This document shows, one piece after another, positions 1 through 64,000 of a DNA stretch of 64,000 nt. Under the pieces are notes generated by a model that was not told the origin of the DNA, did no database searches, and saw only the letters and a list, made by a program, of their open reading frames with translations. A program made the translations under genes and the position numbers. Within the stretch, counting starts at the first letter, position 1; each line of letters opens with the position of its first letter. Source of the stretch: Flavobacterium fragile (GTDB lineage Bacteria; Bacteroidota; Bacteroidia; Flavobacteriales; Flavobacteriaceae); NCBI RefSeq assembly GCF_023634865.1, contig NZ_JAMLJN010000002.1, forward strand, positions 62,001-126,000, written 5' to 3'.

Positions 1-390
1 GTAATTTACAATTACTTTCTCATTTCCTTTTGTATATACTTTATCCTCTCCGGCTAAAGTAAACAAATGACGTTTATTGTAGTATTGAACTTCTCCTGAT
101 GGAAAAACAAAAACCATTCGATTGTAATAGTTATCGTTTTCTTTGATTACTAAACTTCCGGTAATGGCGCAGTTTTTTCTCTTAGCTAACTCTTTCAACC
201 AAGTCATTGTTTCTCCTTCCATAGTTTCCGCTACAACCGATGGACTCATGGTAAACCCAGAAGTAAACATTTCAGGTAAAACAAATAAATCAAACGATTC
301 CTCTTCATTTAAGAAATATTCTTCAATAAATTTTCGATTTACTTGTGGATTTTCCCAAGCTAATTTGGTTTGAAAAAGGGCTACTTTCAT
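1..390 (-). CDS. omega-amidase / nitrilase-family hydrolase (3' end outside window)
   Basis: The first 130 codons are present; the gene runs off the left edge. It begins MKVALFQTKLAW, the usual start of the YafV-like carbon-nitrogen hydrolases. The proposed catalytic Glu lies in LPEMFTSGF and the catalytic Lys in YNKRHLF; the catalytic Cys would lie beyond the window. Family members deamidate alpha-keto acid amides such as alpha-ketoglutaramate (known of the family; substrate here is inferred). It lies downstream of sdhB on the same strand, behind a terminator. The start ATG (complement of 388-390) has no competing upstream Met. Confidence 0.85.
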   Translation of the reverse strand, partial: MKVALFQTKLAWENPQVNRKFIEEYFLNEEESFDLFVLPEMFTSGFTMSPSVVAETMEGETMTWLKELAKRKNCAITGSLVIKENDNYYNRMVFVFPSGEVQYYNKRHLFTLAGEDKVYTKGNEKVIVNY

Positions 391-418
391 TGGATATTAA
401 TTTGGTTTAAAAATACAA

Positions 419-450
419 AAAAACGCATCCAAATAAATGAATGCGTTTTT
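419..450 (-). terminator. Rho-independent terminator after sdhB
   Basis: A 10-bp stem (AAAAACGCAT with ATGCGTTTTT) closes a 12-nt loop and is followed on the minus strand by a T run. It lies between the sdhB stop and the next gene and probably ends the sdh operon transcript. Confidence 0.8.
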
Positions 451-472
451 ATTATTTTAAAGTTTCAATGAA

Positions 473-1234
473 TTATTTCAAAGAAGCTTTTAAGTACTCT
501 CTGTTCATACGAGCGATATTTTCTAACGAAATTCCTTTCGGACATTCGATTTCACATGCTCCAGTATTGGTACAATTTCCGAATCCTTCTTCGTCCATTT
601 GACGTACCATGTTTAAAACACGTTGCGTAGCTTCTACTTTACCTTGTGGTAACAAAGCATATTGTGATACTTTAGCACCAACGAATAACATCGCAGAACC
701 ATTTTTACATGTTGCTACACAAGCTCCACATCCAATACAAGCTGCTGCCATAAAAGCTTTATCAGCATCATCTTTAGGAACTGGAATAGAGTTGGCATCG
801 ATAGTGTTTCCAGACGTGTTTACTGATACGAAACCACCTGCTTGTTGAATTCTATCGAAAGCACTTCTGTCTACTACTAAATCTTTTACCACAGGAAAAG
901 CTTTACTTCTCCAAGGCTCGATATAAATAGTATCTCCATCATTGAACATTCTCATGTGTAACTGACAAGTAGTAATACCACTATCTGGTCCGTGAGCACG
1001 TCCGTTGATGTATAAAGAACACATTCCGCAAATACCTTCACGACAGTCGTGGTCAAATGCTACTGGTTCTTTCTTCTCATTAATTAATTGTTCGTTTAAC
1101 TGGTCTAACATTTCCAAAAACGAACTTGCAGTAGAAACATTATCTAATTTGTAAGTTTCCATGCTACCTTTAGCTTTAGCATTTTTCTGACGCCAAATTT
1201 TAAGGGTTATATTGATATTTTTTGCTGCACTCAT
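473..1234 (-). CDS. sdhB: succinate dehydrogenase/fumarate reductase iron-sulfur subunit
   Basis: 253 aa. It carries electrons from the flavoprotein to the membrane quinone site in respiratory complex II. The N-terminal [2Fe-2S] domain shows CREGICGMC (Cys64, Cys69, Cys72) and a fourth Cys in ITTCQLH. The C-terminal ferredoxin-like half has [11 protein letters not shown] and [14 protein letters not shown] for the [4Fe-4S] and [3Fe-4S] clusters. It is the last gene of sdhCAB. Unusually it is separated from sdhA by an inserted four-helix-bundle gene, and a heptanucleotide array ends about 12 nt before its ATG. Confidence 0.97.
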
Positions 1235-1249
1235 GTTGTATATTTTTAA

Positions 1250-1277
1250 GTGATTGGTAATTAGTGATTAGTGATTA
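1250..1277. repeat. heptanucleotide array, left flank of IVS-type gene
   Basis: Four tandem 7-mers read GTGATTG, GTAATTA, GTGATTA, GTGATTA on the plus strand. On the minus strand the unit is TAATCAC, and the array ends in CACTTAAAAA just before sdhB. It is inverted relative to the array at 1644-1678 and has the same orientation relative to its downstream gene as the array before pepP at 7757. Confidence 0.85.
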
Positions 1278-1642
1278 GCTTTTGAAAGCGTGTTATAAAA
1301 TGCATTTATCATTTTACTCTCTTCATTAATCAAACTAATTATGTGATTAAACATATTAATATCTTGAATAAAATCTAATTCATTTGCAATAAGTAACTGC
1401 GTTTCCAATTCATATAAAGAACCTCTTGAAATATCAATGAAATGACTAAAAGACTTATCGGTATTTCTTCCATATCCTTCTGCTATATTTGAAGGGATGG
1501 AAATTGCTGCTCTTTTTATTTGACTTGTTAATGCATATAACTCTTCTTGAGGAAAAGTTTTCACTAGTCTATAAGTAGAAATAACAATTTCAAAACCTTT
1601 TTGCCAGATTAATAAGTCTTTATATGATTTAATTGTACTCAT
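1268..1642 (-). CDS. four-helix-bundle protein (23S rRNA intervening-sequence type)
   Basis: 124 aa. It matches the IVS-encoded / S23 four-helix-bundle family: an early WQKGFEI segment, then SIPSNIAEGYGR and a helical tail with SLYELETQLLIAN. Related proteins are encoded within intervening sequences of 23S rRNA and resemble the Avd accessory protein of diversity-generating retroelements (family knowledge). The molecular function is not established. Here the gene stands alone between sdhA and sdhB, flanked by inverted 7-nt repeat arrays, which looks like an inserted cassette. There is no reverse transcriptase or variable repeat nearby, so an active retroelement is not supported. Confidence 0.9.
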   Translation of the reverse strand: MSTIKSYKDLLIWQKGFEIVISTYRLVKTFPQEELYALTSQIKRAAISIPSNIAEGYGRNTDKSFSHFIDISRGSLYELETQLLIANELDFIQDINMFNHIISLINEESKMINAFYNTLSKANH

Positions 1643-1643
1643 T

Positions 1644-1678
1644 TGACTAATTACTAGTTACTATTCACTAATTACTTC
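1644..1678. repeat. heptanucleotide array, right flank of IVS-type gene
   Basis: Five degenerate 7-mers read TGACTAA, TTACTAG, TTACTAT, TCACTAA, TTACTTC. They fill the whole gap from the sdhA stop codon to the start of the four-helix-bundle gene. This is the reverse-complement family of the 1250-1277 array, so the gene sits between inverted arrays. Confidence 0.8.
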
Positions 1679-1679
1679 A

Positions 1680-3689
1680 TTATTTGTAATTTCTAGCTGC
1701 AATTTTAATTTCTTCGTATACTAATTCTTCTTTGTGAAGTTCTGCTTTACTGATATCGCTTCCTTTGTATTCCCAAGCTCCAACAAACTTAAAGTTTACA
1801 TCATCACGTAAAGTTTCTCCTTCAGCATCTTGATATTCTTCACGGAAGTGACCTCCACAAGACTCTTTACGCTGTAAAGCATCCATTGCCATCAATTGAC
1901 CTAATTCGATAAAGTCAGCTACACGCATTGCTTTGTCTAACTCAGGATTCAATTCATCAGCGCTTCCTGGAACATAAACTTCATTGTAAAACTCTTCTTT
2001 TAACTGAGCAATCTCTTGGATAGCTTGTTTTAAACCTTCTTCGTTACGAGCCATACCTACTTTATTCCACATAATTAAACCTAAACGTTTGTGGAAGTGA
2101 TCAACTGATTTAGAACCGTTGTTATTTAAGAATTTGCTTATTGCATCTTTAACTCTTGATTCTGCTTCAGCAAATTCTGGAGCATCTGTAGAGATTTTAC
2201 CTGTTCTAATTTCGTCAGCTAAATAGTTAGAGATAGTGTATGGCAATACGAAATATCCATCCGCTAAACCTTGCATTAAAGCTGAAGCTCCTAAACGATT
2301 TGCCCCGTGGTCAGAGAAATTTGCTTCACCTGCTACGAAACAACCAGGAATAGTAGATTGTAAGTTATAATCAACCCAAACACCTCCCATAGTGTAGTGA
2401 ACCGCTGGGTAAATTTTCATTGGAGTTTCATACGGATTCTCATCGGTAATTTTTTGATACATTGTAAACAAGTTACCGTATTTCTCTTCCAACCAAGCTT
2501 TACCTAATTTAGTAATTTCTTCTGGTGTAGGATTATGGTTTCCTTTAGCGTAAGCCGCTTGTCTACCTTTGTTTTGAATTTCAGTAGAGAAATCTAAGTA
2601 AACTCCTTCGTTAGTATCGTTAGCTTCAATTCCGAAACCAGCATCGCAACGCTCTTTAGCTGCTCTCGAAGCAACGTCACGAGGCACTAAGTTACCGAAA
2701 GCTGGATATCTTCTTTCTAAGAAATAATCTCTATCTTCTTCTGCAATTTGAGTTGGTTTTAATTTACCCGCTCTAATTGCTTCTGCATCTTCTTTTTTCT
2801 TTGGAACCCAAATACGACCAGAGTTACGTAACGACTCAGACATCAACGTTAATTTTGACTGATTGGTTCCGTGTACTGGAATACAAGTTGGGTGAATTTG
2901 TACAAAACAAGGATTAGCAAATAACGCACCTTGCTTGTGAACTTTCCAAGCAGCTGTAACGTTACTTCCCATAGCGTTTGTTGATAGGAAATATACGTTT
3001 CCATAACCTCCAGAAGCAATAACTACTGCATGAGCTGAATGTCTTTCGATTTCACCAGTAATTAAGTTACGTGCGATTATTCCACGAGCTTTTCCATCTA
3101 CTTTTACTAAGTCTAACATTTCATGTCGGTTGTACATTTTTACACGACCTAACCCGATTTGTCTTGATAAAGCAGAATACGCTCCTAATAATAATTGCTG
3201 ACCAGTTTGTCCTGCAGCGTAGAAAGTACGTTGTACTTGTGTTCCACCGAACGAACGGTTATCTAACATTCCACCATATTCACGTGCAAAAGGAACACCT
3301 TGAGCGACACATTGATCGATAATATTACCTGAAACTTCTGCTAAACGGTGAACGTTTGCTTCACGTGCACGGTAATCACCTCCTTTAATTGTATCATAGA
3401 AAAGACGGTAAACGCTATCACCATCATTTTGATAATTTTTAGCCGCATTGATACCCCCTTGAGCGGCAATCGAGTGTGCACGACGAGGAGAATCTTGAAA
3501 ACAGAATGCTTTCACATTATACCCCATTTCTCCAAGAGAAGCGGCAGCTGAAGCACCTGCTAAACCAGTTCCTACCACAATAATATCGATTTTTGGTCTA
3601 TTGTTTGGAGCAACTAATTTCAAGTGATTTTTATGATTGGTCCATTTATCTTTTAAAGGACCAGCTGGTATTTTAGAATCTAACTTCAT
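1680..3689 (-). CDS. sdhA: succinate dehydrogenase/fumarate reductase flavoprotein subunit
   Basis: 669 aa. This is the FAD-containing dicarboxylate oxidoreductase subunit of complex II. The Rossmann motif [17 protein letters not shown] is near residue 40. [16 protein letters not shown] matches the histidine that carries covalent FAD in this family, and the C-terminal FAD/substrate region includes [11 protein letters not shown] and [17 protein letters not shown]. It lies 18 nt after sdhC on the same strand. The length and the sdhC-sdhA-sdhB order match the Bacteroidota type-B enzyme, which has a single large membrane anchor. Confidence 0.97.
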
Positions 3690-3707
3690 AATATATACTG
3701 ATGTTGA

Positions 3708-4571
3708 TTATTTTTTTAAGTGTAAAAAGATTGGAATGATTGCAAACAATAATGGAACTATTACTGCAAATGCTTTTCCTACAAACTTGATAACTGGAGT
3801 TATTTTAGAACTATTAACACCCAATGATTGGAAAGCACTTTGAAAACCATGCCACAAGTGGAACCCTAAAGCACCCATTGAAAAAACATAGAAAATTGTA
3901 AAAGCTAAACCAAACTTAGGATCTTTAAAGAAATCAACTGTTAATTTGTGTAAGTCTTTATATAAATCTGCAGCCTTAACATCAGCTTGACTATAATGCA
4001 ATTCTGTTTTATTTTTAATCACAAACTGTTTAGGCAACATAGTAACAGGATCTGGCTTTTCTCCTTCTTTAGCCACTTGTTCTACTGGGAAAAATTGACC
4101 TACTTGAGTTCCAACATAAAACTTTTGTTTGTTTCCTTGCACTTCGATTTCTTTAACCATTAACGGCATGTTTTTATCGAAATGCATTTTAGCCCAAAAA
4201 TTTACCATGTGGGTTGCAATAAAAACTAAAATGATTGTTCCTAAAACAGCCATATTTCTTGAAGCAAAACTACTTGAAGAACCATCCGTTTTAGCATAAC
4301 CAACAGGCCTTGCTTTTTTGTTTTGAATGGTCAACATAATTCCATCAATTGCATGGAAAATAATTGAAATGTAAGTTAAATAGGAAAGTAACTTTACTGC
4401 TGGATTAGTGGTCATGAACAATGCATATTCATTAAATTGCAAACTGGTTCCAAAAATCAATTGAAGATTTCCTGCCAAGTGTCCCGCCAAAAACAAGCAT
4501 AAGAATAAACCTGTAAGAGCCATCCAGTATTTTTTTACTATAGACGACTTTAATAGTGCTGATTTTGCCAT
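3708..4571 (-). CDS. sdhC: succinate dehydrogenase cytochrome b subunit (type B anchor)
   Basis: 287 aa with five predicted membrane helices: about 13-35, 65-85, 105-125, 210-235 and 255-280. Histidines suited to bind two b hemes lie in AGHLAGN, IIFHAID, ATHMVNF and GFHLWHGFQ. It anchors SdhAB and exchanges electrons with menaquinone (family knowledge). A hydrophilic insert of roughly 70 residues between helices 3 and 4 makes it longer than the 220-240 aa I expect for this anchor family. It is the first gene of the operon. Confidence 0.92.
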   Translation of the reverse strand: MAKSALLKSSIVKKYWMALTGLFLCLFLAGHLAGNLQLIFGTSLQFNEYALFMTTNPAVKLLSYLTYISIIFHAIDGIMLTIQNKKARPVGYAKTDGSSSSFASRNMAVLGTIILVFIATHMVNFWAKMHFDKNMPLMVKEIEVQGNKQKFYVGTQVGQFFPVEQVAKEGEKPDPVTMLPKQFVIKNKTELHYSQADVKAADLYKDLHKLTVDFFKDPKFGLAFTIFYVFSMGALGFHLWHGFQSAFQSLGVNSSKITPVIKFVGKAFAVIVPLLFAIIPIFLHLKK

Positions 4572-4610
4572 AATTTTTATTTGATTGTACTAGTTTAATA
4601 AAAAATCAAA

Positions 4611-4641
4611 CAAAAATACGGCTATTTGAATTTAACTACAA
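4611..4641 (-). promoter_or_regulatory. sdhCAB promoter
   Basis: On the minus strand TTG (4639-4641) and TATTTTTG (4611-4618) are separated by 20 nt, matching the Bacteroidota housekeeping promoter TTG-N19-21-TAnnTTTG. It lies about 40 nt upstream of the sdhC start. The rest of the 262-nt gap up to 4833 is AT-rich; further TATTTTTG-like boxes occur at 4733 (plus) and 4812 (minus), but I see no gene for them. Confidence 0.7.
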
Positions 4642-4833
4642 CCTTTTCTAGCTAATTTATAATGATTTTAAAATGAATTTAACTAACGTTGAATATCAGA
4701 GATTTACAAGAATAAAAAAGATCTATGTATAGTATTTTTGCAAAAAATATTTATCAGATAGGATTTCTTATCTAAAAAAGACGCTTCATTTGTGCGAATT
4801 TAAATACCCTACAAAAATACTATCCTAAGTGTT

Positions 4834-7611
4834 TTACTTTTTTGAGGTTAGAATTTCAAATGATTGGTTTTCCGATGTTTTTTCTTTTGAAATTGTTACT
4901 CTGTATTTACCCACAGGCAAATAAAACTTCTGATTTTCAGCTGCTTTCAATTTGACATTCTTATCTTTTTTATTCCAATTATCTGCCACATTTTTCGGCA
5001 TCGAATAATCAAATTCAACCGAGTTCAATCCTTTTTTTGCATCAAATTTTTGACTTTGAACAACCATTCCAAATTCATTTGTAATGGAAATATTTACCAT
5101 TCCATCACCATTTGAGTAAAACCAAATCGTTTGTGAAGGTTCATTTGGTTTGCCCCAAGCGTAATTTTGAGTTCCCCAACGATTGGATTTTGTTCTATCG
5201 TTTACTTTAAATAAATGTAAATTTTTAGCTAAAACTTCTTTAGTTAATTCCTGAACTTTAGAAATATCTATTTTATAAATAGAACGACCATGAGTCCCTA
5301 CGATTAATTCTTTTGCTTTGGTTTGAATAACCGCATCATGAACCGCTACTTTTGGCATTCCGTTGGAAAAATCTTGCCAAGTTGTACCTTTATCTAACGA
5401 AATAAACAAACCATTATCGGTTCCAACATATAAAATATTCTCATTTACCGAATCTTCAACAATTACGTTAACGGCTTCAGTTAATCCATTTGAAATTGAA
5501 GTCCAAGTCGCACCAAAGTCTTGTGAAACAAAGGCATAACTTTCAAAATTATCGTTTCTGTACCCGTTTAAAGTTGCATAAACTCTTTCTTTTTTATGAG
5601 AAGATGCCACCACTCTTGAAACCCACAAATTTTGAGGTAAATTAGCTGAAATCAATTGCCATGAAGTTCCACCATCTTTTGAGATGTGAATTTTTCCATC
5701 ATCAGAACCTACATAAAGCAATCCAAATTGAAATTTACTTTCTGAAATAGTCGTCAACGTTCCAAAAGCTACGTTTCCTTCTTTTGCTCCATTGGTTAAA
5801 TCATCCGAAATTCGTTCCCAAGTTTCGCCTTGATTCATTGATCGATGTAAAAATTCCGAACCCATGTATAAAATATCTTGGTTGTGCGAAGACAATAAAA
5901 TCGGTGTTTGCCAATTGAAACGGTATGGTTTTTCCCCTTTTGGAGCTCTTGGTGTGATGTAATCAAATTTACCTTCTTTTTGGTTAATTCTGTAGTAATT
6001 TCCGAATTGATAACCTGTGAAAACCACATTTGGATTACGACTATCGATTTGTGTTTGCATTCCATCGCCTCCCATTAATTCTTGATACGGATATTTCCCT
6101 TCTTGATGCCAAGCCACAGAATGCGAGTAATTATTTGGTCCAAACCAAACGCCATTATCTTGCATTCCACCGTAGACATTATAATTTTCTTGATAATCTA
6201 CATTCACCGCATAAAACTGACTTACTGCTTCATTATTGCATTTAATCCAATGTTCGCCATTATCATAAGAAATATTCACACCGCCATCATTACCGTTAAT
6301 GATATGATTTGGATTTTCTGGATTAACCCAAGTTACGTGATGATCCGCATGTACATTTTCTTTTGAAATAGCCGTAAAGGTTTTTCCTCCATCTTCCGAA
6401 AACAATAATGGAACACCTCCAATATAGACACGATTTTGATTGGTTTCATCTACCGAAATATTCGCAAAATAATATCCATAGGTATAAAACATATCATCGA
6501 TATAATTCTGATTGGTTTTTTTCCAAGATTTTCCACCATCTTCCGATTTATAAACTTCGCAACCAATTACCTCTGTCTCAAAAAGCGCTTTATTAGCATC
6601 TGAAAGGAATTTCAAAACATCTTTCGGTTCCATATGGTTATCAGCAATCCAATTTTTGATATTCTCTGCACGATATTTATCTCTAAAACCACTTGCTTTT
6701 AAAGCATTATTCAATTCTTTGCTCGAAATTTCCATTATATCAGCTCCAGGAGAAGACAACATTACGGTCAATTTGTTTTTTGAAGCTGCTTTTGGTCGCA
6801 TATTCTGATTGTCCAAAACAGCATAAATCACGTTTTCATTGAACATCGCTAAACCAATTCTTCCCACGCCTTCATTCGCTGGAAATCCACTTTCTTTAGT
6901 TGTAACTAATTTCCAAGAACTTCCACCATCTTCACTTTTATAAATACCTGATTTTTCGCCATCACCATCAAAATGCCACGCTTTTCTATCTTTTTGCCAA
7001 GATGCTGCAAACATAATTTTTGGATTGTTTTTAGAAACTGCTAAATCGATAATTCCAGCATCTTCCGAAACGAATAAGGTTTGCTTCCAAGTTTTCCCTC
7101 CATCGATTGATTTGTAAATCCCACGTTCTTTATTAGTGGTATACAAATGTCCGACAGCCGCAACGACAATTTCATTCAAGTTACTTGGATTCACCCAAAT
7201 TCTGCTAATATGATGTGAATCTTTTAATCCTAAATTTTCCCAGGTTTTACCTTTATCGGAAGATTTTAAAACCCCAACTCCAGCATATGACGATCGCGAA
7301 GCATTTACTTCACCAGTTCCTACCCAAATCGTTCCTGAATTCCAATCCACAGTAACCGAACCACAATTCACTGTTTCTGCCGAATCCATTACAGGCGAAA
7401 AAGAAGTTCCATTGTTGTTAGTATACCAAAGTCCGCCAGTAGCATAAGCGACATAAAATTCAGTTGGATTTTTTGGATTTACAGCTAAATCAACTACACG
7501 ACCACTCATAATTGTTGGTCCGATATTTTTAGCTTCCAGTTGAGTAAACAAGGAATTTTGAGCAATTGCCGATTGCACAATCAATAAAAACAGAATAGTA
7601 ATTTGCTTCAT
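4834..7611 (-). CDS. secreted VPS10/BNR-repeat (sialidase-like propeller) protein
   Basis: 925 aa. An N-terminal signal peptide (MKQITILFLLIVQSAIAQ) predicts export. The mature protein is built of Asp-box repeats of the form SxDxGxTW, for example SDKGKTW, SIDGGKTW, SEDGGSSW, SKDGGTSW, SQDFGATW and SLDKGTTW; about ten are visible, implying one or two beta-propellers as in VPS10/sortilin-like glycosyl hydrolase-annotated proteins. The last 150 residues form a separate beta-rich domain. I see no type IX sorting signal and no lipobox, so a periplasmic site is likely. Enzymatic activity is unproven for this group. Confidence 0.85.
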   Translation of the reverse strand: MKQITILFLLIVQSAIAQNSLFTQLEAKNIGPTIMSGRVVDLAVNPKNPTEFYVAYATGGLWYTNNNGTSFSPVMDSAETVNCGSVTVDWNSGTIWVGTGEVNASRSSYAGVGVLKSSDKGKTWENLGLKDSHHISRIWVNPSNLNEIVVAAVGHLYTTNKERGIYKSIDGGKTWKQTLFVSEDAGIIDLAVSKNNPKIMFAASWQKDRKAWHFDGDGEKSGIYKSEDGGSSWKLVTTKESGFPANEGVGRIGLAMFNENVIYAVLDNQNMRPKAASKNKLTVMLSSPGADIMEISSKELNNALKASGFRDKYRAENIKNWIADNHMEPKDVLKFLSDANKALFETEVIGCEVYKSEDGGKSWKKTNQNYIDDMFYTYGYYFANISVDETNQNRVYIGGVPLLFSEDGGKTFTAISKENVHADHHVTWVNPENPNHIINGNDGGVNISYDNGEHWIKCNNEAVSQFYAVNVDYQENYNVYGGMQDNGVWFGPNNYSHSVAWHQEGKYPYQELMGGDGMQTQIDSRNPNVVFTGYQFGNYYRINQKEGKFDYITPRAPKGEKPYRFNWQTPILLSSHNQDILYMGSEFLHRSMNQGETWERISDDLTNGAKEGNVAFGTLTTISESKFQFGLLYVGSDDGKIHISKDGGTSWQLISANLPQNLWVSRVVASSHKKERVYATLNGYRNDNFESYAFVSQDFGATWTSISNGLTEAVNVIVEDSVNENILYVGTDNGLFISLDKGTTWQDFSNGMPKVAVHDAVIQTKAKELIVGTHGRSIYKIDISKVQELTKEVLAKNLHLFKVNDRTKSNRWGTQNYAWGKPNEPSQTIWFYSNGDGMVNISITNEFGMVVQSQKFDAKKGLNSVEFDYSMPKNVADNWNKKDKNVKLKAAENQKFYLPVGKYRVTISKEKTSENQSFEILTSKK

Positions 7612-7756
7612 CTTGAAAAATTTTGTTGAAAATTAGCCAAAACATTGCACTTCTACAAAATTTCTAAAGTATTTAACAACTTTTCATTTTTATCTTATTA
7701 ATTTTGAAAAACTATTTTAAACACATAGAAAGTATAGAATTTGTTTAACACAAAAA

Positions 7757-7790
7757 CTAGTCACTAATTACTAATCACTAATCACTTAAA
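7757..7790. repeat. heptanucleotide array in the pepP leader
   Basis: Units CTAGTCA, CTAATTA, CTAATCA, CTAATCA are followed by CTTAAAA and, 2 nt later, the pepP start codon. Sequence family and orientation match the array upstream of sdhB, but no four-helix-bundle gene is present here. Confidence 0.85.
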
Positions 7791-7792
7791 AA

Positions 7793-9085
7793 ATGAAATA
7801 CCATCAAATAGACCGCAACTTATTCATTAAAAATAGAGCAAAATTTACAGCTCAAATGAAATCAAATAGTGTAGCGGTATTCAATTCAAACGACATTTAT
7901 CCGGTGAGTGCAGATAGTACTTTACCTTTTGCACAACACAGAGATATTTTCTATTTATCGGGTGTTGACCAAGAAGAAAGTATTTTATTGCTTTTTCCAG
8001 ATGCGCCTTATGAACATTTGAAAGAAATTTTATTCTTAAAAGAAACAAACGAACATATCGCTATTTGGGAAGGAGAAAAACTAACCAAAGAAAGAGCCTT
8101 TGAAGTTTCTGGAATTAAAACGGTGATTTGGTTACAAGATTTCCACAAAACCTTAAAAGAAATCATGGCGTATGCCGACACAATTTACATCAACACTAAC
8201 GAACATTACAGAGCGGTTATCGAAACCGAAACTCGTGAAGCGCGTTTTATCAAATGGTGGAAAGAAAATTATCCAGCACATAAAGTAGAAAAATCGAATC
8301 CTATTTTACAAAGATTGCGTTCGGTTAAAGAAAGTGAAGAATTGGATTTAATCCAAAAAGCGTGTGATATTACGGAAAAAGGATTCAGAAGAGTTTTGAA
8401 TTTCGTAAAACCAGGTGTTATGGAATACGAAATCGAAGCCGAATTTGCACATGAATTTTTAAGAAATCGTTCGAAAGGTTTTGCTTACACGCCAATTATT
8501 GCTTCGGGTAACAACGCGAATGTGTTACATTATATCGAAAACAACCAACAATGTAAAGCTGGCGATTTAATTTTATTAGACGTTGGTGCAGAATATGCCA
8601 ATTATTCAAGTGATATGACACGTATGGTTCCAGTTTCAGGACGTTTTACAGACAGACAAAAAGCGGTTTACAATGCGGTTTTAAATATAAAAAACGAAGC
8701 TACAAAAATGTTGGTTCCAGGAACATTATGGAAACAATATCATGTAGAAGTAGGTAAAATCATGACTTCGGAATTACTTGGTTTAGGATTATTAGACAAA
8801 GCCGATGTTCAAAACGAAAATCCAGATTGGCCAGCATATAAAAAATATTTTATGCATGGAACGTCTCACCACATGGGATTAGATACACACGATTACGGAT
8901 TATTACACGAACCTATGCAAGCCAACATGGTGTTCACTGTTGAACCAGGAATTTACATTCCGAAAGAAGGTTTTGGTATTCGTTTAGAAGACGATGTTGT
9001 TATACAAAAACAAGGCGAACCGTTCAATTTAATGCGAAACATTCCAATTGAAATTGAGGAAATTGAAGCGATAATGAATAGTTAG
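7793..9085 (+). CDS. pepP: aminopeptidase P family metallopeptidase (Xaa-Pro aminopeptidase)
   Basis: 430 aa. It removes the N-terminal residue before proline. Residues 1-150 form the AMP-N domain and residues 175-425 the pita-bread peptidase domain. The five dinuclear-metal ligands are recognisable: Asp in LLDVGAEY, Asp in YSSDMTRM, His in HGTSHHMG, Glu in FTVEPGIY and Glu in IRLEDDV. The protein has no signal peptide, so it should be cytoplasmic. A tandem heptanucleotide array ends immediately before the ATG, and a strong terminator follows the stop codon. Confidence 0.94.
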   Translation: MKYHQIDRNLFIKNRAKFTAQMKSNSVAVFNSNDIYPVSADSTLPFAQHRDIFYLSGVDQEESILLLFPDAPYEHLKEILFLKETNEHIAIWEGEKLTKERAFEVSGIKTVIWLQDFHKTLKEIMAYADTIYINTNEHYRAVIETETREARFIKWWKENYPAHKVEKSNPILQRLRSVKESEELDLIQKACDITEKGFRRVLNFVKPGVMEYEIEAEFAHEFLRNRSKGFAYTPIIASGNNANVLHYIENNQQCKAGDLILLDVGAEYANYSSDMTRMVPVSGRFTDRQKAVYNAVLNIKNEATKMLVPGTLWKQYHVEVGKIMTSELLGLGLLDKADVQNENPDWPAYKKYFMHGTSHHMGLDTHDYGLLHEPMQANMVFTVEPGIYIPKEGFGIRLEDDVVIQKQGEPFNLMRNIPIEIEEIEAIMNS

Positions 9086-9113
9086 TTTTCAGTCTCGGTC
9101 TCAGTTTACAGTA
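9084..9113. repeat. degenerate TCTCAG-type short tandem array
   Basis: Units TTTTCAG, TCTCGG, TCTCAG, TTTACAG follow directly after the pepP stop codon and precede its terminator. The period is 6-7 nt. It is comparable in placement to the other gene-boundary arrays in the window but unrelated in sequence. Confidence 0.6.
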
Positions 9114-9116
9114 TAG

Positions 9117-9149
9117 ACGGCTTACAGAAATGTGAGCCGTTTTTTTTTA
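9117..9149 (+). terminator. Rho-independent terminator after pepP
   Basis: ACGGCTTACA pairs with TGTGAGCCGT around a GAAA loop (10 bp, one T-G pair) and is followed by nine or more T residues. Confidence 0.9.
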
Positions 9150-9210
9150 AATTTAACTCACTTCGGGAAAAAACTTTGGTTACGAAGTTTCGGAATTTGC
9201 GTTTAAACTT

Positions 9211-9218
9211 TACCTTTG
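9211..9218 (+). promoter_or_regulatory. TACCTTTG box directly before the hydrolase start
   Basis: TACCTTTG matches the TAnnTTTG -7 box. The ATG at 9224 lies only 5 nt after it, so transcription should begin almost at the start codon (leaderless or nearly so). No good TTG -33 element is seen at the right distance. Confidence 0.5.
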
Positions 9219-9223
9219 CCCAC

Positions 9224-10006
9224 ATGAAAACCACCAATTTCAAAAACACCAAAATCAGTTACACCGACCAAGGAAAAGGAACGGCTGTGGTTTTATTGCA
9301 TGGTTTTTTGGAAAATCAATCGATGTGGAATGCGTTTATTCCTGAGTTGGTAAAGAAACACCGCATCATTACTATCGATTTATTGGGTCATGGCGAAACC
9401 GAATGTTTAGGTTATGTCCACACCATGGAAGACCAAGCCGACATGGTGCATCATGTATTGCACGAATTAAAAATTAGAAAAGCGGTTTTAATTGGACATT
9501 CCATGGGTGGTTATGTGGCGTTGGCTTTCGCCGAATTGTATCCCGACAATGTAAAAGGAATTGTATTACAAAACTCTACTTCAAGAGCTGATAGCGACGA
9601 ACGAAAAGCAAATCGTGATAGAGCTATTGTCGCGGTGAAACAAAATTATTCGGCTTTTATTCGCATGAGTATTGCCAATTTATTTAGTGAAGATAATCGC
9701 GAACGTTTGGCTGATATCATTGAAGCAGTTAAATTAGAAGCTTTAAAAACACCACTTCAAGGAATTGTTGCGGCTTTAGAAGGCATGAAAATCAGAAAAG
9801 ACCGCGAAGTTATTTTGCATTTTGCTCCATATCCGATTCAACTTATTTTAGGTAAAAAAGATCCTGTTTTAAACTACGAAGACAATTTAGAACAAATCGA
9901 AGGCACGCAAGTACAACTCACCACTTTTGAAGACGGCCACATGAGTCATTTTGAAAACCAGGCGGAATTGTTGACGGTTTTGAGTGGTTTTTTGAAAAGG
10001 GTTTAA
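9224..10006 (+). CDS. alpha/beta-hydrolase fold protein
   Basis: 260 aa. The nucleophile elbow GHSMGG, an acid candidate in LGKKDPVLNYED and His in FEDGHMSHFEN form the catalytic triad; the oxyanion region is LLHGFLENQSMW. The fold is that of small serine esterases and haloperoxidase-like hydrolases, so the substrate cannot be read from the sequence. A longer frame opens at a TTG at 9176, but the -7 box at 9211 and the match of MKTTNFKNTKISY to family starts favour 9224. The stop codon is 4 nt from the convergent addB-like gene. Confidence 0.88.
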   Translation: MKTTNFKNTKISYTDQGKGTAVVLLHGFLENQSMWNAFIPELVKKHRIITIDLLGHGETECLGYVHTMEDQADMVHHVLHELKIRKAVLIGHSMGGYVALAFAELYPDNVKGIVLQNSTSRADSDERKANRDRAIVAVKQNYSAFIRMSIANLFSEDNRERLADIIEAVKLEALKTPLQGIVAALEGMKIRKDREVILHFAPYPIQLILGKKDPVLNYEDNLEQIEGTQVQLTTFEDGHMSHFENQAELLTVLSGFLKRV

Positions 10007-10010
10007 TTAG

Positions 10011-12788
10011 TTAAACTTTCTCTTTAAACGGAATTTCTGGATTGAAAATTTCTACAATCAATTTTTCTAATTCCAATTTGAAATCTTCTAAAATTTCAGT
10101 AGAAATAACAAGTTCAGCTTCTTTTCCTTTTCCTAATCCGAAAGGTAAAAAACCGTTTTTCATGTTTTTGAATGAAACAATTCCGGCGGAAACTTCTCGA
10201 TTTTGTTTTAATTCGTGATTTTCAAACATCAACGCATAACACAACAACTGAATGATTTTTTCGTTTTTTATATCGGAAGTCAAATCACCAAAATCTTGAA
10301 TTTTTAAACTGTTTCCATCTACTTTTCCGGTTTTATAATCGATGATTCTGATATTTCCATCACGTTCTTCAATTCGGTCGACTTTACCTGCGATTTTTAT
10401 TGGAAATGGCAACGATTTCACTTCGATTTCACATGATAAACTTGCTTCTAATAGCAATACTTTTATGGCTTGGCCTTCTTCGATGTCTTTCTTTTCTAAT
10501 TGTAGAAAATTGTAAACATTACGTTTCGCTACTTCAAACGCCAATAGATTTTTTCCTTTGGTAATTTCACCTTCTTTATATTCTTGTTTGAAATATTTCA
10601 GAATCACATCATCAATTTTTGCTTCCATCGCTTCAATATAATGTAAGGCTAAAAACTGATTCAAATACGGCGTATACAATTCTTCTAACGCATTGTGAAT
10701 AATGGTTCCCAAGGTATTCACAGCGATGTTTTCTTCCACTTCATCGGCTTCGTTAATGCGCAAAATTCGTTGCATATAAAATTGTAACTGATTTCGAATA
10801 TAATTCGTCAACGACGATGGCGAAAAGCCTTTATCTGTTGCAATTTCGTGTAAACGGGTTAAGATTTTATCGGTTTTTGGAATAGATACGGGTTCATATG
10901 CTTTTTCGGGTAAAACCGCATTGTAAATCGTGCTTGTAATGTTGTGTTTTGGTTGTTTCTCGATTTCTAGTTGGGTAATGAAACGACTTTTTTCGCCAGC
11001 ATCAATTCCTTCATTATCGGTATTATAAAGCAACCACACGTTTTTCGCACGCAACAACAAATGATAAAAGTGATAGCAATAAATAGCATCTTTTTCCTTA
11101 AAGGTAGGCAATCCCAATTCTTTCTTCACATCATATGGAATGAATGAATTTTGCGATTTTCCAGCTGGAAATTTCCCTTCATTTACCGAAGTAATAATCA
11201 CATTTTCAAAATCCAATACACGGCTCTCTAAAACACCCATTACTTGAAGACCACTCAAAGGTTCGCCTTCAAAAGAAACTTCCGCTAAATCGATAATTTG
11301 CTTGTAAATGGATTGAAGCGATGGCAAACTTTCAATTTGATTATAAGTTTCGTGATAATTGGTTAATTTATTTATCGTTTTAAAAACGGAATACACAAAA
11401 GCTTTCGTTACTTTTTCTTCGGCATCATCGTTACTTAAATAGGATTTTATGGTTAGTAAAATCGAATTCAAATTCACTAAAATATCGGAAATTGAATCAT
11501 CCCAACGTGTAAATAATAATTTGAAGAATTTGTTTTCTGTATTCGGATATTTTTCTTCGTATAAACTGAATAATTTTTGATTCGAAAAGAAGGTAAAATT
11601 GTTGTTATTAATCACTTTTACTACTTCTTCCACTTTACAATAGGGTTCCACCAAAGGATGATTCAGGATATCTAAAACTTCTTTGTAATAGAAAGTATAG
11701 CTTTTTTCGTTTCGCTGTTTGGCATTGGTATGTAACTTGAACAACTTACTAATCAACAATTGTGCAGGATTATTTTTACTCGGATAACCCATCGTAATAT
11801 TCAATGCATCAACTGTTTCAGGTAATCCATACAAAACTGGAAGCAACAGGTTTTCATCTCCAAGAACAACAGCGGTTTTTTCTAAATTTGGGTTTTCAGA
11901 TTGAATTTTTTCAATAATAGTTCCTACAATTTTAGCTTGCCCGATACTTTTTGGAGTACCTATAATTTCGATATTTTTTTCTTCGCTGAAATGATTCACC
12001 ACCCATTCGAAATCTTGATTTACAAAAGGTTTCCATTCTTTTTTGAATCTACGAATGAATAAACCTGCATCATGATACAAATCATTTAGAAATACCTCAT
12101 CAATATCCCAATAAATTTTGGCTTTATTTTCGTTGGCTAAATGTTTAAATATTCGCTCTTCGGCTTGATTTAAAGCGTTGAAACCAGCAAAAACTATATT
12201 GGTTTGAAGCTGATTGGTAAAGCTTTGTAAATTTGCAACAGCTTCTCGATACAACATACCTTGATAGCCCACTTTTTTAGCCTTAAGAAAATTGTAAAAT
12301 GATTCGTAATATAAAGGTAATTTTGACCAAAATTCTAAATGAGTTGTGATTAATTTGGTTTTGTCTTGTGGTTGTAAATCCCAACGTTTTAATGCTTCAA
12401 TATCTTCCAAATAAGAGAACACGTGATTTGGATCTAAAAGATATCTATCGATTTCATTAAAATCTTGAATAGCAGTTTTTGCCCACGTTGCAAATTCTTC
12501 AAAAGTTTGCTGTTTTGCTTTTTCAGTTACGGAAAGAAAAACTTCGTAAAACTCAAATAATAATTCGATTGGATCAATAGATCTTAAACCTGAAATATCT
12601 TGAATAAAATCTTCAATATTTATTATAGTTGGAGCAAATGAAGTGATGTTCAAATGATTTTTAAGACTTTCAATTAGAAAAACTTTAGCTCTCTTGTTAG
12701 GAAGAACTATTGTCACATCCGACAACTTATCGTTGAAATCAGATACTATGGTTTGACTTACTTTATCTAAAAATGTTGGCGTATTCAT
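10011..12788 (-). CDS. AddB-like PD-(D/E)XK nuclease / inactive helicase subunit
   Basis: 925 aa. It resembles the AddB/RexB-type partner of bacterial double-strand-break resection complexes. The N-terminal half looks like a helicase core without a clear Walker A motif (VLPNKRAKVFL in its place). The C-terminal nuclease domain has the PD-(D/E)XK signature: Asp in GKVDRIEE and IDYKTGK near residue 815. An AddA-like helicase-nuclease lies upstream on the same strand, separated by kbl and the OmpA gene. The pair would process DNA ends for RecA loading (inferred from the family). Confidence 0.85.
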   Translation of the reverse strand: MNTPTFLDKVSQTIVSDFNDKLSDVTIVLPNKRAKVFLIESLKNHLNITSFAPTIINIEDFIQDISGLRSIDPIELLFEFYEVFLSVTEKAKQQTFEEFATWAKTAIQDFNEIDRYLLDPNHVFSYLEDIEALKRWDLQPQDKTKLITTHLEFWSKLPLYYESFYNFLKAKKVGYQGMLYREAVANLQSFTNQLQTNIVFAGFNALNQAEERIFKHLANENKAKIYWDIDEVFLNDLYHDAGLFIRRFKKEWKPFVNQDFEWVVNHFSEEKNIEIIGTPKSIGQAKIVGTIIEKIQSENPNLEKTAVVLGDENLLLPVLYGLPETVDALNITMGYPSKNNPAQLLISKLFKLHTNAKQRNEKSYTFYYKEVLDILNHPLVEPYCKVEEVVKVINNNNFTFFSNQKLFSLYEEKYPNTENKFFKLLFTRWDDSISDILVNLNSILLTIKSYLSNDDAEEKVTKAFVYSVFKTINKLTNYHETYNQIESLPSLQSIYKQIIDLAEVSFEGEPLSGLQVMGVLESRVLDFENVIITSVNEGKFPAGKSQNSFIPYDVKKELGLPTFKEKDAIYCYHFYHLLLRAKNVWLLYNTDNEGIDAGEKSRFITQLEIEKQPKHNITSTIYNAVLPEKAYEPVSIPKTDKILTRLHEIATDKGFSPSSLTNYIRNQLQFYMQRILRINEADEVEENIAVNTLGTIIHNALEELYTPYLNQFLALHYIEAMEAKIDDVILKYFKQEYKEGEITKGKNLLAFEVAKRNVYNFLQLEKKDIEEGQAIKVLLLEASLSCEIEVKSLPFPIKIAGKVDRIEERDGNIRIIDYKTGKVDGNSLKIQDFGDLTSDIKNEKIIQLLCYALMFENHELKQNREVSAGIVSFKNMKNGFLPFGLGKGKEAELVISTEILEDFKLELEKLIVEIFNPEIPFKEKV

Positions 12789-12803
12789 TTTATAAAAATA
12801 AAA

Positions 12804-12829
12804 AAACGCCCTGAAATATCAGGACGTTT
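12804..12829 (-). terminator. terminator after the OmpA-family gene
   Basis: AAACG and CCTGA pair with TCAGG and CGTTT across a 4-nt loop with one internal mismatch, followed by a T run on the minus strand. It separates the abundant OmpA transcript from the addB-like gene. Confidence 0.75.
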
Positions 12830-12851
12830 CTTTAAATATTTTAGAAAGAAA

Positions 12852-14255
12852 TTATTTTACTAATTTCACATCTACTCTTCTGTTTTTAGATCTACCTACA
12901 GCAGTTTTGTTATCAGCGATTGGTTTAGACTCACCATAACCAATAGATGAAATATTATCTGATTTTACTCCTTTAGAAAGCAAATAATTTTTTACAGCAG
13001 CAGCTCTATTTTCAGATAATTTTTGGTTAGAAGCATCACTTCCTACGCTATCTGTATGACCTTCAATAGTGAATCTAGCTTCTGGGTGCTCTAACATGAT
13101 GAAAGCAATACCATCTAAAGTAGTTAACGATTCTTTAGTTAATTTGTTTGTACCTGTTTGGAAGAAAATATTTTTTGCAGCATCATTGATAGCTTTAACT
13201 TTTTCTTCAGTAATCTCTGGACAACCATGATTAGCTACAGTTCCTTTAACAGTAGGACATTTGTCATCTTTGTCAGCAACTCCGTCACCGTCAGTATCTG
13301 GCCAAGGACAACCTGCATTCTCTTTAGCACCAGCTACAGTAGGACACTTGTCAGCTTTATCAGCAACACCATCTCCGTCAGCATCTGGACAACCTTTCAT
13401 CATTTTAGTTCCTTTGTCATCTGGACAAGCATCTTCTGAATTGATGATACCATCACCATCATTATCAGGACATCCGTTTAATTCTTTAGAACCAGCCTCA
13501 TCTGGACAAGCATCTTCTGAATCTTGGATACCATCTTTGTCTGTATCAGGACAACCATTGAATTCTGGTAAACCTGCTACTTCAGGACAAGTATCATTTT
13601 TGTCATATATACCATCACCATCAGTATCTTTACCTCCAAATTTGAAAGTTAAACCAGCAAAGTGTTGGATATGAGTTGGTACGTCAACATCCGCAATTCT
13701 TGTATCATCAAATGAATGTTTGTAAACAGATTGTAACTGTAAACCAACTTGCTCAGAGAACCAAAAAGTAAATCCTAAACCTCCGTTTACAGTACCAGCT
13801 GAAGCATCACCAACAAAAGTATAACCTCCACCAATATTAAGAGATGGGTCAAACCATTTAGATTTTAACATTTCCATGAAGCTGTATTTCACAACTGCAT
13901 CAAACCCGTAGTAAGAAATATCTCCTGGATTTGTAACTAAATCCGTTGATTGTGTCCCAGGAACTCTAGAAACCCATCTGTCAATTTTATTAACAGAACC
14001 TGTTACACCAAATGAAAAACCATCTCCTACATATTTCGATACATTAATGTAAGAAACTGAAGGAACGAAATTCCAATTTTGTTTTGCGTTAGCCAATTGA
14101 ATCCATTTTGGACTATCGTTACCAACAGCACTAATCTTAGTGTCAACTCCGTTAGCTCCAAAAGAGATTGCCCACGGATTGTTGCTGTCTTGTGCTTGCA
14201 TCGATATACCCGCAAATAAGAAAGCAGCAGCAAATAATTTGTTTAAATGTTTCAT
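12852..14255 (-). CDS. OmpA-family porin with thrombospondin type-3 repeats
   Basis: 467 aa. The signal peptide (MKHLNKLFAAAFLFAGISMQAQ, cut after AQA) is followed by a beta-barrel of about 180 residues. Five calcium-binding TSP3 repeats (pattern DxDGDGxxDxxDxCP, residues about 210-345) come next. The C-terminal OmpA domain has FFQTGTNKLT, IEGHTDSVGSD and LSENRAAAVKNYL for peptidoglycan binding. It should link the outer membrane to the cell wall. It has its own promoter and terminator, consistent with high monocistronic expression. Confidence 0.95.
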   Translation of the reverse strand: MKHLNKLFAAAFLFAGISMQAQDSNNPWAISFGANGVDTKISAVGNDSPKWIQLANAKQNWNFVPSVSYINVSKYVGDGFSFGVTGSVNKIDRWVSRVPGTQSTDLVTNPGDISYYGFDAVVKYSFMEMLKSKWFDPSLNIGGGYTFVGDASAGTVNGGLGFTFWFSEQVGLQLQSVYKHSFDDTRIADVDVPTHIQHFAGLTFKFGGKDTDGDGIYDKNDTCPEVAGLPEFNGCPDTDKDGIQDSEDACPDEAGSKELNGCPDNDGDGIINSEDACPDDKGTKMMKGCPDADGDGVADKADKCPTVAGAKENAGCPWPDTDGDGVADKDDKCPTVKGTVANHGCPEITEEKVKAINDAAKNIFFQTGTNKLTKESLTTLDGIAFIMLEHPEARFTIEGHTDSVGSDASNQKLSENRAAAVKNYLLSKGVKSDNISSIGYGESKPIADNKTAVGRSKNRRVDVKLVK

Positions 14256-14292
14256 ACTTTATTTATTTAATTACAATAAGTTATAATTATTA

Positions 14293-14320
14293 CAAAAGTA
14301 ATGCTTTTTTTTTACTCCAA
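14293..14320 (-). promoter_or_regulatory. promoter of the OmpA-family gene
   Basis: On the minus strand TACTTTTG (14293-14300) fits TAnnTTTG and TTG (14318-14320) lies 17 nt upstream. The box is about 37 nt before the ATG; the spacing is slightly short for the consensus. Confidence 0.6.
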
Positions 14321-14351
14321 AAAGTTTTGTTAAAAAAGTTTTACTTTAATA

Positions 14352-15548
14352 CTATTTAATGATACCTAATTCTTTCGCAACTTCCTCAAATGCACCTATT
14401 GCTTTATCCAAATGTTCCTTAGTATGTGCTGCAGATAATTGAACACGAATACGTGCTTTATCCTTTGGAACTACCGGAAAGAAAAAACCGATTACATAAA
14501 TCCCTTTTTCCAATAATTTTTCAGCCATTATTTGAGACAATTTTGCATCGTACAACATTACAGGGACAATTGCAGAGTCTCCATCGATAAAATCTATACC
14601 TGCTTTTCTCAGACCCGCTTTGAAATAATTGGTATTCCATTCCAATTTATCTCTAAGCGTGGTATCTTTCTCTAATAATTCGAAAACTTTTAAAGACGCT
14701 CCTACAATTGAAGGCGCTAATGAATTTGAAAATAAATACGGACGAGAGCGTTGGCGTAAAATTTCAATCACTTCTTTTTTAGCTGTTGTATAACCTCCCA
14801 TGGCACCACCCAGAGCTTTTCCAAGGGTCCCTGTGATAATGTCTACTCTTCCCATTACACCTTTAGCTTCTAATGTACCTTTTCCTGTAGCTCCAATGAA
14901 GCCTGCTGCGTGACATTCGTCCACCATAACCATGGCATCATATTTATCCGCTAAGTCACAAATTTTATCTAGTGGCGCTACTAATCCGTCCATTGAAAAA
15001 ACACCGTCCGTTACAATTAATTTAAAACGATGACCCGCTTCAGTTGCTTTGATTAACTGTTGCTCTAAGTCTTCCATGCTATTGTTTTCATAGCGATAAC
15101 GAGCTGCTTTACACAAACGAACACCATCAATAATAGAAGCATGATTTAAAGAATCCGAAATAATACAATCTTCTTCTCCCAATAAAGGCTCGAAAACTCC
15201 TCCATTCGCATCAAAAGCTGCTGCATATAAAATGGTATCTTCTGTTCCATAAAAATCGGCTATCTTTTTTTCTAATTCCTTATGAATATCTTGTGTTCCA
15301 CAAATAAAACGCACTGATGACATTCCGAATCCGTGAGAATCCAAAGCGTCTTTAGCCGCTTGAACTACTTCCGGATGTGAAGAAAGTCCTAAATAATTAT
15401 TCGCACAAAAATTTAATACCGTTTCGCCAGTTGAAATCGTAATTTCTGCTCCTTGTGGTGAAGTTATAATGCGCTCTTTTTTGTATAATCCACTTTCTTT
15501 GATTGTGGCCAATTCGTTTTGTAAGTGTTGTTGAATTTTTCCGTACAT
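14352..15548 (-). CDS. kbl: glycine C-acetyltransferase (2-amino-3-ketobutyrate CoA ligase)
   Basis: 398 aa, the normal length. This is a PLP fold-type I alpha-oxoamine synthase that makes or cleaves 2-amino-3-ketobutyrate in threonine/glycine interconversion. The PLP lysine is in [14 protein letters not shown], with [13 protein letters not shown] before it and [16 protein letters not shown] near the N-terminus. No threonine dehydrogenase gene is adjacent. The gene lies 34 nt after the AddA-like gene, in a spacer made of a TTTGTTG-type heptanucleotide array. Confidence 0.93.
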
Positions 15549-15554
15549 AATATT

Positions 15555-15589
15555 TTTGTTGTTTACAGTTTGTTGTTTGTGGTTACAAA
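15555..15589. repeat. TTTGTTG heptanucleotide array
   Basis: Units TTTGTTG, TTTACAG, TTTGTTG, TTTGTGG, TTACAAA occupy the gap between the addA-like stop codon and the kbl start, overlapping the last codons of the former. The period is exactly 7 nt, unrelated in sequence to the TAATCAC family. Confidence 0.7.
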
Positions 15590-18500
15590 GTTACTATTTC
15601 TATATTTTTCCCTATGTAAAGGATTACTTTTTTTATGACGTGATACTGCATTTCTATCAAAGCCAATTCATATTCCTCCAATTGCATTTTGTGTTTGTTG
15701 TGCTTTTCTCCTGTTTTATAATCCAATAAATAAGCCTGATTTCCTTTTAAAACGACTCTATCCGGTTTTATGTTTTTAGATGCTTTTTTGATGATATTTT
15801 GTTCGTTGAAAACTTTTGCATCCAAGTCAAAATATTCTTTTAATTCGGGATGACTAACAATATTTTGAATGGTTTCTTTAAAAACTTGTTGTTGAGAAAA
15901 CGTGATCAATCCCAATTCCGTTGCTTTTTGGATGGCTAAATCTACATCATCTTTGGTGTGAATAAACGCCATAATTTCATGCAAAATATTCCCAAAGTTT
16001 ATTGCATCTTGTTGATGGGTTCCCCACATTAGAGCTTCACGTTGTGCAATTTTGATGTTTTTTGGATTTAATTTATGTGTTACGATTCCTATTTGATTGT
16101 TTTTGCCTTCATGAGCTTTGTTAATTGAAACTCGAACTGAATCACCAAATTCATACTCTAATTTTGTGTCTTCGTAATTTCCTAAATTCAACAAAAACTC
16201 GATAAAATAAGTTGCTAAATTGTTTGGATAAGTTCCATCCTTTTTTGGCTTCAGTTTATTCGAAATCACATATAACTGTTCTTCAGCACGCGTTAAAGCA
16301 ACATATAAAACATTAATCGTATCTAAAATCTCTTCTTGATTTTTGGTTTGGAAAATGGTTTTGGCTTCGTTTCCGTAAGTTTCTACTTCTTTTTTATTGT
16401 TGATTAACGCTTTTGGAAAATTAACATTTGCATCTTCCAACGGAATCCACAATTTGTCTTTTGGTTTGCTTGAAAAATTTTCTTCCGCAAACGGAAAAAT
16501 CACCACCGGAAATTCTAAACCTTTCGACTTATGGATCGTCATGATACGAACCGCATTCGTTCCTTCTGGTGATGGAATACTTTTTTGGTAGCCAATTTTA
16601 TCCCAATATTCCAAGAAATCCGCAATACTCGATTGCACTTTTACATCTTTTTCCAACACCAAATCTAAGAAATATTGCAAATACGAAGTATTCACTTTGT
16701 CATTTAAGAAAGTCGCAATTAAAATTTCAACTGCTTCATACAGCGATTTCTTCTTGCAATTTTTAAACGAAATTTCAATTCCGATGGTTTTCAAAAACGC
16801 TTCTAATTCTTCCGAATTTTTATCTTTTGTAGCTAAAATGAAATCATGAATCTCTAATTCTGACTGCAAATATTTCGCAATAAAATACAAGAAATAAACT
16901 TTCGATTCATCATCTTTTGGATTTTTCAAATAGCGAAGCAACGCAATCAACAACTTCACTTCGGTCGCATTTTGAATCAATAAAGTTTCCGAAGATAAAA
17001 TTGGAATGCTGTTTTCGGTTAAGAAATTCGCTAATTTAATCCCAGGTGCTTTGGTTCGTGTAAGTAAAACGATGTCTTTGTATTCAAATCCGTTAGCGAT
17101 ACATTTTTCAATCGTTCTTAACGTTTGATTCAAGTAAAATTTATCTTTTACCGAAATAGAATCGTTATCCGAGTCAAAACCTTCAACTTCGGTTTCGTCT
17201 TCTGGCACTTCGATGAACGACAAATTCACATAACCGCCAATTTTAGAATTGATGTCTTGATGCGAAAGGTTTTCGTAAAGATTTTTATAATCTGGATTTT
17301 CAAATTTATCCGATAATTGCTTGAAAAAAGCGTTGTTAAACTGAATGACTTCGGAATAACTACGGTAATTTGTGCCTAAACGAAGTGTTTCTTTATCTTT
17401 ATTTGAAAACGGATTATGCCCTTTATCTTCTTTGGCTAAATCAATAAATTGTTCGGCTTTTCCGCCTCGCCAACGGTAAATGGCTTGTTTTGGATCGCCC
17501 ACCAACATCAAAGTTCCTTGTTGTCCAAAATCGTCTTGTCCTGAAAGTGCATTATCGATTAACGGAATCAAATTTTGCCATTGCATTACCGAAGTATCCT
17601 GAAATTCATCAATAAAATAATGACGGTATTTTTCGCCCAAACGCTCATAGATAAAAGGTGCTGGCTGATTTTGTATTTCGTTGTGAATAATTTTATTGAA
17701 ATCGGAAATAGAAACTAAATTTTGCTCTTCCTGAATTTGTTTGAATTCTTGATAAATCGTGTTTAATAACGACAATGGGTTTAAGTTTTGTAGAAAAGCT
17801 TCGTACATTGAAATTTTTCCAACTTTTTCATTGATAGTTAGCACCGAAGCTAAAATTTCGGAAGCTTTTTCATCGATAAAATCTTTATCAGATTGTGGAA
17901 CGGTTTTAGAATATCTACTTTCTGAACCATCTAAATATTTTATAGATGTTTCATTTATTGCAATTTTTTCATCAGCAATTTTCTCTAAAAAATTAGGAAC
18001 TATACTTTTGAAAAACGATTTTCGAGAAACTCCATTTCCATCAATCGAATCCAAAACACTTTGAGCAATTGCTTTACAATCGACTTTTAACTGTTTGATT
18101 TCTTCTTGTAATTTCTTTTTTACGATTCCGAAATCGTCAATAGTTTTTTCAGACAATTCTTTAATTTCTTCCGAATTATTTTCATTGGTAATCAATTGGG
18201 CAACCTTTAATAATTCGGCCGAAATGTCCCAGTTTTTATCGTCGTCGGTTTTTTCTTTTGAAAATTCGATTAGTAATTTAGTCAAATTTGGATCATCACC
18301 CGCTTTAGAAATCACCAAATCAATCGCTTCTTGTAATAAGGAATCGGTTTCCAACGACACTTCAAAATTAGGTGGTAAATTCAAATCTTGTGCAAACGTT
18401 CGAATGACTTTGTGCGTGAATTTATCAATCGTAGAAATATCAAACGCCGCATAATTGTGAATGATGTTTTTGATGATGGCTTTCGATTTATCTTTTAAAG

Positions 18501-18771
18501 TAGAGATGCTTAATTTGGTTTCTGAAGCCACATCTTTTAGCAATTCCATTGCTTTATCCGAAGTATTATCCAATGAAAATTGGTACAAACTCGACACAAT
18601 TCGGGTTTTCATTTCTTCCACCGCTTTGTTAGTAAAAGTGATGGCTAGAATTTTCCGATAAGCATCATCATTCGTCGCCAAGAAAAGAATTTTTAAGTAT
18701 TCTTTCGTTAGCGTATAGGTTTTTCCGGAGCCAGCCGAAGCGTCGTATATGGTGAAAGCGGTTGTATTCAA
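15583..18771 (-). CDS. UvrD/AddA-like helicase-nuclease
   Basis: 1062 aa. SF1 helicase motifs are clear: Walker [18 protein letters not shown] near the N-terminus, motif Ia [12 protein letters not shown], Walker [10 protein letters not shown], motif [16 protein letters not shown], motif [13 protein letters not shown] and motif [18 protein letters not shown]-terminal PD-(D/E)XK nuclease is shown by KPDRVVL and LLDYKTGEK near residue 1015. This is the AddA subunit layout. With the AddB-like protein at 10011-12788 it would form the RecBCD-equivalent end-resection enzyme. Confidence 0.93.
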
Positions 18772-18796
18772 AAGAGAATTTGTATTAATTGTTCTG

Positions 18797-18853
18797 CGAA
18801 AAACTATCTTGATTTAATTACGAAGTTTAATTCGTAAATTTGATAAAAATATT
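18797..18853. repeat. upstream copy of a duplicated promoter segment
   Basis: The core at 18821-18853 (CGAAGTTTAATTCGTAAA and onward) matches 19356-19388 at 30 of 33 positions, and weaker similarity (AACTATCT) extends leftwards. It includes TAAATTTG (18835-18842). The two copies flank the small membrane-protein gene. Confidence 0.8.
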
Positions 18854-18925
18854 GGAAATTAAAAAATTTAATACTTTAAAAAAACTTAGCTATAAATTAT
18901 TAAAACAAACTTGGGAAAAATAAAA

Positions 18926-19255
18926 ATGGAACGAAATATAAAACGAAATTTAAAGAGAATGTTACTGGTCTTATTATTACTCTTTTTACTTTTTTTAAAT
19001 AGAAATGTTTTAGTTTACAGACCCTTATTAGATGTTATTGATGTAAAAAACACAACTGGGATTATAATTAATGAAAAAGAAAATTCAAGAGGTTCTCACC
19101 TAACAAACATGTTCTCTTATTATTATGAATTTGAAGTTAATGGCAAAAAATACAAGAATCCAAGTTATGATGAGAAATATCAGATAGGACAAATCGTAAA
19201 TGTAGAGTATTGCAAAAAATATCCTTTTATGAATCGAATAAGAAATTCTAATTAA
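18926..19255 (+). CDS. small single-span membrane protein, DUF3592-like
   Basis: 109 aa. A basic N-terminus (MERNIKRNLKRM) is followed by one strongly hydrophobic helix (LLVLLLLFLLFLNRNVL). A beta-rich segment follows with YYYEFEVNGKKYKN and VNVEYCKKYP, the pattern of DUF3592-type proteins. The function is unknown. I start it at the ATG preceded by TAAAA rather than at the TTG 15 nt upstream. It lies between two near-identical copies of a promoter segment, so it may have been inserted or duplicated into the sod upstream region. Confidence 0.7.
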   Translation: MERNIKRNLKRMLLVLLLLFLLFLNRNVLVYRPLLDVIDVKNTTGIIINEKENSRGSHLTNMFSYYYEFEVNGKKYKNPSYDEKYQIGQIVNVEYCKKYPFMNRIRNSN

Positions 19256-19336
19256 TTTTTTTGACAAAAGAATCAGTGTTTTAAAAGAAACTGTTATTGA
19301 TAAATGTTATATTTATCTTACTAATAGTGGTATAAG

Positions 19337-19388
19337 AACTATCTATTTTTGAATCCGAAGTTTAATTTGTAAATTTGGTGAAAATATT
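19337..19388. repeat. downstream copy of duplicated promoter segment (sod side)
   Basis: This is the partner of 18797-18853. It contains the sod promoter, and the first copy lies 535 nt upstream. Confidence 0.8.
19349..19377 (+). promoter_or_regulatory. sod promoter
   Basis: TTG (19349-19351), an 18-nt spacer and TAAATTTG (19370-19377) match the Bacteroidota consensus. The leader to the ATG is about 30 nt. Confidence 0.7.
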
Positions 19389-19410
19389 ATTAATCTAAAA
19401 ATTAAATATT

Positions 19411-20016
19411 ATGGCTTTTGAATTACCACAATTACCTTATGCATACGATGCATTAGAACCACATATTGACGCTAGAACGATGGAAATTCACCATTCTAAG
19501 CACCACAATGCATACGTTACCAACTTAAACGCTGCAATCGCTGGAACAGATTTAGAAGGAAAATCTATTGAAGATTTGATGAAAAATTTGGACATGAACA
19601 ACATGGCAGTTCGTAACAATGGTGGTGGACATTATAATCACACTATGTTTTGGGAAATTATGTCTCCAAACGGAGGTGGTTTACCAACAGGTGAATTAGC
19701 TACTGCTATTGATGCTGCTTTTGGTTCTTTTGACGCTTTCAAAGCAGAGTTTGCTAAAGCGGGTGCAACTCGTTTTGGTTCAGGATGGGCTTGGTTATGT
19801 GTGAAAGATGGCAAATTAGAAGTTTGTTCTACTCCAAATCAAGACAACCCATTAATGCCAGGTGTTGCTTGTGGCGGACAACCCATATTAGGAATGGATG
19901 TTTGGGAACATGCTTACTACTTACACTATCAAAACCGTCGTCCAGATTATATTGAAGCATTCTTTAATGTAATTAATTGGACAGAGGTTGCAAAACGTTT
20001 TTCTGCATTGAAATAA
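19411..20016 (+). CDS. sod: superoxide dismutase (Fe/Mn family)
   Basis: 201 aa. It disproportionates superoxide in the cytoplasm. Metal ligands fit His27 (MEIHHSKHH), His77 ([10 protein letters not shown]), Asp163 and His167 (MDVWEHAYY). RFGSGWAWL and the C-terminal [11 protein letters not shown] are typical of the family. I cannot decide between Fe, Mn or cambialistic use from the sequence. It has its own promoter and a strong terminator. The non-coding sRNA block begins directly downstream, on the other strand. Confidence 0.95.
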
Positions 20017-20032
20017 TCTTTATAAAAATGCT

Positions 20033-20067
20033 AAAGGTGAGAGTTGAAGAACCCTCACCTTTTTTTG
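20033..20067 (+). terminator. sod terminator
   Basis: AAAGGTGAG pairs with CTCACCTTT, with an inner GTT/AAC helix, followed by a run of seven T residues. Confidence 0.88.
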
Positions 20068-20086
20068 TTAACAAATTAATCAAATT

Positions 20087-20193
20087 AAAAAAGGTGAAAT
20101 TGCTTTCACCCTTTTTGCCCCAAATCTACCATAAAACTTAACCTACTAATTTTCTGGTAGAACTAAAGTAGAACAGTATATCTTGTGTGACGA
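20087..20193 (-). ncRNA. tandem sRNA gene, copy 1
   Basis: The predicted RNA of about 74 nt runs from about 20160 to 20087. Promoter: TACTTTAG (20163-20170) with TCG (20191-20193) 20 nt upstream. The 5' hairpin has CTACCA/TGGTAG arms (20126-20131 and 20155-20160) with an AGTAGGTTA loop. The linker ATTTGGGGC follows, then a terminator: GGTGAAA GCAA TTTCACC (20093-20110) and six T. A G-U pair in the hairpin exists only on the minus strand. No reading frame is conserved. It is one of four paralogous units; the terminator stem sequence differs from the other copies while the structure is kept. Confidence 0.82.
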
Positions 20194-20297
20194 AAAAAAT
20201 TGTTGAATAACACAAAAACTCGATGAAATGCGTTTTTGAAGAGTAAAATAAATTAATTTTTTACTTTCTCAAACAAATTTATTTCTTTTTGGGTAAT

Positions 20298-20404
20298 AAA
20301 AAAAGGCACGCATAGCGTACCCTTTTTGCCCCAAATCTACCATAAAATTTAACCTACTAATTTTTTGGTAAAGCTAAGATAGAACAGTAAATCGTTTGTA
20401 ACGA
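20298..20404 (-). ncRNA. tandem sRNA gene, copy 2
   Basis: The predicted RNA runs from about 20371 to 20298. Promoter: TATCTTAG (20374-20381) with TCG (20402-20404) 20 nt upstream. The 5' hairpin uses TACCA/TGGTA; the outermost pair is lost. Linker ATTTGGGGC. Terminator stem GGTACGC/GCGTGCC (20305-20321) with a TAT loop, then seven T; its T-G pair would be an A-C mismatch on the plus strand, supporting minus-strand transcription. Confidence 0.82.
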
Positions 20405-20499
20405 AAAAAATTGTTGAACAACACAAAAACTCGATGAAATGCGTTTTAGAAAATAAAATAAGTTAATTTTTTTCTATTATTCATTTCTTTTTGGGTAAT

Positions 20500-20606
20500 A
20501 AAAAAGGCACGCATAGCGTACCCTTTTTGCCCCAAATCTACCATAAAATTTAACCTACTAATTTTTTGGTAGTACTAAATTAGAATAGAATAATGCACTT
20601 ACACAA
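20500..20606 (-). ncRNA. tandem sRNA gene, copy 3
   Basis: The predicted RNA runs from about 20572 to 20500. Promoter: TAATTTAG (20575-20582) with TTG (20604-20606) 21 nt upstream. The 5' hairpin has CTACCA/TGGTAG (20538-20543 and 20567-20572) plus an inner AAAAT/ATTTT helix. Linker ATTTGGGGC. Terminator identical to copy 2 (20506-20522). This copy has the best -33 match. Confidence 0.82.
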
Positions 20607-20691
20607 AAAAATTGATAAACGTATAAAAAAAAACGATGAAATGCATTTTTATACAATTTTTTGATTCTATTAATCTAAGAAAAGTTTAAAC

Positions 20692-20799
20692 AAAAAAAGA
20701 GTACAGATATCGTACTCTTTTACCCCAAATCTGCCATAAACTTTAACCTACTAACTTTATGGCTGTGCTAAAATAGAAGGATATTTTCAATTTTATCGA
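20692..20799 (-). ncRNA. tandem sRNA gene, copy 4 (divergent, purF-proximal)
   Basis: The predicted RNA runs from about 20763 to 20692. Promoter: TATTTTAG (20768-20775) with TCG (20797-20799) 21 nt upstream. The hairpin is GCCATAAA/TTTATGGC (20733-20740 and 20756-20763): the A-T pair of the other copies is G-C here, a compensatory change. The loop TTAGTAGGTTAAA is retained. The linker is ATTTGGGGT. The terminator has a new stem GAGTAC/GTACTC (20699-20717) and seven T. It is closest to purF, and its upstream element overlaps the last purF codons. Confidence 0.82.
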
Positions 20800-20841
20800 A
20801 AAAAAATGTTAATCGAAAAAAAAATACGACAAACCTCATTT

Positions 20842-22740
20842 TTAATAGGCTCTCGCATCTTTCCCTTCATAAAAATTCATAAAAGCTCTATTTACTACAC
20901 GATTTCCTCCATCTGTTGGGTAATCGCCAGTGAAATACCAATCGCCTAAATTCTTTGGACATGCTTTATGCAAATCTTCCACCGTTTGATAAATAATTTT
21001 TACTTCTGCTTTAGTATCATCTGGCGTAAGCATTTCGGCAATTTTATCTGAAATTTCTTGATCTGTAAAAGGTGCATAAATTTCTTTTACATAATTCACT
21101 ACATCAGCATCACTAAAATCTTCTTGTGCTTTTGACTTTTGATAAACCTCCTCTACTATATGATATAAGTTGCGTTCTTTCAGTAATTCTAAAGCAGCTC
21201 TAAACGCTACTAAACCTTCTAATTTCGCCATATCGATTCCGTAACAATCGGGATAACGAATTTGAGGTGCTGATGAAACTACAACAATTTTCTTTGGATG
21301 CAAACGATCCATCATTTTAATAATACTTTGTTTTAAGGTAGTTCCTCGCACAATACTATCATCAATAATTACCAAATTATCGGTTGGTTTTACTACTCCG
21401 TACGTTACATCATACACGTGAGCCACTAAATCATCGCGACTACTATCTTCTGTAATAAACGTTCTTAGTTTCGCATCTTTAATGGCTATTTTTTCGGTTC
21501 TAATTTTTACTGAAAGTAATTCTTTTAGAGTATCTTCTGTTAACGTATCTTTTTGCTCTATAATTGCTTTCGCTTTTCTTTGGTTCAAGAAATCTTGAGC
21601 CGCTTCACACATTCCGTAAAAAGAAGTTTCAGCTGTGTTTGGAATATAAGAGAAAACGGTGTTATCTGTGTCGTTATCGATAGATTTTAAAACACTTGGG
21701 AAAATTAATCTTCCTAGTTCTTTTCGCTCTTGGTAAATTTCGGCATCACTTCCACGAGAGAAATAAATACGTTCAAACGAACACGCTTTCTTTACCAATG
21801 GAGTTCTAACTTCTTCAATAGAAACTTTACCATTTTTCTTGATAATGATAGCACTTCCAGGATCTAATTCTTGAACTTTTTCGAAAGGTACATTGAAAAC
21901 CGTTTGAATTACTGGACGTTCTGAAGCTACCACCACTATTTCATCATCTTCATAAAAGAAAGCAGGACGAATTCCGGCTGGATCGCGCATAACGAATGAA
22001 TCGCCGTGACCTAATAAACCAGCCATAGCATAACCACCATCCCAATTACGAGAGGCGCGTTCTAAAATTCGTTGGATATTCAATCGTTCACCAATAATTG
22101 GGGAAGCGTCTTTTTTGGAAAAACCTTCGTTTTTGCATTCTTTATACAAATGTGTCACCTCATCATCTAAGAAATGTCCGATTTTCTCCATTACCGTAAC
22201 CGTATCGGCCATTTGTTTAGGATGTTGGCCTAAATCGATTAAGTTTTGGAACAACTCTTTCACATTCGTCATGTTAAAGTTCCCCGCTACGATTAGATTT
22301 CGGTGCATCCAATTGTTTTGACGTAAAAATGGGTGTACACTTTCGATACTGTTTTTACCAAAAGTCCCGTAACGGACGTGACCTAAAAACACTTCACCCA
22401 CATACGGAATATTTTGTTTTTGAAGTGCCACATTATTCTGATATTCAGGATGTGCTTCTAGTTCGCCGCTGATGCGTTCGTTGATTTGAGCAAAGATATC
22501 TTTAATTGGTTGCGGATCATTAGAACGAATACGACTAATGTATCGCTCACCTGGATTTACATCTAATTTAATACTTGCCAATCCGGCTCCGTCTTGACCA
22601 CGGTTGTGTTGCTTTTCCATTAATAAGTACATTTTTTGTACTCCATAAAAAGCAGTTCCGTATTTTTCCTTATAGAATTCTAACGGTTTTTTTAATCGCA
22701 GTAGTGCAATTCCACATTCGTGTTTGATTGCGTCACTCAT
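20842..22740 (-). CDS. purF: amidophosphoribosyltransferase
   Basis: 632 aa. It catalyses the first committed step of purine synthesis: glutamine and PRPP to phosphoribosylamine. The N-terminal Ntn glutaminase nucleophile is Cys9 in HECGIALLRL, so eight residues precede it. NRGQDGAGLAS is also present. The PRPP motif VIIDDSIVRGTTL lies near residue 460. It is longer than the roughly 500-aa E. coli enzyme, with a C-terminal extension ending in a conserved-looking GDWYFTGDYPTDGG segment. It follows the PfkB gene after a terminator; the sRNA array lies directly downstream. Confidence 0.95.
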   Translation of the reverse strand: MSDAIKHECGIALLRLKKPLEFYKEKYGTAFYGVQKMYLLMEKQHNRGQDGAGLASIKLDVNPGERYISRIRSNDPQPIKDIFAQINERISGELEAHPEYQNNVALQKQNIPYVGEVFLGHVRYGTFGKNSIESVHPFLRQNNWMHRNLIVAGNFNMTNVKELFQNLIDLGQHPKQMADTVTVMEKIGHFLDDEVTHLYKECKNEGFSKKDASPIIGERLNIQRILERASRNWDGGYAMAGLLGHGDSFVMRDPAGIRPAFFYEDDEIVVVASERPVIQTVFNVPFEKVQELDPGSAIIIKKNGKVSIEEVRTPLVKKACSFERIYFSRGSDAEIYQERKELGRLIFPSVLKSIDNDTDNTVFSYIPNTAETSFYGMCEAAQDFLNQRKAKAIIEQKDTLTEDTLKELLSVKIRTEKIAIKDAKLRTFITEDSSRDDLVAHVYDVTYGVVKPTDNLVIIDDSIVRGTTLKQSIIKMMDRLHPKKIVVVSSAPQIRYPDCYGIDMAKLEGLVAFRAALELLKERNLYHIVEEVYQKSKAQEDFSDADVVNYVKEIYAPFTDQEISDKIAEMLTPDDTKAEVKIIYQTVEDLHKACPKNLGDWYFTGDYPTDGGNRVVNRAFMNFYEGKDARAY

Positions 22741-22741
22741 A

Positions 22742-22770
22742 AGTTGTTGTGTTGTTGTAGGTTGTTGTAA
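22742..22770. repeat. GTTGTTGT array in the purF leader
   Basis: Three GTTGTTGT units separated by 0-2 nt lie immediately upstream of the purF ATG (period 8-10). Another gene-boundary array, of separate sequence. Confidence 0.6.
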
Positions 22771-22790
22771 TTCTTATTTTATTCTAAAAC

Positions 22791-22816
22791 AAAAAATGCC
22801 CCGAAAATTCGAGGCA
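22791..22816 (-). terminator. terminator after the PfkB-family gene
   Basis: On the minus strand TGCCTCGAA pairs with TTCGGGGCA (9 bp, one T-G pair) and is followed by six T. The wobble is possible only on the minus strand. Confidence 0.85.
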
Positions 22817-22821
22817 CGTTT

Positions 22822-23754
22822 TTATTCTTCTAATTCGATTTCAAATTGTGTTAAAGCTTTAAACTGTTGCAAACGCGAGTTTACTTCTTTTTTATCTAAA
22901 GCTTCCATTCTTTCTGTTCCAAATTTCTCCACACAGAAAGACGCTAAGTTAGAACCATAAATAATCGCATTCTTCATGTTATCGAATGAAATATTTTCTG
23001 ATTGCGCAATGTAACCCGCAAAACCTCCAGCGAAAGTATCGCCAGCTCCTGTTGGATCAAACACTTCTTCTAATGGTAACGCTGGAGCAAAGAAAACCTC
23101 TTTGTTATGGAACAATAAAGCACCGTGTTCTCCTTTTTTGATTACCACATACTTTGGTCCCATTGTATGAATTTTAGCTGCCGCTTTTACCAAAGAATAT
23201 TCTCCTGATAATTGACGCGCTTCTTCATCGTTGATGGTGATTACATCTACACGTTTGATTACGTCTAATAATTCTGGTAACGCACAATCCATCCAAAAAT
23301 TCATGGTGTCTAAAACAACTAATTTTGGTCTTTCAGACATTTGGTTTAAAACACCTGATTGTACAATTGGGTGTAAGTTTCCTAATAAAACTACATCTGA
23401 GTTTTTATATGCTTGTGGCACTACTGGATTAAAATCTGCCAAAACATTTAATTCTGTCACTAAAGTATCACGAGAATTTAAATCGTTGTGGTATTTCCCG
23501 CTCCAAAAGAAGGTTTTTCCACCTTTTACGATTTCGATTCCTTCGATATTTACTCCTTTGTTTTCTAATAAATCTAAATATTCCTTTGGAAAATCTTCCC
23601 CAACCACAGAAACTACTGCCGCATCTACATTAAAAAAGTTAGACGCCAAACCAATGTAAGTTGCGGCTCCTCCTAAAATTTTATCCGTTTTCCCGAAAGG
23701 TGTTTCAATAGCATCAAAAGCTACTGTTCCTACTATCAATAATTTGTTCATCAA
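22822..23754 (-). CDS. PfkB-family sugar/nucleoside kinase
   Basis: 310 aa. It is a ribokinase-like fold with an N-terminal GGAATYIGLASNFF sugar-side motif and the C-terminal PfkB signature DPTGAGDTFAGGFAGY with the catalytic Asp. Substrate is not readable; the family covers ribose, adenosine, fructose and others. Position upstream of purF suggests, but does not prove, a nucleoside or ribose role. It has its own terminator. Confidence 0.9.
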   Translation of the reverse strand: MMNKLLIVGTVAFDAIETPFGKTDKILGGAATYIGLASNFFNVDAAVVSVVGEDFPKEYLDLLENKGVNIEGIEIVKGGKTFFWSGKYHNDLNSRDTLVTELNVLADFNPVVPQAYKNSDVVLLGNLHPIVQSGVLNQMSERPKLVVLDTMNFWMDCALPELLDVIKRVDVITINDEEARQLSGEYSLVKAAAKIHTMGPKYVVIKKGEHGALLFHNKEVFFAPALPLEEVFDPTGAGDTFAGGFAGYIAQSENISFDNMKNAIIYGSNLASFCVEKFGTERMEALDKKEVNSRLQQFKALTQFEIELEE

Positions 23755-23790
23755 TATGAATTTGAAATAAGGTGCAAAGATAAGTTTTTG

Positions 23791-23822
23791 TTTAGAAGTT
23801 TAAAAGTTTATGTGTTTAAAAG
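23791..23822. repeat. TTTAAAAG octanucleotide array
   Basis: Units TTTAGAAG, TTTAAAAG, TTTATGTG, TTTAAAAG lie in the gap between the PfkB start and the rnhA stop codon. The period is exactly 8 nt. Confidence 0.65.
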
Positions 23823-23830
23823 TTAATACA

Positions 23831-24310
23831 CTACAACAACTTCCCTTCTTCTCTTTCGTAAAATTCGTCTATTGATAATTTTTCTTGTTGTGATGCCATA
23901 ACCGCTAATTGATCACAACGTTCATTTTGAGGATGATTGTTGTGTCCTTTAATCCATTGAAAATCGACTTGATGTTTTCGATACACTTTTAAGAAGCGCA
24001 TCCATAAATCAGGGTTTTTCTTAGCTTTGAAGTTGATTTTTTCCCATTGAAATACCCAGCGTTTTTCTACCGCATCCACTACATATTTAGAATCCGAAAC
24101 CACTAAAACTTTAGTTTTTGGGTTTTTTAATTTTTCTAAACCTACAATTACCGCTAATAATTCCATTCTATTGTTGGTCGACAATCGGAAACCTTCATAA
24201 AATTCTTTTTTATACGGAGTTCCCACTAGTTCCATCACCACGCCATAACCAGCCGGCCCAGGATTTCCCTTGGCAGCGCCGTCTGTGTATATGTGAACTT
24301 CGTGTGACAA
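23831..24310 (-). CDS. rnhA: ribonuclease H (type 1)
   Basis: 159 aa. It cleaves the RNA strand of RNA-DNA hybrids. Catalytic acidic residues fit IYTDGAAKGNPGP, NNRMELLAVI, VVSDSKYVVD and NERCDQLAV. The handle-region basic segment KRWVFQWEKINFKAKK is present. It ends 16 nt before purN would begin if read through; a palindromic repeat occupies the junction. Confidence 0.95.
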   Translation of the reverse strand: MSHEVHIYTDGAAKGNPGPAGYGVVMELVGTPYKKEFYEGFRLSTNNRMELLAVIVGLEKLKNPKTKVLVVSDSKYVVDAVEKRWVFQWEKINFKAKKNPDLWMRFLKVYRKHQVDFQWIKGHNNHPQNERCDQLAVMASQQEKLSIDEFYEREEGKLL

Positions 24311-24326
24311 AATTTAAATTTAGAAT

Positions 24327-24908
24327 TTAGCCTCTCGACTCCGCTCGAGATGACATTAATATATTTGCGATAACTTCTGGAAAGTATAGATGTTCTAATT
24401 CATGTACTTTTTGCGCAATTTCTTCTGGAGTTTTACAATCTTCAATATTTACAGATTTTTGAAAAATAAATTCACCCTCATCGTAATGTTCGTTTACATA
24501 ATGAATGGTAATCCCTGTTTCTTTTTCTTTATTTTCCAAAACCGCTTGATGTACATTCATGCCATACATACCTTTTCCGCCGTATTTTGGTAATAAAGCA
24601 GGATGAATATTGATTACTTTTGGATATTCTTTTAATATAGACTCGGGAAATTTTAGAAGAAATCCGGCTAAAACGATTAAATCAGGTTGAAATTGATGCA
24701 ATTGTTCCAACACAAAACCTTCATTTAACTGTGCTTTATTAAAAACCACCGATGGAATCTCATGATTTTTTGCTCGATCTAACACTTTAGCGTCTGATTT
24801 ATTAGAAAAAAGAGCCACAACTTTCGCATTTTTACTGTTTTTAAAGTATTTTATTATTTCTTCTGCGTTAGAGCCATTACCAGAAGCAAAAAGTACAATA
24901 TTCTTCAT
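24327..24908 (-). CDS. purN: phosphoribosylglycinamide formyltransferase
   Basis: 193 aa from the preferred start. It transfers formyl from 10-formyl-THF to GAR in purine synthesis. It begins MKNIVLFASGNGSNAEEI with the phosphate-binding loop. The catalytic segment has Asn and His in VINIHPALLPKYGGKGMYG, and Asp in NEHYDEGEFIF. A frame start 24 nt upstream (MWKEIDTK) is less likely. The last seven residues (SRAESRG) are encoded by a palindromic intergenic-type repeat that has replaced the normal 3' end. It is divergent from acpP. Confidence 0.93.
   Translation of the reverse strand: MKNIVLFASGNGSNAEEIIKYFKNSKNAKVVALFSNKSDAKVLDRAKNHEIPSVVFNKAQLNEGFVLEQLHQFQPDLIVLAGFLLKFPESILKEYPKVINIHPALLPKYGGKGMYGMNVHQAVLENKEKETGITIHYVNEHYDEGEFIFQKSVNIEDCKTPEEIAQKVHELEHLYFPEVIANILMSSRAESRG
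24331..24355. repeat. palindromic REP-like repeat at purN 3' end
   Basis: TCTCGA (24333-24338), a CTCCGC loop and TCGAGA (24345-24350) form an inverted repeat followed by TGACAT. The GC content is well above the surroundings. I recall near-identical sequences as dispersed repeats in flavobacterial genomes, but only this copy is in the window. It is translated as the purN C-terminus. Confidence 0.65.
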
Positions 24909-25044
24909 TTTTGTATCGATTTCTTTCCACAAAAAAAAGAATAATAATTGGTAAAAAATAAAAAAAAGAAGCCTTTGTGAATAATTTTTTTTATTTTCGT
25001 AGTCACATTTAGTAACAAAAAGGTGGTTTTAAAATAAAGTTTTT

Positions 25045-25052
25045 TATTTTTG
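25045..25052 (+). promoter_or_regulatory. acpP -7 promoter box
   Basis: TATTTTTG fits TAnnTTTG and lies 29 nt upstream of the acpP ATG. A clear TTG -33 element is missing. Confidence 0.55.
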
Positions 25053-25081
25053 CCAACAAATTAAATTAAAAATTAAAGATT

Positions 25082-25318
25082 ATGTCAGACATTGCATCAA
25101 GAGTAAAAGCGATTATCGTAGACAAATTAGGCGTTGACGAAAATGAAGTTGTAGCTGAAGCTAGCTTCACAAACGATTTAGGAGCTGATTCATTAGACAC
25201 TGTTGAGCTAATTATGGAGTTCGAAAAAGAATTTGATATTCAAATTCCAGACGACCAAGCTGAAAACATTGCTACTGTAGGTCAAGCTATTTCTTACATC
25301 GAAGAAGCTAAAAAATAA
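25082..25318 (+). CDS. acpP: acyl carrier protein
   Basis: 78 aa, acidic, four-helix fold. The phosphopantetheine serine is in [16 protein letters not shown]. It carries acyl intermediates for fatty-acid synthesis. It is followed by a terminator hairpin and then fabF and rnc, a widespread arrangement. Confidence 0.98.
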
Positions 25319-25329
25319 TAAATAAATCA

Positions 25330-25360
25330 CCCGTGTGCTTATTTTGGCATACGGGTTTTT
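25330..25360 (+). terminator. acpP terminator / attenuator
   Basis: CCCGTGTGC (25330-25338) pairs with GCATACGGG (25347-25355), then five T. It probably sets a high acpP to fabF ratio by partial termination. Confidence 0.82.
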
Positions 25361-25495
25361 ATTATTTTAAGAAAATTAGACTATTTTTGATTGAATTTCA
25401 ATCACAATATATTGAAATACCCTTGTCTCTTTACTCACAATAATTAAAGAAAACACGGGTATTATTTGTTTAAACGATTTTTTAAAAATTAGAAT

Positions 25496-26749
25496 ATGCA
25501 ATTAAAGCGTGTTGTTGTAACAGGACTTGGAGCGCTAACTCCTATAGGAAATACTCTTCAAGAATATTGGGATGGTCTTGTGAACGGAAAAAGTGGAGCT
25601 GCCCCTATTACTTATTACGATACTGAAAAGCATAAAACCAAATTTGCATGTGAGATTAAAAATTTCAATGTAGAAGATTTTATCGACAAGAAAGAGGTTC
25701 GCAGAATGGATAAGTTTGCTCAATATGCAATTGTTGCTAGCGATGAAGCCATCAAAGATGCGGGTATTTCATTAGAAAATGTAAATAAACACAGAGTTGG
25801 TGTTATTTGGGGAGCAGGTATTGGAGGTTTACAAACGTTCCAAGACGAAGTAATGAATTATGCCGCCGGTGATGGTACACCGCGTTTTAATCCATTCTTT
25901 ATTCCAAAAATGATTGCTGATATTGCTCCTGGACATATTTCTATGCGAAATGGTTTCATGGGACCTAACTATACTACGGTTTCTGCATGCGCTTCTTCAG
26001 CTAATGCGTTAGTAGATGCGTTCAACTACATACGTTTAGGAATGTGTGACGTTATTGTTTCTGGAGGTTCTGAAGCAGCGGTAACCATTGCAGGTATGGG
26101 CGGGTTTAACTCAATGCAAGCATTATCAACAAGAAACGATAGTCCAGAAACAGCTTCAAGACCATTTGATGCTACTCGTGACGGATTTGTTTTAGGGGAA
26201 GGTGCTGGTGCTTTAGTATTAGAAGAATACGAACATGCGATTGCGCGTGGTGCTAAAATCTACTGCGAGGTAGGTGGTGGTGGTTTATCTTCTGATGCAT
26301 ATCACTTAACGGCTCCTCACCCTGAAGGAATTGGAGTAATTGCTGTAATGGAAAACTGTTTACGTGACGCTGGCTTAAAACCAGAAGACGTAGACCATAT
26401 AAACACACACGGAACTTCAACGCCTCTTGGAGATGTAGCTGAATTAAAAGCGATTAAAGCCGTTTTTGGTGATCATGCTAAAAACATCAATATTAATTCC
26501 ACTAAATCAATGACAGGTCACTTACTTGGTGCAGCTGGTGCAATAGAAGCAATTGCTTCTATCTTAGCTATGCAACACGGAATTGTACCTCCAACAATTA
26601 ATCATACTACTGTAGACGAAAACATTGATCCATCGTTAAACTTAACTTTAAACAAAGCGCAAAAACGCGAAATTAAAGTAGCTATGAGTAATACTTTTGG
26701 ATTTGGTGGACATAACGCTTGTGTTTTATTCAAAAAATTTGAGAACTAA
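25496..26749 (+). CDS. fabF: beta-ketoacyl-ACP synthase II
   Basis: 417 aa. It condenses malonyl-ACP with acyl-ACP in the cytoplasm. The catalytic triad is Cys164 (SACASSANA), His about 304 (NTHGTSTPLGD) and His about 341 (MTGHLLGAAG). The N-terminal VVVTGLGALTPIGNT and C-terminal NTFGFGGHNAC are typical. It lies 177 nt after acpP; the spacer contains extra inverted repeats. rnc begins 2 nt after its stop codon, implying translational coupling. Confidence 0.97.
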   Translation: MQLKRVVVTGLGALTPIGNTLQEYWDGLVNGKSGAAPITYYDTEKHKTKFACEIKNFNVEDFIDKKEVRRMDKFAQYAIVASDEAIKDAGISLENVNKHRVGVIWGAGIGGLQTFQDEVMNYAAGDGTPRFNPFFIPKMIADIAPGHISMRNGFMGPNYTTVSACASSANALVDAFNYIRLGMCDVIVSGGSEAAVTIAGMGGFNSMQALSTRNDSPETASRPFDATRDGFVLGEGAGALVLEEYEHAIARGAKIYCEVGGGGLSSDAYHLTAPHPEGIGVIAVMENCLRDAGLKPEDVDHINTHGTSTPLGDVAELKAIKAVFGDHAKNININSTKSMTGHLLGAAGAIEAIASILAMQHGIVPPTINHTTVDENIDPSLNLTLNKAQKREIKVAMSNTFGFGGHNACVLFKKFEN

Positions 26750-26751
26750 AC

Positions 26752-27495
26752 ATGCGTCGTTTATTAAATAAAATACGAAAAAATTCCCGTTCTCAAGAAG
26801 ACGGGATTTTTTTTGAAAAAATTACCAAAATCCTTGGATTTGAACCCAAAGAATTAAAATATTATCGAAAAGCGTTCACCCATCGTTCTGCCAATAAATT
26901 AGATGAAAAAGGAAATCCATTTAATTACGAGCGTTTAGAATTTCTTGGAGATGCCATGTTAGGAAGTGTTATTGCGGCACATTTATATAACGAAGTTCCA
27001 TCTGGTGATGAAGGTTATCTGACAAAAATGCGCTCTAAAATTGTAAGCAGAGAACATTTGAATGAACTAGGTCGTGATTTCAACTTATTACAATTTGTAG
27101 AAAGTAAAGTCAACTCTAGTCAGTTTGGGGAAAACATTCATGGTAATTTGTTTGAAGCTTTTATTGGCGCTATTTACTTAGATAAAGGCTTTGCCTATTG
27201 CGAAAAATTCATCCAAAACAAAATTATTAAACAATATGTTGACATTGCTAAATTGGAAGGCAAAGTAATCAGTTACAAAAGTTTAATTATAGAATGGTGT
27301 CAAAAAGAAAAAGCACCTTTTGCTTTTGATTTTATTGAAGACAACGGACAAGAAGGACAGAAATATTTCAGTGTAAAATTATCAATAAATCATAAAATAG
27401 TTGCTAAAGCTAGAGCAACTTCAAAGAAAAAAGCAGAAGAAAAAGCAGCTCAAAGAGCGTATTTTGCTTTTCAAGAAAAAATTATAAAAAAATAA
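26752..27495 (+). CDS. rnc: ribonuclease III
   Basis: 247 aa. It cleaves double-stranded RNA, including rRNA precursors. The signature is NYERLEFLGDAMLGSVIA with the catalytic acidic residues, and a second site is in NLFEAFIGAIYLDKG. A C-terminal dsRNA-binding domain (about 175-245) ends in ATSKKKAEEKAAQRAYFAF. A substrate of possible interest is the IVS-like hairpin element in the sdh transcript (inference). Confidence 0.97.
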   Translation: MRRLLNKIRKNSRSQEDGIFFEKITKILGFEPKELKYYRKAFTHRSANKLDEKGNPFNYERLEFLGDAMLGSVIAAHLYNEVPSGDEGYLTKMRSKIVSREHLNELGRDFNLLQFVESKVNSSQFGENIHGNLFEAFIGAIYLDKGFAYCEKFIQNKIIKQYVDIAKLEGKVISYKSLIIEWCQKEKAPFAFDFIEDNGQEGQKYFSVKLSINHKIVAKARATSKKKAEEKAAQRAYFAFQEKIIKK

Positions 27496-27598
27496 TTCCT
27501 TAACTCAAACGTTTGCGTTTATAAATTATCGTTAAGAACTGCTAAACAGGTAGTTTTTAAGTGAATTTAACCTTATCTTTACCACTCAATTTTGGAAA

Positions 27599-28072
27599 AT
27601 GGCCATTCATAAAATTCAAATAAACGATTTTATTTCAGATGATTATGAGTTAATCGCCATTCATTCATCTTTAGAAGATTACAAATTGGCGTATTGCTTA
27701 AACAAGGAATTGGGATTGCAGTTACAAAAAAATGATAACTACGTAGAAATCGCTATTGCGGAGGGAAAAAGCGCTTTTGAAAATTTTGTATTTGATGATG
27801 AAAAGAACGATGTAATTTGGACCTTAATCGAAAATAAAACTACGATTATCAATTCAAACAAACAAACAAGTTCCCTTTTTGAACAAGTTGACATTACCGT
27901 TTTTTTACTTCCAGAATATAAAAAAGCAGATTATTTGATTAAAATTGAAAATATCGACTATGGCTTTGACGCAGAAGAAATTATCGATAAAATACAAAAA
28001 ATCAAAAATATAACCACTGTTTATACCATTGATATTACAAACTTAAAATCAAAAAATAATTTAATTTTTTAA
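27599..28072 (+). CDS. IPExxxVDY family protein
   Basis: 157 aa, function unknown. It carries the family's signature in the variant form LPEYKKADY near residue 105, preceded by FLLPE and followed by LIKIENIDYGFD. This small family is found next to pyruvate kinase in Bacteroidota, as here (5 nt before pyk). No signal peptide or membrane segment is present. The tight spacing suggests co-translation with pyk. Confidence 0.8.
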   Translation: MAIHKIQINDFISDDYELIAIHSSLEDYKLAYCLNKELGLQLQKNDNYVEIAIAEGKSAFENFVFDDEKNDVIWTLIENKTTIINSNKQTSSLFEQVDITVFLLPEYKKADYLIKIENIDYGFDAEEIIDKIQKIKNITTVYTIDITNLKSKNNLIF

Positions 28073-28077
28073 TTAAA

Positions 28078-29508
28078 ATGCCGACAAACAAAAAAACTAA
28101 AATTGTAGCTACGCTAGGTCCTGCCTGTAGTACAAAAGAAGTGCTTAAAAATATGGTGGATGCTGGAGTTAATGTCTTCCGAATTAACTTTTCGCACGCT
28201 GATTATACCGATGTTAGTGCTCGAATTGACATGATTAGAGAACTAAACGACGAGTTTGGTTATACTACCTCTATCTTAGCCGATTTACAAGGTCCGAAAT
28301 TACGTGTAGGCGTAATGAAAGAAGACGTAGTAGTAAGCAAAGGCGACAAAATTACCTTTACTACTGCAGAAGATATCTTAGGAACGGCTGAACGTGTTTA
28401 CATGAACTACAAAGAGTTTCCAAAAGACGTAAATCCTGGAGAAAGAATCTTATTAGACGACGGAAAATTAATTTTCGAAGTAACTAAAACCGATAAAAAC
28501 ACTGAAGTTGAAGCCGTAGTAGTTCAAGGTGGTCCTTTGAAATCGAAAAAAGGTGTGAATTTACCAAATACAAAAGTTTCGCTTCCTGCTTTAACAGAAA
28601 AAGACATTCGCGATGCTAAATTCGCTATCGAAAACAAAGTAGATTGGATTGCATTATCGTTTGTAAGAACTCCAAAAGATTTAGAAGATTTACAAGATTT
28701 GATTGCAGAACATTCGGATCATAAAATTCCAATTATTGCCAAGATTGAAAAACCAGAAGCCGTTGAAAACATTGATAAAATAGTAGCGTTTTGTGATGGC
28801 TTAATGGTGGCTCGTGGTGATTTAGGTGTAGAAGTGCCAGCAGAAGAAGTGCCATTGATTCAGAAAAAATTAATTCACAGAGCAAAAACGGCTCGTATTC
28901 CAGTAATTGTGGCGACACAAATGATGGAAACAATGATTACATCATTAACCCCAACACGTGCCGAAGTAAACGACGTAGCGAACTCTGTTATGGACGGAGC
29001 TGATGCGGTTATGTTGTCTGGAGAAACTTCAGTAGGAAATTATCCTGTAGAAGTTATTCAAACCATGACACGTATTATTGAAAGTGTAGAAGATTCGCCA
29101 CTAATTAAAGTTCCGTTATCGCAACCACAAGTAAAAAACCAACGTTATATTACAAAATCTATTTGTTATCACGCTTCGCTAATGGCAGACACCATTAATG
29201 CTAAAGCGATTACAACTCTTACAAATTCAGGTTACACAGCGTTTCAAATTTCGGCATGGCGACCAAAATCACATATTTTAGTATTTACTTCAAACAAGCG
29301 TATTTTAACACAATTAAACCTGTTATGGGGTGTTAGAGCCTACTTCTATGATAAACTTGTAAGTACAGACGACACCATTGACGACATCAACACGATTTGT
29401 AAAGAAAAGAAATACGTGAAAAAAGGCGATATGGTGGTCAACTTAGCTGCAATGCCTATCGTAGCAAAAGGAATGGTAAACACGATGCGTGTTTCTGAAA
29501 TAGAATAA
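28078..29508 (+). CDS. pyk: pyruvate kinase
   Basis: 476 aa. It makes pyruvate and ATP from phosphoenolpyruvate. It starts with TKIVATLGPACSTKEVL. The active-site signature IIAKIEKPEAVENID holds the catalytic Lys, followed by MVARGDLGVEVPAEEVPLIQ, and by DAVMLSGETSVGNYPVE. The C-terminal allosteric domain is present but compact. It ends the acpP-fabF-rnc run; a perfect palindromic terminator follows. Confidence 0.97.
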   Translation: MPTNKKTKIVATLGPACSTKEVLKNMVDAGVNVFRINFSHADYTDVSARIDMIRELNDEFGYTTSILADLQGPKLRVGVMKEDVVVSKGDKITFTTAEDILGTAERVYMNYKEFPKDVNPGERILLDDGKLIFEVTKTDKNTEVEAVVVQGGPLKSKKGVNLPNTKVSLPALTEKDIRDAKFAIENKVDWIALSFVRTPKDLEDLQDLIAEHSDHKIPIIAKIEKPEAVENIDKIVAFCDGLMVARGDLGVEVPAEEVPLIQKKLIHRAKTARIPVIVATQMMETMITSLTPTRAEVNDVANSVMDGADAVMLSGETSVGNYPVEVIQTMTRIIESVEDSPLIKVPLSQPQVKNQRYITKSICYHASLMADTINAKAITTLTNSGYTAFQISAWRPKSHILVFTSNKRILTQLNLLWGVRAYFYDKLVSTDDTIDDINTICKEKKYVKKGDMVVNLAAMPIVAKGMVNTMRVSEIE

Positions 29509-29528
29509 GATTTGTCTTTCATTAATAT

Positions 29529-29564
29529 AAATTCCGTTTTGAAATTTCAAAACGGAATTTTTTT
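29529..29564. terminator. bidirectional terminator between pyk and dinB
   Basis: A perfect 32-nt palindrome (AAATTCCGTTTTGAAA and its complement, 29529-29560) has T runs on the plus side and A-rich sequence on the other. It separates two convergent genes. Confidence 0.88.
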
Positions 29565-29571
29565 GCTTTTT

Positions 29572-30669
29572 TTAAAACTCAAACTTCAATTGCACCGAAA
29601 CACTTTTTTGCAGTAAATCGGTTTTGGCTTTTTCTTCGTTGTTTAAATTATGGATAGAAATTCCTAATAATCTTACGGAGTTTCTTAAGCGTTCTTGGTA
29701 AAGTAAATCTTTGGCAACGTCTAAAATGATGTTTTTATCACTTACATAATAAGGTAGCGTTTTGCTTCGAGTTTGTAAGGTGAAATCGGAATATTTTATT
29801 TTTAGCGTGATGGTCTTGCCTGAAATTTTGCTCTTTTGTAGGCGTCTTTCTAGTTCTTTGGCGATGCTTTGCAAACGTTCTTCCATGAATATTTCGGAAG
29901 ATAAATTTTCTCCAAATGTACGTTCCGCTCCAACAGATTTTATCTTACGATTTGGTTTTACTGGGCTATTATGAATGCCACGACAAATTTGGTAATAATG
30001 AAAACCACTGTTTCCAAAGTGTTTCTCTAAATAATCTAACGGTTTTTGCTTTAAATCATAACCTGTGAATATACCTAGTTGATACATTTTTTCAGCCGTT
30101 ACCTTTCCTACACCATAGAACTTTTTAATGTCTAACTTTTCTAAAAATGCTTCAACTTCATCGGGATTTACCGTTTTTTGTCCGTTAGGCTTGTTATAAT
30201 CGGAAGCGATTTTAGCTACGAATTTATTTACGGAAATTCCTGCCGAAGCCGTAAGTCCAACTTCATCAAAAATGCGTTTTCTTATTTCTTGAGCAATTAA
30301 AGTGGCGCTGGGATTGCCTTTTTTATTTTCGGTAACGTCTAAATAGGCTTCATCGAGCGATAATGGTTCGACTAAATCGGTATACTCGTGGAATATCTTT
30401 CTGATTTTCTTTGAAATTTCTTTGTAACGATCAAATCTTGGTCGCACGAAAATCAAATCGGGACACAATTTCTTCGCTTGAATACCGCTAATGGCACTTC
30501 GAACTCCAAATTTTCTAGCTTCGTAACTTGCTGCTGAAACTACGCCACGAACTTCGCTTCCACCAACAGCCAAAGGCTTTCCTTTCAACTCAGGATTGTC
30601 CATTTGCTCTACCGATGCATAAAACGCATCCATGTCTACGTGTATAATTTTTCGGTAGTGTTGATTCAT
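29572..30669 (-). CDS. dinB: DNA polymerase IV (Y family)
   Basis: 365 aa. It performs translesion synthesis. Catalytic motifs IIHVDMDAFYASVEQ and PLSLDEAYLDVT hold the metal-binding acidic residues. The helix-hairpin-helix thumb (KKFYGVGKVTAEKM) and a little-finger domain follow. The C-terminus ends in SVSVQLKFEF; I see no full beta-clamp QxxLF motif, though LLQKSV may serve. It sits 2 nt after the Gcr-type gene's stop codon. Confidence 0.95.
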   Translation of the reverse strand: MNQHYRKIIHVDMDAFYASVEQMDNPELKGKPLAVGGSEVRGVVSAASYEARKFGVRSAISGIQAKKLCPDLIFVRPRFDRYKEISKKIRKIFHEYTDLVEPLSLDEAYLDVTENKKGNPSATLIAQEIRKRIFDEVGLTASAGISVNKFVAKIASDYNKPNGQKTVNPDEVEAFLEKLDIKKFYGVGKVTAEKMYQLGIFTGYDLKQKPLDYLEKHFGNSGFHYYQICRGIHNSPVKPNRKIKSVGAERTFGENLSSEIFMEERLQSIAKELERRLQKSKISGKTITLKIKYSDFTLQTRSKTLPYYVSDKNIILDVAKDLLYQERLRNSVRLLGISIHNLNNEEKAKTDLLQKSVSVQLKFEF

Positions 30670-30671
30670 AT

Positions 30672-32702
30672 TTACTCAGTAGGAAAAAAGAAACTCATAG
30701 GTTTTCTAAGAAAATGTTGTTTAATCGAAGTAATAATAGGGCGTAATTCTGCTAAAGGAATATTACGTGAACGAAATGCTAATCCAAGCGATAAACTAAA
30801 ACTCACAATAAAGTTTACAAAACCAATAATTCCTATACCTAAAACACCCCAAAACAACATTGCATTATTTACCATATAATCTGCTCCATAAATAGCCAAA
30901 GCTAAATTTCCACTAGCAAAAGTAATATGACGAATATCTAAATTCAAGCCAAGGAATAACCCTATCGAAGCTGTACTCCCTAGGAAGACACCAAACCAAA
31001 AATTAGAAATAATTCCGGCCCAATAACGTTCGTACCACTTAGAAATTCTTTCTGCTTTGGCTTTTCCGAAATTCAATTTTAATAACGGATGCTCTTTAAT
31101 TCTATAATACACTTCAAAATGCTTGTCTCGATTTGCAATACTTCCTGAGATAATTCCTGACAAAAACAAGAAGAAACCAGCAATTGCTGCGTGAAAAATC
31201 GCCATAGAATGTACCGGACTTAAATCGGTTATGAGTTTTTCCCATTTGCTTTCAGCAATATTATAATCAAAAGCTAAATCGATTAGCCAAATCCCTAAAA
31301 ACGCCACTGGAAAAGCCATCACGACATTTCCAACAAAGGCAATAAACTGCGAACGGAATAATCGTGCGAATAAAATGGCAAAACTTTTATGTTTTTCACC
31401 ATCTCCATTTGGCATCCTTTTTAAACCATCTTCTAAAGCGTTAATTAAAGCTGCTGCAGTCATCGCGGGTTGTTTGGTTGCTAATGTAAACCCTAAAATA
31501 TAGATCGTAATAAATCCAAAAGAATAATTCATACTATACAAAAAAGCGTGTCCAAAACCGCTAGTTTCTATTTTTGATAACATCAATTTGAAAATACACA
31601 AAAATCCAACTATCAAACCACCACCAAGAGCCGCATATAACATTTTAAAATACTCTGTTTTGGATTCCGTTATGTAATGCTCACCCGTTTTTGCGGTATG
31701 TTGTGTTATTTCATAAGACAACAATTGTGTACTTTCATCGAATAATTTCCTTACATTGGTCTTTAAACAATTATATTTAATAAGTTTTATAGCTAATTCA
31801 ATTGATTTTGTTTTTTTATCTTCAAGTCGGTCAATTACCAATAAAGGAATTAAAACCCCAACACGATATAATTGCTGTTTTATACGGAGTAAATTTTGAT
31901 TTACACGCAGTGATATTCCATATTTTGAGGAGTTTTGAAAGGCTTTCTCGACAAATTCATTACATTGTTTATACAAAACTAATAATTGCTTGTAATTGAT
32001 GTCTGATGAAGTCGTATAAAATTCCGATTCTTTATTTCGTATCGTATTTTCAATTGCATATAATTCCTTTTCAAAAGCAGCAAAAGGACTTTCCAAACCT
32101 GCATATTCGGGAACCATTTTCATAACATCAGATTCTAACGCTTTTCCACTAGTTCTTTGTGAGAGCAAATTGAGGGCTTGCATTACTTCATACAAAGGGG
32201 AATTGATAGCTGCCGTTTCATAAATAGTTTGAAATTGAAGCAAGTCAAACAATTTTTCTAATTCAGATTTCGAAATTTTATTAATCCAAATAGGATCTGA
32301 ATCCACATAAAAGACCTGATTTAAAATATATTGTAAGGTGTCTTTTGGCGCTTGATATGGTAAAATTTTAGCAAAAATGCGTTTTTTAACTTCATAGAAA
32401 AAATCAGTATCTTGAAGAATACCGGCATCTGTTAAAATAGCATCAAAATTTTTACTTTGTAACACAGCTTGTAAATAGGCCACAAAATTTATTCTTATCT
32501 CATCATTATTAGTAAAAAACTTAATAATAGAAGATAAACTAATTTCTTGCAACTTTTTTGGATTTCTTGGCCGAATAGCATTAACTAATTGAACCAAAAT
32601 ATCTATTTCATTCTCTTCGTTACGCCATAATTGTAATTCATTAAAATAATTTTTAAGAATTTCATCAGGGGAAAGTTGATTTTTATTGGTAAATAAATTC
32701 AT
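30672..32702 (-). CDS. Gcr-type membrane protein (annotated 'site-specific recombinase')
   Basis: 676 aa. The N-terminal 330 residues are helical and soluble. The C-terminal half has about six membrane spans, for example GGGLIVGFLCIFKLML, GFITIYILGFTLA, FIAFVGNVVMAFPVAF and IIGFVNFIVSFSLSLGL. It matches the family named after gonococcal Gcr; a recombinase activity is not supported by any catalytic motif here. A GDGEKHKSFAILFARLFRSQ segment is recognisable. I use the second Met (32702) because a TATCTTTA -7-like box (32722-32729) lies inside the longer frame. It is divergent from the CYTH gene. Confidence 0.72.
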   Translation of the reverse strand: MNLFTNKNQLSPDEILKNYFNELQLWRNEENEIDILVQLVNAIRPRNPKKLQEISLSSIIKFFTNNDEIRINFVAYLQAVLQSKNFDAILTDAGILQDTDFFYEVKKRIFAKILPYQAPKDTLQYILNQVFYVDSDPIWINKISKSELEKLFDLLQFQTIYETAAINSPLYEVMQALNLLSQRTSGKALESDVMKMVPEYAGLESPFAAFEKELYAIENTIRNKESEFYTTSSDINYKQLLVLYKQCNEFVEKAFQNSSKYGISLRVNQNLLRIKQQLYRVGVLIPLLVIDRLEDKKTKSIELAIKLIKYNCLKTNVRKLFDESTQLLSYEITQHTAKTGEHYITESKTEYFKMLYAALGGGLIVGFLCIFKLMLSKIETSGFGHAFLYSMNYSFGFITIYILGFTLATKQPAMTAAALINALEDGLKRMPNGDGEKHKSFAILFARLFRSQFIAFVGNVVMAFPVAFLGIWLIDLAFDYNIAESKWEKLITDLSPVHSMAIFHAAIAGFFLFLSGIISGSIANRDKHFEVYYRIKEHPLLKLNFGKAKAERISKWYERYWAGIISNFWFGVFLGSTASIGLFLGLNLDIRHITFASGNLALAIYGADYMVNNAMLFWGVLGIGIIGFVNFIVSFSLSLGLAFRSRNIPLAELRPIITSIKQHFLRKPMSFFFPTE

Positions 32703-32779
32703 ATTTTTGGTCAAATAATCGTAAAGATACAAAGAGAAATGTTTTTTTGTATTTTAGATACCTAAATAAACATTAAATT

Positions 32780-33250
32780 TTGACAGAAATAGAGCGCAAA
32801 TTTTTAGTTACCTCGACTGATTTTATAAAAGAAAGTACGAGACATTTTAGAATTGTTCAAGGATATTTAAATTCAAATCCTGATCGTACCGTAAGAATTA
32901 GAATAAAAGGCGACAAAGGTTTTTTAACAATAAAAGGCAAGGGAAACGAGTCGGGAATAAGTCGTTTTGAATGGGAAAAAGAAATTTCACTTTCGGAAGC
33001 CGAAGCACTATTGCCACTATGTGAAAAGGGTGCTATTGATAAAATTCGCTACGAGATACCTGTTGGAAAACACATTTATGAAGTTGATGTTTTTTTAGGT
33101 GAAAATGAGGGTTTAATTGTAGCCGAAATTGAACTACAATCGGAAAATGAATCTTTTGAAAAACCGTATTGGTTAGGCAAAGAAGTCACTTCTGACGAAC
33201 GTTATTACAACTCTTACCTAAGTAATAATCCTTTTAAATATTTGAAATAA
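32780..33250 (+). CDS. CYTH-domain protein (inorganic triphosphatase-like)
   Basis: 156 aa. It shows the CYTH N-terminal ExExK signature as TEIERKFLV, and the tunnel-lining residues TVRIRIKGDKGFLTIKGKG and SRFEWEKEI. Related bacterial proteins hydrolyse triphosphate; a few are class IV adenylate cyclases. The start codon is TTG: an in-frame stop lies 6 nt upstream and the protein has no internal Met, so no ATG start is possible. It is convergent with the RlpA gene, whose stop is adjacent. Confidence 0.88.
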   Translation: MTEIERKFLVTSTDFIKESTRHFRIVQGYLNSNPDRTVRIRIKGDKGFLTIKGKGNESGISRFEWEKEISLSEAEALLPLCEKGAIDKIRYEIPVGKHIYEVDVFLGENEGLIVAEIELQSENESFEKPYWLGKEVTSDERYYNSYLSNNPFKYLK

Positions 33251-33751
33251 TTACTTCTCAACAATTTCCAATATCACTCGTAAAGGTGTTTTTCCTTTAT
33301 TATGAGAAATATCTAAGAACGGGCGTTTAGCAATGTCAATTTCCCTACTTCGGGTGTAAGGACCTCTATCATTAATTGTAACTATAACGCTTTTATTATT
33401 AGCTATATTAGTTACTTTAACCTTAGTTCCAAATTTTAATGTTTTGTGAGCTGCTGTATATTTTTTATTGCTAAAAACTTGCCCACTTGCTGTGCGCCTT
33501 CCATTTAATTTATCAGAATAATGAGAGGCTTCTACATTTTTCTTATAAAATTTAGTTTTAATATTTGCTAAGGAATCGACAACTTTAAGCGTATCAGATT
33601 TCTTAATCGTATCTAAATTTTTAGATTGTTTTTTCTTATCAGAATTATAAAAAGAAGCCTTTCTAACAAAGCTTAAATTGGATTCGTTAGAAAAGCCTGC
33701 TAAAGCAGTAATAAGTAACATTAACGTTATTAATAGAACATTTTTTCTCAT
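33251..33751 (-). CDS. rlpA: RlpA-family septal ring lytic transglycosylase-like protein
   Basis: 166 aa from the preferred start. The signal peptide MRKNVLLITLMLLITALAG is followed by a lysine-rich linker and a double-psi beta-barrel domain (about 75-160) with EASHYSDKLNGRRTASGQVF, AAHKTLKFGTKVKV, and VTINDRGPYTRSREIDIA. RlpA proteins cleave denuded glycan strands at the septum. There is no SPOR domain and no lipobox Cys. The longer frame (MVMSKKTKI) would spoil the signal peptide. Confidence 0.88.
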   Translation of the reverse strand: MRKNVLLITLMLLITALAGFSNESNLSFVRKASFYNSDKKKQSKNLDTIKKSDTLKVVDSLANIKTKFYKKNVEASHYSDKLNGRRTASGQVFSNKKYTAAHKTLKFGTKVKVTNIANNKSVIVTINDRGPYTRSREIDIAKRPFLDISHNKGKTPLRVILEIVEK

Positions 33752-33793
33752 AATTTTTGTTTTTTTACTCATTACCAAAGATTATACCAAATA

Positions 33794-34219
33794 CTAGTTG
33801 ATCCAATTAGACCAAGGAAGTCTAGATAGAATTAAAATTAAACCTAACACATAGAAAACGGCAATTTTCTTGAATTTACCATTGTTACTTTCTTCTCTTT
33901 TATGTTTTGACCATCCAATTGTAATTAAAACTAGAGCTATAATATTAATTAAAGGGTGTTCTAAAGAAGTCAAGCGCATAGCAGCATCTTTCATGTTTCC
34001 TAATTGGGCTAACCCTAAAGGAGAAACAAAATATAAAATAAGCCCAACTAATAATTGAATGTGGCAAATGATTAGTGTAAATAAAGACAAACGTAAGTCT
34101 TTATCTGTGAAAAGTTTTTTAGAAGTTAATCCTGTAACAGCATTAACTGATGCTAACACCAGAAGCCCTAAAGCAGCGTATGCTAAAATAGAGTGAACAG
34201 ATTGAATAGTTTCGTACAT
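33794..34219 (-). CDS. four-helix membrane protein with conserved-looking histidines
   Basis: 141 aa, four predicted membrane helices. Histidines lie near the membrane faces: His9 (QSVHSIL), His in LIICHIQLLVG, His in SLEHPLINII and SKHKREE. That arrangement resembles small cytochrome-b-like proteins, and Bacteroidota homologues are sometimes labelled that way; heme binding is a guess. No soluble domain. It precedes rlpA on the same strand. Confidence 0.6.
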   Translation of the reverse strand: MYETIQSVHSILAYAALGLLVLASVNAVTGLTSKKLFTDKDLRLSLFTLIICHIQLLVGLILYFVSPLGLAQLGNMKDAAMRLTSLEHPLINIIALVLITIGWSKHKREESNNGKFKKIAVFYVLGLILILSRLPWSNWIN

Positions 34220-34260
34220 ACCTAATTTTTTTTAATGAAACACAAATATAGTAAAAATAA

Positions 34261-34294
34261 AAAACCTCTTACTCAAAAAAGAGTAAGAGGTTTT
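34261..34294 (-). terminator. terminator after the TonB-dependent receptor
   Basis: A 14-bp perfect stem (AAAACCTCTTACTC with its complement) closes a 6-nt loop, with T-rich sequence following on the minus strand. Confidence 0.88.
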
Positions 34295-34314
34295 GTTAAA
34301 TTATTTTTCTTTGA

Positions 34315-37035
34315 TTAGAAATTATAACGTAATGTAAAATTCCATGTTCTTCCGAAACCAAAGAAACCTTGGTTTCCATCAGCAATACCTTTATAAACTC
34401 TACCAGCAGATTGATAAGTTGGTCCAGAATTACCACTAATAAATGCTGTAGTTTTGATATTAGATGTTAACTCAGAAATATAAACCTCATCAAACAAGTT
34501 ATTTACATTGAATCTAAAGTTTACTGAGTTTTGTTTTTCTTTACCAACTAACATCTTATAAGAAATACCCATATCAACTAAATCATAAGAAGGTAACTCT
34601 AAATTGTTTTTAGTTACTACATTAGCATATAAATTGTCGTAGTTTCTCCAATCAGCATCAACTGAAAAACGCTCAAAAACCTCATATTTAGCACCTAATC
34701 CCCAAGTTGTTTGAGCAGCATCTCCAACTTTTCCACCATCGTTATCAGTTAAAGTTTCATCTAAAATATTTAAATTTTCATCAAATCTTCTTCTGATAGC
34801 ACTTCCATCATATTCCCAGTTACCTACAGAAGCAAAACCTTTAACATCTAATTTATCAAATGGTTTTAAAACGAAGTCTAACTCTAATCCCGTATGAACT
34901 TGTTTAACCCCTTGATTTGCTGAAATTACAACATCACCTGAAAGTAAATTTGTAGTTCCGATTGTAGTATTAGAAGTTAAAACAGTTGAAGTTGTTACAA
35001 CTCTATCTTCCCATGACGTTCTGTAAGCGTTTAAACTAGCCGTAAATATTTTTGACTTGAAAGTATAACCTGCTTCTAAACCTAAAACTTTTTCATTTTT
35101 AGTTAAAGGGTTTACTTGATTAGTAAAATTCAAATAAATATTGTCGTGGTAAGGTTGACGTGAATAATATCCTGCGTTACCATAAACTACATGTTGTTCA
35201 TTAATGTTATAAGAAGCACCTCCCTTAACATTGAAACCAACATTATTAACTTTTTCAGAATCTTGATATTGATCTTGATAATCATAATAATCAAATCTTT
35301 GGTGTGATTGATTAGAAACAGCTCCTTGGAAGAAAGTTGAGAATTTATCATTAGAGTACTCTATTTGACCAAATAAACCACCATAAGTAATAGTTTCACT
35401 GTAATCATAATCAATTTTTTGAGAATCATCAGCAGAATTAAAGAATGCATACCAAGGATTAATATTATAAGATTGATTAACCGTATTTGTAGCACTTGGC
35501 AAAGTGTTTGGATTAGGGATAATGTGAGTATTATCTCTTAAAGGTCTACTTTCTCTCCATCCGCTCAAACCTAAGAAATTTGAAACTTGACGGTAATGAT
35601 CTCCATTATATGTTCTTAAATCTAAACCAAAGTTTAAATTTAAATTTTTATTGATTTCTTTCTTTAAATTAGAAACTACACCATACCATGCATGGTTATT
35701 CATTGAAGCTCTAATTGCATAATTTGAACTTGTTCCTATTCCATCTGCATCAGCAGAGTTATTTGCGTAAATTTGATCAAAATCGATATAAGTACTTTGA
35801 GATTGTCCTGTGTATGGATTTACTTGTGAAATACTTCTTTTTCCACTACCATAGTTACCAGTTCCTCCTCCACGACCCCATGAAGCATATAATACAGTCG
35901 ATAAATTAGTAGTACTATTGATATTGAAATCCCAGTTTAAGTTTGCAACAGGTTTGTGGTAGAAATTTGTTCTTTCTGACATATATTGCCCGTTTAAATA
36001 ACCATAATTGTTATTGTACTTTCTTCCGAAACCTAAATAATCTGAAATTCTTTTAGTGAAATTTTGATCATGAGATTGAGGAGCTCCCGTGATTAAGAAA
36101 TTGAAATTATGTCTATCATTCAATTTATAACCAAAAGAGATAAAATAATTTTGTCCTTCTCCTCTAGTTCCTTGGTTATATCCATCACCTTGCCAATGAG
36201 ACAACATTAAACTAACTCCTAATCCGTTTTTCATCATTCCTGTATTGTAAGCAGCTGTTGATTTGAAATAATCACTGTTAGCCACTCCCATAGAAACAAA
36301 ACCTCCTTCTTTTTTGTCAGTTGCTTTGGTTACGAAGTTAACTGTACCTCCAACTGAAGAAATTGCTAATTTTGAAGAACCCAAACCTCTCTGAACTTGG
36401 ATAAAGTTAGCGATATCAGACATTCCAGACCAGTTAGACCAGTACATTTTACCATCTTCCATACCGTTAATTGGTTGTCCATTTAAAAGGAAAGCGGTAT
36501 TATCTTGCTGGAAACCACGCACAGTAATTCTAGAGTCTCCATAACCTCCAGATTGTCCAGCTACGTAAACAGATGGTGTATTAACCATTGCTTGAGTAAC
36601 ATCAGCAGTACCCACTTTTTCTTGGATTTCAACTGCTTTAATTGTAGAAACAGCAATTGGAGTTTTTCTCTCCTTAGCTACGTCAATAATACCTTTACCA
36701 ATTACAACTAATTCTTGTAATTCACTTGTGTCTGGTGATAACACAATTCTTCCTAAATTTACTGAATTACCCGTAATAGTGAATGGTACTGACTTAGATA
36801 CAAAACCTAAAAACGAAATTGTAACAACTCCAGATTTTTGAGAAGTTGAAAGCTCAAATTTACCATCAAAATCTGCCGCTGCTCCAACTGTAGTTCCTTT
36901 AACAACTACACTAGCACCAACTAAAGGTTGATTTTGTTCGCCATCAATTACAACACCTGTAATTTTTGACTGAGAAAACACAGACATGGTTAAAAGTAAA
37001 AACCCTGTCAGGAAAGCATTTTTAAAGATTTTCAT
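34315..37035 (-). CDS. TonB-dependent outer-membrane receptor with carboxypeptidase-like regulatory domain
   Basis: 906 aa. Signal peptide (MKIFKNAFLTGFLLLTMSVFSQ), then a beta-sandwich CarboxypepD_reg domain (KITGVVIDGEQNQPLVGASV, residues 25-105), a plug domain with ITVRGFQQDNTAFLLNGQPI and a 22-strand barrel ending in a terminal Phe (WNFTLRYNF). It imports an unknown ligand using TonB energy. No SusD partner gene is adjacent, so a polysaccharide-utilisation role is not indicated. The leader holds TTTGCCCCAAA 22 nt before the ATG, complementary to the linker of the sRNA array at 20087-20799. Confidence 0.93.
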   Translation of the reverse strand: MKIFKNAFLTGFLLLTMSVFSQSKITGVVIDGEQNQPLVGASVVVKGTTVGAAADFDGKFELSTSQKSGVVTISFLGFVSKSVPFTITGNSVNLGRIVLSPDTSELQELVVIGKGIIDVAKERKTPIAVSTIKAVEIQEKVGTADVTQAMVNTPSVYVAGQSGGYGDSRITVRGFQQDNTAFLLNGQPINGMEDGKMYWSNWSGMSDIANFIQVQRGLGSSKLAISSVGGTVNFVTKATDKKEGGFVSMGVANSDYFKSTAAYNTGMMKNGLGVSLMLSHWQGDGYNQGTRGEGQNYFISFGYKLNDRHNFNFLITGAPQSHDQNFTKRISDYLGFGRKYNNNYGYLNGQYMSERTNFYHKPVANLNWDFNINSTTNLSTVLYASWGRGGGTGNYGSGKRSISQVNPYTGQSQSTYIDFDQIYANNSADADGIGTSSNYAIRASMNNHAWYGVVSNLKKEINKNLNLNFGLDLRTYNGDHYRQVSNFLGLSGWRESRPLRDNTHIIPNPNTLPSATNTVNQSYNINPWYAFFNSADDSQKIDYDYSETITYGGLFGQIEYSNDKFSTFFQGAVSNQSHQRFDYYDYQDQYQDSEKVNNVGFNVKGGASYNINEQHVVYGNAGYYSRQPYHDNIYLNFTNQVNPLTKNEKVLGLEAGYTFKSKIFTASLNAYRTSWEDRVVTTSTVLTSNTTIGTTNLLSGDVVISANQGVKQVHTGLELDFVLKPFDKLDVKGFASVGNWEYDGSAIRRRFDENLNILDETLTDNDGGKVGDAAQTTWGLGAKYEVFERFSVDADWRNYDNLYANVVTKNNLELPSYDLVDMGISYKMLVGKEKQNSVNFRFNVNNLFDEVYISELTSNIKTTAFISGNSGPTYQSAGRVYKGIADGNQGFFGFGRTWNFTLRYNF

Positions 37036-37200
37036 TTGTTGTGTCTTTTATGTTATTTTGGGGCAAATTTCATACATATTTTACATTCACATGTTAAGTT
37101 ATTGTTAACAAATAAGTTGTGAAATTAAAAGTATAGTCATGAAATTTTACAAAACCACAGTAAACACTGACACAAAACAGAAAAATGATTTAAAAGAATA

Positions 37201-38841
37201 TTATTTAAAAATATATTTATTTAGTAAAAAACTTGTTGATGTATCGTGTTTTTTAATTTCTTTTGAGTTGATTTCCTCCAAAATACTATTCGCTAACTGC
37301 TTACCTAATTCAACTCCCCATTGATCATAACTAAAAATATTCCATATTACGCCTTGAACAAAAATTTTATGTTCGTACATAGCTACTAAAGCGCCTAATG
37401 ATTCAGGAGTTAGTTTATCAATAAGAAGGGTATTAGTTGGTTTGTTTCCTGAGAACACTTTAAAAGGCAATAAAAAGTTAGCCTTTTCACCTGAAATTCC
37501 TTGAGATTGAAATTCACTTTTTACTTCTTCTTCTGTTTTCCCCATCAACAAAGCTTCTGTTTGAGCAAAGAAATTTGACATTAATTTATCGTGGTGATCT
37601 TTATTGCCATAAAGCGATTGTTTAAATCCGATGAAATCTGTTGGGATTAATTTAGTCCCTTGATGGATTAATTGAAAGAAAGCATGTTGAGAATTTGTAC
37701 CTGGTTCTCCCCAAATAATAGTTCCCGTTTGATAATTAACCTGCTTTCCATCTCTTCCTATACTTTTTCCATTACTTTCCATTATTCCTTGTTGCAAATA
37801 AGGCGCTAACTTCTGTAAATATTGGGTATACGGAATTAAAGCTTCACTTTCGGCCCCAAAAAAGTTATTATACCAAATGCTCAATAAGGCCAAAACTACA
37901 GGTATATTTTTATCGAAAGATTCATTTTTGAAGTGCTCATCCATCTCGTTGGCACCTTTTAATAATTTATCATAATTATCAAATCCAACTGCTAAACTTA
38001 CGGACAAACCTACAGCACTCCATAACGAAAAACGACCTCCTACCCAATCCCACATAGGGAAAATATTGTCGTGATTAATTCCGAATTCGGTTACCTTTTG
38101 TATGTTGGTTGAAACTGCCACGAAATGCTTTGCCACATCTTCTTGTGAAGCAGATTGTAAGAACCAACTTCTAATGGTTTCAGCATTTGATAAAGTTTCT
38201 TGTGTGGTGAATGTTTTAGAAACTACAACAAATAAAGTCGTTTCTGGATTTAACTTTTTAATAACTTCATTTACGTGATCGCCATCTACATTAGAAACAA
38301 AATGTACACTTAAATGATTTTTATAGAATTGTAAAGCTTCTACAATCATGGCCGGACCCAAATCAGAACCGCCAATTCCGATGTTTACAATATCTGTGAA
38401 AGGTTTTCCAGTAAATCCTTTTTTATTTCCTGAAATAACCTCGTTAGAAAAGTTTTTAATTTTATCTTTAACTGAATACACTTCTGGTATTACGTTAACG
38501 CCTTCAACTAAAATATTAGCTGATTCTTTTGCACGAAGCGCTGTATGTAAAACTGCCCTATTCTCGGTTTGATTAATGATATCACCTTGAAAATAACTCG
38601 AAATAGCATCTTTTAGTTGTACATCGTTAGCTAAATTTAATAGCAAATCGATTGTTTCCTGATTGATAATATTTTTTGAAAAATCAAGCAAAAAATTATT
38701 CCATTCGATATGAAATTTTTCAGCTCTATTTGCATCTGAAGCAAACAAATCTTTCATAGATACTGCTTTCATTTTTTCAAAATGCAATTGAATACTTTCC
38801 CAAGTAATCGTCTTGGTTGGATTAATTTTTGGTAGTGACAT
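37201..38841 (-). CDS. pgi: glucose-6-phosphate isomerase
   Basis: 546 aa. It interconverts glucose-6-P and fructose-6-P. Sugar-phosphate site [29 protein letters not shown]; the catalytic Glu lies in [17 protein letters not shown] and a Lys in [13 protein letters not shown]. The start ATG overlaps the stop codon of the M23 gene in TAATG, implying coupled translation. No terminator is visible after it. Confidence 0.97.
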
Positions 38842-40079
38842 TATTCTTTAAATTTTATGGCTGTTATGCTATCCAATTCTTTTTTTAAAGGAGTAATATG
38901 TGCTAAATATTTTTTCTTTTGAGATGCATTTAAAGGTTCTGCATTGGGTAATTTTTGTCTAAGCGGATCTACTTGAACCCCATTTTTCCAAAATCGATAA
39001 CAAACATGCGGACCTGTAGCTAAACCTGTACTTCCTACCTTTCCAATAACTTGACCTTGTGTTACACGTTGTCCATTTCTTACCAAAATTTTTGACATGT
39101 GTAAATACTGGGTTGCGTAAGTTGAACTGTGTCTTACTTTAACATAATTACCATTTCCTGATGTATAACCTGTTCTTTCAACAATTCCAGATGCAGTTGT
39201 TTTAATTGGTGTCCCGTGAGGAGCTGCATAATCTGTTCCATTGTGCGCTTTAAATCGCATTTGTACAGGATGAAAACGTCTTCCAGAAAAACGAGAAGAA
39301 ATTCGAAAATAATCTAAAGGAGCTTTAAGGAACATACTTTTTAATCCTTTTCCATTTTCATCGTAATAATCTGACTTTTTCTGTTCTTCGCTTATCTTGT
39401 ACGGAAATGCAAAAATCTTTTTGCCTTTATGCTCAAAATAAGAAGCTTCAATACTTTCAACACCTACATAAATAGAATCTTCTATATAACGTTCATTAAT
39501 TGTAACGGCAAATTTATCTCCTTTTTGAATTTTAAAGAAATCGACTGTATAAGCATAAATACTTGCTAACTTATTGCCTAGCGCGGCGCTAACTCCAGCA
39601 TTTGTTAGTGTTTCCGACAAAGAACCTTCTATCTCAGCTGCTACAACTCTTCGTTTAACGGTAGTGGGTTTTTTCTTATTGAAAACCGCTATTGAATCTC
39701 TAAAATCAACTACTGTATAGCTAATTCTATCTTCTATGTAGACTAATGCTTTAAGAGTGTTTGGTTTTTTCTTATCTAGAAACAAGATATAAGGTTTTCC
39801 CGCTTTAATCCTTCTTAGATTAAATGAATCTTTCACTTTTTCTGTAACGTCATGAATTCTCAAACTATCTTTTAACGGGAATTTTTCTAATAGTTTACTA
39901 AAAGTATCACCCGAACGAATAGTATCTCTAACCACTTTGAAGTCGTTAAAAGTAAATCCGTATTCTTTGACAATTGGTTCTTTCTTTACCGATGTTTTCT
40001 TTGCTTTATCAGATTCTTCTTTAGAATTGCAAGCAGTAAAAAAAGTAACAAATAAAATGGCTAATACTAAATATCTCAA
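38841..40079 (-). CDS. M23-family peptidoglycan endopeptidase-like lipoprotein
   Basis: 412 aa. A lipoprotein signal peptide ends in TFFTAC, so it is membrane-anchored. The N-terminal half is a LysM/OapA-like region ([16 protein letters not shown]). The M23 domain has first zinc ligands His and Asp in [13 protein letters not shown] (near residue 278). The usual HxH of the active site reads HVC ([12 protein letters not shown], near residue 357), so the third ligand would be Cys. Either a zinc-cysteine variant or a non-catalytic activator is possible. It is followed by pgi with a 1-nt overlap. Confidence 0.88.
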
Positions 40080-40106
40080 TGTCTTTTTGTTTTATGCTTA
40101 ATGCGA

Positions 40107-41033
40107 TTACTCTCCCCAGTTTTCTAACTCTTCTTTTGACCACAATTCAGGAAAGAATATCCTTTTTTGGTATTTTGGCAACATGTATTTTTTCCAATCA
40201 CTTCCCCCTGTAGCTTCGTGATTTCCAGGTACACTTTCGATGTATTTTTTTGCGGCATTAAAGTGCCCCATAACCCATGTGATGTTAACTGTTTTGTCGT
40301 AGTGGCGCATAGCAGCAACTAATTCTGGATTTTGTTGATCGGCTTCTGGAAGTTGTTTGAATTTTCTCCACAAGTTGATAGTGTTATATTCTTCCATCCA
40401 ATTTAAGAACATCTTTTTATATTTTCTCTCGAATTCTAAAATCAGATATGATTTTTCACCTGTGTGGTAATCTTTTCCTGCAGCTTGCCAATACAAGTGT
40501 TCAAAAGCGTGTTCATATGGTGTATTTCTATCAATTGTTGCTCTAAAACGATTATCGATTAAGTTAATTAAATCAGTAGAACTGAATTCAATTAATCGAT
40601 ATTGTGCCGATTGAAATCCGCTTGCCGGAGTTAATGTATTTCTAAACTTTAGATATTGTTCTGGTTCCATTCCATCTTTCATAATATCAAAAGATGTAGT
40701 TAACATATCAAAATAACGGCTAATTCTACCTAATTTTTCTGTAAAATATACAGTAGTTGGTTTTTCATTATGACACAATTGGTCCATTTCCCAAAGAATC
40801 ATTTTAAACAACAATTCATTTACTTGATGATACATTACGAAAACCATTTCATCAGGCAAAGTAGTACGTTGAGTTTGAAGACTCAAAAGCGCATCGGTTT
40901 GAATATAATCCCAATAGGTTATAGGTTTAGACCAAAGCAATCCTTCTAAATGGGTAGAAGTGTTTTGATTTATCGATTCAAACTTTTCGTGAAGTTGATT
41001 TAATTGTTCTTGAATTTTAGGAGTAATTTCCAT
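40107..41033 (-). CDS. kynA: tryptophan 2,3-dioxygenase family protein
   Basis: 308 aa. It opens the indole ring of tryptophan with O2 and heme to give N-formylkynurenine. Recognisable segments are LLWSKPITYWDYIQTD, DEMVFVMYHQVNELLFKM with the distal His, LTPASGFQSAQYRLIEF and a proximal-His candidate in NITWVMGHFNAAKKYI. The start overlaps the DUF3108 stop codon in TAATG. hppD and hmgA nearby suggest a role in aromatic amino-acid catabolism. Confidence 0.88.
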   Translation of the reverse strand: MEITPKIQEQLNQLHEKFESINQNTSTHLEGLLWSKPITYWDYIQTDALLSLQTQRTTLPDEMVFVMYHQVNELLFKMILWEMDQLCHNEKPTTVYFTEKLGRISRYFDMLTTSFDIMKDGMEPEQYLKFRNTLTPASGFQSAQYRLIEFSSTDLINLIDNRFRATIDRNTPYEHAFEHLYWQAAGKDYHTGEKSYLILEFERKYKKMFLNWMEEYNTINLWRKFKQLPEADQQNPELVAAMRHYDKTVNITWVMGHFNAAKKYIESVPGNHEATGGSDWKKYMLPKYQKRIFFPELWSKEELENWGE

Positions 41034-41809
41034 TATTTTTCTACTTTAACTTTAAATGAATTTTTCAAACCTTTGAAAGATTCTAAATCTGCTTTCAAAG
41101 ACCCAACAGCTAAACTTGCTTTTAGTCGAATTGGAATCTTATTGTTGTCATCTGATATCCAAACGGTTAAACTTTCTTCTTCTTTAAAAACTCTTCCTGC
41201 TTGTACATAAGGTCTAAAAACCATACAGGAAACTTTCCCAAATTTAGTTTTTATATCTTCTCTACCAATAAATTTTAACTTAAACTTTGTGGTTTCATCA
41301 TCAAAAAACATATCGATTGCGATGGATTCTCCCACTTTTAATTTATCAATTTTAGGGTGATTTCTTAAATAATAAAAGGAAGACACAATATCTTGAACAT
41401 TTTCAGGAACAGAAAAAGTGCGTTCTGTTTTTCCTTTATAGTCCTTTACTAAAACCGTATTTTTTTCTTGATTAAAAAATCCTTCTTGATTTTTAGTATA
41501 TCCTCCTTCATCTATTCTTCTTACAAACTGATAAGGCTTATTGGTTTCTTTATCAAAATAGCTTTCGTAGTTATCGTCAACTTTAAAAAAAAACTTTGTC
41601 ATTCCAGTTGTCCAACCTTTACCAACTACATGATGTACTTTTTTATTATTTTTTATAGCTTCTTTAATTTCTAAAGTAGCATAACCAGCATTTACAAGCC
41701 CGTAGTGAATACGTAGTTTGAACCATTCTCCAGTAGTGAATGCATTTTCCTGTTCAACAAAAGAATTGGTTGATACAAATAAAACAAGTAGTAGAACAAT
41801 TTTTTTCAT
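41033..41809 (-). CDS. DUF3108 domain-containing exported protein
   Basis: 258 aa. The signal peptide (MKKIVLLLVLFVSTNSF) precedes a single beta-rich domain with HYGLVNAGYATLEI near the N-terminus, then VSSFYYLRNHPKIDKLKVG and GRVFKEEESLTVWISDD, the layout of DUF3108. The family is periplasmic and of unknown role. It is translationally coupled to kynA by TAATG. The sRNA candidate at 41866-41988 lies immediately upstream. Confidence 0.8.
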   Translation of the reverse strand: MKKIVLLLVLFVSTNSFVEQENAFTTGEWFKLRIHYGLVNAGYATLEIKEAIKNNKKVHHVVGKGWTTGMTKFFFKVDDNYESYFDKETNKPYQFVRRIDEGGYTKNQEGFFNQEKNTVLVKDYKGKTERTFSVPENVQDIVSSFYYLRNHPKIDKLKVGESIAIDMFFDDETTKFKLKFIGREDIKTKFGKVSCMVFRPYVQAGRVFKEEESLTVWISDDNNKIPIRLKASLAVGSLKADLESFKGLKNSFKVKVEK

Positions 41810-41865
41810 AGTTGATTCATTTTACAGAATGAAAATGCAATTTCTGTTCCAAAAATACTAAAACA

Positions 41866-41988
41866 AAAAAACCCAGTCAAAAATATGACTGAGTTTTTAT
41901 GCTATTAACCAACCAAAAAACTATAAATTATGAAAATTTACTTGCAAAACAAGGCAAACTACCTCCCTATTTTGCGAGTGCAAATGTA
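41866..41988 (-). ncRNA. candidate small RNA between hppD and the DUF3108 gene
   Basis: The predicted RNA of about 110 nt runs from about 41976 to 41866. Promoter box TACATTTG (41981-41988). A 5' hairpin begins at the inferred start: GCAAAATAGGG and CCTTGTTTTGC (41944-41975) form 11 bp with two G-U pairs that exist only on the minus strand; the loop is AGGTAGTTTG. The RNA ends in a terminator (CAGTCA/TGACTG with an outer AAAAAC/GTTTTT helix, 41866-41897). No good -33 element. It may also be a 3'-UTR product of hppD. A 19-codon frame on the plus strand (41930-41989) is an alternative. Confidence 0.5.
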
Positions 41989-42098
41989 AAAATGTTTTTT
42001 GAATTATTCTTAGTTAAATTTCAACTTTAACATATTTTTATCAAAAACAACACCACTACAACGTTGTAATTTAAAGATTTGTTAATAAATAATCGTTT

Positions 42099-43259
42099 TT
42101 ATAATGTGCCTCGCAATTCTTGCTCACGCTCAATTGACTCAAAAAGAGCTTTAAAGTTACCTGCACCGAATCCACGAGCCCCCATTCTTTGAATAATTTC
42201 GAAGAAAAGTGTAGGACGATCTTCTACTGGCTTCGTGAAAATTTGCAATAAATAACCTTCATCATCAGCATCAATCATGATGCCTAATTTTTGAAGTTCG
42301 TTAATATCTTCTTTAAATTTAGACATGTGATCTTTTAATCTTTCAGGAATTGCATCATAATACGCTTGAGGAGGTGTACTTAAAAATTCAATTCCTCTAG
42401 CACGCATTTCAGCTACTGTCGAAATGATATCATCTGTTGCCACCGCAATATGTTGTACTCCTGGTCCTTCGTAGAAATCTAAATATTCTTCAATTTGAGA
42501 TTTTTTCTTTCCTTCAGCTGGTTCGTTAATTGGGAATTTAATTCTTCCGTTACCATTACTCATTACTTTTGACATCAAAGCAGAGTATTCTGTAGTAATT
42601 TGTTTGTCGTCAAACGATAAGAAATTTACAAATCCCATTACATCTTCATACCATTTTACCCAAACATTCATTTCGTTCCAACCTACATTCCCCACCATAT
42701 GGTCAACAAATTTTAAACCTACTGGTGTTGGGTTGTAATTTGATTTCCATTCTTTATAACCTGGTAAAAAAGTTCCATTATAGTTTTTGCGCTCAACAAA
42801 CATATGAACAGTTTCTCCATACGTATAGATTCCTGCTCTTACAACTTCACCAAACTCATCTGTTTCCACTGTAGGCTCCATGTACACTTTTGCTCCGCGC
42901 TTAGTAGTTTCTTCAAAAGCTTTTCTAGCATCTTCTACCCAAAGCGCTACAATTTTTACTCCATCACCATGCTTTTTAACATGCTCTCCTATTGGAGAAT
43001 CGCTTTTTAAAGCGGTGGTTAACACTAATTTTATTTTGTCTTGGACTAAAACATAAGATGCTCTATCTTTCACTCCGGTTTCTAATCCAGCATAAGCTAA
43101 CGATTGAAAACCAAATGCTGTTTTATAAAAATGTGCTGCTTGTTTTGCATTTCCTACGTAAAATTCTACGTAATCTGTTCCTAATAATGGTAAGAAGTCT
43201 TGTGCTCCTTCAAATATTTTTTCTAATCCGTACTCTACTGATTTTATTTCTTGTGCCAT
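42099..43259 (-). CDS. hppD: 4-hydroxyphenylpyruvate dioxygenase
   Basis: 386 aa. It converts 4-hydroxyphenylpyruvate to homogentisate using Fe(II) and O2. The iron ligands fit His in FVDHMVGNVG, His in GVQHIAVATDDI and Glu in LFFEIIQRMG. Two vicinal-oxygen-chelate domains are present. It follows hmgA by 51 nt in the same direction, so the two steps of tyrosine breakdown are together. Confidence 0.97.
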   Translation of the reverse strand: MAQEIKSVEYGLEKIFEGAQDFLPLLGTDYVEFYVGNAKQAAHFYKTAFGFQSLAYAGLETGVKDRASYVLVQDKIKLVLTTALKSDSPIGEHVKKHGDGVKIVALWVEDARKAFEETTKRGAKVYMEPTVETDEFGEVVRAGIYTYGETVHMFVERKNYNGTFLPGYKEWKSNYNPTPVGLKFVDHMVGNVGWNEMNVWVKWYEDVMGFVNFLSFDDKQITTEYSALMSKVMSNGNGRIKFPINEPAEGKKKSQIEEYLDFYEGPGVQHIAVATDDIISTVAEMRARGIEFLSTPPQAYYDAIPERLKDHMSKFKEDINELQKLGIMIDADDEGYLLQIFTKPVEDRPTLFFEIIQRMGARGFGAGNFKALFESIEREQELRGTL

Positions 43260-43310
43260 AATTGTGTTTTTAAGGAAATTATCCTAAAGTTGTGTTTTTA
43301 AATTATTGTT

Positions 43311-44471
43311 TTATTTATCTAACCAAGACTGGAAATACTTATCGTCTGCAATTTTCATTGCTTCTTCGGTCACCATTAAAGGCTTGAAGGTATCTACCAT
43401 TACGGCTAACTCTAATGTTTCTTTTTTACCAATACTTCTTTCCGCTGCTCCTGGATGAGGCCCATGAGGAATTCCTGCTGGATGCAATGAAATGTGTCCT
43501 GCTTCAATATCATTTCGGCTCATAAAATCACCATCTACATAGTATAATACCTCATCGGCATCAATATTACTGTGATTGTAAGGTGCCGGAACAGATAACG
43601 GATGATAATCATAAAGTCTTGGAACAAACGAACAAATCACAAAAGCATTCGTTTCGAATGTTTGATGTACTGGTGGTGGTAAATGAATTCTTCCTGTAAT
43701 TGGTTCGAAATCGTGAATTGAAAACGCATATGGATAGTTAAAACCATCGTAACCAACCACATCAAAAGGATGCGTTGCATAAACTAATTCGAAAATTTCG
43801 TCTTTCTTTTTGATTTTGATTAAGAATTCGCCTTTTTGGTCATAGGTTTCTAATTCTTCTGGACGACGAATATCTCTTTCACAAAACGGAGAATGTTCTA
43901 ACAATTGTCCGAACCAGTTTCTGTATTGTTTTGGCGTATAAACTGGCGAATGTGATTCTACAATAAACAAACGGTTATCTTCAGTATCGAAATCCATTTT
44001 GTAAATCATCCCTCTAGGAATAACCAGATAATCACCATATTTGAAATCTAAATTCCCTAACATGGTTCTTAATTTTCCGGTTCCTTTGTGAATGAAAATT
44101 ACCTCATCAGAATCCGTATTTTTATAAAAATAATCGGTTGTTGATTTTCTTGGAGCTGCCAAAACAATATGACAATCGGAATTCGTAAGCACGATTTTTC
44201 TACTTTCTAAGTAATCATCTTGTGGCGCTACTTCAAAACCGCGTAATCGATACGATTGAATATTATTTGCCTTAGCAATTTTAGGCGCAACACTGTATTG
44301 TCTTTTAATTTCCTTTACTTGTGTAGGACGATGCTCGTGATACATATTTGTTGACATTCCGTCAAAACCTACTGTACCAAATAGCTGCTCATAATACAAA
44401 TCCCCGTTAGGTTTACGGAATTGAATATGACGCTTGTGAGGAATTTTTCCTAATTTATGATATATTGGCAT
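43311..44471 (-). CDS. hmgA: homogentisate 1,2-dioxygenase
   Basis: 386 aa. It cleaves the homogentisate ring to maleylacetoacetate. It has a cupin-type fold with Fe-binding residues around HPAGIPHGPHPGAAE, and FNYPYAFSIHDFEPITG. Length is at the short end for bacterial members (about 380-440). No maleylacetoacetate isomerase or fumarylacetoacetase gene is present in the window. Confidence 0.93.
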   Translation of the reverse strand: MPIYHKLGKIPHKRHIQFRKPNGDLYYEQLFGTVGFDGMSTNMYHEHRPTQVKEIKRQYSVAPKIAKANNIQSYRLRGFEVAPQDDYLESRKIVLTNSDCHIVLAAPRKSTTDYFYKNTDSDEVIFIHKGTGKLRTMLGNLDFKYGDYLVIPRGMIYKMDFDTEDNRLFIVESHSPVYTPKQYRNWFGQLLEHSPFCERDIRRPEELETYDQKGEFLIKIKKKDEIFELVYATHPFDVVGYDGFNYPYAFSIHDFEPITGRIHLPPPVHQTFETNAFVICSFVPRLYDYHPLSVPAPYNHSNIDADEVLYYVDGDFMSRNDIEAGHISLHPAGIPHGPHPGAAERSIGKKETLELAVMVDTFKPLMVTEEAMKIADDKYFQSWLDK

Positions 44472-44562
44472 TTTTTAACTTTTTTAGATAGTTAAGTAAA
44501 TATGTCGAAGAGCCAATTGCAACTAAAATCTAGAAATTGGCGTAATAAAAAATCATTCAGGA

Positions 44563-44579
44563 TTCCTCTTGATGAGGAA
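44563..44579. promoter_or_regulatory. short palindrome upstream of hmgA
   Basis: TTCCTC and GAGGAA flank a 5-nt spacer in the region between hmgA and the permease gene, 92 nt upstream of hmgA. It could be an operator or a weak hairpin; nothing decides between them. Confidence 0.3.
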
Positions 44580-44652
44580 CTTTAAGTATGCTAATAAATT
44601 TTTAAAAACTGGTTTCATAAAATAATTTATCTCAACAAATATCGTAAAAAAA

Positions 44653-44684
44653 TAAAAAAAGCCACTAAAAGTGGCTCTTTTTTT
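44653..44684 (-). terminator. terminator after the amino-acid permease
   Basis: AGCCACT pairs with AGTGGCT around a 3-nt loop (44660-44676), flanked by A and T runs; on the minus strand it follows directly after the permease stop codon. Confidence 0.88.
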
Positions 44685-46143
44685 ATTCGTGCTTTTCGAG
44701 TTTTGAATTTCGTTTTCCATAAAGAAAGTAAACTACTACCCCTATAGCTAGCCATCCTAATGAAAGAATTTGAGCTTCTTTACTTAAATTAAACATTAAA
44801 TAAGTATTAATTAAAATTCCTAAAACTGCTATTACAGGCAATGCAGGAACTTTGAAGGTTCTAGTTAAATTTGGCTGTTTCACTCGTAGAATCCACACGG
44901 CAATACAAACCATTGTAAAAGCAAATAAAGTTCCAAAACTAGTCATGTCTGCTAACTTACTAATTGGTGTAAAAGCCGCCACAACAGCAATAAAACCTCC
45001 TAAAATCATTAAGTTAGTTTGCGGTGTACCAGAAATAGGATTAATTTTTGAAAATACAGAAGGGATCAAACCGTCTTTAGACATTCCAAGAAAAATTCTT
45101 GATTGCCCCATAATCATTACCATTAAAACTGAAATTAAACCTACGGTTGCTGCAATAGTAATAATAAAACCTGCCCAACCTTGACCAGCAATGTCAAAAG
45201 CATAAGCCACAGGCGCTTTAATAGCTTCAGGATATTTTCCTAGTGGATCAAAATCTTGATAATTCATCATTCCTGTCAATACTAATGAAACCAAAATGTA
45301 TAAAATAGTACAAATTAACAAAGATGCGATGATAGCAAATGGTAAATCTTTTTTAGGGTTTATAGCCTCACCTGCTTGTGTTGATACAGCATCAAATCCT
45401 ACGTAAGCAAAGAAAATAGCTGCAGCTCCAGAAATAATACCCGCTACACCATACGCATTATGAGTTGTTTCTTTTTCAACTATTTGAGTAGCAGCTGGAA
45501 TAAACGGATCCCAATTATCAGTATTTATAAAAAATGCTCCTGCAATAATTACAAATAATATAGCAGAAACTTTTAAAATAACAATTAAATTGTTTGCTTT
45601 TGCGGCGCTACTTGTACCTTTGATTAAAATTGAAATTACAAAAAGGACAATTAAAAACGCTGGTAAATTCATTGAAAATCCTTCTCCAGTATAACTTGCA
45701 GGATCTGTCGTAAGCCATGTAGGAAGTTCTAAACCAAAAAGTTTGAGAAGCTTATTAAAATATCCCGACCAAGAAACGGCCACAGTCATTGAACCCATCG
45801 CATACTCTAAAATTAAACCCCAGCCGATAATCCAAGCAAAGATTTCTCCAATTGTACCATAGGCATAGGCATATGCTGAACCTTCAACAGGTAAAATGGA
45901 AGCAAATTCAGAATAACACAATGCTGCAAAAACGCAGGCTATACCTGCAATTATAAAAGAAATAGCTAGTGCAGGACCTGCATGATAATAGGCTCCTGTT
46001 CCAGTCAGAACGAAAATTCCTCCACCAATAATTGCCCCAACACCAATAGCAGTAAGGCTCCATTTACCTAGAACCCTCTTTAATTGACTTTTTTTCATGT
46101 CTGCTTCAAAAGCAGAAACAGGTTTTACTCTCCAAATTGACAT
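44683..46143 (-). CDS. APC-family amino-acid permease
   Basis: 486 aa with about 12 membrane helices. The first helix has the APC substrate motif GVGAIIGGGIFVLTGTGAYYHAGPA, broken by a short gap at GIFV; a cationic amino-acid transporter-like FFAYVGFDAVSTQAGEAINPKKDLP segment follows. It probably imports amino acids by proton symport. It stands next to hmgA/hppD, so aromatic amino acids are plausible substrates but unproven. Confidence 0.9.
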   Translation of the reverse strand: MSIWRVKPVSAFEADMKKSQLKRVLGKWSLTAIGVGAIIGGGIFVLTGTGAYYHAGPALAISFIIAGIACVFAALCYSEFASILPVEGSAYAYAYGTIGEIFAWIIGWGLILEYAMGSMTVAVSWSGYFNKLLKLFGLELPTWLTTDPASYTGEGFSMNLPAFLIVLFVISILIKGTSSAAKANNLIVILKVSAILFVIIAGAFFINTDNWDPFIPAATQIVEKETTHNAYGVAGIISGAAAIFFAYVGFDAVSTQAGEAINPKKDLPFAIIASLLICTILYILVSLVLTGMMNYQDFDPLGKYPEAIKAPVAYAFDIAGQGWAGFIITIAATVGLISVLMVMIMGQSRIFLGMSKDGLIPSVFSKINPISGTPQTNLMILGGFIAVVAAFTPISKLADMTSFGTLFAFTMVCIAVWILRVKQPNLTRTFKVPALPVIAVLGILINTYLMFNLSKEAQILSLGWLAIGVVVYFLYGKRNSKLEKHE

Positions 46144-46213
46144 AGTAGTAGTTAAATGATTAAGTTCCCAAATTTATAATAATTTAATTAATTTTTTAAA
46201 AAATTATTTTTTA

Positions 46214-48412
46214 TTAAAAAATAAAGCCAACATTTACCCAAAAATAACTATTACTAGTCTCTGGAGACCAACTATATTTTAGTTCAATAGGGCCTAATAT
46301 TGTCTCTAACCCGTAGCCTAAGGCAAAGCCTGAATATCGAGGCTTATCAATCCATTTTTTTGTAGCATCAAAAATAAAATTGCCCACATTTGCTACATTA
46401 TATGAAAAATTTATGTGATTTTTTTTATAGAATTCATAATCAATCGTAGAACTCCCTTTTATATAACTGTTTCCTAAAATCGATAAAAAATCATATCCAT
46501 AAAACGGTTTAAAGTTATTTACCTCTCTAACTGTAGTACCGCCAAGAATAAAATCAAAAAACGGTGTAGAACTTCTTCCAATTTTAAATCCAACTTCAGA
46601 TTGTAACAAAACAGATATTTTTTTTATTGGACTTAGAACAACCCCTAAATCAAATTTACTAATAGAAAAACGTTCAAAATCATTATTATTACCCGATGAA
46701 TAAACATAAGAACGAAGTTCAGAATTAAGATTCCAACCAGTTCTGGGAAAATATTTTTTATCAAAAGAATCGTATTTCATATAGCCAAAAACAGACAAAT
46801 AATTACTGTTTTCAAATACTGGAGCAACATTTTGGAGTGTTTCAGACTCTAACCTTAACCATTTATATTCTATGCCAGCACCTAGTGAAAATTTATGCGC
46901 AAAAATTGTTTGCAAATATGCTTGATTACTCAGATCTAAAAAATCAACATTTATGGCATTCAAAGCATCATTAAAAACAACTTCATTGCTAATATTACTT
47001 GTAATGTTTCTATTAAAAGTGATTAATTTAGAATTAAAGCCAAAACTCCAATAAAAACCATTATCAATATAGTAATCAAAATTGTATCGAATGTTATCTC
47101 CCAAAACCAAATCAAAAGATGCGACATCATTTTTTGCAATCAATCGCTTTTTTGTGTAATTCAGTAAAACTCCACTTTTAAATAAACCATCATAATGTAA
47201 TCCAAATTTCAAGAAAGTATTTACATCATTTTCTTTTAATTGCAACATCAACTTGTTTCCATTATCCTTTTTTTCAAAGGAATAATTTATACCGCTAAAG
47301 TTTTGTGTAGCATTTAAATTTGAAATACCTTTATGCAACTGTGCTGTTGAAACTTTTGAATTATTTTTAAACCTCAATTTTCCTAAAACATAAGACCTTG
47401 TAAAATTATCTAGCTTATTAAAGGTAATTTCCTTTATGTAAATAGAATCTTGAATCATCACTTTTCTATCATTAGGTGTGTTTAAATTACCAAAAGGAGC
47501 TAGTTCTTTAATAAATTCAGATGCTTTTTGCTTTCCTTTTTCAATAATTTCCTTTCCTTTTTCAAAAGCTACCACCGTAAATCCTTTAATATCGGGCTTT
47601 ATATAAATATTTGTTGCCTTTTGCTTTCCTTCCATTCTCTCAATCATAGAAAAATTATTGATTTGTACCAAAACAGAAGTAACATCTTTTAATTGCTCTC
47701 TTGTTCTTAATCCATCCTGAACATCAACACCAATAATTACATCAATCCCTCTTGATTTTAACTCCTCGATAGGATAATTATCCACAACACCGCCATCAAT
47801 TAAAAGTCTTCCATTAATTTCAAATGGACTATATAAGGTAGGCAGCGCACCACTAGCAATCATACTTTGTGCTAAGATTCCTGAATCTAAAACTACCTTC
47901 TCACCCGTTTCTGCATCTGTTGCAATGCATAAAAACGGAACGGGTAACTGTTTAAAATCACGAACATGACTTACATGTTGTGTTAAAGAAGACAACAAAT
48001 TGAAATTGTACAATCCTTTAGAAAGTCCTTTCGGCAATCCCAATTTAAACTTGTTAAATGGAAGCGTTAAAGCATAGATCTCGTCATTTCGCTTTTCGTA
48101 AAAAGATTTAGCTTCTCTTGGTGTATAATCTTGAAGTAAGGCATCAACATCAACGTTAGAAAAAATAGAATCCAATTGTTCTGCATTATAACCCGATGCG
48201 TACAATCCACCTACAATCGCACCCATACTAGTTCCTGCTACGTAATCGATTTTTATTCCTAACGAATCGATTACTTTTAGCACGCCAATATGTGCCAATC
48301 CTTTTGCACCACCACCACTAAGTACGAGTCCAACTTTTGGTCGCGTGTTTTCTTGTCCTAAGCTGATTTGGGTTAAAAATAGTAGGCTTACAAACAAGAA
48401 GAGTTTTTTCAT
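46214..48412 (-). CDS. patatin-like phospholipase with C-terminal outer-membrane barrel (PlpD-like)
   Basis: 732 aa. Signal peptide ends in SLGQ. The patatin domain (25-300) has the oxyanion loop LSGGGAKGLAHIGVL, nucleophile GTSMGAIVGG and catalytic Asp in IDGGVVDNYP. A POTRA-like segment follows (about 315-390) and then an Omp85-type beta-barrel ending in FWVNVGFIF. This domain order is that of type Vd autotransporters such as PlpD. Start overlaps the uvrC stop codon in TAATG. Confidence 0.92.
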   Translation of the reverse strand: MKKLFLFVSLLFLTQISLGQENTRPKVGLVLSGGGAKGLAHIGVLKVIDSLGIKIDYVAGTSMGAIVGGLYASGYNAEQLDSIFSNVDVDALLQDYTPREAKSFYEKRNDEIYALTLPFNKFKLGLPKGLSKGLYNFNLLSSLTQHVSHVRDFKQLPVPFLCIATDAETGEKVVLDSGILAQSMIASGALPTLYSPFEINGRLLIDGGVVDNYPIEELKSRGIDVIIGVDVQDGLRTREQLKDVTSVLVQINNFSMIERMEGKQKATNIYIKPDIKGFTVVAFEKGKEIIEKGKQKASEFIKELAPFGNLNTPNDRKVMIQDSIYIKEITFNKLDNFTRSYVLGKLRFKNNSKVSTAQLHKGISNLNATQNFSGINYSFEKKDNGNKLMLQLKENDVNTFLKFGLHYDGLFKSGVLLNYTKKRLIAKNDVASFDLVLGDNIRYNFDYYIDNGFYWSFGFNSKLITFNRNITSNISNEVVFNDALNAINVDFLDLSNQAYLQTIFAHKFSLGAGIEYKWLRLESETLQNVAPVFENSNYLSVFGYMKYDSFDKKYFPRTGWNLNSELRSYVYSSGNNNDFERFSISKFDLGVVLSPIKKISVLLQSEVGFKIGRSSTPFFDFILGGTTVREVNNFKPFYGYDFLSILGNSYIKGSSTIDYEFYKKNHINFSYNVANVGNFIFDATKKWIDKPRYSGFALGYGLETILGPIELKYSWSPETSNSYFWVNVGFIF

Positions 48413-50217
48413 TATTTAGTTTCAGATTGAATTGTCTTGTAAAAGTCGGAAATTTTTTTGGCTTTTGAAACACCTACCACTTCCGAAATAGCTTTTTCAT
48501 CAGCATTTTGTAATCTTTTTACACTTTTAAAATGTTTCATTAATGTAATCATCGTTTTTTCTCCAATACCCGGAATACTTTCTAAACTATTAGTCAAAGC
48601 CGATTTACTTCGTTTGTCTCTGTGATGCGTAATTCCAAATCGGTGTGCTTCGTTTCGTAAATGCTGAATCACTTTTAAGGTTTCCGATTTTTTATCCAAA
48701 TACAATGGCACCGAATCGCCTGGATAAAACAATTCTTCCAAACGTTTAGCTATTCCGATGATGGCAATTTTTCCACGCAAACCTAAATCATCCAAACTTT
48801 TTAAAGCCGAAGATAATTGGCCTTTTCCACCATCAATAATAATCAATTGTGGTAATGGTTGATTTTCATCTAACATGCGTTTGTATCTTCGATAAACCAC
48901 TTCTTCCATAGAAGCGAAATCATTTGGGCCTTCAACCGTTTTGATATTGAAATGACGATAATCTTTCTTGCTCGGTTTTCCATCTTTAAACACCACACAA
49001 GCCGAAACTGGATTGGTTCCTTGAATATTCGAATTATCAAAACACTCGATATGTCTTGGCTCAACTGATAAACGCAAATCTTTTTGCATTTGCGCCATGA
49101 TGCGATTCGTATGACGTTCTGGATCGACTATCTGAATTTGTTTTAATTGGTCTAATCGATAAAATTTAGCGTTACGCTCTGATAAATCTAAAATTTGCTT
49201 TTTATCGCCCAATTGCGGCACCGTAACTTTTATATTTTCGCCTAAATCAATTGGGAAAGGAACCACAATTTCTCGTGCATTCAAATGAAAACGTTCGCGT
49301 AATTCAACAACGGCCAATTCCAATAATTCTTCGTTGGTTTCGTCTAATTTTTTCTTTAATTCCAACGTATGCGAACGAACGATAGCTCCATGTGAAATCT
49401 GTAAAAAGTTCACATACGCCATCGTTTCATCGGAAATAATAGAAAACACATCCAAATTGGTAATTTTCGGATTTAAAACCGTAGAACGCGATTGGTAATT
49501 TTCTAAAACCTCGATTTTTTCTTTGATTTTTTGCGCTTCTTCAAACTTCATTTCCATCGCTAAATCAGTCATTAATTTTTTGAAATCTTTCAAACTTTCT
49601 TTGAAATTTCCCTTCAAAATTTGACGGATTTTTTCGACTTGATTTTGATAGTTTTCAGCCGTTTCATATCCTTCACAAGCGCCTTTACAATTGCCAATAT
49701 GATATTCCAAACAAACTTTGAATTTCCTTGAATCAACATTCGCTTTCGATAAATCGTAAGTACAAGTTCGTAGTGGATACAATTCTTTAATTAAATCTAA
49801 AATCGTATGAACCGTTTTAAAACTGGTGTAAGGTCCAAAATATTCCGAACCGTCTTTAATCATTTTTCGAGTAGAAAATATTCGTGGAAATCGTTCGTTT
49901 TTAATGCAAATCCAAGGATAGGTTTTGTCATCACGAAGCAACACATTATAACGTGGTTGTAATTTTTTTATCAGATTATTTTCCAATAATAACGCATCGG
50001 TTTCTGTAGGAACAACAATGTGTTTTATAGTCACAATTTTCTTAACTAAAACCGAAGTTTTATAATTATCGTGATTCTTCGTAAAATACGATTGAACGCG
50101 TTTTTTTAAGTTTTTCGCTTTCCCAACATATAGAATTTTTCCTTCCTTATCATAATATTGATACACACCCGGATTATCGGGCAAGGTTTGGATTTGAAGT
50201 TCTAATGGTGTTTGCAT
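48412..50217 (-). CDS. uvrC: excinuclease ABC subunit C
   Basis: 601 aa. It makes both incisions in nucleotide-excision repair. GIY-YIG domain: NPGVYQYYDKEGKILYVGKA (5' incision). UvrBC-interaction helix region around residues 200-240 and RNase H-like domain with CFDNSNIQGTNPVSACVVF; C-terminal helix-hairpin-helix SIPGIGEKTMITLMKHF. A 37-codon longer frame exists, but a TATCTTTG box (50239-50246) lies within it and the family starts near MQTPLELQIQTLPD, so 50217 is preferred. Confidence 0.96.
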   Translation of the reverse strand: MQTPLELQIQTLPDNPGVYQYYDKEGKILYVGKAKNLKKRVQSYFTKNHDNYKTSVLVKKIVTIKHIVVPTETDALLLENNLIKKLQPRYNVLLRDDKTYPWICIKNERFPRIFSTRKMIKDGSEYFGPYTSFKTVHTILDLIKELYPLRTCTYDLSKANVDSRKFKVCLEYHIGNCKGACEGYETAENYQNQVEKIRQILKGNFKESLKDFKKLMTDLAMEMKFEEAQKIKEKIEVLENYQSRSTVLNPKITNLDVFSIISDETMAYVNFLQISHGAIVRSHTLELKKKLDETNEELLELAVVELRERFHLNAREIVVPFPIDLGENIKVTVPQLGDKKQILDLSERNAKFYRLDQLKQIQIVDPERHTNRIMAQMQKDLRLSVEPRHIECFDNSNIQGTNPVSACVVFKDGKPSKKDYRHFNIKTVEGPNDFASMEEVVYRRYKRMLDENQPLPQLIIIDGGKGQLSSALKSLDDLGLRGKIAIIGIAKRLEELFYPGDSVPLYLDKKSETLKVIQHLRNEAHRFGITHHRDKRSKSALTNSLESIPGIGEKTMITLMKHFKSVKRLQNADEKAISEVVGVSKAKKISDFYKTIQSETK

Positions 50218-50238
50218 TTTTAAAAAAGAGGTAAAGAA

Positions 50239-50246
50239 CAAAGATA
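50239..50246 (-). promoter_or_regulatory. uvrC -7 promoter box
   Basis: TATCTTTG on the minus strand, 21 nt before the preferred start. No TTG at -33. Confidence 0.5.
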
Positions 50247-50249
50247 AGA

Positions 50250-50480
50250 GAATTGTTTGAATTGGCACGCGGATGAAACGGATGCTTTGCTGCTTAGATT
50301 TGAGCTTTGTTTTTACACAGAGATTCACAGAGGTTTTTTTTGATGTTGATTCTGTTGAAAGAGATACACCGAGGCGTTGTACTTTTTTAAATTTATCTCA
50401 ATTTCAAATCCTGAAAATCTTTGAAATCTGTGGCATAACAACTTACATTATTTTCATTTAAACTTTTCATTTCTCAAATT
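50250..50480. repeat. mosaic of degenerate short repeats between uvrC and the AstE-like gene
   Basis: The 324-nt gap holds no gene. It contains GCGGATGAAACGGATGC (near 50270), ACACAGAGATTCACAGAGG (near 50315), GAGATACACCGAGGCG (near 50358), and TTGAAATCTGTGGCA (near 50420). The CACAGAG/CTGTG words recur. These resemble dispersed intergenic repeat remnants; I cannot count copies beyond the window. Confidence 0.45.
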
Positions 50481-50541
50481 TCTTACATCTGTGTTCCTAA
50501 ATGAGATTTGTTTTGTATTTTTAACACTTTAGATTTTAAAA

Positions 50542-51516
50542 ATGACAGCCTCAAAACCACTTGTAATCCTTAAAGAAACCATTTTAGCGGGTGAAAGCAA
50601 AACCATTAACATGGAAATTGCCAAGTTGCACACCATGAACAAATTGAAAATTCCAATAATTGTGGAACGTTCAAAACTTGATGGTCCAACAGTTTTATTC
50701 ACCGCATGTTTGCATGGCGATGAAATCAACGGAACTGAAATTGTGCGTCAGTTAATTGTTCAAAAAATCAACAAACCAAAACGCGGCACTATAATTTGCA
50801 TTCCAATTATCAATATTTTCGGATTCATCAATAAAACACGTGAATTTCCAGATGGTCGCGATTTGAATCGGGTTTTTCCTGGTAGTAAAACAGGTTCTTT
50901 AGCGAGTCGTTTTGCGTATTATATTTTGAAAGACATTATTCCGCACGTAGATTATGCGATTGATTTTCATGCTGGTGGTGCCAGTCGATTTAATGCGCCT
51001 CAAATTAGAATTGTACCTGAAAACCCTGAATTAAAAGAACTTTCCGATGTTTTTAATGCGCCTTTTACTTTGTATTCGAAGAATATTTCGGGTTCGTTTC
51101 GAAATTCTTGCGATAGATTAGGCGTTAAAATGCTGCTTTTTGAAGGAGGAAAATCATTGGATTTAAATCTTCAAGTTACCGAAGAAGCAGTGGAAGGAAC
51201 TAAACGTTTTTTACATCATTTAGAAATGCTAAATCCAAGAAAGAAAGTAACTAATCCACAAAATAAAACCATTTACATCGAAAAATCCAGTTGGATTAGA
51301 GCGAAATATTCTGGCATGTTTCATGGTTTAACCACCGTAGGAAGTTTTGTCAAAAAAGGCGAATTATTGGCTACTATTTCTGACCCTTATGGAAAAATCG
51401 AACATAAAGTAAAAGCACCTCATGAAGGTTATATTATTAATGTAAATGATGCACCCATTATTTATCAAGGCGATGCTATTTTTCACATTTCTACCCATTT
51501 AGAATCGGAAAGCTAA
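50542..51516 (+). CDS. succinylglutamate desuccinylase/aspartoacylase-family zinc hydrolase
   Basis: 324 aa. The M14-like zinc ligands are His and Glu in CLHGDEINGTEIVRQL and His in YAIDFHAGG; the transition-state Arg is probably in DGRDLNRVFPG. The catalytic Glu is in LLFEGGKS. The C-terminal 80 residues form a biotinyl-lipoyl-like beta domain. The exact amide substrate is unknown. It heads a plus-strand run with a PLP decarboxylase. Confidence 0.9.
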   Translation: MTASKPLVILKETILAGESKTINMEIAKLHTMNKLKIPIIVERSKLDGPTVLFTACLHGDEINGTEIVRQLIVQKINKPKRGTIICIPIINIFGFINKTREFPDGRDLNRVFPGSKTGSLASRFAYYILKDIIPHVDYAIDFHAGGASRFNAPQIRIVPENPELKELSDVFNAPFTLYSKNISGSFRNSCDRLGVKMLLFEGGKSLDLNLQVTEEAVEGTKRFLHHLEMLNPRKKVTNPQNKTIYIEKSSWIRAKYSGMFHGLTTVGSFVKKGELLATISDPYGKIEHKVKAPHEGYIINVNDAPIIYQGDAIFHISTHLESES

Positions 51517-51571
51517 CAATTATCATGTTTTTATTGGATTAGTACCTGTAATTTCGTCAAAATTTTTAGGT

Positions 51572-52810
51572 ATGAACTTCTGGAAAAAACTTACACACGA
51601 AGAAAGAAAAGCCCGTATTGAAAAGGCTTTACACGATAATGTAAATTTCTCAAAAGACGCTTCTTTGGGTTATCCTGCATCTAAATTAGATGGTCGCGTT
51701 TTTTATGATGATGCTCCTTTTTTGAAAGATGCACCAACGCTTCAAACCTATGTTGCCAATCCAAATAACATTGGTTGTCACACTTTTGGTACTTCGGAAA
51801 AAGCATTTTATGGCACTCAAGAAATTGAGCGTGAAGTTTTAAACGTAATTGCCGTTGATATTTTTAAAGCTAAAGAAAACGAATTCGACGGTTACATCGC
51901 TCCTGGTGGAACGGAAGCCAACATTCAAGCTATTTGGGTTTTTAGAAATGAATTCATGCACAATTTCGATGCAAAATTAGACGAAATCGCTATTTTAGCT
52001 TCGGAAGACACGCATTATTCGATTCCAAAAGCGTCTAATTTATTGCAAATCGATTGGTTGAAAATTCCGGTCGGGTTTGAAAATCGTGAAATTGATGCAG
52101 TTGCTTTAGATAACATCATTTCGGAAGCTAAAAATAAAGGTAAAAAATACTTCATCGCCGTTTCTAATATGGCGACTACCATGTTTGGTTCAGTTGATAA
52201 TCCAGATGTGTATACTTCGGCATTGGAAAAACATAATGCTACGTATCGTTTGCATATTGATGGCGCTTATGGTGGATTTGTGTATCCGTTTAGCAATCAA
52301 AAATCGAATATTAACTTTAGTAATCCTAAAATTAGTTCGATTACGATTGATGCACACAAAATGTTACAAGCTCCATACGGAACTGGAATTTTTGTTTGCC
52401 GAAAAGGCTTAATCGAAAACGTATTAACCAAAGAAGCCGAATACGTAGAAGGAATGGATTTAACCCTTTGCGGAAGTCGCTCTGGTGCGAATGCCGTGGC
52501 GGTTTGGATGATTTTATTTACTTATGGCGCTTATGGTTGGTTTGAAAAAGTGAGTATTTTACAAATGCGCACCCAATTTTTATGTAACGAATTAGACAAA
52601 TTAAACATCAACTATTTCCGTGAACCGTTTATGAATATTGTAACAATTCATTCGGAATCTATTCCAGAGAAAATTGCTGAAAAATATGATTTGGTACCAC
52701 AACAGCACAACGAAAACAACAAATGGTACAAAATTGTGTTAATGGATCACGTAGAAGTAGAACATTTGACTAAATTTATAGACGAATTGAAAGCGTCTGT
52801 AAATGGATAA
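51572..52810 (+). CDS. PLP-dependent group II-type amino-acid decarboxylase
   Basis: 412 aa. Fold-type I enzyme with the PLP lysine in TIDAHKMLQAPYGTGIF. The PLP-stacking segment is GGTEANIQAIWVFRNEF, and the Asp that holds the pyridine N is in LHIDGAYGGFVYPF. It is related to histidine/glutamate/tyrosine decarboxylases; substrate not assigned. The downstream gene overlaps it by 8 nt. Confidence 0.86.
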   Translation: MNFWKKLTHEERKARIEKALHDNVNFSKDASLGYPASKLDGRVFYDDAPFLKDAPTLQTYVANPNNIGCHTFGTSEKAFYGTQEIEREVLNVIAVDIFKAKENEFDGYIAPGGTEANIQAIWVFRNEFMHNFDAKLDEIAILASEDTHYSIPKASNLLQIDWLKIPVGFENREIDAVALDNIISEAKNKGKKYFIAVSNMATTMFGSVDNPDVYTSALEKHNATYRLHIDGAYGGFVYPFSNQKSNINFSNPKISSITIDAHKMLQAPYGTGIFVCRKGLIENVLTKEAEYVEGMDLTLCGSRSGANAVAVWMILFTYGAYGWFEKVSILQMRTQFLCNELDKLNINYFREPFMNIVTIHSESIPEKIAEKYDLVPQQHNENNKWYKIVLMDHVEVEHLTKFIDELKASVNG

Positions 52811-53366
52811 AAAATCGTTAAGGCAAAAGGCAAAAGCTGAAAGGCAAAAGTTAACTCTAGAAGAAATCGAAGACAAAAGTTTGGCGATTGCGAACCAATT
52901 GTTGCGTATGGACATTTGGGACAAATTGTATTATCATTTGTTTTTAACGATTGAAGAGCAAAAAGAAATTAATACCGAATATATGCTGCAAATTTTAGCG
53001 GGAAAAGATAAAGAAATCGTCATTTCGAAGTGCGAATTTGCCACTTTAGGAATGACGCATTTTTTATTAACCGATAATACTAAAATCAAAAAGAACAGTT
53101 ACAACGTTCCAGAACCAGTTGATGGTTTAGAAGTACCTGATGCTAAAATTGATGTGGTTTTTGTGCCGCTTTTAGCTTATGATAAGCAAGGAAATCGCGT
53201 TGGCTACGGAAAAGGTTTCTATGATAACTTTCTAAGCAAATGCAAACCCGAAACGATTAAAATTGGGTTGTCTTTCTTTCCTCCCGAAGAAAAAATTGAA
53301 GATGTTTCCGAAAGTGATGTAAAATTGGATTTTTGTGTGACGCCTGAGGGGATTTTCGAATTTTAA
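52803..53366 (+). CDS. 5-formyltetrahydrofolate cyclo-ligase
   Basis: 187 aa. It converts 5-formyl-THF to methenyl-THF with ATP. N-terminal basic helix KKSLRQKAKAERQKL, then the glycine-rich GNRVGYGKGFYDNFLSK motif. It overlaps the PLP gene by 8 nt. The N-terminal codons are built from a 7-nt tandem repeat (52818-52852) that also occurs in the ileS-recO gap. The stop codon is shared with convergent lspA (4-nt overlap). Confidence 0.93.
   Translation: MDKKSLRQKAKAERQKLTLEEIEDKSLAIANQLLRMDIWDKLYYHLFLTIEEQKEINTEYMLQILAGKDKEIVISKCEFATLGMTHFLLTDNTKIKKNSYNVPEPVDGLEVPDAKIDVVFVPLLAYDKQGNRVGYGKGFYDNFLSKCKPETIKIGLSFFPPEEKIEDVSESDVKLDFCVTPEGIFEF
52818..52852. repeat. AAAGGCA heptanucleotide array inside a coding region
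   Basis: Units TAAGGCA, AAAGGCA, AAAGCTG, AAAGGCA, AAAGTTA run through codons 6-17 of the cyclo-ligase gene. Same family as the non-coding array at 57950-57984. Confidence 0.8.
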
Positions 53367-53995
53367 TTTTCCTCAGCTAATGCTTCTTCTTTATCCGAAT
53401 GAGCAAACGCTCTTTTGTTGAAGACAATTAAAATTCCAACACCAGTTGAAATCGCTACATCAGCCACGTTGAAAATAGCGTTGAAGAAAGTGAAGTGTTT
53501 TCCACCCCAAATTGGCAACCAAGAAGGTAAGTTTCCTTCCCATATTGGAAAATAAAACATATCTACTACTTCGCCGTGGAACCAAGTACCATAAGGTTGG
53601 TCAGCAAAAGCTGTAGCTACTTGATGATAACTATCGTTAAAAATGACACCGTAAAAAACTGAATCGATAATATTTCCTAAAGCGCCTGTGAAAATCAAAG
53701 CAATTGCTACAATTAAGTAATTAGAAGCTTTCTTTTTTACCGAATCCCATAACCACCAAGCAATTCCGCCTACGGCTACGATTCGGAATAAAGTTAATAT
53801 TAATTTCCCATGTTCGCCAGGAATTTCAGCACCCCAAGCCATTCCTTCATTCTCAATAAAGTGAATTTGAAACCAATCTAAACCCATTACTTTTATAGAT
53901 TCTCCAATAAAAAAATGTGTTTTGATATAGATTTTTGAAATCTGATCAATTAATAAAATAGCAATGATTAAAATATAGGCTTTCTTTAACGACAT
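53363..53995 (-). CDS. lspA: lipoprotein signal peptidase (signal peptidase II)
   Basis: 210 aa. It removes lipoprotein signal peptides. Four membrane helices; catalytic Asp residues in GNIIDSVFYGV and FNVADVAISTG. Between them is an insert of about 45 residues (GEVVDMFYFPIWEGNLPSW) typical of Bacteroidota. A frame 36 nt longer exists, but TATTTTTG (54010-54017) lies within it. TraR/DksA and ileS lie upstream. Confidence 0.95.
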   Translation of the reverse strand: MSLKKAYILIIAILLIDQISKIYIKTHFFIGESIKVMGLDWFQIHFIENEGMAWGAEIPGEHGKLILTLFRIVAVGGIAWWLWDSVKKKASNYLIVAIALIFTGALGNIIDSVFYGVIFNDSYHQVATAFADQPYGTWFHGEVVDMFYFPIWEGNLPSWLPIWGGKHFTFFNAIFNVADVAISTGVGILIVFNKRAFAHSDKEEALAEEN

Positions 53996-54009
53996 GTTCA
54001 ATTTTTTTG

Positions 54010-54017
54010 CAAAAATA
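54010..54017 (-). promoter_or_regulatory. lspA -7 promoter box
   Basis: TATTTTTG on the minus strand, 14 nt before the preferred lspA start; no clear -33. Confidence 0.5.
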
Positions 54018-54033
54018 GTGGAATTTATCAAAT

Positions 54034-54057
54034 AAAAAACGCTCCAAACGGAGCGTT
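54034..54057 (-). terminator. terminator after the DksA-like gene
   Basis: AACGCTCC pairs with GGAGCGTT (8 bp, 4-nt loop; 54038-54057), followed by T on the minus strand. Confidence 0.88.
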
Positions 54058-54077
54058 AGTATAATTTTGTAAAAAGA

Positions 54078-54458
54078 TTAACGTTGCAAGTTTTTTGCTT
54101 CGATACTCATAGTTGCATGAGGAACGATTTTTAATCTTTCTTTACTTATTAATTTGCCTGTAACTTTACAAATACCATAGGTTTTGTTCTCGATACGAAT
54201 CAAGGCATTTTTTAAATCTCTAATGAATTTTTCTTGACGAATAGCTAATTGCGAATTGGCTTCTTTACTCATGGTTTCACTGCCTTCTTCAAATGCTTTA
54301 AACGTTGGTGATGTATCATCAGTTCCGTTGTTTAAGTCATTCATATAAGCACTCTTAATAAGCTCTAAATCGTTTTTAGCTTTTTCTAATTTCGCTTGAA
54401 TTAACGCTTTGAATTCAGCCAAATCAGCGTCTGAATATCTAATTTGCTCCTCTACCAT
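54078..54458 (-). CDS. TraR/DksA-family protein with degenerate zinc finger
   Basis: 126 aa. N-terminal coiled coil (residues 10-85) as in DksA, which enters the RNA-polymerase secondary channel. The C-terminal finger reads YGICKVTGKLISKERL and VPHATMSIEAK: only one of the four expected cysteines is left, so zinc binding is unlikely. It probably still acts on transcription (inference). It lies between ileS and lspA. Confidence 0.85.
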   Translation of the reverse strand: MVEEQIRYSDADLAEFKALIQAKLEKAKNDLELIKSAYMNDLNNGTDDTSPTFKAFEEGSETMSKEANSQLAIRQEKFIRDLKNALIRIENKTYGICKVTGKLISKERLKIVPHATMSIEAKNLQR

Positions 54459-54507
54459 AATTTCAATATTTTTTTATAGTTATACGTTGATTAAAAGCTT
54501 TTGGCTT

Positions 54508-57500
54508 TTATTTTGAAATTAATATGCTTGTTTTAATATCATCAAACTCAATTTCCGTACCATTTTCAAGGGTTGGAACAAAAATTAATGATTCGGTTAG
54601 TGTTTCTGACTTAATATACGATTCATTAGCTAAAACGGCCTCCTCAACTTGCGGATTTTTTTCCATTTTAACGGTAATCTTGTCAGTCACTTCAAATCCA
54701 GAATCTTTTCTGATATTTTGGATTCTGTTGATCAATTCTCTCGCGATTCCTTCTTTTCTTAATTCATCGGAAATAGTAATATCTAAAGCTACTGTAATTC
54801 CGTTTGAATTGGCTACTAACCAACCTGGGATATCTTGCGATGAAATTTCCACATCATCTTGTGATAAAATTATAGTTTTTCCTGGAATTTCCATAACTAG
54901 CTCGCCATCACGCTCTAATTTTGCAATTTGTTCTTGTTCAAAATTATGTATCTCTTTGGAAATCAATCCCATATCCTTACCAAAACGCGGTCCTAATGTT
55001 TTAAAATTAGGCTTAATTTGCTTCACTAAAACACCCGAAGCATCATCTAACAACTCTACTTCTTTCACGTTTACCTCTGCTTTAATCAAGTCAGAAACTG
55101 CCTCAATTTCAGCACGCTGATTGTCGTCAAGTACAGGAATCATAACCCTTTGCAACGGTTGACGCACTTTAATCATTTCCTTCTTACGAAGCGATAAAAC
55201 TAGTGAAGAAACCGTTTGTGCTTTCATCATTTTGCTTTCTAATGATTTATCAACAAAGTTTTCAACCATTTTTGGAAACTCGGCCAAATGTACGCTTTCA
55301 AACGACTCAGAACCTGTAGCTTGTGTTAAATCTCTGTAAAGTTTGTCCATAAAGAACGGTGCAATTGGAGCAGAAAGCTTCGCAACTGTTACCAAACAAG
55401 TATATAACGTTTGATAAGCCGCAATTTTATCCTGTGCATAATCACCTTTCCAGAATCTTCTTCTACACAAACGAACGTACCAGTTACTCAAGTTTTCTTG
55501 AACGAAATCGGAAATAGCACGAGCCGCTTTTGTTGGTTCGTAATCCGCATACGCTTCATCTACTAATTGAATTAAAGTATGTAATTCCGATAAAATCCAA
55601 CGGTCGATTTCTGGTCTTTCGTTTAATGGAACTTCCGCCTCATCATATTTAAAACCATCAATATTGGCATATAATGCAAAGAACGAATATGTATTATAAA
55701 GTGTTCCAAAGAATTTTCTTCTTACCTCAGCAACACCTTCAATATCAAATTTTAAGTTATCCCAAGGATTAGCATTCGAAATCATGTACCAACGTGTAGC
55801 ATCTGGACCATATTCAGCCAAAGTGGTGAATGGATCAACCGCATTTCCTAAACGTTTCGACATTTTTTGTCCGTTTTTGTCCAAAACTAATCCGTTTGAA
55901 ACTACGTTTTTGTATGCTATTTTATCAAAAACTAATGTTCCAATTGCATGTAATGTATAGAACCAACCACGTGTCTGGTCAACACCTTCCGCAATAAAAT
56001 CGGCTGGGAACGCCTTATTTTCGTCGATTAATTCTTTGTTTTCGAATGGATAATGCCATTGTGCATAAGGCATCGCACCTGAGTCGAACCAAACGTCAAT
56101 TAAATCCGTTTCGCGTTTCATTGGTTTTCCTGATGGAGAAACTAAAACGATGTTATCCACTACATTTTTATGTAAATCCACTAAATCGTAGTTGGCTTCG
56201 CTCATGTCGCCAATTTTGAATCCTTTGTATGGATTTTCAGCTTGGAAACCAGCTGCGATTGATTTTTCGATTTCGTTGTACAATTCTTCAACCGAACCTA
56301 CCAACATTTCTTCTGTTCCATCTTCACTTCTCCAAATTGGCAAAGGAATTCCCCAATATCTAGAACGCGACAAGTTCCAATCGTTTGCGTTTTTCAACCA
56401 ATTTCCGAAACGGCCTTCTCCTGTAGCTTTTGGTTTCCAATTGATGGTGTCGTTTAAGTCGAACATTCTATCTTTGATTTCGGTTACTTTGATGAACCAA
56501 GAATCTAATGGATAGTATAGAATGGGTTTGTCGGTTCTCCAACAATGCGGATAACTGTGTACGTATTTTTCAACCTTAAAGGCTTTATTTTCTTCTTTTA
56601 AACGAATGGCGATTTCAACATCTACTGATTTCTCAGGTGCTTCGCCTTCGTTATAATATTCGTTTTTAACGTATTTTCCTGATAAATCACCTAATCCTGC
56701 AACAAATTTTCCTTGCAAATCAACCAATGGCACTGGATTTCCATTTTCGTCTAAAACTAACATTGGTGGCACTTCTGGAGTTGCTTCTTTGGCCACTTTA
56801 GCATCATCAGCTCCGAATGTTGGTGCCGTGTGTACAATTCCAGTTCCATCTTCCGTAGTAACGAAATCACCTGGAATTACTCTAAATGCATTTTCTGGAT
56901 TTTGATATGGTAACGCTAATGGTAATAATTGTTCGTAACGAATTCCAACTAAATCAGCACCTTTTGCTTCGGCTAAAATTTGGTATGGAATCTTTTTATC
57001 TTCTGATTTATAATTAGCAAAATCTTCTTCAGACTCAGCCACAAAATACTTTCCACCAAATTGTTTTCCAACTAAAGGTTTCGCTAAAACAACATTGATT
57101 GGTTCAAAAGTATATTGATTGAAGGTTTTTACTAAAACATAATCAATTTTTGGACCAACAGTCAACGCTGTGTTTGATGGCAACGTCCAAGGAGTTGTCG
57201 TCCAAGCTAAGAAATGAACCGTTCCAAAACCTTGTAAGAAACTTGGTAACGTTTCGTCTTTAGCTTTAAACTGAGCCACAATCGTTGTATCGGTAACATC
57301 GCGGTATGAACCTGGTTGGTTTACTTCGTGCGATGACAAACCTGTTCCCGCTTTTGGAGAATAGGGTTGGATTGTGTAACCTTTGTATAGTAAATCTTTG
57401 TTGTAAATTTGTTTTAGCAACCACCAAACGGTTTCCATGTATTTGGATTTGTACGTCACATACGGATCTTCCATATCTACCCAATACCCCATTTTTTCCG

Positions 57501-57909
57501 TAAGGTCATTCCAAACGTCGGTGTAACGCATCACGGTTCTTTTACACGCTTCGTTGTATTCAGTAACTGAAATCGTTTTTCCGATGTCTTCTTTGGTGAT
57601 ACCTAATTCTTTTTCGGTACCTAATTCTACGGGTAAACCGTGCGTATCCCAGCCGGCTTTACGCTTCACTTGGTAGCCTTTTTGAGTTTTGTAACGACAA
57701 AAAATATCTTTAATCGCACGGGCCATCACGTGGTGAATTCCAGGCAAACCATTTGCAGATGGTGGTCCTTCAAAAAAAACGTAAGGTGTAGCTCCTTCGC
57801 GAGAAGTTACCGATTGTTCAAAGATGTTGTTTTTTTTCCAAAAATCAAGAACTTCTGATGCTACTGTTGGCAAGTCAAGTCCTTTGTATTCAGTAAATTT
57901 TGTACTCAT
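54508..57909 (-). CDS. ileS: isoleucine--tRNA ligase
   Basis: 1133 aa, the long eukaryote-like class found in Bacteroidota. Class I signature variant GLPGIHHVMARAI at residue 54 and KMSKRLGN for ATP binding; editing domain around residues 200-400 with AWTTTPWTLPSNTAL. The C-terminus holds the extra IleRS domain. Zinc-binding CxxC of the bacterial type 1 enzyme is not seen. A 79-nt gap made partly of a heptanucleotide array separates it from recO. Confidence 0.97.
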   Translation of the reverse strand: MSTKFTEYKGLDLPTVASEVLDFWKKNNIFEQSVTSREGATPYVFFEGPPSANGLPGIHHVMARAIKDIFCRYKTQKGYQVKRKAGWDTHGLPVELGTEKELGITKEDIGKTISVTEYNEACKRTVMRYTDVWNDLTEKMGYWVDMEDPYVTYKSKYMETVWWLLKQIYNKDLLYKGYTIQPYSPKAGTGLSSHEVNQPGSYRDVTDTTIVAQFKAKDETLPSFLQGFGTVHFLAWTTTPWTLPSNTALTVGPKIDYVLVKTFNQYTFEPINVVLAKPLVGKQFGGKYFVAESEEDFANYKSEDKKIPYQILAEAKGADLVGIRYEQLLPLALPYQNPENAFRVIPGDFVTTEDGTGIVHTAPTFGADDAKVAKEATPEVPPMLVLDENGNPVPLVDLQGKFVAGLGDLSGKYVKNEYYNEGEAPEKSVDVEIAIRLKEENKAFKVEKYVHSYPHCWRTDKPILYYPLDSWFIKVTEIKDRMFDLNDTINWKPKATGEGRFGNWLKNANDWNLSRSRYWGIPLPIWRSEDGTEEMLVGSVEELYNEIEKSIAAGFQAENPYKGFKIGDMSEANYDLVDLHKNVVDNIVLVSPSGKPMKRETDLIDVWFDSGAMPYAQWHYPFENKELIDENKAFPADFIAEGVDQTRGWFYTLHAIGTLVFDKIAYKNVVSNGLVLDKNGQKMSKRLGNAVDPFTTLAEYGPDATRWYMISNANPWDNLKFDIEGVAEVRRKFFGTLYNTYSFFALYANIDGFKYDEAEVPLNERPEIDRWILSELHTLIQLVDEAYADYEPTKAARAISDFVQENLSNWYVRLCRRRFWKGDYAQDKIAAYQTLYTCLVTVAKLSAPIAPFFMDKLYRDLTQATGSESFESVHLAEFPKMVENFVDKSLESKMMKAQTVSSLVLSLRKKEMIKVRQPLQRVMIPVLDDNQRAEIEAVSDLIKAEVNVKEVELLDDASGVLVKQIKPNFKTLGPRFGKDMGLISKEIHNFEQEQIAKLERDGELVMEIPGKTIILSQDDVEISSQDIPGWLVANSNGITVALDITISDELRKEGIARELINRIQNIRKDSGFEVTDKITVKMEKNPQVEEAVLANESYIKSETLTESLIFVPTLENGTEIEFDDIKTSILISK

Positions 57910-57949
57910 TTTGTCGCTTTCTTAAATCAATTTGCGAAAGTAATGATTT

Positions 57950-57984
57950 AAAGGTAAAAGGCAAAAGGTATAAGGCAAAAGTTA
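57950..57984. repeat. AAAGGCA heptanucleotide array between recO and ileS
   Basis: Units AAAGGTA, AAAGGCA, AAAGGTA, TAAGGCA, AAAGTTA repeat with an exact 7-nt period. The last two units are identical to first and last units of the array inside the cyclo-ligase gene (52818-52852). Confidence 0.85.
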
Positions 57985-57988
57985 AGAC

Positions 57989-58702
57989 TTAGGAAAAAAC
58001 TTCTTTTAAAACTTCTAACGATTTAGGTTTTTTGAAGCCTTCGAGGTGTAAGGTATAGAAATCTAAGAGGATTTTTAGCAAAAGTTGGCGTTCTATTCCG
58101 GCAAAAGTTTTTTGATTGGAATCAAATTTTAATTCGATTAACCGTTTAAATAATTGCGTTTCATGAGCCGAAAGCGTATTTACCGATTGAAATGGCGTAA
58201 AAAAACCTTCTTTGACATCGAAAAAATCGAAATCTATTTCAGAAACATCGGGATAAAACCCTAAAAATTTGGTCATTTCCATCATCAAAATTAGATGAAA
58301 ATTTGTAGCTTCTTCGTGGGCATCCAACCAAAGTAAGGCGGTTTCTAAAAAAGAAAATAAATTTTCATTTTTCTCTTCTTCGTGAATGCTGTGATACAGA
58401 ATTTCGGACAGAAAAATAACGATAGTACTTTTAACAATATCCGTATTTATCGAATGAAAACTATGTGCTAATTTGATTTCTTTAAAATGTTCGAGTGTGC
58501 CTTTATTTTTGTGATTCGCTTCAATTTCAATAATCGTTAACGGTTGAAAATACGCAATTTTTTGATTCCCTTTTTTGTTAGAATAAGCGCTTGGAACGAA
58601 ATAACTCTTCAAACCATCGGATTGCGTGAAACACTTTACAATCAAGCTTTTTTCTTGATATTTTAATGCCGAAATTACAATAGCTTTGGTTTTAACTAAC
58701 AT
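57989..58702 (-). CDS. recO: DNA repair protein RecO
   Basis: 237 aa. N-terminal OB fold (MLVKTKAIVISALKYQEKSL) and a helical C-terminal domain. It loads RecA on gaps with RecR. No zinc-finger cysteines are visible, common in this phylum. It starts 4 nt after the porZ stop codon. Confidence 0.9.
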   Translation of the reverse strand: MLVKTKAIVISALKYQEKSLIVKCFTQSDGLKSYFVPSAYSNKKGNQKIAYFQPLTIIEIEANHKNKGTLEHFKEIKLAHSFHSINTDIVKSTIVIFLSEILYHSIHEEEKNENLFSFLETALLWLDAHEEATNFHLILMMEMTKFLGFYPDVSEIDFDFFDVKEGFFTPFQSVNTLSAHETQLFKRLIELKFDSNQKTFAGIERQLLLKILLDFYTLHLEGFKKPKSLEVLKEVFS

Positions 58703-58706
58703 TATT

Positions 58707-60989
58707 TTATCGGATAATCATCACTTTTTTAACTGTAGAATCCATTCCGTCTTGAGAAGCCACAAAGATCATGTAAACCCCCGAAGCCACTTTGTATTTA
58801 CCAAAAGCTGTGGTATCCCATTCAATGGTTCCACCTGATGACGTGGTTTCGTAAACCAAATTACCTTCGATATCTGTAATTTTTACATTGGCTTTATCGG
58901 TTAATCCACTAATTTTTACAGTTCCTGTAAAATTTGGGCGTACTGGATTTGGATAAACAAAGACATCGCCTAAGCTATCACTTGGTTTGGTTGAAGTTCC
59001 TAAAAACGAAACAATTCCTTTGTCGGTTGCAAAAAAGACTTCACCAGAAACGCCATCAATTTCTATATCTAACACATTATTGCTTGGTAAAGGAGAATTA
59101 CTTTTATCAAATCTATAAATAGTTTGTTGGCCATTTGAAGAAACTAAAAAAACACCCCCATCTGCAATAGAAATCCATTTTCTGTTAGCACCATCTACCG
59201 CAATATCTAAAACTGGTTGTTGATAAAAAAGTTCTTGAGCCAAATCTCCTTCTTGAATAATTATTGGAAAAACTTCCAACTCTGTTTCAGAAACAAAACG
59301 ATCAACACTTGGTAAAATACGCAAACCTGCTCCTGTGCCAATCCACAGCTGGTTCCGGTTATCTAGGGCTACACAATTTACATCGGTAGAAGGTATATTT
59401 GCATTGCTTTGATTAATTACGATGAATTTATTTCCGTAATTTTCGTTAAAAGCTACTACTCCATCGTTGTAAGCAGAAATCCACTTAGTGTTGTTTCGGT
59501 CAATAGCCATGGAATTGTACCTTCCTGAAGATAAATTAGCTGTAATTCCGGTTAAATCATAAGACTGCCATTGTCCGTTTGTGCGTAATACTTTAATGGC
59601 TTTGTTTACAAAAGCATTGGTTACCCAAAGGTTTCCGTCTCTGTCAAAAGCTGGACTATTGATACGAATATCAACATATGTAGGATTTCCAGACAATACT
59701 AAAGATTCCAATCCATTTGGACCGGTATTGGTATTATTCAATAATTCTATATTATCTCCTTGAAATTTCAGCATACCTGAGAAATAAGATGTCACGTATA
59801 CTTCATTTGGTCGAGATGGATTAAAAGCAATATCAGATAATGATTTCGCACCCAAAAGCTCATCATAGGGTTTATTGACCCATCCATTTTCACCATTGAA
59901 CATACTTATTCCTAATTCATCCAAAGGATAAGGGTTAAATTGTTGATTATAATCGCCATGTACAGCCCACAATCTGTTCGAACCTTTTTTAACTCGGAAG
60001 GTATAATTTTGTAACGGTCCGTTAGGTGAAATTGGAGTGAAAACAGTTGGATTTGACAAACTTGCAGAAAACAAACCATCTTTTTGTGTTCCTATGTATA
60101 AAAAACCATTAACAACTGAAGCAGCGGTAAATTGCACATTATAATCTGTAATTTGATTTACATGAGCTGTCACAAGTAGGGCTGTATTAAGAACGTAAAC
60201 ATTATTTTGTGTTGTTACGACAACTTCAGATCCATTTGTTTTTAATTTTATTACTGCTTGATTGAGACTTAAAATCTCTTGAAAACTCGTACCGTTGTTT
60301 CGATATAATTTTGAGTTTGCATTACTTGCAACTAACTGATTATTAAAAGAAATAATTCCTGTCCAATAGCCTCCATCAAAAGTTTGCCATTGATTAAAAT
60401 CAAATAAATTAGGATTACCAAGACTTGCTTTTCTAATTCCAAAATTTCTAGTTACAGCATATATCTCGTTATTAAAAACGGTTGTTTGCAATACTTCAGT
60501 TTCTTCCCCTGTGGTTCCAATAAAATAGGTTGAAATAAATTCGGATGTTGCAATATCCATAACAGAAATTCCATAATCAGCTGCAATATACAAGCGGCCA
60601 TCAAACTCATAAAAATCGTTGATTTTCTTTTTATCTGGTGGAACTGGAACTTCTGTAATAATATCGACTTTAGTAGAAATTGACCCATCTGAATTTTGAA
60701 TTAAAATTAATCCATTGTTATTTCCAACAAACGTTTTATTGAAAATTTCTGATCTATGAAGGGTCGTTATTACATTTGGTTTTAAACCCGATATTGAATT
60801 GTAAATGTTTAAATTAGAACTTGTAACTTCCTGATTAAAAACAGCATTTTCAGTTGCAGCAAAAACAGTATTAGTGGCTGACTCAACATCTACAATTTCG
60901 TTATAAGAAAAATATCCTTTCCACAACTGATTGTTTTGTTGTGAAAATAAAAATTGTGAAAATAAAAAAATAAAAAAAGCTTTTTTCAT
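58707..60989 (-). CDS. porZ: type IX secretion system protein PorZ
   Basis: 760 aa. Signal peptide (MKKAFFIFLFSQFLFSQ). Two seven-bladed propeller-like regions with two-component-regulator-like repeats (WISIADGGVFLVSS, LWIGTGAGLRILPS). C-terminal type IX sorting domain: FVYPNPVRPNFTGTVKI to a terminal KKVMIIR. PorZ is part of the attachment complex of the type IX secretion system on the cell surface. Adjacent to recO as in other flavobacteria (from memory). Confidence 0.88.
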   Translation of the reverse strand: MKKAFFIFLFSQFLFSQQNNQLWKGYFSYNEIVDVESATNTVFAATENAVFNQEVTSSNLNIYNSISGLKPNVITTLHRSEIFNKTFVGNNNGLILIQNSDGSISTKVDIITEVPVPPDKKKINDFYEFDGRLYIAADYGISVMDIATSEFISTYFIGTTGEETEVLQTTVFNNEIYAVTRNFGIRKASLGNPNLFDFNQWQTFDGGYWTGIISFNNQLVASNANSKLYRNNGTSFQEILSLNQAVIKLKTNGSEVVVTTQNNVYVLNTALLVTAHVNQITDYNVQFTAASVVNGFLYIGTQKDGLFSASLSNPTVFTPISPNGPLQNYTFRVKKGSNRLWAVHGDYNQQFNPYPLDELGISMFNGENGWVNKPYDELLGAKSLSDIAFNPSRPNEVYVTSYFSGMLKFQGDNIELLNNTNTGPNGLESLVLSGNPTYVDIRINSPAFDRDGNLWVTNAFVNKAIKVLRTNGQWQSYDLTGITANLSSGRYNSMAIDRNNTKWISAYNDGVVAFNENYGNKFIVINQSNANIPSTDVNCVALDNRNQLWIGTGAGLRILPSVDRFVSETELEVFPIIIQEGDLAQELFYQQPVLDIAVDGANRKWISIADGGVFLVSSNGQQTIYRFDKSNSPLPSNNVLDIEIDGVSGEVFFATDKGIVSFLGTSTKPSDSLGDVFVYPNPVRPNFTGTVKISGLTDKANVKITDIEGNLVYETTSSGGTIEWDTTAFGKYKVASGVYMIFVASQDGMDSTVKKVMIIR

Positions 60990-61055
60990 CAGTAGTATTT
61001 AATACAAATATAGTACAAACGTGTTAATTTTTAATTTTCATATATTTTTAAAAGA

Positions 61056-61087
61056 AAAAGCTCTTTTGGAAATCCAAAAGAGCTTTT
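61056..61087 (-). terminator. gdhA terminator
   Basis: A 15-bp perfect stem (AAAAGCTCTTTTGGA with its complement) around a 2-nt gap lies just after the gdhA stop codon. Confidence 0.85.
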
Positions 61088-61106
61088 ATATTTAATAAGG
61101 ATATGA

Positions 61107-62450
61107 TTATACTACGCCTTGAGCTAACATAGCGTCAGCTACTTTTACGAAACCAGCAATGTTGGCTCCTTTTACATAGTTTACATATCCATCAGCTTCT
61201 GTACCGTATTTTTTACATTGTCCGTGAATACCTGTCATAATCTCTTTTAAACGAGCGTCAACTTCTTCACTTGTCCAATTTAAACGAATAGAGTTTTGTG
61301 TCATTTCTAAACCAGATGCTGCAACACCACCAGCGTTTGCGGCTTTACCTGGAGCAAATAAAACTTTTGCATCTAAGAATAATTTAATGGCCTCTAGTGT
61401 TGATGGCATGTTAGCTGCTTCCGTAACACACATAACACCGTTAGCAATTAATTTTTTAGCGTCCTCTTCATTTAATTCATTTTGAGTGGCACAAGGAATG
61501 GCGACATCCACTTTTGCTTCCCATGGTCTTTTCCCTTTGTGGAAAACAGCACTTGGGAACTTTTCAGCAAAACTTTCTGCTCTATTGTTTCCACTATTTC
61601 TCATTTCGACCATGAAGTCAATCTTTTCTCCAGAAATACCTTCAGCATCATAAATATATCCATCAGGACCAGAAATTGTAACTACCTTACCTCCTAATTC
61701 GTTTACCTTTAATGCTACACCCCAAGCTACATTACCAAAACCAGAGATAGCAACGGTTTTCCCTTCAATTGATTCTCCTTTAGTTTTTAGCATTTGTTGT
61801 GTAAAATAAACTACACCATAACCCGTAGCTTCTGGACGAATTAACGATCCACCATAAGCCAAACCTTTACCAGTTAAAACTCCTGTAAATTCGTTTCTAA
61901 TTCTTTTATATTGTCCAAACATATATCCAATCTCTCTAGCTCCAACACCGATATCACCAGCAGGAACGTCTAAATCTGGACCGATATGACGACATAACTC
62001 CGTCATGAATGATTGACAAAAACGCATGATTTCAGCATCTGATTTTCCTTGTGGATCAAAATCAGAACCTCCTTTACCTCCTCCCATAGGAAGCGTAGTT
62101 AAACTATTTTTAAAAACTTGTTCAAAAGCTAAAAACTTAAGAACTGATAAGTTTACTGTCGGATGAAAACGAATTCCTCCTTTGTATGGTCCAATCGCAG
62201 AGTTCATTTGAATACGAAATCCTCTGTTCACTTGAATTTCTCCTTTATCGTCTACCCATGGCACTCTAAAAATAATTGAGCGCTCTGGCTCAGCCATTCT
62301 TAACAGTACATTTTTTCCATCATACTTTTTATCACTTGCTATAAATGGCATTACTGTTTCTGCAAATTCTCTAACTGCTTGTAAAAACTCAGGTTCATTT
62401 GGGTTTTTGGCTTCAACCAAAGCCATAAAATCATTGATTTTTTGTTCCAT
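61107..62450 (-). CDS. gdhA: NADP-specific glutamate dehydrogenase
   Basis: 447 aa. It aminates 2-oxoglutarate. Catalytic Lys region PMGGGKGGSDFDPQGKSD; Asp in VPAGDIGVGAREIGYMFG; the Rossmann motif AISGFGNVAWGVALK. Own terminator and an upstream intergenic region shared with a divergent outer-membrane gene. TATATTTG (62534-62541) on the minus strand may be its -7 box. Confidence 0.97.
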   Translation of the reverse strand: MEQKINDFMALVEAKNPNEPEFLQAVREFAETVMPFIASDKKYDGKNVLLRMAEPERSIIFRVPWVDDKGEIQVNRGFRIQMNSAIGPYKGGIRFHPTVNLSVLKFLAFEQVFKNSLTTLPMGGGKGGSDFDPQGKSDAEIMRFCQSFMTELCRHIGPDLDVPAGDIGVGAREIGYMFGQYKRIRNEFTGVLTGKGLAYGGSLIRPEATGYGVVYFTQQMLKTKGESIEGKTVAISGFGNVAWGVALKVNELGGKVVTISGPDGYIYDAEGISGEKIDFMVEMRNSGNNRAESFAEKFPSAVFHKGKRPWEAKVDVAIPCATQNELNEEDAKKLIANGVMCVTEAANMPSTLEAIKLFLDAKVLFAPGKAANAGGVAASGLEMTQNSIRLNWTSEEVDARLKEIMTGIHGQCKKYGTEADGYVNYVKGANIAGFVKVADAMLAQGVV

Positions 62451-62670
62451 AATATTCTAAAAAATTGTAGATAAACTAATTAACTAATATTATTTTGACT
62501 TCAAATTACATTATTCTCAAAAAATAAAGTTGACAAATATACATTTTTTAAAATCACTTAGTTATATTTTATATAAATTTTATATTTTTAATAGCGTTAA
62601 TAACCCATGTGATTTCACTTCTTTTGTTTATAAATTAATGATTTTTTTATATTAAATATCAGTAGTTTTA

Positions 62671-62678
62671 TATATTTG
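62671..62678 (+). promoter_or_regulatory. -7 promoter box of the outer-membrane protein gene
   Basis: TATATTTG fits TAnnTTTG and lies 18 nt before the ATG at 62697. The remaining divergent gap (62451-62670) is AT-rich and shows no other feature except the possible gdhA box. Confidence 0.6.
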
Positions 62679-62696
62679 CGCCATAAAATTTTAGTA

Positions 62697-63476
62697 ATGG
62701 CTAAAAAAGCTAAATATCTGTTTTTATTCTTATTAGGAATAAGTTTTTCTGCTAAAGCACAATTTGGATTTTCTCACGAAGTCGGAGCATTTGTTGGAGG
62801 AGTTGCATTTCAGTCCGATTTTGGAGTTAGAAATGACTTTGAAACAAATGCAGGAAATACTGGATTTGCCATTGGTTTAGTTCATTACTTAAACTTTGCC
62901 TACAGCCCAGAATGTAATTGTTACACTCCCGAAACTTACTTTAACGATCATTTTAAAATTCGATCAGAACTATCTTATAATAGTACTAAGTTAAATCACT
63001 TTGGTAAATGGGCAGAAAGAGATTCTGATTATGGCAGAATGCTTAAAGCGATGAAAGGCGAAACCAAAGTTACTGATATTGGTATGCAACTTGAGTACTA
63101 TCCATTTAGCATTAGAGAATTTACGGCAACAGATGGAGCCTGGGCGCCTTTTGTCAGTTTAGGTGTACATTTTTCAATTTTTGACAATCATGTTTATTCA
63201 GATTTGGGTCCCCTTGGAACACCATTAACAACATATCCAAGATATTTACCTAACGGATATTCTTCAGAAGGAGGAACTACTTGGTCTATTGTATCTTCTA
63301 TTGGTACTCGCTACAAACTTGCTGAGTTATCTGATTTATTTGTAGAATTAAGATGGCAATATTACTTTTCTGATTGGGTAGACGGATTAAGAAAAGATCC
63401 AGAAATTTGGAAAGAAAACAAGACAAATGATTGGAATGTATGGCTTAATTTTGGATACATCCACTATTTAGACTAA
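62697..63476 (+). CDS. exported beta-barrel-like protein (THC0290_0291-type family)
   Basis: 259 aa. Signal peptide (KAKYLFLFLLGISFSAKAQ). The mature part has alternating hydrophobic strands, FGFSHEVGAFVGGVAFQSDFG at its start (broken here by quoting only part) and WNVWLNFGYIHYLD at its end, consistent with an outer-membrane barrel. Cys residues in YSPECNCYTPE may form a disulfide. Function unknown. The family name is from memory and uncertain. A TTG-started longer frame overlaps the promoter box and is rejected. Confidence 0.65.
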   Translation: MAKKAKYLFLFLLGISFSAKAQFGFSHEVGAFVGGVAFQSDFGVRNDFETNAGNTGFAIGLVHYLNFAYSPECNCYTPETYFNDHFKIRSELSYNSTKLNHFGKWAERDSDYGRMLKAMKGETKVTDIGMQLEYYPFSIREFTATDGAWAPFVSLGVHFSIFDNHVYSDLGPLGTPLTTYPRYLPNGYSSEGGTTWSIVSSIGTRYKLAELSDLFVELRWQYYFSDWVDGLRKDPEIWKENKTNDWNVWLNFGYIHYLD

Positions 63477-63490
63477 TAATATTACAATAC

Positions 63491-63524
63491 AAAAAATCCC
63501 GATTTTATCAAATCGGGATTTTTT
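63491..63524. terminator. bidirectional terminator between convergent genes
   Basis: AAAAAATCCCGATTT pairs with its complement (15 bp) around a 4-nt loop; T runs on both strands. Confidence 0.9.
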
Positions 63525-63535
63525 TGTTAATACTA

Positions 63536-64000
<465 letters not shown>

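Follow-up and report, generated by a model that had tools for sequence, protein, structure and literature searches.

Tandem units of a multicopy family of putative small RNAs in Flavobacteriaceae and their association with a LytTR response regulator

The gap between the genes of superoxide dismutase (sod) and purF in the studied genome contains four tandem units which, in our opinion, are rather likely to belong to a multicopy family of small RNAs (sRNAs) controlled by a LytTR response regulator and probably acting by base-pairing. RNA of this type, absent from Rfam, is carried by about four fifths of the sampled Flavobacteriaceae genomes, usually at a fixed place, and is tied to one response regulator. 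Knowledge of sRNA biology in Bacteroidota rests mostly on Bacteroides. The regulator and the RNA form a pair directly testable in tractable non-pathogenic species, for example F. johnsoniae, and the covariance model of the RNA could be used for the annotation of hundreds of genomes. Hereafter, the window means the whole 64-kb stretch of DNA that was analysed.

The four units and their predicted structure

The sod–purF gap is 825 nt long and contains a 127-nt repeat in four copies, whose starts are spaced by 211, 201 and 193 nt (Table 1). An earlier note on the window had described four tandem minus-strand units about 190–210 nt apart in a gap of this length, and the new measurements agree with it. 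Every unit includes TCG or TTG, 20–21 nt, the box TAnnTTAG, a hairpin with the loop AGTAGGTTA, then the linker ATTTGGGG and finally a terminator; the shared promoter, hairpin, loop, linker and terminator named in that note could be aligned in all four copies. The 12-mer TTAGTAGGTTAA occurs four times in the 2.69-Mb genome, always within this gap. Judging from their sequences, the four units would be transcribed, and their former description as independently promoted, structured RNAs of the minus strand holds by promoters, folds and covariance models. One detail had to be narrowed: the AG at the end of the box, earlier called constant, is common to these four copies, but across 143 promoters that position is occupied by T (84 promoters), A (44), C (11) or G (4). 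The AG is therefore regarded as a lineage feature.

Table 1. Positions of the genes, sRNA units and promoter elements at the sod–purF locus (numbering of the window).
Feature	Position	Strand	Remarks
sod (Fe/Mn superoxide dismutase)	19411..20016	+	convergent, conserved neighbour
sRNA copy 1 (hairpin, linker, terminator)	20087..20162	-	
-7 box of copy 1, TACTTTAG	20163..20170	-	
LytTR-type half-sites of copy 1 (two, 20-bp period)	20201..20231	-	28.9 bits, rank 2 in window
sRNA copy 2	20298..20373	-	
-7 box of copy 2, TATCTTAG	20374..20381	-	
LytTR-type half-sites of copy 2	20412..20442	-	31.7 bits, rank 1 in window
sRNA copy 3	20499..20574	-	
-7 box of copy 3, TAATTTAG	20575..20582	-	
LytTR-type half-sites of copy 3	20612..20644	-	period 21, not 20; weight-matrix score -5.7
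sRNA copy 4	20693..20767	-	most diverged; A-U to G-C in hairpin
-7 box of copy 4, TATTTTAG	20768..20775	-	
LytTR-type half-sites of copy 4	20807..20837	-	11.6 bits, rank 4 in window
purF	20842..22740	-	conserved upstream neighbour, same strand as sRNA units

All four copies fold as previously described, with z-scores from -3.6 to -4.3 and none of 200 shuffled sequences as good for any copy. Two hairpins are predicted per 75-nt unit, the 5' hairpin being found in each of the four copies. Three different stems were counted among the four terminators (copies 2 and 3 have the same one), in accordance with the claim of three stem sequences keeping one structure. The compensatory A-T to G-C change reported for copy 4 is real, but a neighbouring pair of this copy is broken (A-A).

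The argument from covariation was checked on a wider alignment of 150 of the 167 copies found (134 distinct), where it proved strong for the terminator but weak for the 5' hairpin. Two-sided compensatory changes occur in all seven terminator pairs over the 134 distinct copies, and all five covariation measures for the terminator exceed those of all 500 shuffles, in an alignment that is biased toward high covariation by related rows and by its fitting to the model. In the first hairpin, such changes were found in three of 12 pairs (four cells, the same 134 copies); with so few of them, this hairpin therefore rests on fold and conservation and not on covariation. About 40 columns of the 150-copy alignment are at least 90% conserved. 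The element AGTAGGTT is invariant in all 150 copies, and no more than three of them deviate at any position of the 21-nt stretch ATGGTAGATTTGGGGCAAAAA. According to the predicted fold, the loop with its core AGUAGGUU and the following linker GAUUUGGGGC, both nearly invariant, would be exposed. Similarity of copies within one locus is 0.879 (87 pairs) versus 0.798 between loci, as in local duplication or conversion.

Distribution of the family and its relation to known RNAs

When 150 sampled genomes of the genus were searched with a covariance model built on the four copies of the window (R1), 131 had matches at E<=0.01; in 121 of them the matches are strong and in 10 weak (1e-4 to 1e-2). With a second model (R2), obtained from 57 copies after removal of a false match (L017:1693-1757:+), the RNA was found in 239 of 299 sampled Flavobacteriaceae genomes at E<=1e-4, representing 192 of 236 genera, with one to seven copies per genome. 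In the order-wide sample, 40 of 296 genomes matched, and all 40 belong to Flavobacteriaceae; judging by the order of the matches listed, this family accounts for about 50 of the 296 genomes, and therefore about 246 genomes of other families would be without the RNA. The genus, family and order searches were carried out with stricter filters, at which weak matches are lost. When 39 negatives (all 19 of the genus and 20 of the 60 of the family) were searched again with laxer filters, only six genomes gave scores, near 31 bits. The hit obtained in this way in G033, located behind purF, is one of two diverged copies, and a few scored negatives are therefore diverged positives. Phage records were also searched for the RNA, with no match.

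In the best-scoring loci, taken one per genome (58 loci, L006–L034 and L058–L086), purF lies within 1.5 kb in 52 cases, and purF or sod in 54. RNA copies with neither gene nearby were found in L017, L067, L081 and L083. The two copies in L017 (1501-1801) are located downstream of frames that, as read from their translations, resemble a receiver domain and a kinase. Two exact-pattern hits in genome contigs (L035 and L036) were rejected, being unsupported by the RNA model.

The search of the whole 64-kb window against Rfam 15 gave no matches at gathering scores, and a loose search (E up to 5) yielded 19 matches, none of which came near its gathering score or was to Flavo-1. Flavo-1 (RF01705) had been named as the first candidate in the earlier note, and the Rfam check proposed there was thus carried out, with no match at the gathering score. 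In the available text of its description, Flavo-1 is likewise a putative noncoding RNA of Bacteroidetes (PMC2864571). A likeness by description is also found in FopS, a paralogous sRNA family of Bacteroides, which is said to be deposited in Rfam (PMC11697453). As far as the accessible part of that paper goes, FopS RNAs likewise occur in Bacteroidota as multicopy sRNAs that share one conserved element and end in an intrinsic terminator, with an RRM protein present as in the genome studied here (PMC11697453). They differ in being distributed in Bacteroidaceae in 12–15 copies with canonical promoters (one copy is derived from a 3'UTR), and their seed is placed in the single-stranded 5' end in the text available to us, whereas a 5' hairpin is predicted in the present RNA (PMC11697453). 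The latter has one to seven copies, usually in tandem behind purF, and LytTR-type sites.

Regulatory RNAs driven by LytTR or other response regulators are exemplified by RNAIII (AgrA), VR-RNA (VirR), Qrr (LuxO) and csRNAs (CiaR). Several of these are multicopy siblings like the units considered here, but they come from other phyla, and no sequence relation to them is claimed. The resemblance to sibling sRNAs pointed out earlier agrees with the sequences, which contain several copies, each with its own putative promoter and terminator and with an identical element predicted to be exposed. Within the texts available, the literature found describes neither this RNA family nor its tandem arrangement, family-wide distribution or LytTR link, and no tandem sRNAs of Bacteroidota preceded by LytTR sites were met there.

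Upstream half-sites and the LytTR protein

A conserved element overlooked in the earlier note is situated upstream of all four copies (Table 1). Expectation-maximization search in 143 distinct promoters resolved it into two half-sites of the form GCnKTTYRTC(G/T)A, arranged as direct repeats with a period of 20 bp and located 30–60 nt upstream of the -7 box. These promoters were aligned on the -7 box, which was picked by the letters TA..TT, so these letters are fixed by construction; copies that lack AGTAGGTT or have less than 120 nt of upstream sequence were left out. The conserved C is kept by 141 of the 143 promoters in half-site 1 and by 140 in half-site 2, and 135 promoters have the same distance to the -7 box within one base. 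LytTR sites are described in the accessible part of a paper as two direct repeats of 9–11 nt with a spacer of 11–13 nt and without a common consensus (PMC4847170); AlgR sites read CCGTTCGTC and CCGTTTGTC (PMC4064291), and AgrA sites lie near -60 (PMC4227749), both as given in the text available. The present elements, 9-mers 11 nt apart with a period of 20 upstream of a promoter, agree with this definition; the length of the repeats, their spacing and their location are those expected for LytTR response regulators as putative ligands.

With its own locus left out of the matrix, a promoter scored at least 8 bits in 131 of 143 cases. When the matrix from 131 other promoters was applied to the window, copies 2 and 1 came first and second and copy 4 fourth, and copy 3 was missed; the low score of copy 3 is due, we think, to its period of 21. 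A match at 30153-30183 (13.0 bits), which ranked above copy 4, was taken as chance, being antisense inside a frame read as dinB. Among the 12 promoters below 8 bits, about five share another motif. Five purF-distal copies have no LytTR sites (L022 209-283, L029 1308-1386, L046 915-992, L047 1091-1165 and L052 743-820) and share another upstream element, near CTCATTTGCCTATCATYCCAATATATTT, through which a further regulator perhaps acts on this RNA.

The genome of the window encodes one LytTR protein, consisting of receiver and LytTR domains, and a LytS-type kinase was looked for in this genome and not found. The LytTR gene is flanked by rpsF-rpsR-rplI and by priA, and this arrangement is shared by all 10 loci compared. 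Its orthologue (best match with E<=1e-60, a cut-off placed at the gap among ranked matches) is present in 39 of 41 RNA-bearing genomes, hand-picked from the positives, versus five of 39 scored RNA-free ones, which are the re-searched negatives (Fisher p 9e-15). The exceptions with the regulator are of different kinds: G061 has the promoter and the first bases of the RNA followed by a run of N; in G033, both RNA copies are diverged and have good sites; G016 gave no purF match; in G026 and G159 the purF–sod gap is empty. In the RNA-bearing genome G335 (1.2 Mb), a LytTR search at 1e-10 gave nothing, and half-sites are missing from the promoter, where the best score is -15.4 bits. In G192, also RNA-bearing, a site scores 8.5 bits, and the one LytTR hit is diverged.

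As a phylogenetic control, a purF tree was made by a quick method for 78 genomes (G016 and G104, for lack of purF, were left out). This tree requires 10 changes for the RNA and six for the regulator. There are six supported independent RNA contrasts as scored and five after correction of the exceptions; the regulator changes in the same direction in two to four of them and in the opposite direction in none (sign test p 0.125–0.5). Three contrasts based on the regulator go the same way in 2.4 cases on average, and one is opposite in a few of 200 pairings. The direction of the contrasts is consistent, but shared ancestry explains part of the co-occurrence.

The matrix derived from sRNA promoters alone was applied to the 150 nt preceding LytTR genes. 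The motif scored at least 8 bits before 22 of the 45 orthologues, before none of the 24 paralogues and in three of 419 background tiles (orthologues versus paralogues, Mann-Whitney p 6e-9, with related genomes not being independent). The orthologues include the diverged one of G192, the paralogues include three close second copies, and L122, being another record of G032, was excluded. The other 23 orthologues, including the LytTR gene of the window's genome (-10 bits), lack the motif at this threshold. These data suggest a link between this particular LytTR protein and the half-sites of the sRNA promoters. Sites of at least 8 bits are situated about 55–115 nt before the LytTR gene. In the genus, such sites (L125, L126, L127, L223, L226, L229 and L232) point away from the regulator gene. 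Where checked (L125–L127), they face the rpsF-rpsR-rplI operon, which may therefore be a target.

Possible action of the RNA and alternative readings

In the proposed mechanism, the LytTR regulator encoded between rpsF-rpsR-rplI and priA would bind the two direct half-sites upstream of each promoter. Judging from the position of the half-sites, it would most likely be an activator rather than a repressor, responding to some signal. Each regulatory RNA of about 75 nt would be made from its own promoter and ended by an intrinsic terminator, and tandem copies would provide a higher RNA dose once the regulator has been activated. With its exposed loop and linker, the RNA most likely pairs in trans with the translation-initiation regions of several mRNAs, and an RRM protein possibly assists; one RRM_1 protein is encoded in the genome of the window.

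Complements of the loop and linker were looked for in this genome with two 12-mers and at most one mismatch, and no convincing target was obtained. The linker complement has four sites outside the sRNA genes, all within or antisense to frames, and the loop complement has 16 such sites versus 86 for the reversed pattern. The best candidate in the window, the leader of a TonB-dependent receptor gene (37045-37070, minus strand), contains at 37057 an 11-nt exact complement of the sRNA linker; as a target it was rejected, since the match overlaps a probable -7 box and is not conserved. Leaders of three orthologues of this receptor (G032, G010 and G139), among 20 compared stretches, read TTTGCCAAA.

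Exact complements of the sRNA of 8–10 nt are present in 18 of 36 LytTR leaders versus one of 24 paralogue leaders. The longest exact complement is larger in LytTR leaders than in paralogues (p 0.001), and a shuffled sRNA was as good in three of 300 trials; leaders of the genus were compared with the RNA form of the genus, and all paralogues with that of the family. The CTTAACCTA part of this complement may be the promoter box TATCTTAA, and the LytTR leader of the window's own genome has a complement of 6 nt only. Feedback pairing between the sRNA and the LytTR leader may be considered as an idea prompted by these sequences. An extended version, which we put forward tentatively and with more doubt than belief, is a core circuit of the whole family, in which a conserved LytTR regulator would have the dose-amplified sRNA tandem as its most conserved output. 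Feedback would close the circuit, through regulator sites beside the gene of the regulator itself and, for several genera, through the sRNA complements of 8–10 nt at or near its start codon. It would be comparable to the LuxO–Qrr circuit of vibrios. In L257 (G192), the sequence around the LytTR start codon is CCTACTTATG, which is exactly complementary to the sRNA loop over 10 nt.

Other readings of the units differ in probability. The RNA could bind a protein as its decoy or scaffold, similarly to CsrB and RsmZ, with the number of copies setting stoichiometry; this we consider rather unlikely, even if an almost invariant loop and linker across many genera and several copies would suit one conserved partner and the complement searches yielded no good mRNA target. 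Known decoy RNAs carry many binding elements, whereas each RNA here has one, and the complements in LytTR leaders, perhaps consisting partly of promoter letters, also speak for pairing. The units could alternatively be an element of DNA or of an mRNA end, such as repeated terminators behind purF giving no stable RNA, and their position after purF on the same strand agrees with this. Such an explanation seems very improbable in view of the -7 box of each unit, regulator sites at a constant distance in most promoters, a conservation of loop and linker that far exceeds the needs of a terminator, and the few copies situated elsewhere (L017, L067, L081 and L083). A small peptide gene, beginning with ATG GTA GAT TTG GGG CAA AAA, is hardly credible: an ATG-led frame (one GTG) does exist in all 150 aligned copies, but its end varies among them, with an early stop in copy 4. 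Codon positions 1, 2 and 3 are equally invariant over the 150 copies; third positions are no more variable than the others, and the peptide was therefore rejected.

It is also conceivable, albeit unlikely in our view, that the RNA has already been reported as one of the transcripts Rfp1–89 of F. psychrophilum, perhaps as Rfp18. In this species, 85 new RNAs were described, and Rfp18 affects two metalloprotease mRNAs, according to the available part of the paper (PMC9723704); candidate sRNAs were also reported in an RNA-seq study of F. columnare, as far as its accessible text goes (PMC5395568). The family may therefore have been seen before as a transcript. By description, Rfp18 is similar to the present RNA in its wide conservation in the genus and strong fold, and it is expressed in F. 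columnare too (PMC9723704, text available to us). However, it pairs by a third stem-loop, whereas the present 75-nt unit has two predicted hairpins, although a longer transcript, such as one over tandem copies, may exist; the available main text mentions tandem copies for no Rfp and does not mention LytTR (PMC9723704).

Some minor observations concern the preferred reading of the units as base-pairing sRNAs. A one-mismatch complement of the loop in L109 (1501-1512, minus strand) precedes by 19 nt a frame that starts with MNKKVLLFLALLTIGYSKAQ and has a signal-peptide-like beginning. In L107, a loop complement lies just inside the start of a frame. Duplex energies calculated at 45 gene starts of the window, and for gene starts only, were -15.9 for the sRNA versus -13.9 for the shuffled sRNA (sd 0.55).
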